IMG/VR virus record: IMGVR_UViG_3300030101_002179 | Span: 1 to 31,108 of that record | From: a virus | DNA length: 31,108 nt | Strand: one strand, 5' to 3' | Shown: positions 1 through 31,108 of the stretch, one piece after another | How the letters are laid out: every line of letters starts with the position of its first letter | How positions within the stretch are numbered: the stretch's first letter is position 1 | Notes under the pieces: model-generated | Seen by the model: the letters and a program-made list of their open reading frames with translations, nothing else | The model's database searches: none | What the model was told of the DNA's origin: nothing | Program-made: the position numbers and the translations under genes

Positions 1-1841
1 ATTTTAGTTTTGATTATAATGCTACAAATGTAATAGCGGCACTGCAAAATGGTCAAGATTTTACAGTAAATGTTAATGGTGAAAATGAACAATATGATGA
101 TGCCATTGTAGTACCTTTAATTACACATACAGATAGATTGTTTTATAATAGCAACACAAATGTATCAGGTCAAAAAAATTTATTTGTAAGCAGTTCTGTT
201 GTGCAAGGTGTACCATTTGAACAATTAAAACCTGCTTTAAGAATATTTACAATTATAAAAGCTATTGAAGATAAATACAATATTGAAAATGGTTACTCAC
301 AAGACATAAAATTTAGCAGAGATTTTTTTAACAAAGATAACCTGCCTTTTTATAATTTGTATTTGTGGTTACATAGAAAAAAAGGTGGAGTACTTGAAGA
401 TGATAGTATTGTTCAACAGTGTAAAAACTGGGGTGATTTGTCAGGTACTAATACAGCAGATAGAAATTTTTGGCAACCAAAAGTTAAAAGTTCATATTGG
501 AATATAAGGCAACCACAAAATACAAAAACTGTTGAAATTAGACACGCTATAATAGTTACACCACCACCACTAACAACAAGTTTTGACATCATTATTGAAA
601 GAGATGGTGAAGAACATTACAGGCAAACAGTAACACAAAGTGATTTAAATTTTAATTTTATGGGAAGTTCTTTTACTGCATTTGATACTGAGTTTATGTT
701 AGCAGAAGCAGGGCAATATACACTGTTTATAAGTTGTGATACAACTAGTACCTTTTTAGTTGAATTAAGATTAAAAGAAACTGTTAAGAAATTTTTAGGA
801 AGTAATAATAGAACTGCAACAGCTTTTGGGTCAGTAGAAATTACTACTGATGCTGAATTTAGTACAAATTCCCAATTACCTAAAATGACTGTTATAGATT
901 TTTTAAGCAGTATATTTAAAATGTTTAATTTAATAGCTTACCAAAATGATAGAAATATTATAGTGGTAGAATCACTAAATGAATTTTATAATAACAGCAC
1001 AACTAATTATGATATAACAGAATATTTAGATACAACAATAGTTGATGTAGAAAGCGTTTTACCATTTGCAAAACTTAATTTAAAATATAAAGGCACTAAA
1101 ACATTTTTAGCAAATGACCATAATGAAAGGTTTGGTTTAGAGTGGGGGTCTTTAAAATTTAGTGGTGATGAAAAAGTTGAGGGTCAAGAATTTAAAATTG
1201 AATTACCCTTTGAGCATATGAAGTTTGAAAGGCTTAGAGACCAATCAGTGTTATCAGGGGTTGATACTACTGTTCAAGTTGGATATCACGTTGATGACAA
1301 CCAACAGCCATATTTAGGTGAACCATTATTGTTTTACCCTGTTAAAGTTACAAGTGGTACAGCAATTAGTGTTTTGTCAAGTTCATCATCACAAACAAGC
1401 ATTACACAATATTATGTACCATCAAATAGTTTAGCACTTACAGATTCACAAACAATAAATTTTGGCAGTGAATATAATGAATATGCTAAAACACTTTTTA
1501 ATACTAGTTTGTTTAAAACATATTTTGAAAGTTATATAGCAGGTTTATTTAATATTAGAACTAGGCTTTATAAAGTAAAAGCATATTTACCATTAAGCAT
1601 AATACTAAATTTAAGTTTAGCAGATAAGCTAGTAGCATTTGACACAATATTTAAAATAAATAGTTTAAAAACTAATTTTGCTACTGGTATAAGTGAACTA
1701 GAACTTATTAATGAAACAGAAAACTTTACATTAGTAGATAGCCCTAAACATTTAGGTGATTTAATTAGTAAACCATTTATAACAATAGATAGCACTAAAT
1801 TAACAATAGATACAGTAGAACAAACAATTGATGCAGATTAA
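1..1841 (+). CDS. Large tail protein, 3' part of gene wrapping from 30618
   Basis: The open frame enters at base 3 and stops at 1839-1841. Joined through the terminal overlap to the fragment starting at 30618 it encodes 750 residues, of which 612 lie here. The TTG at 138 is not a credible start because the frame is open upstream. No enzymatic motif is visible; the protein is rich in Ser, Thr, Asn and beta-prone segments. It sits between another tail protein (29620) and the tape measure, so a distal-tail or tail-associated structural role is inferred. Similar large proteins occupy this position in Bacteroidetes siphophages. The next gene overlaps the stop by one base (TAATG). Confidence 0.8.
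   Translation, partial: FSFDYNATNVIAALQNGQDFTVNVNGENEQYDDAIVVPLITHTDRLFYNSNTNVSGQKNLFVSSSVVQGVPFEQLKPALRIFTIIKAIEDKYNIENGYSQDIKFSRDFFNKDNLPFYNLYLWLHRKKGGVLEDDSIVQQCKNWGDLSGTNTADRNFWQPKVKSSYWNIRQPQNTKTVEIRHAIIVTPPPLTTSFDIIIERDGEEHYRQTVTQSDLNFNFMGSSFTAFDTEFMLAEAGQYTLFISCDTTSTFLVELRLKETVKKFLGSNNRTATAFGSVEITTDAEFSTNSQLPKMTVIDFLSSIFKMFNLIAYQNDRNIIVVESLNEFYNNSTTNYDITEYLDTTIVDVESVLPFAKLNLKYKGTKTFLANDHNERFGLEWGSLKFSGDEKVEGQEFKIELPFEHMKFERLRDQSVLSGVDTTVQVGYHVDDNQQPYLGEPLLFYPVKVTSGTAISVLSSSSSQTSITQYYVPSNSLALTDSQTINFGSEYNEYAKTLFNTSLFKTYFESYIAGLFNIRTRLYKVKAYLPLSIILNLSLADKLVAFDTIFKINSLKTNFATGISELELINETENFTLVDSPKHLGDLISKPFITIDSTKLTIDTVEQTIDAD
3..79. repeat. Left copy of 77-bp terminal overlap
   Basis: Bases 3-79 are identical to 31032-31108; base 1 also matches but base 2 differs (T against C at 31031). 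The tail gene that runs off the right end continues in frame through this copy, so the repeat is best explained as the overlap left when a circular or circularly permuted genome is assembled. A genuine short terminal repeat is possible but less likely, because it would lie in the middle of a coding sequence. Confidence 0.93.
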
Positions 1842-1987
1842 TGATAAAAACAATTATAGAAATATTGAAACTGGCAGATGATGAAACAGAAAATATTAAA
1901 ATAGCAAAGGGCAAATATGCTTACCCAAAAAATATTAAAGAAGCATTTAGAAAATTTAAAAGAGATTTAAAATGGCAAAGAAAGTAA
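1841..1987 (+). CDS. Small conserved-position protein before tape measure
   Basis: A 48-residue frame starts with ATG overlapping the stop of the tail gene (TAATG) and ends 16 bases inside the tape measure gene. The protein begins MIKTIIEILKLADDE, is highly charged and probably helical, and ends in a basic stretch KRDLKWQRK. No function is recognised. The double overlap argues that it is translated, perhaps coupling translation of the two large neighbours; it might be a small tail-assembly factor, but that is only a guess from position. Confidence 0.6.
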   Translation: MIKTIIEILKLADDETENIKIAKGKYAYPKNIKEAFRKFKRDLKWQRK

Positions 1988-3597
1988 TACAAGCAGAATT
2001 AGATTTAGCAACAGGTCAGGCTTTAAAATCAGTTGAGGGTTTAAATAAAAAGCTAAAAGCTACTAATAAAGAAATAACACAAACACAACAAAAAGGTAAT
2101 AAGTTTACTAATACACTTGGTAAAGGTTTTAGAGGTGTTGGTAAAGCTGTTACTGGTTTTGGTAATGCACTAAAAAAAGCAGGTATTGGTTTAGCTGTTG
2201 CGGCATTTGCTAAATTAGCTGATGTACTTACAAGAAATCAAACAGCTATTGATTTTTTTACAACTGCAAATAATGCACTAAATATTGCTTTTAATGATTT
2301 TATTAATTTAGTAATAGGTCAAGGGCAAAATATAGTGAATTTTTTTAAGGCTATATTTGAAGACCCAGTTGGTTCATTAAAAGATTTTGGGCAGTCTATA
2401 AAAGACAATATAACAGAAAGGTTTAATAGTTTACTTGACACTTTAGGTTTTTTAGCTAGTGCTGTTAAAAAAGTTTTTTCAGGTGATTTTACAGGTGCAT
2501 TAGAAGATGTAAAACAAGCAGGTAAGGAAAGTGTTGATATTTTAACTGGTGTTGATAATTCTGTAGATAAAGTTGCAAACACTACAAGTAAAATAATAAA
2601 AGCTACAAAAGGTTATACATCAGAAATAATAAAACAAGCTAAAGCACAAACTGAGGTTAATAAATCAGCAAGGGTAGCTGAAGCACAAAACGCTTTGCTA
2701 TTACAACAATTTGATTTACAAGCTGAGAAACAAAGGCAACTAAGAGATGATACCTCAGCTAGTATAGAAGATAGAATTGCAGCGAATAAAAGGTTAGGTG
2801 AAGTATTAGATGAACAAGAAAAATTAATGTTAGCTAATGCACAAGCTACACTTGATGCGGCAAAAGCTAATAAAGAATTAAATGACAATGAAGAAAATAG
2901 AATAGCTTTAATTAATGCTGAAATGGAAATGGCAGATGTTAGGGCAACTGTTGCAGGGTTTAGGTCAGAACAATTAACAAATGAAAATTCATTAATACAA
3001 GAGGGTATTGATTTAGAAAAAACAAAAGCAGAAGAAACAATAGCTAATGAAGAAGCGATTAGAAATGCAAGAAATCAAACCTTTGATTTATTTACTGAAT
3101 TAGTAGGTGCAGAAACAGCAATAGGTAAAGCATTATTTTTAGCTAAACAGTCATTAATTTTAAAAGAACAAATAGCTAATGCTAAAGCTGCGATAGCTAA
3201 AGTAAGTATGAGTTCAACAGAAGCAGCGGCAGATGGTGTTAAAGGTATTGGTAAAGCATTTGCATCAGCACCACCACCTTTAAATGCAATACCTGCGGCA
3301 ATAGCAGTTGCACAAGCAGCAATGACTGCTAAAAGTATGATACAAGCTGTAGCAAAAGCAAAACAGTCAGCTAGTCAAATGGGTGCTACTGGTGGTAGTA
3401 CGCCAAGCGTATCAGCACCAACAATTGCTAGTACACCACCTGCATTTAATGTAGTTGGACAAGCACCTGAAAACCAATTAGCAGAAACAATTGCAGGACA
3501 ACAACAACAACCAGTAAAGGCATTTGTAGTGTCAGATGAAGTAAGTACAGCACAAGCATTAGATAGAAATATTATAGAATCAGCAAGTATTGGATAA
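1972..3597 (+). CDS. Tape measure protein
   Basis: A 541-residue protein, almost wholly helical by composition, rich in Ala, Lys, Gln and Asn. The N-terminus (residues 1-60) is basic and coiled; a Gly/Ala-rich hydrophobic stretch follows near residues 70-85 (KAGIGLAVAAFAKLA), with more apolar helices near 90-150; the middle (about 230-360) is a long charged coiled coil; the C-terminal part is Ala-rich with a Pro/Ser/Thr linker. This matches tape measure proteins, which fix tail length and carry membrane-active segments. At about 1.5 angstrom per helical residue it would fit a tail near 80 nm. It lies directly after tail genes and before the head module. Confidence rests on composition and context, as such proteins diverge quickly. 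Confidence 0.8.
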   Translation: MAKKVIQAELDLATGQALKSVEGLNKKLKATNKEITQTQQKGNKFTNTLGKGFRGVGKAVTGFGNALKKAGIGLAVAAFAKLADVLTRNQTAIDFFTTANNALNIAFNDFINLVIGQGQNIVNFFKAIFEDPVGSLKDFGQSIKDNITERFNSLLDTLGFLASAVKKVFSGDFTGALEDVKQAGKESVDILTGVDNSVDKVANTTSKIIKATKGYTSEIIKQAKAQTEVNKSARVAEAQNALLLQQFDLQAEKQRQLRDDTSASIEDRIAANKRLGEVLDEQEKLMLANAQATLDAAKANKELNDNEENRIALINAEMEMADVRATVAGFRSEQLTNENSLIQEGIDLEKTKAEETIANEEAIRNARNQTFDLFTELVGAETAIGKALFLAKQSLILKEQIANAKAAIAKVSMSSTEAAADGVKGIGKAFASAPPPLNAIPAAIAVAQAAMTAKSMIQAVAKAKQSASQMGATGGSTPSVSAPTIASTPPAFNVVGQAPENQLAETIAGQQQQPVKAFVVSDEVSTAQALDRNIIESASIG

Positions 3598-3614
3598 TTT
3601 AACGTTATATAGAT
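3584..3614 (+). promoter_or_regulatory. Shared late-module box, copy A (CAA-N16-CGTTATAT)
   Basis: CAA at 3584-3586 is followed after 16 bases by CGTTATAT at 3603-3610, and the ATG of the protease gene begins exactly 12 bases after the C. The same box at the same distance precedes 7606, 10315 and 27211. Spacing and sequence resemble -35/-10 elements of ECF sigma promoters. If so, transcription would begin close to the ATG. Confidence 0.5.
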
Positions 3615-5210
3615 ATGAAAATAGTAGAACTAATCATTGATGAAAATGATGAACTAAATGGTATTGAAGCAATATCACTGGTGGAATCACCTGCCATACA
3701 AGAAGATTTTGTTGCTTTAAAAAACAAAGAATTTAAATTAGCAGAGGTAGATAAAGACCAACGATTACTTATTGGTGCTTTACTTGTACCCAACAAACCT
3801 ATTTATAGAAAAGCAGGTGACCAAGAATATTATATATATTTTAGTCGTGATACAGTAAAAAAAGCGAGTCAAAAATTCCTTACAGCAGGTAACCAAAACA
3901 ATACAACACTAGAACACCAACACACACTTAAAGGGTTAACACTTGTAGAAAGTTGGATAGTTGAGGACAAGTTACACGACAAAACAAGAATGTATGATAT
4001 GGATTTACCACTAGGCACTTGGGTGGGTGCTGTAAAAGTAAATTCAGATAAAGTATGGAATGAGTTTGTAAAAACAGGTATGGTAAAAGGTTTTAGTATT
4101 GAGGGTTATTTTGCAGATAAATTTGAGAAACCACAAGACAAAGGTGTAAAAGATGAACTTTCTGAAATTGAAGAACAAGAAAGAATACACATAGTAAAGC
4201 AATTAAAATCAATAATAAGTGATGATAAAATTACTTTACAAAGTTACAATGATTACCCTGATGCTGTTTCTAATAATGCACAAAGGGGTATAGATTTAAA
4301 TGCTAAAGTTGAAAATAAATGTGCTACACAGGTAGGTAAAGTTAGGGCATCCACTTTAGCCAAAAAAGGTAAGGTGACTTTAGAAACAATTAAAAGAATG
4401 TATAGTTTTTTAAGTAGGGCTGAAACTTATTATAACCCTGACAAACCTGATGCTTGTGGTACAATTTCTTATTTACTATGGGGTGGTTTAGCAGGTAAAA
4501 GATGGGCTGAAAAAAAATTAAAAGATTTAGAGGAATTACAGGAAGAAAGTGTGACTAAAGTTATAAGTGATAAATTTGCTATTATAGATAACAGATTAGC
4601 TTATAGCACTGTTGAACCTGCTATGAAAGCGGCTAAAGATATTGGTTGCAATGGTTTTCATATTCACGAACTAGATGGCAAAAAATGGTATATGGCTTGT
4701 GAAAAACATAAAATGAGTGTTGAAAAATTTAAAAAATACAAATGCCCAAAAGGTTATAAAAAAGATTATCAAAAACACAAATGTGTAAAAATGGCTGAAA
4801 TTGGTGAAAGAGGTGGCATAAGAAAATCACCTAAAGCACCAAAAGGTGATACACCAAACAGAAATCCTAAAGGCAAAGGCACAGCAAAAGGTAATGCAGG
4901 TAATACAAGAAGTGCTAAAGTAACAGAAAGGGATGAAAAAGTTTTACAAAAAAAAGCTGATGAATTTAACGAAAGGTACAAGAAAAAATTAGGATATGGT
5001 GTAACTGTTGGTATGCTAAGGGCTGTTTATCAAAGAGGTATGGGGGCATTTAATGTAAGTCATTCACCAAGAATTAAAAGTGCTACAGCTTGGGCACAAG
5101 CAAGAGTTAATGCCTTTTTATATTTAGTAAAAAACGGCAGACCACAAAATAAAAATTATACAGGAGATTTTGATTTATTACCTAGTAAACACCCAAAAAA
5201 ACCAAAATAA
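3615..5210 (+). CDS. XkdF-type prohead protease fused to extra C-terminal domains
   Basis: A 531-residue multidomain protein. Residues about 45-170 match XkdF-like putative phage serine proteases (Peptidase_S78_2): an opening DQRLLIGALLVPNKPIYR, a His pair at 101 and 103 (LEHQH) and a Ser at 161 (GFSIEG), the likely catalytic residues that mature the capsid. Residues about 205-310 form a second module with YPDAVSNNAQRGI and a Cys/Trp-rich end (ACGTISYLLWGG), known to me from other phage head proteins. A Cys/His/Lys-rich stretch (350-400) follows, then a C-terminal module (about 440-531) with MLRAVYQRGMGAF and FDLLPSKHP that resembles a domain of unknown function in phages and large DNA viruses (possibly DUF5824). 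It precedes capsid and scaffold genes. The roles of the extra domains are unknown. Confidence 0.8.
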   Translation: MKIVELIIDENDELNGIEAISLVESPAIQEDFVALKNKEFKLAEVDKDQRLLIGALLVPNKPIYRKAGDQEYYIYFSRDTVKKASQKFLTAGNQNNTTLEHQHTLKGLTLVESWIVEDKLHDKTRMYDMDLPLGTWVGAVKVNSDKVWNEFVKTGMVKGFSIEGYFADKFEKPQDKGVKDELSEIEEQERIHIVKQLKSIISDDKITLQSYNDYPDAVSNNAQRGIDLNAKVENKCATQVGKVRASTLAKKGKVTLETIKRMYSFLSRAETYYNPDKPDACGTISYLLWGGLAGKRWAEKKLKDLEELQEESVTKVISDKFAIIDNRLAYSTVEPAMKAAKDIGCNGFHIHELDGKKWYMACEKHKMSVEKFKKYKCPKGYKKDYQKHKCVKMAEIGERGGIRKSPKAPKGDTPNRNPKGKGTAKGNAGNTRSAKVTERDEKVLQKKADEFNERYKKKLGYGVTVGMLRAVYQRGMGAFNVSHSPRIKSATAWAQARVNAFLYLVKNGRPQNKNYTGDFDLLPSKHPKKPK

Positions 5211-7568
5211 ATGCAAAGAACTACATCACCTATTGGAGGGAATAGGGCGTGTTTGTGTGAAGATAACACATATAAAAAGGAATGTTGTAAAGGTTTAATA
5301 CTAAATCAAGGCATAGGTTCTTTAGTTGGTCAAAATACAAATGAATATTCTGTAGTAGCAGGGCAAAATAAAAGTAATTCTGTTACACAAACAAACACCC
5401 AACAAGTATTGCTTAATAATTCTAATGCAACTAATTTTACTTGTAGTGATGTCAGTGCAACTTTTACAGTAAGTGATACAGGTGCTACAAGTTTATCTTT
5501 AGCATCAGCTGAGTTAGTTAGTTATACCCCCACAAGTTTTAGTACAGTTACTACTACAACAGAAAGAAGTGTTGTTGCAACTTTAATTGCACCACAAGGT
5601 TTTGCAAATGAGGGTAGTTTTTTAGAATGTACTTTAACAGCAAACCAAAATGCACCAAGTTTGACTTGTAGTGATTTAACAATTAGCGGTTTTGCTATAA
5701 GTGATGCAGGTGTTATTACAGACCCTACAGTAACAGTAACAAGTACAGGTGTTAGTTGTAGCTTTACAAAAAGCCCTAGTAGTTATGCAGTTGTTACATC
5801 TGATACTGTACAAACTTTAACACTAACAATTACTGTACCTGCAAATTATCATAATACTGGTAGCACAATAACTTGTACTACAACAGCAACACAATTAAGA
5901 GATACTTATGAATGTACTAGCACTACACTATCAGGCTTTGCAGTTAGCCAAGCAGGTGTGGTCACTGCACCAAGTAGTTCTGTAGGTACTATTACATCAA
6001 CAAGCCCATCTAGTTTTGCAATAGTAAGTACTAATACAAGTAGGACATTGACTGTTAATTTAACAGCACCCAGTACATTTTTAAATTCAGGCAGTTCTAT
6101 TGCTTGTACAACTACTGCTACACAACCATTAACACCTACATTTAGCTGTAGTGATGTAACATTAACAGGGTTTGCAGTATCACAAGCAGGTGTAATTACA
6201 CTACCTAGCCTAAGTGCAGGCGCAATTGCTAGTAGTTCACCAAGCAGTTTTGCCATTGTAGACACAAACACAACAAGAACATTATCAGTAGACATTACTG
6301 TACCAGCAGGTTATTTTAATACTGGTTCTACAATTACCTGTACCACTACTGCAACACAAACTGCAACACCTACATTTAGTTGTTCTGATGTTACACTAAG
6401 TGGTTTTGCTGTTAGTTCAGGTGGAGTTATAACAGCACCTACAGTTGATGTAGGCACACTTGTAAGCACTAGCCCTGCAAGTTTTGATAGCATAGTATAT
6501 ACAGTAACATCAAGAACTTTAAGTGCAACTATAACAGCACCTAGTGGGTTTTTTAATGCAGGGTCTAATATAGTGTGTACAACTACTGCAAATCAACCAC
6601 TAACAACACTTACAATAGGTATGTTAGGTACATTAAGTGATAATAACCCACTTGTATTTGACACATCAGGTGGTAGAGTACACAATGCAAACTTTGCACA
6701 ATACAATAGAAATACAGGTGCTTTTGAAGATAGGGATAGTGATAGTGTTCAAGATAGCAACGAGCCTGATTTTGATGCCTTTGTTAATACTACCTTTGGA
6801 TTTAATAATGTAGACCAGTCACCTACTTTTAACAATTATGGATATAGTAGCTTTTTAAACCCTAATACAAGTGCAAGTAATTTATTGCTTAGTACATCTA
6901 CAGCTACAATACAAGTATTAGCTAGTGTTGCGGTAACAAGCATTTATGCAAATAGTGGTTCTAGTTTAAGTGGTGTAATAGGTGATGTTACTAGACCTGC
7001 ATTACCGGGCAACATACATAAGGTATGGACTTTTACAGCAGACTATACACAATTTAGTACTTATAGAATTACCACCACAATAAATGGTAGTACATCAATT
7101 AGCCAAGATTTAGTACTAAAAGGGTGTACTACTTTACATTCACAAACAACACCAGTGGTAGTATCAGGTAGAACAGACAACCCTACATTTACAGATAGTG
7201 GCAGTACATCTACAAGTTGGGGTTGTGCTAATAGTTCAAGTGCCACATTATATTTTAGCCCAAATAGTTCTAGTGAAGCAGATACATTTGCATCAAATGA
7301 TGTGCAGTCACACCAAGATAGACCGTCAGGCACATTTAGACAATTTAGAGTTAAGTCAATAGTTGATTATTGTAACTTTACATCAGCAGGTGTAGATGGG
7401 GGTATAGTAGGTGCAACTATTTATAACAAATTATTGATTACAACTTGTCAGGGTGCTAATGAATTCACTAGGCAGTCAGAAAGTGTTACTGCATTTCCTG
7501 ATGGTAACTATTCTACAACAAGTGCATCAGGTGCTTTAGCTAGTGGTGTTGTAACATCTATGAGTTAA
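5211..7568 (+). CDS. Large structural protein with five Ig-like repeats
   Basis: A 785-residue secreted-looking, Ser/Thr/Val-rich beta protein. The N-terminus has a Cys-rich motif (CLCEDNTYKKECCKG, residues 14-28) followed by QGIG, seen in structural proteins of Bacteroidetes phages. Five tandem modules begin at Cys78, Cys153, Cys235, Cys313 and Cys391; each has GFAVSxAGVI-like and SSFAIV-like strands and ends in C-T-T-T-A-x-Q. The C-terminal part (about 470-785) is unique and includes an Asp-rich loop (DRDSDSVQDSNEPDFD, about 511-526) that could bind calcium. It starts at the base after the protease stop and precedes the scaffold gene. A surface-exposed head or tail adhesin or decoration protein is inferred; which structure carries it cannot be told. 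Confidence 0.72.
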   Translation: MQRTTSPIGGNRACLCEDNTYKKECCKGLILNQGIGSLVGQNTNEYSVVAGQNKSNSVTQTNTQQVLLNNSNATNFTCSDVSATFTVSDTGATSLSLASAELVSYTPTSFSTVTTTTERSVVATLIAPQGFANEGSFLECTLTANQNAPSLTCSDLTISGFAISDAGVITDPTVTVTSTGVSCSFTKSPSSYAVVTSDTVQTLTLTITVPANYHNTGSTITCTTTATQLRDTYECTSTTLSGFAVSQAGVVTAPSSSVGTITSTSPSSFAIVSTNTSRTLTVNLTAPSTFLNSGSSIACTTTATQPLTPTFSCSDVTLTGFAVSQAGVITLPSLSAGAIASSSPSSFAIVDTNTTRTLSVDITVPAGYFNTGSTITCTTTATQTATPTFSCSDVTLSGFAVSSGGVITAPTVDVGTLVSTSPASFDSIVYTVTSRTLSATITAPSGFFNAGSNIVCTTTANQPLTTLTIGMLGTLSDNNPLVFDTSGGRVHNANFAQYNRNTGAFEDRDSDSVQDSNEPDFDAFVNTTFGFNNVDQSPTFNNYGYSSFLNPNTSASNLLLSTSTATIQVLASVAVTSIYANSGSSLSGVIGDVTRPALPGNIHKVWTFTADYTQFSTYRITTTINGSTSISQDLVLKGCTTLHSQTTPVVVSGRTDNPTFTDSGSTSTSWGCANSSSATLYFSPNSSSEADTFASNDVQSHQDRPSGTFRQFRVKSIVDYCNFTSAGVDGGIVGATIYNKLLITTCQGANEFTRQSESVTAFPDGNYSTTSASGALASGVVTSMS
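5442..6611 (+). repeat. Five tandem repeats coding ~78-residue Ig-like modules
   Basis: Modules start at 5442, 5667, 5913, 6147 and 6381. The last three are exactly 234 bp apart and the most alike; the first two are more diverged and of unequal length (75 and 82 codons). Each module opens with a Cys codon and carries a second Cys near its end, suggesting one disulfide or a conserved core pair per module. A related single module is encoded in the gene at 28943. Confidence 0.85.
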
Positions 7569-7574
7569 TAAATG

Positions 7575-7605
7575 CAAAATTTTTTAGGGGTGTCGTTATA
7601 TCTAT
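7575..7605 (+). promoter_or_regulatory. Shared late-module box, copy B (CAA-N16-CGTTATAT)
   Basis: CAA at 7575-7577, 16 bases, then CGTTATAT at 7594-7601, with the scaffold ATG 12 bases after the C. The run of T and G between the two elements (TTTTTTAGGGGTGT) differs from the other copies, so the conserved parts are the box and its distance to the start codon. Confidence 0.5.
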
Positions 7606-8211
7606 ATGAAAAACGCACAACAAATGATTAATGACATAAAAAATCTATTGGGCATCGAATTGTCTGAGGATAAACCTAATGAAACTGTAAAAGCAGTTGA
7701 GTTAGCAACAGCAAAACTTGAAAATGGTGCTGTAATTGAAGCAGAAGCAATGAGTGAGGGTAATGATGTATTTATTGTGACTGATGATGAAAAAGTACCA
7801 CTACCTGATGGCACATATACTTTAGAAAGTTCTGAAGTGTTAGTTGCTAAGGATGGCAAAATCGTATCTATTGGTGAAGAAAAAGAAGAAGCATCAGCAG
7901 AAGTTGAAGCAGAAACTGATTTAGAAGATGAAAAAAAAGAGGATATGAGATATGCTACTAAAGAAGAACTTGCAGAAGTTAAGAAATTAGTAGAGGAAAT
8001 AAAAAAAATGGTTGAAGAAAAAAAGGAAACAATGTCTAAGCAAGAAGAAGAAAATGCTGAACTAAAAGAACAGCTTTCAGAAGCAGCGGCAAAACCAATT
8101 GTTCATAAACCTGAATCAAAAACAGAATTAAAAAAACTGTTAAATATTAACACAGAAAAAAATTCAACGTATAGCAGAGTGCTTGAGAATTTAGAAAAAT
8201 TTAAAAATTAA
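7606..8211 (+). CDS. Probable capsid scaffolding protein
   Basis: A 201-residue acidic protein immediately before the major capsid gene. Residues 1-95 contain a small beta-rich segment (DGTYTLESSEVLVAKDGKI) of a type I know from Bacteroidetes phage scaffold proteins; residues 95-165 are a Glu/Lys-rich coiled coil (EELAEVKKLVEEIKKMVEEK); the C-terminus (about 170-201) is basic, fitting a capsid-binding helix. High charge, coiled coil and position make a scaffold the best call. It is not fused to a protease; the protease is two genes upstream. Its ATG follows the shared CGTTATAT box, so it likely heads a transcript with the capsid gene. Confidence 0.72.
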   Translation: MKNAQQMINDIKNLLGIELSEDKPNETVKAVELATAKLENGAVIEAEAMSEGNDVFIVTDDEKVPLPDGTYTLESSEVLVAKDGKIVSIGEEKEEASAEVEAETDLEDEKKEDMRYATKEELAEVKKLVEEIKKMVEEKKETMSKQEEENAELKEQLSEAAAKPIVHKPESKTELKKLLNINTEKNSTYSRVLENLEKFKN

Positions 8212-8216
8212 TTAAA

Positions 8217-9155
8217 ATGGCAACAACAACTAGTATTACAACAACGTATGCAGGGGAAAAGGCGGCAGGTTACATATCAGCGAGTCTTTTATCAGGTAGC
8301 ACACTTGCAAACGATTTAATCACAATTAAACCAAATATTAAATATAAAGAGGTTTTAAAAACAGGTGCTACATCAGATGATTTGGTAAAAAATGCAACGT
8401 GTGATTTCGATGCAACAAGCACACTCACATTAGCAGAAAAAATTCTTCAGCCTGAGGAATTTCAAGTGAACTTACAATTATGTAAGAAAGACTTTAGAAG
8501 TGACTGGGATGCGGCTCAAATGGGCATTAGCGTACACGATAACCTACCTAGTTCTTTTGTAGATTTCTTATTGGCTCACGTTGCAGATAAAGTAGCACAA
8601 AGAATTGAAACAAACATATGGAATGGTACTAATGCAACAGCAGGACAATTTGATGGTTTCTTTAATTTATTGTCAGCTGATAGTACAGTTAGCGATATCA
8701 GTGGTCAAGCAGTGACTAGCGCGAACGTAATTGAGGATATGGGCAAGGTGGTTACAGCTATCGATTCTAAGGTTTATGGCAGTGAAGATTTATTATTATA
8801 TGTATCTTCTAATGTTGCTAAGGCTTACGTTAGAGCATTAGGCGGATTCGGTACAAGTGGCTTAGGTGCAGCAGGTGTAAATGCTCAAGGTTCTATGTGG
8901 TATCAAAATGGTGCTTTAACTTTTGAAGGCATACCAGTTGTAACTGCAAAAGGTATGGGCGATAACACAATGGTTGCGGCTAGAAAATCAAATCTTTATT
9001 TTGGAACGGGTTTACTAAACGATACTAACGAAGCAAAGGTTATTGATATGGCTGACTTAGATGGCTCACAAAATGTAAGAGTTGTTTTGAGATTTACAGC
9101 AGGTATCCAAGTTGGTTTTGGTAGTGATGTAGTTTTATATCACCCAACTGTATAA
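8217..9155 (+). CDS. Major capsid protein (HK97-fold type)
   Basis: A 312-residue protein with the features of HK97-like capsid proteins of Bacteroidetes phages: an N-terminal beta segment, a helix with RIETNIWNGTNATAGQFDGF (about 137-156) typical of the spine-helix and following loop, a Gly-rich turn, and a C-terminal VRVVLRFTAGIQVGFGSDVV ending. It starts six bases after the scaffold stop, without a Shine-Dalgarno site (TTAAAATGG). Codon choice is richer in G and C (AACGTA, GCGAAC, TTCGGT) than in neighbours, in line with high expression. A strong terminator lies just downstream, separating it from the tail-tube gene. Confidence 0.88.
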   Translation: MATTTSITTTYAGEKAAGYISASLLSGSTLANDLITIKPNIKYKEVLKTGATSDDLVKNATCDFDATSTLTLAEKILQPEEFQVNLQLCKKDFRSDWDAAQMGISVHDNLPSSFVDFLLAHVADKVAQRIETNIWNGTNATAGQFDGFFNLLSADSTVSDISGQAVTSANVIEDMGKVVTAIDSKVYGSEDLLLYVSSNVAKAYVRALGGFGTSGLGAAGVNAQGSMWYQNGALTFEGIPVVTAKGMGDNTMVAARKSNLYFGTGLLNDTNEAKVIDMADLDGSQNVRVVLRFTAGIQVGFGSDVVLYHPTV

Positions 9156-9173
9156 TTAATATTAACATAAAAG

Positions 9174-9207
9174 GGTAGGTGGGGTTATGCCTACTTACCT
9201 TTTTTTT
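9174..9207 (+). terminator. Intrinsic terminator after major capsid gene
   Basis: A ten-pair stem, GGTAGGTGGG (9174-9183) with CCTACTTACC (9190-9199), encloses GTTATG and is followed by eight T residues. It lies between the capsid stop and the next ATG and should end or attenuate transcripts after the capsid gene. Confidence 0.85.
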
Positions 9208-9220
9208 AAAAATTTAAACT

Positions 9221-9745
9221 ATGGCTTGTAATTTAACAACTGGGCGTAAAGTACCCTGTAAGTCTGGCGTTGGTGGGATAAGAAATGTTTATTTCGCTGA
9301 CTTTGGAACTTTAGGCGATATTACGTTGACTGTCGGTGAAATCACTGATATGTCAGGCTCAACAAATTGGTTTAAGTATGAATTAAAGGGTGCTAACTCA
9401 TTAGAAACTACCATTACTACAAGTAGGGAAAATGGTACAACTTTTTATGAATCAGTACTAAATATTACTTTACCTTTTTTAGATAGGGCAACACAAGAAG
9501 AAATAAAATTAATTGCAGTAGGCAGACCACATATAGTAGTTGAAGGATATGATGATAGATACTATATGGTAGGCTTAGAAAATGGTGCGGACTTAACAGG
9601 TGGTACAATAGTAACTGGTGCGGCGATGGGCGACCTTTCAGGTTTCACTTTGACATTTACAGCACAAGAAACAGCACCACCTAATTTTGTACAACCGGGT
9701 GTATTAACGCCTGAGATTAATGGCGCACAATTAGAAGTAAATTAA
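9221..9745 (+). CDS. Probable major tail (tube) protein
   Basis: A 174-residue beta-rich protein beginning MACNLTTGRKVPCKSGVGG. It resembles a family I know from Bacteroidetes phages in which the N-terminal ACxLTTGR-x-PCK motif and a central TGGTIVTGAAMGDLSGFTLT segment are conserved; these are usually taken as virion structural or tail-tube proteins. The position after the capsid gene and the richer codon use support an abundant virion protein. It lies behind the capsid terminator, so its level may be set by read-through. A decoration or minor head protein is the alternative. Confidence 0.6.
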   Translation: MACNLTTGRKVPCKSGVGGIRNVYFADFGTLGDITLTVGEITDMSGSTNWFKYELKGANSLETTITTSRENGTTFYESVLNITLPFLDRATQEEIKLIAVGRPHIVVEGYDDRYYMVGLENGADLTGGTIVTGAAMGDLSGFTLTFTAQETAPPNFVQPGVLTPEINGAQLEVN

Positions 9746-9865
9746 TTTTTTTTGTATATTAGATATGCTTTTTATGAACGACTAAATTTAAAAAGTCACA
9801 AAGAGGGTTTTGATTCCTTCGGGTTAGGAATTTGTTAGCAAATTCTAGTACATATCGAAATTAAA
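9746..9865 (+). ncRNA. Structured RNA candidate 3' of tail-tube gene
   Basis: This stretch has no gene. GATATG (9762-9767) can pair with CATATC (9851-9856), closing a junction holding GACT/AGTC (9780-9783 with 9794-9797), ATTCCT/AGGAAT (9813-9818 with 9826-9831) and AATTTG/CAAATT (9829-9834 with 9839-9844); the last two share bases, so they compete or pair in part. A terminator follows. It may be a structured 3' untranslated region or a separate small RNA. It does not fit a tRNA. Confidence 0.4.
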
Positions 9866-9893
9866 GGGTAGCAGAGATGTTACCCTTTTTTTT
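9866..9893 (+). terminator. Intrinsic terminator after tail-tube gene
   Basis: GGGTAGCA (9866-9873) pairs with TGTTACCC (9878-9885) around a GAGA loop, followed by eight T residues; AAA before and TTT after extend the stem, so it may act in both directions. Confidence 0.85.
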
Positions 9894-9923
9894 AAAAAAG
9901 ATAAAAATTTTTAATAAAATATT

Positions 9924-9953
9924 TTTTTATTAACAAAATTTATTATATATTTA
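9924..9953 (+). promoter_or_regulatory. Host-type promoter candidate for intergenic RNA
   Basis: TATATTTA at 9946-9953 matches seven of eight positions of the Bacteroidetes -7 box TAnnTTTG. Upstream, ATTAACA at 9929-9935 and the flanking sequence are almost identical to the promoter candidate at 20680-20709. No gene starts for 360 bases downstream, so it most likely drives the RNA at about 9960-10278. Confidence 0.5.
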
Positions 9954-9959
9954 CATCAT

Positions 9960-10278
9960 AAAACAAAACCTAATTAGGTTTAGTTCTTTAAAATATTGAA
10001 AGTCTTAAAAAGCAAGGTAAAGTATTTGCAACTTTGGTTACTAGGTTGTAAAGGTCAAAATAAAGCAGATATGCTTTTCCTAAAGTTTCAAGCTAATAAG
10101 CAGATATGCTTAAATCTACGGATGATATTAGTGTTCCTTTAGGGCAACCAATTTAAACAGATAAGTCTTATAAACTTATTTGGCAAATATAATTCCTGAT
10201 AGGTGGGTGTGCTATCTTCTAATATGCTATAAGCACCCAAGCATAGAACCCTTACAGAAATGTAGGGGTTTTTTTTTT
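9960..10278 (+). ncRNA. Candidate ~320-nt structured noncoding RNA
   Basis: A stretch with no convincing gene, with a promoter candidate before it and a clear terminator at its end. It holds a perfect 16-base palindrome AAACCTAATTAGGTTT (9966-9981), a boxA-like GTTCTTTA (9983-9990), a possible TGCAAC/GTTGTA stem near 10027-10050, two copies of AAGCAGATATGCTT (10063-10076 and 10098-10111) each folding into a stem with a GATA loop, a stem ATAAGT/ACTTAT near 10161-10180, and a GGGTG/CACCC stem (10205-10209 with 10234-10238). A frame opening at 10180 and joining the next gene in frame is judged an artefact because it crosses the terminator. I do not recognise the RNA family; its function is unknown. 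Confidence 0.55.
10247..10278 (+). terminator. Intrinsic terminator ending intergenic RNA
   Basis: AACCCTTACA (10247-10256) pairs over ten positions with TGTAGGGGTT (10261-10270), one of them a G-T pair, around a GAAA tetraloop, and runs into a tract of ten T residues (10269-10278). It separates the RNA region from the portal operon. Confidence 0.92.
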
Positions 10279-10283
10279 ACATA

Positions 10284-10314
10284 CAAATATCGTAAATTGT
10301 TACGTTATATAATT
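10284..10314 (+). promoter_or_regulatory. Shared late-module box, copy C (CAA-N16-CGTTATAT)
   Basis: CAA at 10284-10286, 16 bases, CGTTATAT at 10303-10310, then ATG at 10315, 12 bases after the C. It lies just after a strong terminator, where a new promoter is needed for the portal operon; this is the best single argument that the box is a promoter and not a translational signal. Confidence 0.58.
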
Positions 10315-10662
10315 ATGAAGAAACTTACCACAAGCACATCAGCACAAACTTTAAAAATAATACCAAGAAGTTATGTTAGTTCTGTTAGTGTTTCTGTTAG
10401 GGATGATAGTGCTAATACCAGTGTAAGTTATACAGTAACACCAACCACAAGTGGTGATTATATGGTTTTAAGTCAGGCTTTTAGTTTAAAAGAGGGGCGT
10501 TATTATGACCTAGAAGTAAAAGATGGTAGTAATGTAATATATAAAGATAAAATATTTTGTACTGACCAAACAGTACAACAATCAACCAACAATTATTATA
10601 CAATAAATAGTGGCGAATATACAACTGATTCAACGTATGATAATGAATTAATATTAGTATGA
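10315..10662 (+). CDS. Small beta-rich virion-associated protein before portal
   Basis: A 115-residue protein beginning MKKLTTSTSAQTLKI. The start at 10315 is chosen over one 45 codons upstream because it follows the CGTTATAT box at the standard distance and because the upstream part would cross a terminator. The protein is Ser/Thr-rich and beta-prone and ends in a Tyr/Asn/Asp-rich tail (EYTTDSTYDNELILV). A similar small gene commonly precedes the portal in Bacteroidetes phages; its function is unknown. It overlaps the portal start by four bases (ATGA). Confidence 0.7.
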   Translation: MKKLTTSTSAQTLKIIPRSYVSSVSVSVRDDSANTSVSYTVTPTTSGDYMVLSQAFSLKEGRYYDLEVKDGSNVIYKDKIFCTDQTVQQSTNNYYTINSGEYTTDSTYDNELILV

Positions 10663-12401
10663 GTGATATAAGTATTGTTAATTTAAGTAATTATGCAAGT
10701 CCTAAAATCAAGGAAGTCAAAAACCAAGACTGGGTAGCTTACGGTGAAGATAATAATTATTTTGAATACATTATAGATAGATATAATGGTAGCCCTACAA
10801 ATAATGCTATAATAAATGGCATATCAGCTATGATTTATGGTCACGGTTTAGATGCCACTGATAGTGAAAGCAAAACTAATGAGTATGCTAAAATGATGTC
10901 TTTATTTAAAAAAGATGTAGTTAGAAAATTGGTATATGATTATAAACTTTTAGGACAATGTGCAGTACAAATTATATATTCAAAAGATAGAAAAACTATA
11001 GCACAATTAGAACACTTACCAGTAGAAACATTAAGGGCAGAAAAAGCAAATGAAGATGGTGAGATTGAAGCATATTATTATTTTGAAGATTGGAAAAATA
11101 TAACAAGAAAAGATGAGCCACTTAGAATACCCTGTTTTGGTAAATCTAAAGAAGCTATTGAGTTAATGTATATAAAACCATATAAGGCAGGGTACTTTTA
11201 TTATTCACCTGTTGATTATCAAGGTGGTTTACAGTATGCAGAACTAGAAGAAGAAATAGCCAACTATCATTTAGCAAATATAAAGCAAGGTTTAGCACCT
11301 AGTATGCTTATCAACTTTAACAATGGAACACCAACAGAAGAACAGCGTACACTTATAGAACAAAGAATTTATCAAAAGTTTTCAGGGTCTAGTAACAGTG
11401 GTAAATTTATTTTAGCATTTAATGATAATGCAGATACACAAGCAAATATAGAGCCAATACAATTAAATGATGCACATAATCAATACCAGTTTTTAAGTGA
11501 AGAAAGCAGTAAAAAAATACTTGTTAGTCATAGAATAGTATCACCAATGTTATTTGGTATTAAAGACCAAACAGGTTTAGGTAATAATGCAGATGAATTA
11601 AAAACAGCTAGTATATTAACGGACAATACTACAATCAGACCTTTTCAAGATATACTTATAGATGCTTTTGACCAAATATTAGCATATAATAATATAAGCC
11701 TTAATTTGTATTTTAAGACACTTCAGCCTTTAGAATTTACTGACTTAACAAATGTTACTGACAAAGAAACTAGAGAAGAAGAAACAGGTGTTAAAATGAG
11801 TTCTGACCTAGATTTTGATGACCTTAAAATGGTAGAAAGTTTGGAGAACTTAGGGCAAGATGAACAAGAACTTTTGGATATGGGTTATGAACTTGTTGAT
11901 GAAAGACCAGTAGATTTAGAACAAGAAGATGTATTAGATAAAATGCTTAGTCTAGCAACTGTACCAAAAAGCAGACCTAGAGGTGATAGTGATTTAGATG
12001 GTGAAACTAAAGAGGGTGAGAAATTTTTAGTACGTTATCAATATGCACCTTTAGCAGTAAAAAATAACAGCAGGGAGTTTTGTAGAAAAATGGTTCAGGC
12101 TAGAAAAATATATCGTAAAGAAGATTTAAACAAGAACAGTACAGCCAATGGTGAGTTAGCGGCTAAGGGAGAAAAGTCGTATAATATATGGTTACACAAA
12201 GGCGGTGCAAATTGTGGTCATTATTTTTTAAGAAAAACATTTATGTTTAAAGGTCAAGAATTTAAACCTGTATATAAACAAGAAAGAGAAACAAAAGGTA
12301 TTAAAGCACCTAACAAGGGTTTTGGCAAAAAGGGTGAGCCAAAACAAGTAGCACAAAAACCAAGGGATAGAGCAGATAAAGGATATAAATATAAAAGATA
12401 A
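10659..12401 (+). CDS. Portal protein with extra C-terminal Cys/His domain
   Basis: A 580-residue protein. Residues 1-400 resemble portal proteins of Bacteroidetes siphophages: an early WVAYGEDNNYFEYIIDRYN, an acidic/aromatic middle, and the stem-helix region around residues 285-330 (SHRIVSPMLFGIKDQTGLG). The portal forms the dodecameric DNA channel and terminase docking site. After an acidic linker (about 385-445) comes a C-terminal domain with NSREFCRKMVQARKIYRKED and NIWLHKGGANCGHYFLRK, whose spaced Cys and His could bind zinc; this tail is also known in relatives, where its role is unclear. The last 40 residues are strongly basic. It lies downstream of the capsid genes, not beside the terminase. 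Confidence 0.85.
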   Translation: MSDISIVNLSNYASPKIKEVKNQDWVAYGEDNNYFEYIIDRYNGSPTNNAIINGISAMIYGHGLDATDSESKTNEYAKMMSLFKKDVVRKLVYDYKLLGQCAVQIIYSKDRKTIAQLEHLPVETLRAEKANEDGEIEAYYYFEDWKNITRKDEPLRIPCFGKSKEAIELMYIKPYKAGYFYYSPVDYQGGLQYAELEEEIANYHLANIKQGLAPSMLINFNNGTPTEEQRTLIEQRIYQKFSGSSNSGKFILAFNDNADTQANIEPIQLNDAHNQYQFLSEESSKKILVSHRIVSPMLFGIKDQTGLGNNADELKTASILTDNTTIRPFQDILIDAFDQILAYNNISLNLYFKTLQPLEFTDLTNVTDKETREEETGVKMSSDLDFDDLKMVESLENLGQDEQELLDMGYELVDERPVDLEQEDVLDKMLSLATVPKSRPRGDSDLDGETKEGEKFLVRYQYAPLAVKNNSREFCRKMVQARKIYRKEDLNKNSTANGELAAKGEKSYNIWLHKGGANCGHYFLRKTFMFKGQEFKPVYKQERETKGIKAPNKGFGKKGEPKQVAQKPRDRADKGYKYKR

Positions 12402-12901
12402 TGGCAACAGCACTATTTTTAACAAGAACTGATTTAGTTAAGAACACTATACTAGATGGCAATATTGATACGGATAAGTTTATACAATTTGTAAAGATAG
12501 CGCAAGAAATTCACGTTAGAAATTATCTTGGTACAGATTTATATAACAAGTTACAAAGTGATATAATTGCAGGTACACTATCAGGTACATATTTAACACT
12601 TAAAAACACATACGTTGTTCCTATGCTTATACACTGGAGTAATGTAGAATATTTGCCTTTTGCAGCGTACAGTGTAAAAAATGGTGGTGTATTTAAACAC
12701 ACATCTGAAAATGCAGAAAGTGTAAGCAAGGAAGAAGTTGATTTTTTAATAAATAAAGAAAGGGAATTTGCTGAATATTATACACAAAGGTTTATAGACT
12801 TTATGTCACATAACCAACAAGACTATCCTGAGTATAATACAAACAGTAATGAAGATATACACCCTGATAAAGATACAACATTTCAAGGGTGGGTCTTATG
12901 A
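12401..12901 (+). CDS. Probable head-tail connector protein
   Basis: A 166-residue mostly helical protein starting at the last base of the portal stop codon (TAATGG). The N-terminal MATALFLTRTDLVKNTILDGNID and the IQFVKIAQEIHVRNYLGTDLYNKL segment match a family (I think DUF6712) that follows the portal in Bacteroidetes phages and is usually taken as a head-tail adaptor. The acidic, Asn-rich C-terminus ends FQGWVL. The role as connector rests on family memory and position. Confidence 0.65.
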   Translation: MATALFLTRTDLVKNTILDGNIDTDKFIQFVKIAQEIHVRNYLGTDLYNKLQSDIIAGTLSGTYLTLKNTYVVPMLIHWSNVEYLPFAAYSVKNGGVFKHTSENAESVSKEEVDFLINKEREFAEYYTQRFIDFMSHNQQDYPEYNTNSNEDIHPDKDTTFQGWVL

Positions 12902-12987
12902 AAAAGAAAAGGAAAAACTATAAACCTAAGCTAGAATACGTTATTAAATTAGAAAGGTTTTTAAAATTAGAGAAAAATGGCAAATAA
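12898..12987 (+). CDS. Basic 29-residue miniprotein
   Basis: The frame starts with ATGA overlap with the connector gene and overlaps the next gene by 11 bases. The product is very basic (MKKKRKNYKPKLEYVIKLER). Overlap at both ends supports translation; function unknown. Confidence 0.45.
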   Translation: MKKKRKNYKPKLEYVIKLERFLKLEKNGK

Positions 12988-13192
12988 TATTAACTGGGGA
13001 AAAATTTATTGCTTTACAGAATGGGGGCAAGAAACTAAAACTATCATTGAAAGCATTCCTGCATTCTCTGCACCCAGTTGTTTTACTAGCCCAAAAACTG
13101 GTAATCAGATAGACACATTAGCACTTACTGTTGATTTGACTAGCTTTACCGTAGATACAACAACAATAAAAATAAGTCAAACAACAATTTAA
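12977..13192 (+). CDS. Small structural-type protein (WGKIYC family)
   Basis: A 71-residue protein beginning MANNINWGKIYCFTEWG, with beta-prone Thr-rich C-terminus (TVDTTTIKISQTTI). The NINWGKIYC start is familiar from small proteins next to fibre genes in marine phages, so a virion or fibre-associated role is inferred. It precedes the fibre-like gene by five bases. Confidence 0.55.
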   Translation: MANNINWGKIYCFTEWGQETKTIIESIPAFSAPSCFTSPKTGNQIDTLALTVDLTSFTVDTTTIKISQTTI

Positions 13193-13197
13193 AAAAT

Positions 13198-13956
13198 ATG
13201 GCATCGATAGACATTAATATAGGAAGTAGCGCAGATGATGGAACAGGCGATAACCTGAGAACATTTGCGACAAACGTAGCGGCTATGTTTGCTGAGATAT
13301 ATGGTCTTGGTACAGCCGAAAGTGATTTAACAACAGGTACAGCATTTGAAATAACCAATGCAAGAATAGCAACTAATGCGGCAATTGATATGGATAAATT
13401 AGATGGTGATTCTTTGGCAGGGTCTTTAACAGATTTTGCACAAGATGACCTAGTAATATTATCAGATACATCAGATTCAGGTAATTTAAAAAATATGACT
13501 ACATCAAATTTAGAAGATTCTATATTTGGTAATGTAAGTGGTGATGCAACAATAGCGGCAGGTGGTGCTTTAACTATTGCTAACGATTCAGTAGAACACT
13601 CAATGCTAGAAAATAGATACACAGCACAAGTTGATGTAACAAGTTCAAATTCAATTTCAATTGATTGGTCAGCAGGTGCAGTATTTAAACTGAGTGGTGC
13701 TTTAACAGGTACTACAACAATTACATTTAGTAATTTTCAAATTGGTCAATGTATTGAAATTTGTAATTTACAAGGTAGTGTAACTGTTAATTTAGCTTGT
13801 GTTAATGGTGGTGTACAAGACTATTTTTATAAAGTTGGTGGCGACTATGATGGTTCTTCTGCTAACTTATTGCAAGTAGTTTGTTTAGAAAATGATGGCT
13901 CTGATAAATCATTTGCTTATAGTGTGAATAGTTATGCGGATGATTCAAGTATTTAA
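13198..13956 (+). CDS. Tail-fibre-like protein
   Basis: A 252-residue protein with a short helical N-terminus (about 10-40) typical of fibre attachment parts, then low-complexity beta-rich repeats (DLVILSDTSDSGNLKNMTTS, DSVEHSMLENRY) seen in fibre and tail-spike proteins of marine phages, and a C-terminal domain with alternating hydrophobic and Ser/Thr residues (SISIDWSAGAVFKLSGALTG). No enzymatic motif is visible. Placement among virion genes and the repeated style favour a receptor-binding or fibre role; the exact structure cannot be told from sequence. Confidence 0.6.
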   Translation: MASIDINIGSSADDGTGDNLRTFATNVAAMFAEIYGLGTAESDLTTGTAFEITNARIATNAAIDMDKLDGDSLAGSLTDFAQDDLVILSDTSDSGNLKNMTTSNLEDSIFGNVSGDATIAAGGALTIANDSVEHSMLENRYTAQVDVTSSNSISIDWSAGAVFKLSGALTGTTTITFSNFQIGQCIEICNLQGSVTVNLACVNGGVQDYFYKVGGDYDGSSANLLQVVCLENDGSDKSFAYSVNSYADDSSI

Positions 13957-13966
13957 AATTTAAATT

Positions 13967-14431
13967 ATGTATGCAAAAGAAACTAATAAAAAAATAAAAA
14001 CTTTTAATACTTTGCCTAGTACATATAAAGGTAAAAAATATTATATGACTGGTTTTAATTTATTATCAGATAATGAATTAGCTGATGAGGGTTTTTATAA
14101 AGTAGAAGTACCTGAATACGACAGTAGGGTACAAGAACTAAAAGACTTAAAATTTAACAAAACTAAAGGCAAGTTTATATATAGTTTAAAAAACAAAACT
14201 TTTCCTGAAAGTGTTAGTGAATTAAAAAGCAAAGTTTTAGAAAGTCTTAGAGAAAAAAAGGCAATTGACTTAGAGCCAACTAGAAATATTGCTTTAGAAG
14301 CATTTGAAACTGGTGAAGAGTTATCACAAGATATAAAAGATGAAAGGGATGCAATTAGAAAAAAATATGATGATGATGTGATTGCACTTAATAAGCTAAC
14401 AAAAAAACTTGACATAATAAAATTTATATAA
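13967..14431 (+). CDS. Unknown helical protein between fibre-like genes
   Basis: A 154-residue Lys/Glu-rich protein. The first 60 residues look like a small alpha/beta domain (KTFNTLPSTYKGKKYYMTGF); the rest is helical, ending in a coiled coil (DERDAIRKKYDDDVIALNKL). It shares a TAATG overlap with the next gene. I do not recognise it. Position suggests a fibre-associated protein or chaperone, which is a weak inference. Confidence 0.55.
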   Translation: MYAKETNKKIKTFNTLPSTYKGKKYYMTGFNLLSDNELADEGFYKVEVPEYDSRVQELKDLKFNKTKGKFIYSLKNKTFPESVSELKSKVLESLREKKAIDLEPTRNIALEAFETGEELSQDIKDERDAIRKKYDDDVIALNKLTKKLDIIKFI

Positions 14432-15195
14432 TGAGTTCAGTAAAAGATAGTATATTATTAAATAGTGGTGCATCAGATACATTTACAGGAACAACAGCTA
14501 ATTTAATTAGACATTTTTCTAGTAAAAATGCAACTTCAACTGCAAACTTTTCTAGTGGCTCAAATAGTTCTGTGAATTGGGTTGATTTAACAGGAAATAG
14601 TAATATGTCTATGACTAATGTTAGTTTTGACACATCTACAAAATTAATTACTTGTGCTAGTAATTCTGTATTAAATGCAGGTAATCTTTTTGGGGGTACA
14701 ACATCAGCTACATTTACTATTGAAATGTGGTTTAAAAAAACAGGCAACAGTGGTGGCTATGTAAATGCAGTAGGAAGTAATGTTCAAGCTAGTATTGGTG
14801 GTTTTGCCGCTTATATAGAACAGCCGGGTGCTAATAATGATTTTGATTTGGCTAAATATTATGTGCCAAGTGGTTTATCAGACCAAAGATTTCCCACTAA
14901 TCCGGGCATAGAAATTGCAACTAACGTATTTAATCAACTAGTTTTTGGTGCAAATGGTGCTACAGTATTCTTGTTTATTAATGGTGGTAACCCATCAACT
15001 GGTGCTTATAGTAATTCAGTAGCTACTAATACAGTCAATACAGGTGGTGCTAATGTTTTTTTTGGTAGTTTTAGTGGTGGTACATCAAGTCTTTTAGGTG
15101 ATTTAGGAATTATTAGAATCTATGATGATGTGCTTACATTAAGTGAAGTTCAAGCAAATTATAATGCTAATAAAGCAGAATTTGGTTTAAGCTAA
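14431..15195 (+). CDS. LamG/concanavalin-like virion protein
   Basis: A 254-residue beta protein whose middle and C-terminal part (about 70-250) resembles LamG-like jelly-roll domains: TFTIEMWFKKTG early, FNQLVFGANGATVFLFING in the middle and LGIIRIYDDVLTLSEVQANY at the end. Such domains bind carbohydrates and are common in phage fibre or decoration proteins that touch host glycans. No signal peptide or membrane segment is seen. It is the last virion gene before the lysis block, with one-base overlaps on both sides. Confidence 0.7.
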   Translation: MSSVKDSILLNSGASDTFTGTTANLIRHFSSKNATSTANFSSGSNSSVNWVDLTGNSNMSMTNVSFDTSTKLITCASNSVLNAGNLFGGTTSATFTIEMWFKKTGNSGGYVNAVGSNVQASIGGFAAYIEQPGANNDFDLAKYYVPSGLSDQRFPTNPGIEIATNVFNQLVFGANGATVFLFINGGNPSTGAYSNSVATNTVNTGGANVFFGSFSGGTSSLLGDLGIIRIYDDVLTLSEVQANYNANKAEFGLS

Positions 15196-15347
15196 TGGAA
15201 CAAATGCGACAACTATTTTTAGTAAATGCAACAGTTTTATTTATAAGTTTTACTGCAATTGAACAATATTTAAGCGTTATATTATTAGTAGGCACTATAA
15301 TTTATACAGTGCTAAAAATTATTAATGAATATAAAAAGTTAAAATAA
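15195..15347 (+). CDS. Small membrane protein, start of lysis block
   Basis: A 50-residue frame starting with TAATG overlap. Two hydrophobic stretches (about 7-20 and 24-42) are followed by a basic tail NEYKKLK. The size, topology and place before the endolysin suggest a holin-like or lysis-accessory role; no family is recognised. Confidence 0.55.
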   Translation: MEQMRQLFLVNATVLFISFTAIEQYLSVILLVGTIIYTVLKIINEYKKLK

Positions 15348-15350
15348 ATA

Positions 15351-15749
15351 ATGAAATTACCTACAAACGGTGTCGCAAAAGATATTAGGCATTTTTCAGG
15401 GGCGTTGCTTGTGTTTTTTCTTATAGTAGGTATACTTATATACCTTTCTAAATTTTCTATACCTGATAAAAATGCACAAATTGTAAATACTTTAATTGGT
15501 ATGATTGCAGCGAGTGTGGCTATGGTAATAGCAACTATCACTGGTAGAAACCCTGATGACTTAGAAGAAGCTAAAAAAAAAATACAAGGTTTAGAAAATA
15601 GGGTAGAAATGCTTGTTAGTCAAAAAGATTCATTAGAGGGTATGCTTATAAAAAGTCAAACTGAAACAATAGAAAGATTAACTTTACTTGCAGCAGTTGA
15701 TTATGACAAAAAAAATAGATGTAATAACAAAGATTGTAAATGTAAATAG
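15351..15749 (+). CDS. Membrane-anchored coiled-coil protein of lysis block
   Basis: A 132-residue protein with two membrane segments (about residues 17-35, [15 protein letters not shown], and 43-62, [18 protein letters not shown]), then a charged coiled coil (about 65-105) and a Cys-rich end [11 protein letters not shown]. It could be a holin, antiholin or spanin-like component; two membrane helices plus a long soluble tail do not fit a classic Rz-type inner spanin exactly. No lipobox is visible. The assignment to lysis comes from its neighbours, the M15 endolysin and 3-TM holin. Confidence 0.6.
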
Positions 15750-15750
15750 T

Positions 15751-15849
15751 ATGGATAAAATAAAAATATGGTGGAAAAATACATCAGTAACAAAAAAATT
15801 ATTATATATTGTGGCAATTTTATTGTTTATAATTATGCTAATTAAATGA
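15751..15849 (+). CDS. Single-pass 32-residue membrane miniprotein
   Basis: Begins one base after the previous stop and overlaps the endolysin start (ATGA). A short basic/aromatic head (MDKIKIWWKNTSVTKK) precedes one hydrophobic helix (LLYIVAILLFIIMLI). Probably a lysis accessory; function not recognised. Confidence 0.55.
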   Translation: MDKIKIWWKNTSVTKKLLYIVAILLFIIMLIK

Positions 15850-16220
15850 TAGATTTAGAATATTTTAAGTACACTGAGTTTGATAGCCCTGACCAAAAAA
15901 ATAGTGGCATTAATATGCACCCTGAATTTTTACAAAAACTTGAAAAAGCTAGGAGCATCGCTAACTTTCCTTTTATTATTTCAAGTGGTTATCGTAGCCA
16001 ACAGTTCAATGAAAAACTTAGACAAGATGGATATTCAGCATCAAAAAATTCCAGTCACCTTATTGGTAGAGCAGTCGATATTAGGGTCAAAGATTCAGCA
16101 CATAGACTACAACTGTTGGAATCATTACAACAAGCAGGGTTTAAAAGGTTTGGAGTTGCTAAAGGATTCATCCACGTTGATGATGACCCTAGCAAACCCA
16201 ATTGTCTATGGACATACTAG
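15846..16220 (+). CDS. Endolysin, M15 peptidase (VanY/L-Ala-D-Glu type)
   Basis: A complete 124-residue single-domain peptidase of the M15 family that cuts peptide cross-links of peptidoglycan. Visible motifs are SGYRS (47-51), SSHLIGRAVDI (69-79) with zinc ligands His71 and Asp78, and GFIHVDDD with His110 as third ligand. No cell-wall-binding domain or signal peptide is present, so release depends on a holin. It sits between small membrane proteins and the 3-TM holin gene. Length and motifs match the compact M15_3 group common in phages of Gram-negative bacteria. Confidence 0.93.
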   Translation: MIDLEYFKYTEFDSPDQKNSGINMHPEFLQKLEKARSIANFPFIISSGYRSQQFNEKLRQDGYSASKNSSHLIGRAVDIRVKDSAHRLQLLESLQQAGFKRFGVAKGFIHVDDDPSKPNCLWTY

Positions 16221-16243
16221 CACAGCAGGGCAAACATTAGAGT

Positions 16244-16651
16244 ATGAGTAAGCCACTAAAAAAAACAAAAGTAGGTAAATTTTTACTTGAAAAAGTACCA
16301 AATGTAATAGGTGGTTTGTTGGATAGTACACCTGCAGGTAGTGTAATTAAAACACTTATAGGTGGGTCTGATATGTCTGATGCAGACAAAGAAATTGCCC
16401 TTAAAAAACTTGACCAAGAAATACACGAGTTTGATGGCATTACACAAAGGTGGGTGGCAGACTCAAAATCTAGTTGGTTAGCCCAAAATGTACGCCCATT
16501 AACTTTAACCTTTTTAACAGTAGCTTTTGTAATAGGTTGGTATATGCAAATAGAACAATTAGAGGTAGTTAAAGAATTACTATGGGTTGTTTTTGCAGGT
16601 TACTTTGGTGGTAGAACTTATGAAAAAGTAAAAGGCAAAAGTAATGGCTAG
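16244..16651 (+). CDS. Holin of the 3-TM type
   Basis: A 135-residue protein resembling the family 'holin of 3TMs' (PF11351). Residues 1-60 form an amphipathic basic/Gly region (LEKVPNVIGGLLDSTPAGSV); the conserved block RWVADSKSSWLAQNVRPLTL lies near residues 65-85; two clear hydrophobic segments follow (about 85-100 and 108-122), with an earlier weak one, and a basic tail. The protein should permeabilise the inner membrane to let the endolysin out. Its place right after the endolysin agrees. Confidence 0.82.
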   Translation: MSKPLKKTKVGKFLLEKVPNVIGGLLDSTPAGSVIKTLIGGSDMSDADKEIALKKLDQEIHEFDGITQRWVADSKSSWLAQNVRPLTLTFLTVAFVIGWYMQIEQLEVVKELLWVVFAGYFGGRTYEKVKGKSNG

Positions 16652-16778
16652 AAAAATTGTATCTAAATTTATAGAAAAACCAAGAGTAAAAAGAAAGGGC
16701 AGACATTCTAAAAGTGCTAGTAATCTAAAGTCTAGTAAACTATACAAAAAACCTTACAACAGGCAAGGAAAAAAATAA
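16644..16778 (+). CDS. Small basic conserved phage protein (KRKGRHSK type)
   Basis: A 44-residue basic protein starting eight bases before the holin stop. The pattern KRKGRHSKSASNLKSSKLYK followed by KPYNRQG matches a very short protein family I have seen in marine tailed phages of several types, always without known function. Nearly a third of residues are Lys or Arg, so nucleic-acid binding is possible. Confidence 0.65.
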   Translation: MARKIVSKFIEKPRVKRKGRHSKSASNLKSSKLYKKPYNRQGKK

Positions 16779-16809
16779 ATTTGTTTTTTTAAAAAATAAT
16801 CTTATATTA

Positions 16810-16849
16810 TATAATACAGTATTATAATACAGTAGTATAATACAGTATA
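16810..16849. repeat. Three 13-bp direct repeats with palindromic core (origin or operator candidate)
   Basis: Head-to-tail copies ATAATACAGTATT, ATAATACAGTAGT and ATAATACAGTATA occupy 16811-16823, 16824-16836 and 16837-16849. The first lies in a perfect 17-base palindrome TATAATACAGTATTATA (16810-16826). A partial fourth copy, ATAATACTATA, is at 16865-16875. The array is in the only sizeable gene-free gap (16779-16883) between lysis and replication genes. It could be iterons of a replication origin or stacked operators. Confidence 0.7.
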
Positions 16850-16883
16850 TATAAAACTAAATATATAATACTATAGGGTGTTT

Positions 16884-16991
16884 ATGGGTGCTTTTTATTT
16901 TATATGTGGTATCTTATTTTGGGAGTTTGTAAGAACTATTGTTATATTTATATATTTAAACATTAAAAAATGGATAAAAGACCAACAATAA
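16884..16991 (+). CDS. Small hydrophobic protein
   Basis: A 35-residue frame just after the repeat array. It is a single hydrophobic helix (FICGILFWEFVRTIVIFIYL) with a basic tail, so likely a membrane peptide. It overlaps the zinc-finger gene by 22 bases. Function unknown; coding status is moderate. Confidence 0.4.
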   Translation: MGAFYFICGILFWEFVRTIVIFIYLNIKKWIKDQQ

Positions 16992-17101
16992 AATGTAGTT
17001 TGTGTAATAGCTATTTTGTTGAGGGTAGAGAATATAGAGAACACTGGGAAAAAGAACACCTAGAAGAATACCTTAAATTAATAAATTATAAAGATTTATA
17101 A
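16970..17101 (+). CDS. C2H2 zinc-finger miniprotein
   Basis: A 43-residue protein that is essentially one zinc finger: Cys9-x2-Cys12-x12-His25-x4-His30, the classical C2H2 spacing, with the aromatic at position 16 and basic residues in the helix. It is followed closely by the NinG-like gene, whose ATG is three bases after the stop. C2H2 fingers are uncommon in bacteria and their phages. A DNA-binding regulatory role near the repeat array is an inference. Confidence 0.65.
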   Translation: MDKRPTIKCSLCNSYFVEGREYREHWEKEHLEEYLKLINYKDL

Positions 17102-17103
17102 TT

Positions 17104-17484
17104 ATGCCTAAATCAAGAAAGGCTATAGTAAAAGAACTTGATAGGGTTTTTAGTTTAATGGTTAGATACAGCAATAGCAAAAATGGATATTGCCAGTGTA
17201 TTACTTGTGGTAGAAAGTACCCTATTAAACAAATACAGTGTGGTCATTTTATGTCAAGAAAAAATTATAGCACAAGGTGGGAATTACAAAATGTAGCCCC
17301 CCAATGCTATGGCTGTAATGTGATGCAATCAGGTAGACAATATGAGTTTGCAAAACAAATAGGTGAGAAAAAAGCACAAAAAATGTTACAGCTTTCTAAA
17401 CAAATAGTAAAATTTAGTAATCAAGATTTATTAGACAAGATAGATGAATATAAAAAAATTATTGCTATATTTGATTCTAAGTAA
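17104..17484 (+). CDS. NinG/Rap-like recombination protein
   Basis: A 126-residue protein resembling lambda NinG (Rap), a structure-specific endonuclease acting on recombination intermediates. Paired metal ligands are visible: Cys32-x2-Cys35 (CITCGRKYP), Cys46 and His48 (QCGHFMSRKN), and Cys68-x2-Cys71 (QCYGCNVMQSG). The RWELQNVAPQC segment is typical. It is shorter than lambda NinG (about 200 residues) and lacks an extra N-terminal region. It is the last gene before a strong terminator, so it probably belongs to the transcript coming from the lysis side. Confidence 0.82.
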   Translation: MPKSRKAIVKELDRVFSLMVRYSNSKNGYCQCITCGRKYPIKQIQCGHFMSRKNYSTRWELQNVAPQCYGCNVMQSGRQYEFAKQIGEKKAQKMLQLSKQIVKFSNQDLLDKIDEYKKIIAIFDSK

Positions 17485-17550
17485 CTTTTTTTCATTTATT
17501 TTGAATAATTGATATTTTATTTTAGATTTGTTTTATAGTTAGATAGTTAA

Positions 17551-17579
17551 GGGGGTTTATTATTTACCCCCTTTTTTTT
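17551..17579 (+). terminator. Intrinsic terminator after NinG-like gene
   Basis: GGGGGT (17551-17556) pairs with ACCCCC (17566-17571) around a nine-base A/T loop, followed by eight T residues. It closes the late/lysis transcript just before the early promoter. Confidence 0.88.
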
Positions 17580-17606
17580 GTGTTTATTAAAAATTGTTTA
17601 TATTTG
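17577..17606 (+). promoter_or_regulatory. Host-type early promoter (TTTG-N18-TATATTTG)
   Basis: TTTG at 17577-17580 and TATATTTG at 17599-17606, 18 bases apart, match the Bacteroidetes primary sigma promoter (-33 TTTG, -7 TAnnTTTG). The expected start, about seven bases on, falls at the ATG of 17614, so the first mRNA would have almost no leader. It likely drives the replication genes and the sigma factor. Confidence 0.7.
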
Positions 17607-17613
17607 TATTACT

Positions 17614-17742
17614 ATGACTTTTACAGAAGATGTTTTAAGGTTAAAAGATGCTGAGATAGAAGCACTTAAATTAGAAAATGTCAGGCTGTTATTAGAAATA
17701 GAAAAACTTAAACTAATTAAAAATAAAACAAATGCAAGGTAA
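17614..17742 (+). CDS. Short coiled-coil protein, first gene of early operon
   Basis: A 42-residue frame directly after the promoter. The product is a heptad-rich helix (EDVLRLKDAEIEALKLENVR) with Leu at regular spacing, ending in a basic tail. It overlaps the next gene by 11 bases. Probably oligomerises; function unknown. Confidence 0.6.
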   Translation: MTFTEDVLRLKDAEIEALKLENVRLLLEIEKLKLIKNKTNAR

Positions 17743-18109
17743 AGTAAAATTTATAAGTCCTGACCCTAAGCAAAATGAATATGAATACAATGGGGTCACA
17801 TACAAAAAATATAAAGTTGATTTTTCAGATGGCAAGTCTTATAGTTTTTCTACAAAAAAAACTTATAATGATGGTAATCTTACTTTTAAAGTAGGTGATA
17901 GAATTGAATATATGATAACTAATGAAAAATTAGGGTCAGCTAAATCAATGAGTATAGTACAAGGTTCAGATACTAAAAGGTCACAACAACAAGAAATACA
18001 ATTAAGTGTATCTTTTAATGGTGCAGTTAAACTAGCTAGTAAAGGCAAAATAAAAATTGATGAAATAGAAACATTTACAAAAGAATTTTATAACAAAATA
18101 TTTAACTAA
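17732..18109 (+). CDS. Possible OB-fold single-strand DNA-binding protein
   Basis: A 125-residue protein. Residues 1-75 look like a compact five-strand beta barrel (GKVKFISPDP, YKKYKVDFSDGKSYSF, LTFKVGDRIEYMI) as in OB-fold nucleic-acid-binding proteins; residues 76-125 are a Gln/Ser linker and a helical tail (KIDEIETFTKEFYNKIF). It lies right before a gene whose product ends like an SSB and before the helicase. ssDNA binding is inferred from fold impression and context, not from a diagnostic motif. Confidence 0.45.
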   Translation: MQGKVKFISPDPKQNEYEYNGVTYKKYKVDFSDGKSYSFSTKKTYNDGNLTFKVGDRIEYMITNEKLGSAKSMSIVQGSDTKRSQQQEIQLSVSFNGAVKLASKGKIKIDEIETFTKEFYNKIFN

Positions 18110-18110
18110 A

Positions 18111-18362
18111 ATGGCAGATAAAAAATTTACAAATGGATTATTTATATATAAATCAAAAATAGATGGTTTATTAAATTGGTCAGCTAAAAAAGCAGACTAC
18201 ATAAAAGCACTACAAGAAGCAGAAGCAGATGAAAATGGATTTATAAGTGGGTCATATCACACTATGAGGGAAAAACCTGATAGAATGTATGGCACATTTA
18301 GAACACAAGAAAAACAAGTTACCAATAAAGAACATTCCCCTGATAGGGATTTACCTTTTTAG
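18111..18362 (+). CDS. Small protein with SSB-like acidic C-terminal tip
   Basis: An 83-residue protein beginning MADKKFTNGLFIYKSKIDGL. The last residues, HSPDRDLPF, resemble the SSB C-terminal tip (consensus DDDIPF/DDLPF) that recruits replication proteins. The body (about 5-65) is too short for a classical full SSB but could be a small OB-like or tip-presenting protein. It is separated from its neighbours by one base or none and sits between the putative OB-fold protein and the helicase. A role in ssDNA handling is inferred. Confidence 0.5.
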   Translation: MADKKFTNGLFIYKSKIDGLLNWSAKKADYIKALQEAEADENGFISGSYHTMREKPDRMYGTFRTQEKQVTNKEHSPDRDLPF

Positions 18363-19265
18363 ATGTTAATTAACTTTGATAAGCATTTAAAGAAAATCAA
18401 AGATGTAAGAAATGGTGTGATAAAAGAGGGTTTGACATTAGATATTGATAACCTTGATGAACATATAAGGTTTAAAAGACAATTTAATGTTATTCTTGGA
18501 CACGCGAATGTAGGCAAAACATCTATTATACTTTACTTAATGCTATTATATACTATTAAACATAAATTAAAATGGCTTGTGTTTAGTGCTGAAAATGATG
18601 CTTATACACTTATAAAAAAACTTATTGAATTTATGTGTGGTAAAGTGATACAGCAAATAAATGAAACAGTATTTTTAGATAAAGCATATTACATAGATAA
18701 ACATTTTCAGTTTATAGACTGTAGTAAAATATATGACTACAAAGAATTACTAGACTTTGCCACAAAAACAAAACAAGATTTTAACTTTGATGGCTTTTTA
18801 ATTGACCCTTATAATTCACTAAAAGTAAATAAGGCTTTATTAGTTGGCAATAAACACGAATATGATTATCAAGTTTGTAGTGAATTTAGAATATTTACCA
18901 AACAGCATAATTGTGCAATATGGTTAAATACACACGCTAATACAGAAGCCCTTAGAAAAATACACCCAATGGCACACGATTATGCAGGGTTACCTATACC
19001 ACCTATGGCGGCAGATGTTGAGGGTGGTGGTAAGTTTGTTAATAGGGCGGATGATTTTTGGGTATTGCATCGCTATATACAACATCCAAGCGAGTGGATG
19101 TATTCACACTTACACATTAGAAAGGTAAAGGATGTGGACACTGGCGGTAGACCTAGCCCAATAGACAACCCTTTAAAATTTAAATCAGTAAAAAATAATG
19201 TAGGTTTTGAAATTAATGGTAAAAATTATGTACCTTTAATTGACAAACAGACATTACCATTTTGA
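18363..19265 (+). CDS. RecA-fold replicative helicase/ATPase (DnaB- or RepA-like)
   Basis: A 300-residue ATPase. Walker A GHANVGKTS spans 46-54; Walker B ends at Asp148 (DGFLIDPYN); a later polar motif (AIWLNTHANTEAL, about 183-195) matches the third conserved motif of RecA/DnaB-family enzymes, and an arginine-rich region with RADDFWVLHRY follows. It lacks the N-terminal primase-interacting domain of full DnaB, so it is a compact core helicase or loader-like ATPase. It lies in the replication operon after the ssDNA-binding candidates. No primase domain is fused to it. Confidence 0.8.
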   Translation: MLINFDKHLKKIKDVRNGVIKEGLTLDIDNLDEHIRFKRQFNVILGHANVGKTSIILYLMLLYTIKHKLKWLVFSAENDAYTLIKKLIEFMCGKVIQQINETVFLDKAYYIDKHFQFIDCSKIYDYKELLDFATKTKQDFNFDGFLIDPYNSLKVNKALLVGNKHEYDYQVCSEFRIFTKQHNCAIWLNTHANTEALRKIHPMAHDYAGLPIPPMAADVEGGGKFVNRADDFWVLHRYIQHPSEWMYSHLHIRKVKDVDTGGRPSPIDNPLKFKSVKNNVGFEINGKNYVPLIDKQTLPF

Positions 19266-19441
19266 AGCATAAAATAAATTTCACATTTATACCTATTTAT
19301 GGTATTGCATTTGGCATAACTTATTACAACCCTAACTTAGAACCTGACCAGTTATTTAAAGTAGACCCTGAAGATTATTACGAGCAAGTATCAATAATGT
19401 TTTTATGTTTTGGTGTACATATAACTGTATGGAAAGAATAA
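19262..19441 (+). CDS. Small protein with TTG start between helicase and sigma factor
   Basis: A 59-residue frame fills the 176-base gap. It can start at TTG 19262, overlapping the helicase stop by four bases, and its stop overlaps the sigma factor ATG (TAATG). The product has a hydrophobic N-terminus (FTFIPIYGIAFGITYY), an acidic middle (DPEDYYEQ) and a hydrophobic end. No ATG is available at the upstream end, so the start is tentative. Function unknown. Confidence 0.5.
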   Translation: MKHKINFTFIPIYGIAFGITYYNPNLEPDQLFKVDPEDYYEQVSIMFLCFGVHITVWKE

Positions 19442-19908
19442 TGCAATTACTATATAAAGACCATAATAAATGGATTGCTATAGTAAAAAGTTTTGGGTGC
19501 AATAATGATACAGCTAAGGATATTGTGGCTGAAATGTATGTGAAAATAAATAGGGCTGTAGAAAGAGGTCTAAATTTAATGTTTGATGAAAATTCAATAA
19601 ATTATTATTATGTATTTAGAACACTTAGCAGTTTGTTTATAGATTTGAAACGTAAAGAAAAAAAAATAGAATTGTTAAACATAGATGATGTGCAAGTAGG
19701 AAGCACAAACATAAACCCTGATTATGATGCTAATTATGAAATAGTTAAAAAAGGTTTAGATAAATTGTATTGGTATGATAAAAAAGTATATGAGATTATT
19801 GAGGGGGGTACAAGTATTGCAGAACTAAGTAAAAAAACTAAAATATCATATTATAGTTTATATAATACCTATAAAAAAGTAAAGAAATATTTAAAAAAAT
19901 TATTATGA
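19441..19908 (+). CDS. ECF-like RNA polymerase sigma factor
   Basis: A 155-residue protein resembling small sigma-70-family factors. Residues about 1-85 form the region 2 part (NNDTAKDIVAEMYVKINRAV, then YYVFRTLSSLFIDLKRKEKK, which matches core-binding and -10 recognition helices). Residues about 105-155 form region 4 with a helix-turn-helix (TSIAELSKKTKISYYSLYNT) ending in a basic helix. ATG 19441 is chosen because it overlaps the previous stop; upstream in-frame starts would run into that gene. It likely redirects host RNA polymerase to phage promoters; the CGTTATAT boxes are candidate targets. Confidence 0.75.
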   Translation: MQLLYKDHNKWIAIVKSFGCNNDTAKDIVAEMYVKINRAVERGLNLMFDENSINYYYVFRTLSSLFIDLKRKEKKIELLNIDDVQVGSTNINPDYDANYEIVKKGLDKLYWYDKKVYEIIEGGTSIAELSKKTKISYYSLYNTYKKVKKYLKKLL

Positions 19909-20084
19909 TTTTATTAGGGGATTTAGTTGAAAAATTTACTAAGGCAACTGGTATAAAATGGCTGACTGAATTCGTTATAATAAAGTTATTGGGTTTTAAA
20001 ACTTGTAATTGTGATAAAAGAAAATTAAAATTAAACAACTTTAGCAAAAATTTTACAAATGAAAAAAATAAGGATGACAAATGA
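19905..20084 (+). CDS. Small phage protein with CxC motif
   Basis: A 59-residue frame with ATGA overlap with the sigma gene. It begins MILLGDLVEKFTKATGIKWL and carries CNCDKRKLKLN, a pattern known to me from short phage proteins (GD...TGIK...CGCxxRK) of unknown function. It overlaps the next gene by 26 bases. A membrane or metal-binding role cannot be decided. Confidence 0.6.
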   Translation: MILLGDLVEKFTKATGIKWLTEFVIIKLLGFKTCNCDKRKLKLNNFSKNFTNEKNKDDK

Positions 20085-20289
20085 TGATGTAAACAAATGG
20101 CTTAATTATAAAAACAATTATAAAGTACAACCCACTAATGACCAAATTGATTTAATAGTTCAATTACACGCCAAATATTTTAATCATAATGAATATTACC
20201 CTTGTACCTGTTCACCTAAAACTTGGAATCAGTGGATAGCACAATTAGATACAGTCTATAATGAAACTAGAAACAGTACACAAACTTGA
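20059..20289 (+). CDS. Unknown small protein with PCTCSPKTW motif
   Basis: A 76-residue protein; a second in-frame ATG lies at 20074 and could be the true start, reducing overlap with the upstream gene. The C-terminal half carries YYPCTCSPKTWNQWIAQLD, a motif I have seen in small proteins of Bacteroidetes phages without function. Its end overlaps the nuclease-like gene by 29 bases, in a different frame. Confidence 0.6.
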   Translation: MKKIRMTNDDVNKWLNYKNNYKVQPTNDQIDLIVQLHAKYFNHNEYYPCTCSPKTWNQWIAQLDTVYNETRNSTQT

Positions 20290-20671
20290 AAAAGCAATAA
20301 TTCTAGCTTTAAATTTAGATGGTTGGGATTTAACTTGGACTGGTGTGAAATTTGAACATTATGATGCAGTTGGTACTACACCAAAAGGTAAAGATTGTGT
20401 TATTGAATTTAAATTTAGAAAGACATACTATGAAACAAAGATACTTGAAAAATACAAATATGATGAACTGATGAATATGCCCTATGATTTAGTAAAGCTG
20501 TATTCAGTTCACGACCCTAAAGGCAGTTACTTATATTGGCTAAATGACCTAGATGTAGGTAAGCTAACACAAATGTATTTACCTGATACAACAATGTGGA
20601 CCACTAAAAAAATAAACAAGGAAGTTTATTTACTTACAGAAGAACAAGCAGTAGTATTTAATAAAAGTTAA
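20261..20671 (+). CDS. PD-(D/E)XK nuclease-like protein
   Basis: A 136-residue protein with the layout of small PD-(D/E)XK nucleases: an N-terminal helix with Glu4 and Glu10, Asp35 in HYDAVGT, and Glu49-x-Lys51 in CVIEFKFRKTYYETK, then a helix and a beta-rich C-terminus (YLYWLNDLDVG). Such proteins resolve branched DNA or degrade DNA in phage replication; which applies is unknown. It is the last gene before a promoter candidate at 20680. Confidence 0.62.
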   Translation: MKLETVHKLEKAIILALNLDGWDLTWTGVKFEHYDAVGTTPKGKDCVIEFKFRKTYYETKILEKYKYDELMNMPYDLVKLYSVHDPKGSYLYWLNDLDVGKLTQMYLPDTTMWTTKKINKEVYLLTEEQAVVFNKS

Positions 20672-20679
20672 TAAATATT

Positions 20680-20709
20680 TTTTTTATTAACAATTAATTT
20701 ATATATTTG
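20680..20709 (+). promoter_or_regulatory. Host-type promoter candidate (ATTAACA ... TATATTTG)
   Basis: TATATTTG at 20702-20709 is a perfect -7 box. The -33 position reads TTTT, not TTTG, but ATTAACA (20686-20692) and flanks are shared with the promoter at 9924-9953. It would start the operon of small genes from 20736, with a leader of about 20 bases. Confidence 0.6.
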
Positions 20710-20735
20710 TATCACTAATATATAAAATAGATAAT

Positions 20736-20882
20736 ATGAAAACTAAAGAACAAATAGCAGAACAGATTTTAGAAAGTAGAGTTTTTTTGCAAAGACTAAA
20801 CAAAACAGGTTTTAGTAAAGCTGTACCAGTTGACTTGTTTGACAATATAATTATTAACCAATACAAAAAAAATGAACTATAA
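20736..20882 (+). CDS. Unknown 48-residue protein
   Basis: First frame after the promoter. The product is helical and charged (MKTKEQIAEQILESRVFLQR) with an NIIINQYKKNEL end. It overlaps the next gene by 11 bases. No family recognised. Confidence 0.55.
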   Translation: MKTKEQIAEQILESRVFLQRLNKTGFSKAVPVDLFDNIIINQYKKNEL

Positions 20883-21012
20883 AGAAATAAAGCAATTGAC
20901 AAATAAAGAGAATAAAAAAGAAATCAAAAAAGCAATTATAGAATTAGCAGTATTATTTTTATCAGTATATGCTAGTTTTTGGGTAGGTGCTTTATTAATT
21001 ATAAACTTATAA
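20872..21012 (+). CDS. Small single-pass membrane protein
   Basis: A 46-residue frame with a strongly basic N-terminal half (MNYKEIKQLTNKENKKEIKK) and one hydrophobic helix at the C-terminus (LAVLFLSVYASFWVGALLII). Likely an inner-membrane miniprotein with cytoplasmic N-terminus; function unknown. Confidence 0.55.
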   Translation: MNYKEIKQLTNKENKKEIKKAIIELAVLFLSVYASFWVGALLIINL

Positions 21013-21014
21013 CT

Positions 21015-21338
21015 ATGAATAAAAATTATAAAGAATTTATTACCAATTATATTTGGATAGAATTTTTTGAGGGTAATGAAGAAGAATTTATTGAATATAC
21101 AACAGATGATTTGTCTGAATATATATATGATAAACTTGTTGTTAATCTAGGTAATGATGAATCAGAACAATTAATTATTGGCAGTTTGAATTGGGTATGT
21201 TGGTATACTATACAACAAAACATAGATAATAACTACTATGGTATTTATTGTAGAAATTGTGGCACACCCACACCTGAAATATCAGAGTACTGTAGCCCAA
21301 AATGTCAAGATGCTTATTATATATCAATTACTAACTAA
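21015..21338 (+). CDS. Unknown protein with C-terminal zinc ribbon
   Basis: A 107-residue protein. ATG 21015 is preferred, two bases after the upstream stop; a longer frame would overlap that gene. The N-terminal 70 residues are acidic and helical. Residues 79-97 form a zinc-binding knuckle, Cys79-x2-Cys82 ... Cys93-x3-Cys97 (YCRNCGTPTPEISEYCSPKC), as in small treble-clef or ribbon proteins. Function unknown; a regulatory or host-takeover role is possible for an early gene. The stop shares one base with the next ATG. Confidence 0.6.
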   Translation: MNKNYKEFITNYIWIEFFEGNEEEFIEYTTDDLSEYIYDKLVVNLGNDESEQLIIGSLNWVCWYTIQQNIDNNYYGIYCRNCGTPTPEISEYCSPKCQDAYYISITN

Positions 21339-21613
21339 TGATAAAAGGTATATATAAAAAAGGTCAAATAACTCAATCAATAAATTTTATTACAAGTAGT
21401 AATAGAATATCAGAAATATTATTTGATGCTGATAAAAAAGACCCTAAAAACCCAAACATACAAACTATGATGGGTGATATGGCAGAAATAATTACTTATG
21501 TTGCATATTTAGAACGTACATTAGCAGATAGTGAAATAGATAACCAAGTTTTATTAAAGAAATTTAGTAACTTGCAAAAAGAAAATAACCAACTATGGAA
21601 AGTAAAGAAATAG
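21338..21613 (+). CDS. Unknown early protein, coiled-coil C-terminus
   Basis: A 91-residue protein starting with TAATG overlap. The first 30 residues are beta-prone (GIYKKGQITQSINFITSSNR); the rest is helical, with a heptad pattern near the end (VLLKKFSNLQKENNQLWKV) suggesting a coiled coil. No family recognised. It overlaps the next gene by 19 bases. Confidence 0.55.
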   Translation: MIKGIYKKGQITQSINFITSSNRISEILFDADKKDPKNPNIQTMMGDMAEIITYVAYLERTLADSEIDNQVLLKKFSNLQKENNQLWKVKK

Positions 21614-21873
21614 ATATTAAACCGCATTGGAAAATTATATCTTTTACAGATTTAAAAGATTTTAAATTTTGGGCAGGTGCTGTCACATTAGCAAGTAAAT
21701 TAACAAGATTAGAATTAGAAAACATACAAGACTTTTTACGTTTTGTATATCCTGATGGAATGACTGAAACAATGGTCAATGACTTATTTTGGTTTGACTC
21801 AGATTGGATTTGTGAATCAATTGGCTTAGATGTTGAAAAAGTTTTAGAAAGAAAAAATGTTAGATTTATTTAA
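21595..21873 (+). CDS. Unknown 92-residue early protein
   Basis: An acidic, aromatic-rich protein (SFTDLKDFKFWAGAVTLASK, later NDLFWFDSDWICESIGLD) without catalytic motif. The overlap with both neighbours supports translation. Small acidic early phage proteins often bind host proteins or mimic DNA, but nothing specific points to that here. Confidence 0.55.
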   Translation: MESKEIDIKPHWKIISFTDLKDFKFWAGAVTLASKLTRLELENIQDFLRFVYPDGMTETMVNDLFWFDSDWICESIGLDVEKVLERKNVRFI

Positions 21874-22000
21874 ACATATTACAGGCTTTTGCGGTGAGCC
21901 ACATTTAAATATATATGGCATTTTTTTTGTATATTTATTAACATTAGTGTATTATAAATATTTTATGTATGGAAAATTACCAAGAAATAAAAATGCTTAA
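21857..22000 (+). CDS. Small membrane protein (CGEPH type)
   Basis: A 47-residue frame overlapping the genes on both sides. It begins MLDLFKHITGFCGEPHLNIY, a pattern (TGxCGExH) I have seen in short phage proteins, followed by a hydrophobic helix (GIFFVYLLTLVYYKYF) and a basic tail. Likely membrane-inserted; function unknown. Confidence 0.6.
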   Translation: MLDLFKHITGFCGEPHLNIYGIFFVYLLTLVYYKYFMYGKLPRNKNA

Positions 22001-22304
22001 AGAATATAAAAAGGTTAGAACAAAACAACAATTAGAAAGCCAAAATATTGCTCATATTGTTAGAAATATTGGACAAGGTTTTTCTTATGAAGATTTTAAA
22101 AATTTTAAATGGATTTTAGTTTTAAATGATATTGTTACAATGTCGCCTGAAAATTATGTATTTAATGCAAATGGTGGTATCAGATATTCAGCACCAACTA
22201 TTAAACAACTTTTAACTGTTTATAATTTAGGTATAGTAAGAAGAAAAGAGTGGAAATATTACAAACCAAAAAACAGGAATATTGTAAAAATGATTAAAGT
22301 GTAA
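21969..22304 (+). CDS. Unknown basic early protein
   Basis: A 111-residue Lys/Asn-rich protein; ATG 21969 overlaps the membrane miniprotein by 32 bases and ATG 21990 is an alternative. It has an N-terminal helix, then AHIVRNIGQGFSYEDFKNFK and a basic C-terminus (RRKEWKYYKPKNRNIVKMIK) suited to nucleic-acid binding. The stop overlaps the exonuclease start (TAATG). No family recognised. Confidence 0.55.
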   Translation: MENYQEIKMLKEYKKVRTKQQLESQNIAHIVRNIGQGFSYEDFKNFKWILVLNDIVTMSPENYVFNANGGIRYSAPTIKQLLTVYNLGIVRRKEWKYYKPKNRNIVKMIKV

Positions 22305-23020
22305 TGATATTACTCATTGATGCAGATTCTTTAATATTTGCAAGTTGCTATAAACCTAAAGATAAAATTTTAAATAGCATATATTATAAACGTATTGATA
22401 AATGTAAGGATAAATTTGATGGTCAGTTAATAAATATAGTTACAGACCTTGAACAAATGTATGATATAAAAGAAGTTAGGATATTTTCAGGTAGGTCAAA
22501 AAACAACTTTAGAAAATTATTAAGTAAAACTTATAAAGCAAATAGAACATCAGAAAAACCACCAATGTTGGATAAAATGCATCAGTATGTTAAAGAACAT
22601 TATGAAGCAATACAAAGTTGTGGTCACGAAACTGATGATGCAGTTGCTAAATATTGGTATGAAATACAAAAAGTTGTAGGCAGGGATAATGTAATTATAG
22701 TAAGTATTGATAAAGACTATATGCAGTTTCCTGCACTTATATATAATTACCACCCTAAACACAAAAAAATATATAACCTAAGTGAACAAGATGCTATGTA
22801 TAACTTTTATGAACAAATGATTATAGGTGATACAGCTGATAATGTTAATTATTTTAAAGGCTTAGGTAAAGCATTTGCTAAAAAATACCTACAAGGGTGT
22901 GATACTAAATATAAATATACTAAAAAGTTATATGAATTATTTAAAATGAGGTATAAGCAAAAGGCAAAATTAAGATATATAGAATGTTATAATTTATTAA
23001 AACTTAGAACTGATGTCTAA
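22304..23020 (+). CDS. 5'-3' exonuclease / flap endonuclease
   Basis: A 238-residue PIN/FEN-type nuclease that removes RNA primers and flaps. Metal-binding acidic motifs are visible in order: MILLIDADSLIF (Asp6, Asp8), RKLLSKTYKANR, GHETDDAVAKYWY, VSIDKDYMQFP and GDTADNVNYFKGLGKAFAKK with the helix-hairpin-helix-like turn. It lacks a fused polymerase domain, as in T5 or T7 type phage exonucleases. With no phage polymerase present it probably works with host Pol I or the host replisome. Its end overlaps the DnaA-like gene by eight bases. Confidence 0.88.
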   Translation: MILLIDADSLIFASCYKPKDKILNSIYYKRIDKCKDKFDGQLINIVTDLEQMYDIKEVRIFSGRSKNNFRKLLSKTYKANRTSEKPPMLDKMHQYVKEHYEAIQSCGHETDDAVAKYWYEIQKVVGRDNVIIVSIDKDYMQFPALIYNYHPKHKKIYNLSEQDAMYNFYEQMIIGDTADNVNYFKGLGKAFAKKYLQGCDTKYKYTKKLYELFKMRYKQKAKLRYIECYNLLKLRTDV

Positions 23021-23459
23021 AATAACTAAGAAAAAATTTGAAGAACTATCAAGCAAAATAAATGAATTGTTTGATTTAAATATGTTTAAAAATACTAGAA
23101 AGCTAGAATATGTTTTAGCAAGGTGTTTATTAGCACACACAATAAAACATAAATACAATAAAACAACACTACAATATATAGCTAATATGTATGAACAAAA
23201 TGGTAAATCAAGTGACCACTCTACAATACTACATAATATTAGAACTTGGGCTAGGTTTATAGATGTTAAAACAGGTGTAAAAATACAAGCACAAAGAGAA
23301 TTACTTAGAGGTAATACAGTAGATTATATTATGAATATAATAGACCCAAAAAGCACAATACAACAAAAGAAAGCTAAACTTAAACAAGACATAGATAATT
23401 TTAATAAACATCAAGTAGCATTTATTGAGCCTTGTTTAGAAAATGCAAAAAGGATATGA
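23013..23459 (+). CDS. DnaA domain-IV-like DNA-binding protein
   Basis: A 148-residue protein whose middle (about 28-95) resembles the C-terminal DNA-binding domain of DnaA: a helix LEYVLARCLLAHTIKHKYN, then YIANMYEQNG and the signature-like SSDHSTILHNIRTW (66-79), close to the DnaA box-recognition motif DHSTVLHA. The AAA+ part of DnaA is absent. The C-terminal third is a Lys/Gln-rich helix. It may bind DnaA-box-like sites at the phage origin or occupy host sites. It lies between exonuclease and HNH genes. Confidence 0.7.
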   Translation: MSKITKKKFEELSSKINELFDLNMFKNTRKLEYVLARCLLAHTIKHKYNKTTLQYIANMYEQNGKSSDHSTILHNIRTWARFIDVKTGVKIQAQRELLRGNTVDYIMNIIDPKSTIQQKKAKLKQDIDNFNKHQVAFIEPCLENAKRI

Positions 23460-23626
23460 TAAATAAATGTGTAGAACAAATATTAGAAGTATCAGTAGAA
23501 CTTCCTGAGTATCAAAAAAAACAAATAATTAGTGTGCTTATTGCATCAATGCTAAATAAAAAAAGTTATGCAGATGCAAGGGATGCTTATTATAGAATAA
23601 TAAATAACTTAGATGATGAAATATGA
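23456..23626 (+). CDS. Unknown 56-residue helical protein
   Basis: Starts with ATGA overlap at 23456 and shares four bases with the HNH gene. The product is a small helical bundle by pattern (EQILEVSVELPEYQKKQIIS, then ADARDAYYRIINNLDDEI). No family recognised. Confidence 0.6.
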   Translation: MINKCVEQILEVSVELPEYQKKQIISVLIASMLNKKSYADARDAYYRIINNLDDEI

Positions 23627-24129
23627 GATATGTACCACCACCACCAAATGGATTTAAAAAAGCACGTTATCTTTTTACAAAAAGCCCTGACCTTAAAAAT
23701 AACTTTTTATATAATTTATTATCTGTAGCAACAAACAAAATTGGTGTGGTCTTAAAATATTCTTTTCAAAGGCAAGAATGGAAAGAAAGAAAAGTAAGAT
23801 ACAAAGACACAGAATACCCATTTGTTACATTACAGCAATCGCCATTTTTAAGAACAAATGATAAACTACTGACAAAAACTTTAAGAGTACATAAATTAGT
23901 TTATTTTACTTTTGCAGATGTTGATACTACTTTAGATTATACTAAATATCATATAAATCATATAGACCATAATAAAAAAAACCCTAAATATGAAAATTTA
24001 GAACTTGTTACAATAAGTGAAAACTATATTAAGTATCACATTTTTGCTAAAGGTGGTAATTATAATAGTATATCTACAACAATACCATCATATGACCCAA
24101 ATAAAAATCAGTATAAATTAGATTTATGA
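23623..24129 (+). CDS. HNH endonuclease
   Basis: A 168-residue protein with an HNH core at about 110-132: His110 and His113 in YHINHIDHNKKN, Asn121-Pro, and ENLELVTISEN, the hallmark of HNH_3/NUMOD-type nucleases. The N-terminal part (about 50-105) is a beta-rich DNA-recognition module of the NUMOD kind (YPFVTLQQS, KTLRVHKLVYFTF). It could be a free-standing homing endonuclease or a functional packaging-associated HNH; its place two genes upstream of the terminase permits the latter. Tight overlaps at both ends argue that it is integrated in the operon and not a recent arrival. Confidence 0.82.
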   Translation: MRYVPPPPNGFKKARYLFTKSPDLKNNFLYNLLSVATNKIGVVLKYSFQRQEWKERKVRYKDTEYPFVTLQQSPFLRTNDKLLTKTLRVHKLVYFTFADVDTTLDYTKYHINHIDHNKKNPKYENLELVTISENYIKYHIFAKGGNYNSISTTIPSYDPNKNQYKLDL

Positions 24130-24842
24130 TATTAGATATAAACAAAATAAAAGAAAACCCTGACAACCCAAGAACAATTACAGAAGATAAATTCAAAAAA
24201 CTTGTAAAAAGCCTTAAAGAATTACCTGATATGATAAATGTTAGACCAATAGTCATTGATGAAAATATGATTGTATTAGGTGGCAATATGAGACTAAGGG
24301 CAATGAAACAAGCAGGTATAAAAAAAGTACCTGTTCATCAGGTTAAAAACTGGTCAGATGAACAAAAGAAACAATTTATAATTAAAGATAATACAAGCTT
24401 TGGTGAATGGGACTGGGATATATTAGCCAACGAATGGGATTTAGATTTACTTGATGACTGGGGTTTAGATTTAAATAAAACTTTATTGGAAGAAAATCCT
24501 TATACCAAAAAAATAGAAGCACCTAAATATGAAGCAGGTGAAACTAAACCAAATTTAAAAGAGTGTTATAATATTGATAAATATAATGCTTTGGTAAAAA
24601 ATATAAATGACAGTAAACTGAATAAAAATCTTAAAGAATTTTTACTGCTTTCTGCAACTAGATTTATAACTTTAGACTTTAGTAAAATTGCAGATTTATA
24701 TCCGCATTTAAATAAAGACGAACAAAATTTATTTGAAGAACAAGCCCTTGTAATTATAGATTTTGAAAAAGCAATAGAAAGCGGTTATGTAAATTTAAAT
24801 AAAAAAATAACTCAACAATATTTAGATGAGCATCAAGAATAA
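24126..24842 (+). CDS. ParB-like domain fused to DNA-modification-associated domain
   Basis: A 238-residue protein. Residues 1-95 are a ParB/Srx-fold domain with NPDNPR (11-16) and GGNMRLRA (52-59), the nucleotide-binding box. Residues 95-118 (WDWDILANEWDLDLLDDWGL) match the segment that links ParB domains to methylases in mobile DNA, but no methylase follows. Instead residues about 130-235 (NPYTKKIEAPKYEAGE, ..., LSATRFITLDFSKIADLY, ALVIIDFEKAIESGYV) form a domain I have seen beside phage DNA-modification glycosyltransferases. The gene overlaps both neighbours. A role in handling or modifying phage DNA bases is inferred, with a plain regulatory ParB the alternative. Confidence 0.78.
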   Translation: MILDINKIKENPDNPRTITEDKFKKLVKSLKELPDMINVRPIVIDENMIVLGGNMRLRAMKQAGIKKVPVHQVKNWSDEQKKQFIIKDNTSFGEWDWDILANEWDLDLLDDWGLDLNKTLLEENPYTKKIEAPKYEAGETKPNLKECYNIDKYNALVKNINDSKLNKNLKEFLLLSATRFITLDFSKIADLYPHLNKDEQNLFEEQALVIIDFEKAIESGYVNLNKKITQQYLDEHQE

Positions 24843-25695
24843 TTTAGCTGTATTTATATTAACGTATGGAAGACCAGAAAAAATACATACATTAAACACC
24901 CTTAGAAAACAAAATTATACAGGTGATATATTTTTGGTTTGTAGTGAAGATGATAAAACGTTAAATAAGTATAAAGAAATAAAAAACGTACAGAAATTAG
25001 TTTTTAATAAAAAAGATTATAGTAATAAATTTGATATTGGTGATAATTTTAAAGATAACAGAGTTGTTGTATTTGCAAGAAATGCAATATATGATTTAGC
25101 CAAAAAAACTAAATATAAATATATTATTGTTTTAGATGACGACTATACTTCTTTTAGATACACAAGTGATGCTGATGGTAAATATTTAACTAAACAAAAA
25201 ATTATTAAAAATTTAAATGTTATGTTTTTAAATTTACTTTCTTATTATAAGTTAATAGAAAAAAATGTAGGTATAAAAACGTTATGTATAGCACAAGGCG
25301 GTGATTTTATCGGTGGTGAAATGAGCAGAGTGTTTCAAAAAAAAGTAACAAGAAAGGCGATGAACTTTTTTATGTTTAATGTAAATAACCCTTTAGAATT
25401 TTTAGGCAGAATAAATGAAGATGTCAACTCTTATGTAAAAAAAGGTAATATTGGTGAACTTTTATTAACTATTGCCGATATACGTTTAGAACAATTAGAC
25501 ACACAAAGCAACACAGGTGGCTTAACTGAATTTTATTTAGATTCAGGTACTTATGTTAAATCTTTTTATACTGTTTTATTTAGTCCAAGTTGTACTAATA
25601 TAACATTAATGGGCAATAAAAATAAAAGGTTACATCACCAAATAAAATGGAATAATGCAGTACCAAAAATATTAAACCAAAAATATAAAAAATGA
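24826..25695 (+). CDS. Glycosyltransferase, probable TET-associated (TAGT) type
   Basis: A 289-residue GT-A-like enzyme. The N-terminus NLAVFILTYGRPEKIHTL is typical of nucleotide-sugar-binding glycosyltransferases; Asp104-Asp105-Asp106 in IIVLDDDYTSF is the likely metal/sugar-binding DxD motif; FLGRINEDVNSYV and the C-terminal GTYVKSFYTVLFSPS with RLHHQIKW are conserved-looking blocks that match my recollection of the TET-associated glycosyltransferase family (Iyer and colleagues), which glycosylate modified pyrimidines in phage DNA. No TET/JBP oxygenase or hydroxymethyl-pyrimidine synthase is present here, so the acceptor base is unclear. It overlaps the ParB-like gene by 17 bases. Confidence 0.72.
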   Translation: MSIKNNLAVFILTYGRPEKIHTLNTLRKQNYTGDIFLVCSEDDKTLNKYKEIKNVQKLVFNKKDYSNKFDIGDNFKDNRVVVFARNAIYDLAKKTKYKYIIVLDDDYTSFRYTSDADGKYLTKQKIIKNLNVMFLNLLSYYKLIEKNVGIKTLCIAQGGDFIGGEMSRVFQKKVTRKAMNFFMFNVNNPLEFLGRINEDVNSYVKKGNIGELLLTIADIRLEQLDTQSNTGGLTEFYLDSGTYVKSFYTVLFSPSCTNITLMGNKNKRLHHQIKWNNAVPKILNQKYKK

Positions 25696-26048
25696 ACAAA
25701 AGTGAACACAATAAAAAAGCATTATTAGAAGCATTAGAAAAATCTTTAGGTGTAGTTACAACAGCTTGTAAACAAGCAGATATAGGCAGAACTACATTTT
25801 ATAAATACTATAATGATGATGTAGAATTTAGGCAAAGGGTAGATGAATTAGAAAACATCACTTTAGATTTTGCAGAAAGCCAACTACATCAGCAGATACA
25901 AAAAGGAAATACAGCAGCGACAATATTCTTGTTAAAAACAAAAGGTAAAAAAAGGGGTTATGTTGAAAGACAAGAAATAACAGGTGCAGATGGTTTACCA
26001 AATAATGTCATTGTAGAGATTATTGAAAAAAATGAAAATAAAGACTAA
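25692..26048 (+). CDS. terS: Terminase small subunit
   Basis: A 118-residue protein with an N-terminal helix-turn-helix (VVTTACKQADIGRTTFYKYY, about 18-37) as in small terminases, a helical middle (LDFAESQLHQQIQKGNTAATIFLLKTK) and a short C-terminus with EITGADGLP, typical of this group. It recognises phage DNA and stimulates the large subunit. It overlaps the glycosyltransferase stop by four bases (ATGA) and the large-subunit gene by 17 bases. Confidence 0.88.
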   Translation: MNKSEHNKKALLEALEKSLGVVTTACKQADIGRTTFYKYYNDDVEFRQRVDELENITLDFAESQLHQQIQKGNTAATIFLLKTKGKKRGYVERQEITGADGLPNNVIVEIIEKNENKD

Positions 26049-27183
26049 TGTAGTTTTTAAACACCTTTTAAAAAGCCAAAAAAAAATTATAGTTGAGCAA
26101 GGCGGTACACGTTCTGGAAAAACGTATAATATATTATTATGGATAATATTTAGTTATTGCACACAAAACACAGGTAAAATAATTACAATTTGTCGCAAAA
26201 GTTTTCCCAGTTTAAGAGCAACTGTAATGCGTGATTTTTTTGATATACTTAAAACACATAAAATGTATAATGAAATAAATCACAATAAATCATCAAGCGA
26301 ATATAATTTATACAACAATCTTGTAGAATTTATAAGTTTAGATGAGCCACAAAAAGTAAGGGGTAGAAAAAGAGATGTATTATTTATCAATGAAGCTAAT
26401 GAACTTTATTTTGAGGACTGGCAACAATTGTTATTTAGAACTAATGAAAAAATAATAATAGATTATAACCCATCTGATGAATACAGTTGGATATATGACA
26501 AAGTTATAACTAGAGATGATGCTGATTTTTATATTACAACTTACAAAGACAATACATTTTTAGAACAAGCCCTTATAAAAGAAATAGAAAGGCTAAAAGA
26601 AACTGACCCACAATATTGGCAGATATATGGGCTAGGGCAAAAAGGTATAAGTAAATCAACTATATTTAGCTATCGAGAAAGCAACATACCTGAAGATGCT
26701 GAGTTTTTATCTATGGGTGTAGACTATGGATATACCAATGACCCAACTGCACATATTTCAGTATATAAAAAAGGACATAACTTATATGTAGAAGAACACC
26801 TTTACAAAACTATGATGACTGCTGAGGACATACATTCACATTTTAAAATACTTAATGTGGGTGATAAAATAATATATAGTGATAGTAGTGAACCAAGACT
26901 TAATGACTATCTAAGAAGAACAGGTTGGAATATTAGACCAACTGTAAAAGGCAGGGATAGTATTATTGCAGGTATAGATTTACTTAAAAGGTATAAATTA
27001 TATGTAACACCTAATAGCAAAAACCTAATACAAGAATTTAGAAACTATAAATGGAGTGAAGATAAAACAGGTAAACTTACTAACATACCTATAGACAAAC
27101 ATAACCATTTGTTAGATTCCCTTAGATACGCTACCTTTAATATACTAAGCAAACCAAATTTTGGAAAATATGCTATTCAATAA
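26032..27183 (+). CDS. terL: Terminase large subunit (Terminase_3 type)
   Basis: A 383-residue packaging motor. Walker A GGTRSGKT is at 24-31; Walker B with the catalytic Glu is VLFINEAN (Glu121 is the acid); the ATPase coupling segment IIIDYNPSDEYSW follows near 145. The C-terminal nuclease domain shows MGVDYGYTNDPT (first Asp), IIYSDSSEPRLNDY (second acid pair) and DKHNHLLDSLRY (third acid). ATG 26032 is preferred; a TTG nine bases earlier in frame is the alternative. All motor and nuclease motifs are intact. The next gene follows after the CGTTATAT box. Confidence 0.95.
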   Translation: MKIKTNVVFKHLLKSQKKIIVEQGGTRSGKTYNILLWIIFSYCTQNTGKIITICRKSFPSLRATVMRDFFDILKTHKMYNEINHNKSSSEYNLYNNLVEFISLDEPQKVRGRKRDVLFINEANELYFEDWQQLLFRTNEKIIIDYNPSDEYSWIYDKVITRDDADFYITTYKDNTFLEQALIKEIERLKETDPQYWQIYGLGQKGISKSTIFSYRESNIPEDAEFLSMGVDYGYTNDPTAHISVYKKGHNLYVEEHLYKTMMTAEDIHSHFKILNVGDKIIYSDSSEPRLNDYLRRTGWNIRPTVKGRDSIIAGIDLLKRYKLYVTPNSKNLIQEFRNYKWSEDKTGKLTNIPIDKHNHLLDSLRYATFNILSKPNFGKYAIQ

Positions 27184-27210
27184 ATACTAATAAAAATACG
27201 TTATATAATT
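27178..27210 (+). promoter_or_regulatory. Shared late-module box, copy D (CGTTATAT)
   Basis: CGTTATAT at 27199-27206, identical to copy C through TTATGAAG, and 12 bases from the C to the ATG at 27211. Here CAA (27178-27180) is 18 bases upstream instead of 16, so the upstream element is weaker or shifted. Confidence 0.45.
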
Positions 27211-27861
27211 ATGAAGATTGATATAGAAGTGCCACAAGGTTTAGAAGATGTTACATTACATCAGTATCAAAGGTTCTTAAAAGTACAGGATTCAACAGAA
27301 GATGAAAATGTACTAGCCACTAAAATGATAGAAATATTTTGTAATGTTTCACCTGAAATTGTAAAAGGTCTAAAAGTAAATGATGCTTATGCTATAGTTG
27401 AAATACTAAAAGCAATGATGACTGAAAAAACTGACCTGCAAAGAGTTATAAGAGTAAGGGGTATAAGGTATGGTTTTATACCTAACCTTGATGAAATGTC
27501 TTTTGGTGAATATGTAGACTTAGACACATACCTGCAAAGTTGGGATAATATGCACAAGGCGATGTCAGTGCTGTATAGACCTATAGAAACACAAGATAAA
27601 GACCTGTACAACATAAAAGAATATGAAGCCAAGATAGATGATAATTTATTACATATGCCAATGGATGCAGTAATGGGTTCTATACTTTTTTTTTATCATT
27701 TAGGAAACGACTTGTCACAAACTATGATAACTTATTTAACGGAGAAACAGGAACATCAGTTAGTGCAGTACATCAATTCGGAGTTAGATGGGGATGGTAC
27801 TCCAGCATATATGGGTTATCTAAGGGGGATATTAGACAACTTGAAAATATCACTAAATTAA
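27211..27861 (+). CDS. Tail assembly chaperone, unshifted product
   Basis: A 216-residue helical protein beginning MKIDIEVPQGLEDVTLHQYQ. The family is common downstream of terminase in Bacteroidetes phages. Its position before the tail terminator, neck and tape measure genes, and the frameshift described separately, identify it as the lambda gpG-like tail assembly chaperone that is made in excess and keeps the tape measure soluble. Residues near 118-145 carry GEYVDLDTYLQSWDNMHKAM and LYRPI, the most recognisable part. The gene starts 12 bases after the shared late box. Confidence 0.78.
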   Translation: MKIDIEVPQGLEDVTLHQYQRFLKVQDSTEDENVLATKMIEIFCNVSPEIVKGLKVNDAYAIVEILKAMMTEKTDLQRVIRVRGIRYGFIPNLDEMSFGEYVDLDTYLQSWDNMHKAMSVLYRPIETQDKDLYNIKEYEAKIDDNLLHMPMDAVMGSILFFYHLGNDLSQTMITYLTEKQEHQLVQYINSELDGDGTPAYMGYLRGILDNLKISLN

Positions 27862-27950
27862 ATGTGCATAAATGTTTAAATTTTCTGATGTTTGAAAAAG
27901 AAAAAAATATATTAGAGATGAAAAATATAAAGAAAAAACAAAATGGCTAA
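27211..27950 (+). CDS. Tail assembly chaperone, -1 frameshift fusion product
   Basis: A frame open from 27645 to the stop at 27948-27950, one base back from the chaperone frame, has no start of its own in the T-run region. Shifting after the TTT codon at 27691-27693 joins 161 residues to 85 new ones, a 246-residue gpGT-like protein. The extension contains QFGVRWGWYSSIYGLSKGDI and QLENITKLNVHKCLNFLMF, a conserved-looking domain seen in frameshifted chaperones of related phages, with a basic tail overlapping the next gene by eight bases. The extension should recruit the tail-tube protein. The overlap region has more G and C than the surroundings, as expected when two frames are constrained. Confidence 0.83.
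27686..27694 (+). promoter_or_regulatory. Slippery T9 run for programmed -1 frameshift
   Basis: Nine T residues lie in codons CTT TTT TTT T.. of the chaperone gene, giving the heptamer T-TTT-TTT on which two Phe tRNAs can slip back by one base and still pair. The -1 frame is open from here for 85 codons. No clear stimulatory hairpin was identified. Confidence 0.78.
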
Positions 27951-28416
27951 CAAAGGTGCAAGGGGATTTTATTTAATAACAGAACAAATAGAATCACAAT
28001 TATTATTAGACCCAAATGTAAATACAGTAACTACAGGTGATATTACAGATGTAGATTTAAACAAGGCTACTATATACCCACTATCACATATAATAGTAAA
28101 CAGTGCAAACCTAGAAGAAAACCTTGTTAGATTTTCTATTAGTGTTATAAGTATGGATGTAGTAGATATATCTAAATCAGAAACTACAGACCAATTTAGG
28201 GGTAATAATAATGAACACGATGTACTCAATACACAATTAGCAGTACAAAATAAATTAGTACAAATATTAAGAAAGGGTACACTAAATAGAAACCTATACC
28301 AATTAGATGGTAACCCAACTTGTGAACCTTTTGTAGATAGATTTGAAAATGCTGTTAGTGGATGGGCTTTGACAATGGATATTTTAATACCAAATGACAT
28401 AGACATATGCAACTAA
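27943..28416 (+). CDS. Tail terminator-like protein
   Basis: A 157-residue alpha/beta protein beginning MANKGARGFYLITEQIESQL. It matches a family of Bacteroidetes phages (VNTVTTGDITDVDLNKATIY, LSHIIVNSA, FVDRFENAVSGWALTMDILI) that has the size and layout of tail terminator proteins, which cap the tube and join it to the neck. Its start lies inside the end of the frameshift extension, a layout that couples translation. The next gene overlaps by ten bases. Confidence 0.7.
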   Translation: MANKGARGFYLITEQIESQLLLDPNVNTVTTGDITDVDLNKATIYPLSHIIVNSANLEENLVRFSISVISMDVVDISKSETTDQFRGNNNEHDVLNTQLAVQNKLVQILRKGTLNRNLYQLDGNPTCEPFVDRFENAVSGWALTMDILIPNDIDICN

Positions 28417-28946
28417 AAAATGTACAAACTATACTAAACAGGTTTGCCAAAAATGTAATAAAGGCTAGTAGAAGTAATTTGACTAGGCAAAAAAAAGCAG
28501 GTGGTAATTTATATAAAAGCCTTTCTTATGTTGCAAAAGAAATGCCTAACTCAATCAGGGTAAAATGGTTTATAGCACCTTATGGTTCATTTGTAGACCA
28601 AGGTGTTAAGGGTGCAGGTAGTTCAATAAACAATAGAACTAGCCCTTTTCAATTTGGCACTGGTACAGGTAAAAGAGGTGGGCTTAGAGATGGTATATTA
28701 AAATGGATTCAAAGAAAAAGATTTCAATGGCTAGATGATGAAACAGGTAGGTTTATGAGTTACAAAAGTATGGCATTTATTATTGCAAGGTCAATTTATC
28801 AAAAAGGTATTAAGCCTAGTTTGTTTTTTACTAGACCTTTTGAAAAAGCATTTGCAAATATAGACAAAGAAATACAGGATGCCTATGCCTTAGACTTAGA
28901 AACATTTTTACCTAATAATTTAAAAGATAAAAATATATTTGAATGA
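28407..28946 (+). CDS. Neck protein (HK97 gp10-like)
   Basis: A 179-residue basic protein with RFAKNVIKASRSNLTRQKKA and the block RVKWFIAPYGSFVDQGVKGA, which matches the YGxFVDxGVxG motif of HK97-gp10-like tail-completion or neck proteins. A Gly/Lys/Arg-rich loop (GTGTGKRGGLRDGILKWI) follows and the C-terminus is helical (RPFEKAFANIDKEIQDAY). It likely joins the head connector to the tail. It overlaps the next gene by four bases. Confidence 0.72.
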   Translation: MQLKNVQTILNRFAKNVIKASRSNLTRQKKAGGNLYKSLSYVAKEMPNSIRVKWFIAPYGSFVDQGVKGAGSSINNRTSPFQFGTGTGKRGGLRDGILKWIQRKRFQWLDDETGRFMSYKSMAFIIARSIYQKGIKPSLFFTRPFEKAFANIDKEIQDAYALDLETFLPNNLKDKNIFE

Positions 28947-29548
28947 GTGATTTAATATTTGCTAGAAGCCCATTTACAATAAAGCATACATCAGTGGCAG
29001 ACCCACCACCACCAGTATATGAATGTTATGGAACTAACATATATGGTAGGTTTGCACGTTTTGAAAACTTTAGTGTTAATTCAGCAGGGGCTATACAAAC
29101 TGGCAATGTAATTGACAATGCAACTGGTGCAAGTTTAACTGTTACATCTGTAACATCAACAAGTGGTGCTACAAGTTTTCCAACAGTTACTACAGCTACA
29201 ACAGTAAGTTTAAGAGTTACATTTAATATACCTAGTGGATTTAGTGCTAGTTCACATACTTGTGAAATTGAGGTTACACAAGGGGCAGCGACACCTACTT
29301 GTATAAGACTTAAATTATTTAATTTTAGTGCTATACATACACAGTCAGATATGGTATTTAATTATACAGACTGTAGTAATGCTAGTCAGTCAGGTACTTT
29401 GTCAGGTGCAAACAGCACTACAACAATTGATGTAAAACACCCTTATTTATCAAACTTTGATTATCGTTATTCTGTAGGTGGTGTTTTAGCAGTAACGTAT
29501 CAAATAACAGATGCTTATATAGCAGCGAACAAAAAAGTAATAGGATAA
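28943..29548 (+). CDS. Tail structural protein with one Ig-like module
   Basis: A 201-residue Ser/Thr-rich beta protein. The N-terminus MSDLIFARSPFTIKHTS has the ARSPF tag also found in the next small frame. Residues about 28-118 form a module with opening Cys28, FENFSVNSAGAI, FPTVTTATTVSLRV and HTCEIEVTQGAA, the same layout as the five repeats of the protein at 5211. The C-terminal 80 residues are different (LKLFNFSAIHTQSDMVFNYT). A tail surface or baseplate-like role is inferred from context. Confidence 0.6.
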   Translation: MSDLIFARSPFTIKHTSVADPPPPVYECYGTNIYGRFARFENFSVNSAGAIQTGNVIDNATGASLTVTSVTSTSGATSFPTVTTATTVSLRVTFNIPSGFSASSHTCEIEVTQGAATPTCIRLKLFNFSAIHTQSDMVFNYTDCSNASQSGTLSGANSTTTIDVKHPYLSNFDYRYSVGGVLAVTYQITDAYIAANKKVIG

Positions 29549-29549
29549 T

Positions 29550-29606
29550 ATGAGTAATAGAATAAATGCAAGAAGTCCATTTTTTTTGCAATATACAGGA
29601 ACATAA
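29550..29606 (+). CDS. 18-residue frame with ARSPF tag (possible gene remnant)
   Basis: A tiny frame one base after the previous stop, MSNRINARSPFFLQYTGT. The first eleven residues look like the beginning of full-length tail proteins of related phages and like the start of the upstream gene (IFARSPF). The frame stops at 29604-29606, and joining it to the gene at 29620 would need a shift plus bypass of a stop at 29611. It may be a decayed N-terminus or a real minipeptide. Confidence 0.35.
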   Translation: MSNRINARSPFFLQYTGT

Positions 29607-29619
29607 AAAATAAAAAGAT

Positions 29620-30618
29620 ATGCCAACACTACATAAAGCGGCACTACAAATATATATTTATACAGGTACAGTTACCAGTACACCTAGTGCAACAAATTTA
29701 AGATACAGTTTAGAGAAAACTAAAATATCAACACAAGCAAATGTCTTATTTGAGATAGGTGAGTTGGTAAGAGATTATTTAACACACTCGTTTAATAATG
29801 ATTATGCAAGTGTGACTGCTTGGGTAACTTGTATAACTAAGCTGTATGAAACTGCAAGTAATGATAGTGAGTTTGCAACAGGGTCACCAGTAACACAAAG
29901 TTTTTTAGCACTTGATGGATATGGGTATTTTGAAGATGGTATTAACCCACAATTATCAGACAATGCACTATTTAGTAATAGCACTTTTTATTTACCTGAA
30001 AACACAGCAGGTAAGTTTCCTATATTAGCAGAAGGTGTAGGCAAAGTTATTATAGATAGCACTACAACAGAAATAACTGACAATGGTAATAGCAACCAAA
30101 AAATACAATATATTACAATACCTGCAAATAGTAGCACTATACAAATTTATGACACTAATGATTCAACATTAGATAAAACTGTTACTATTGTAAATGTATG
30201 TGAACCAAAACATACAGTTTTTAAAGTAACATTTGTAAACAAATATGGTGCATACCAAGATATATATTTTTATAAAAAGACTACAGAAAGAATGGCTGTT
30301 ACTGATGAGGTTTTTAAAACTAACACAATAGATAATTCTACTGTTACTTATGCAACCTATAAAGGACAAAAACAAAGGTACAATACTGAAGCAAAAACAA
30401 GTTTAGTTTTAAATACAGGATATGTAAATGAAGATTTTAATTTAGCTGTAGAAGAACTTTTAATTAGTGAACATATTTGGATAAGGTTTGAAAATAAAAC
30501 TTTACCAGTATTATGTAAAAGTATGGATATGACTTTTAAAACAAGTTTAAATGACAAACTTATAAATCACGAGATTAGATTTGAATTTGCCTTTGACAAA
30601 ATAAACAATGTAAGATAA
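29620..30618 (+). CDS. Tail protein upstream of the large wrap-around tail gene
   Basis: A 332-residue protein. The beginning MPTLHKAALQIYIYTGTVTS and NVLFEIGELVRDYLTHSF match N-terminal parts of tail proteins in Bacteroidetes phages, where they follow an ARSP-type start. The middle holds repeated beta segments (NQKIQYITIPANSSTIQIYD) and the C-terminus KSMDMTFKTSLNDKLINHEI, an ending known in distal-tail-like families. It probably belongs to the tail tip. The stop overlaps the next start by one base (TAATG). Confidence 0.65.
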   Translation: MPTLHKAALQIYIYTGTVTSTPSATNLRYSLEKTKISTQANVLFEIGELVRDYLTHSFNNDYASVTAWVTCITKLYETASNDSEFATGSPVTQSFLALDGYGYFEDGINPQLSDNALFSNSTFYLPENTAGKFPILAEGVGKVIIDSTTTEITDNGNSNQKIQYITIPANSSTIQIYDTNDSTLDKTVTIVNVCEPKHTVFKVTFVNKYGAYQDIYFYKKTTERMAVTDEVFKTNTIDNSTVTYATYKGQKQRYNTEAKTSLVLNTGYVNEDFNLAVEELLISEHIWIRFENKTLPVLCKSMDMTFKTSLNDKLINHEIRFEFAFDKINNVR

Positions 30619-31108
30619 TGCCACTAAGACTTAATTTATTTATTGCAGATGAAGCAGGTACATTAACGGAAGTTGAGATGTTCAAAGATGAATCAGTTAC
30701 ACTTATTCAAACATTAAAAAACATAAAAAATGTAGAGAAAGTATTTAGTGATTTTAGTAAAACATTTGCTGTACCTGCAAGTAAAAATAACAACAAATTA
30801 TTTAGACATTATTATAGGTATGATATAGATGGTTTTACATCAAGACAAAAAAAAGAAGCACAATTATATTTAAACCACCAACTATTTAAAAAAGGAAAAG
30901 TAAAACTTGAATCAGTAAAATTATTAGGTAACAAACCACATACCTATAATTTAACATTTTTTGGTGAATCAATAAATTTAAAAGATTTTTTTGGTAAAGA
31001 TTTATTAGGTTCTTTAGGTTATCTAAGTAACTTTAGTTTTGATTATAATGCTACAAATGTAATAGCGGCACTGCAAAATGGTCAAGATTTTACAGTAAAT
31101 GTTAATGG
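30618..31108 (+). CDS. Large tail protein, 5' part of gene wrapping to 1841
   Basis: ATG 30618 overlaps the preceding stop (TAATG). The first 138 codons before the terminal overlap read MPLRLNLFIADEAG at the start and VFSDFSKTFAVPASKNNNK near residues 43-61, a motif I know from large tail proteins of Bacteroidetes phages (KxFSDFSxxFxVPASxxNNK). The frame is open to the end of the window and, through the 77-bp overlap, continues at base 3 for 612 more codons, giving 750 residues in all. Function beyond tail structure is unknown. Confidence 0.82.
   Translation, partial: MPLRLNLFIADEAGTLTEVEMFKDESVTLIQTLKNIKNVEKVFSDFSKTFAVPASKNNNKLFRHYYRYDIDGFTSRQKKEAQLYLNHQLFKKGKVKLESVKLLGNKPHTYNLTFFGESINLKDFFGKDLLGSLGYLSNFSFDYNATNVIAALQNGQDFTVNVN
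31032..31108. repeat. Right copy of 77-bp terminal overlap
   Basis: Identical to 3-79. Removing one copy leaves a closed genome of about 31,031 bases in which the tail gene starting at 30618 is uninterrupted. Confidence 0.93.

Follow-up and report, generated by a model that had tools for sequence, protein, structure and literature searches.

Iteron-like arrays and AT-rich phage origins are already well known. Bacterial oriC combines AT-rich 13-mers with DnaA boxes. The OL and OR repressor operators of lambda are 17-bp dyads, and odd-centred dyads are found in many operators bound by dimeric proteins. To our knowledge, few replication starts or early switches have been mapped in Bacteroidota phages. 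The origin of lambdoid phages consists of iterons for the O protein and an AT-rich tract, with four repeats in lambda and six in Stx phages (PMC7466680). For Bacteroidota, a sigma-ABfr promoter consensus of TTTG/TAHHTTTG has been described, and the flavobacterial RNA polymerase uses TTTG/TANNTTTG and not TATAAT (PMC6847099).

The window analysed here, a stretch of 31,108 nucleotides, covers an entire virus record, and its genes all lie on one strand. The ends of the record overlap by ~77 bases, which identifies it as a near-complete phage genome in circularly permuted form. Relatives of its terminase in a bacterial genome collection are few and come mostly from Flavobacteriaceae MAGs, which, together with the Bacteroidota-type promoters visible in the sequence, makes a flavobacterium the most likely host. 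A search for cultured relatives gave no DNA match among phage records, and the relatives at the protein level are distant.

The locus is marked on its left by the gene for a small basic protein of 44 aa (16,644-16,778, plus strand, as are all genes below) and on its right by that for a NinG-like nuclease (17,104-17,484). The first gene past the array encodes a predicted membrane peptide of 35 aa (MGAFYFICGILFWEF...; 16,884-16,991), which begins 8 bp past the last unit and is kept in all relatives carrying the array. It is followed by a gene for a 43-aa protein with one C2H2-like finger, whose Pfam match lies below the curated cut-off (16,970-17,101). A preliminary description of the locus had placed the array next to this C2H2 gene; the gene is indeed present, but the nearest neighbour is the membrane peptide. 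Downstream of NinG are an intrinsic terminator on the plus strand (AGGGGG...CCCCCT and a T run; 17,549-17,575), the gene for a DnaB/primase-helicase-like helicase (18,363-19,265) and that for a DnaA domain IV-type DNA-binding protein with no AAA+ part (23,013-23,459). The array lies upstream of the replication genes, as had been described. None of the genes that were read and scanned appeared to encode a DNA polymerase. The product of 19,405-19,908 resembles a sigma factor, with weak Sigma70_r2 and HTH matches; it was found in 16 of the 16 genomes compared and is possibly a phage sigma factor. Elsewhere, the longest non-coding gap of the window (9746-10,314, ~570 nt) lies ahead of a late gene cluster. 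It holds a promoter-like TATATTT, two exact copies of AAGCAGATATGCTT 35 bp apart and hairpins, and looks like a long leader.

The array itself contains three exact copies of TATAATACAGTA, 13 bp apart, within 16,810-16,848. These units occupy 16,810-16,821, 16,823-16,834 and 16,836-16,847 on the plus strand, and ATAATACAGTA recurs at 16,811, 16,824 and 16,837 with a spacing of exactly 13 bp. The 31,108-base record holds no further exact copy of TATAATACAGTA, making the array a single site. Two degenerate units, read from the sequence and aligned with relatives, follow on the same strand: TATAAAACTAAA (16,850-16,861) and TATAATACTATA (16,864-16,875), which start 14 bp apart. In total, the array comprises five units with a spacing of 13-14 bp, three exact and two degenerate, and thus has the regularly spaced direct repeats of an iteron-type origin. 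A perfect 17-bp odd-centred dyad, TATAATAC-A-GTATTATA (16,810-16,826), spans the junction of units 1 and 2. The interval 16,779-16,883 is 86% AT, compared with 70% for the record, and the 100 bp at 16,771-16,870, with 90% AT, are the most AT-rich of the record jointly with 20,657-20,756. An AT-rich region of the kind that is unwound at iteron-type origins is therefore present at the array. The three in-phase repeats, the palindrome and the very AT-rich DNA of the preliminary description were all recovered.

The TRF score of the array, 74, is the highest in the window. It was reached by one of 100 whole-window Markov-1 shuffles and by 30 of 2000 local shuffles (1.5%), so that the shuffles by themselves place the array only moderately beyond chance. 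The secondary structure of the array strand was ordinary (z -0.83), and no known RNA families were matched at the array. The array was nevertheless confirmed as a genuine feature, with its conservation in relatives as the convincing part.

The locus is common to six IMG/VR contigs (L001-L006). The preliminary description had named the repeat number in relatives as a check: L001 carries three exact units, as in the window, while L003-L006 carry only two, followed by TATAATACTATA and TATAAAACTATA, with unit 3 absent or diverged. The contig of L002 (G002) starts within the array; strains with differing unit numbers could have caused the assembly to break there. The 25-bp two-unit core is identical between the window and G003 or G005, whereas the fourfold-degenerate sites of neighbouring genes are only 64-65% identical in these comparisons. 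The chance of such core identity is P ~2e-5, an optimistic value since the core was picked after the data were seen. Given this identity next to diverged fourfold-degenerate sites, the array is clearly maintained by purifying selection. Among viral contigs, the array was found in this context only in the close clade, in a comparison built on metagenomic contigs and with slot boundaries that depend on automatic gene calls. An ~80-aa gene located directly before NinG in six of six close relatives (L001 711-923) is missing from the window between 17,101 and 17,104.

The array sits in a slot of conserved position, with the lysis genes on one side and NinG on the other. Synteny extends over a large family, with the order peptidase, holin, small basic protein, slot, (80-aa gene), NinG, helicase, sigma-like gene, DnaA-like gene and terminase. 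A stretch of 80 bp with at least 85% AT was present in 26 of 44 non-redundant slots, 14 of which also showed a repeat excess beyond composition. The AT-rich slots of relatives mostly contain unrelated, lineage-specific repeats. Those of other lineages, AT-rich and direct or dyad, include TATATATTAGYACTTATA (G013), TAGCTACTCTTAGAGTAGCTA-like repeats (G012, L057, L059) and TTAGTTACTAATTAG (L097), and the tracts of G014, G016, L286 and L292 are nearly pure A/T. In six of eight array-type genomes, no other non-coding gap is as dense in repeats as the slot, and in six of eight the slot has the highest AT content, alone or tied, among the stretches examined. In the sister clade, the slot holds a plain Bacteroidota promoter or other sequence and no array; the promoter reads TTTAC-N18/19-TACCTTTG, then GTGGGTTAGTGG. 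The helicase tree splits into two groups: the array-type genomes, which enclose a single small-RNA-type genome, and the promoter-type genomes. The order of tract and promoter differs among lineages, two of which have the tract upstream of the promoter. A 76-aa protein encoded at 20,059-20,289, 95-97% identical within the clade, is present in all eight array-type genomes and in G037 and in none of the seven promoter-type genomes, a distribution that may reflect phylogeny only.

Structured RNAs were found in the slot of some relatives. In L324, L330 and L344, a structured non-coding RNA of ~290 nt occupies the slot after the holin gene, with 75 predicted pairs and 98% of cells paired across the three sequences; similar elements are present in L063 and L067-L069, and a TATATTTG-type promoter lies ahead of the RNA in most cases. 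The slot elements of L063, L065, L069 and L075 had no match in Rfam. A second small RNA-like element in the slot, conserved and ~100 nt long, has a core of ACCTAATAAA..TTGGA behind TATATATTTG and a T-rich end. It lies on the plus strand in L316, L336, L341 and L345 and on the strand opposite to the genes in L016 and L262.

We infer, as a tentative preference held with somewhat less than even confidence, that the array is a cis-acting replication-start element. It would be this lineage's form of an element with a conserved position and a non-conserved sequence, sitting where the lysis genes give way to the replication/recombination half of the genome. The AT-rich tract would melt easily and the direct and dyad repeats would seat an initiator complex; the phage helicase (18,363) would then be loaded and the host polymerase would copy the genome. 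Candidates for the binder are the DnaA-like protein, other phage proteins and host factors. Points in favour of a replication start are the identity of the core, the AT and repeat content of the slot across the family, and the number of units, which differs between relatives. The phage also encodes a helicase as well as its DnaA domain IV-type protein but, among the genes covered, no DNA polymerase, and the near-twins G016 and G017 differ in slot tract and DnaA-like protein alike. Furthermore, an unwinding element accounts better than an operator for tracts of nearly pure A/T and for the variable arrangement of tract and promoter. Two points hold confidence down: the slot shows no coupling to the DnaA-like protein, as described below, and the sister clade keeps the helicase and the DnaA-like protein without a slot array. 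GC skew, proposed as a check in the preliminary description, showed no significant extremum at the array and neither supports nor refutes an origin there. The general class put forward in that description, an iteron-like origin or operator array, fits a conserved AT-rich, repeat-rich slot next to the replication module and under purifying selection; the two binders that it named are not supported.

The first of these is the DnaA-like protein encoded at 23,013, which showed a profile match to E. coli DnaA domain IV (1j1v, E=1.7e-5). Its AlphaFold model has a pLDDT of 88, and the best Foldseek match is 3pvp, a DnaA DNA-binding domain, with a probability of 0.99 but E=0.21. The protein (148 aa) combines the domain IV fold with the HxTxxH signature of DnaA and has no match to the AAA+ ATPase domain. 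Judged by its sequence and predicted structure, it is a genuine DnaA domain IV-type protein. An iteron origin bound specifically by this protein, which is a version contained within the replication-start reading, is decidedly improbable all the same. The fold and signature argue for it, as do the near-twins G016 and G017, which differ both in the slot tract and in the DnaA-like protein and so leave room for a coupling of the two. However, the array contains no DnaA box (at most one mismatch), and thus no box cluster like that of an oriC-like origin, and box matches are depleted in the record (50 observed, 73.5 expected). By profile, the DnaA-like protein was found in 37 of 40 records irrespective of slot type; an earlier correlation of the gene's presence with arrays, seen with a single query, vanished with the profile. 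The DnaA-like proteins of the window and of phages with the same array core are 36-43% identical. Among the window, G003 and G005 they are 36-57% identical to each other and their recognition-helix motifs differ, while the array core is shared. In 48 non-independent genome pairs, slot similarity tracked helicase and NinG similarity and not DnaA-like similarity. With helicase distance allowed for, the partial rank correlation between slot and DnaA-like similarity was -0.44, and these pairs showed no co-variation of the two. The gene is also 6 kb away from the array. Iterons inside the DnaA-like gene, in the style of lambda O, were rejected as well, as weak 16-bp repeats occur in the window and L189 only and are absent in other lineages.

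Ranking just below the replication-start reading, and nearly as likely, is a role of the array as an operator or a leader element. A candidate host-type promoter on the plus strand, CTTAC-N18-TAAATTTG (16,753-16,783), overlaps the end of the small basic gene. It would start a transcript at ~16,788 with the units in its first 90 nt, and a dimeric phage or host protein on the units would block or tune the membrane peptide-C2H2-NinG operon, timing the late/early transcription switch. The -7 element of the candidate fits TAHHTTTG, and the promoter is kept within the clade (L001, L003 and L005) although its bases vary (TAAATTTG or TAATTTTG). The clear Bacteroidota promoter in the slot of sister phages points the same way, as do the units themselves, which stop just short of the start codon and form 17-bp odd-centred dyads. 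On the other hand, the genome contains hardly more of these promoter matches than chance predicts (4 against 2.8 expected), and the -33 part of the candidate falls within coding sequence. An operator also sits poorly with the two lineages in which the tract precedes the promoter, with the pure A/T tracts of some slots and with an array that is a single site in the record. The early proteins scanned gave no match to repressor families, which an unrecognised repressor could have escaped. A version of the operator reading with the C2H2 protein as binder, the other proposal of the preliminary description, is very unlikely. Its gene belongs to the operon adjoining the array and accompanies the array in every contig that has it, but homologues that are 77-82% identical occur in another gene context in two phage contigs without the array (L252 and L253), and we rejected the protein as a dedicated regulator on this ground. 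With 43 aa, a single finger below the Pfam cut-off and, as read from the sequence, acidic and basic residues in about equal number, it also makes a poor candidate for the binder of the array.

Two further explanations were considered. TATAAT is present in every exact unit, and unit 5 is followed by GGG, resembling part of a T7 promoter; the units as tandem sigma-70 -10 boxes or as a T7-like phage promoter are, however, scarcely credible. The polymerase of the probable flavobacterial host is of the type that does not use TATAAT (PMC6847099), sigma-70-like sites occur at chance level, and the genes read include none recognised as encoding a phage RNA polymerase. We rejected this identity on host type and site frequency. 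An AT-rich spacer without a sequence-specific role, where slippage makes short repeats in a gap and lineages drift, would account for the pure A/T tracts and the rapid turnover between lineages, and the TRF score is reached by some local shuffles. This too is improbable, given the identity of the core next to diverged fourfold-degenerate sites, the exact copies retained in relatives and the slot position retained across the family. What is unusual about the locus is a fixed slot with sequence turnover, replaced by small RNAs in some relatives. A broader proposal, which we regard as rather unlikely, is that a large flavobacterial phage family keeps its replication start (or an early master switch) at one fixed slot, with repeat sequences exchanged almost wholly from one lineage to the next, substitutes in the form of plain promoters or structured small RNAs, and a binder other than the phage's DnaA-like protein.

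These results narrow the prediction to a single 70-bp target in this phage and offer, across the family, a defined slot where it can be tested. Two attractive assignments, to the DnaA-like protein and to the zinc-finger protein, lose support, while DnaA domain IV proteins emerge as a widespread family in phages.

Compared with known systems, the array resembles bacterial oriC in its three AT-rich 13-bp direct repeats and in the DnaA domain IV-type protein that the phage encodes. It differs in that no DnaA boxes lie in or near it, the phage protein has no AAA+ domain and the 13-mer sequences are not those of oriC. Like lambda OL/OR, it has a repeated odd-centred 17-bp dyad ahead of an operon. 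In contrast to them, the dyads overlap at 13-bp spacing and the units degrade into single half-like copies, and no repressor or integrase was recognised in this phage. The array itself contains no TANNTTTG element of the Bacteroidota sigma-ABfr promoters, although such promoters take the same place in sister phages and a candidate is found just upstream. Finally, whereas the iterons of lambda lie within the initiator gene, the units described here are intergenic, the only initiator-like gene is 6 kb away, and their binding by an initiator is putative. The lambdoid origin is similar in that it combines short repeats and AT-rich DNA within the replication half of the genome, and in that the repeat number varies between related phages.
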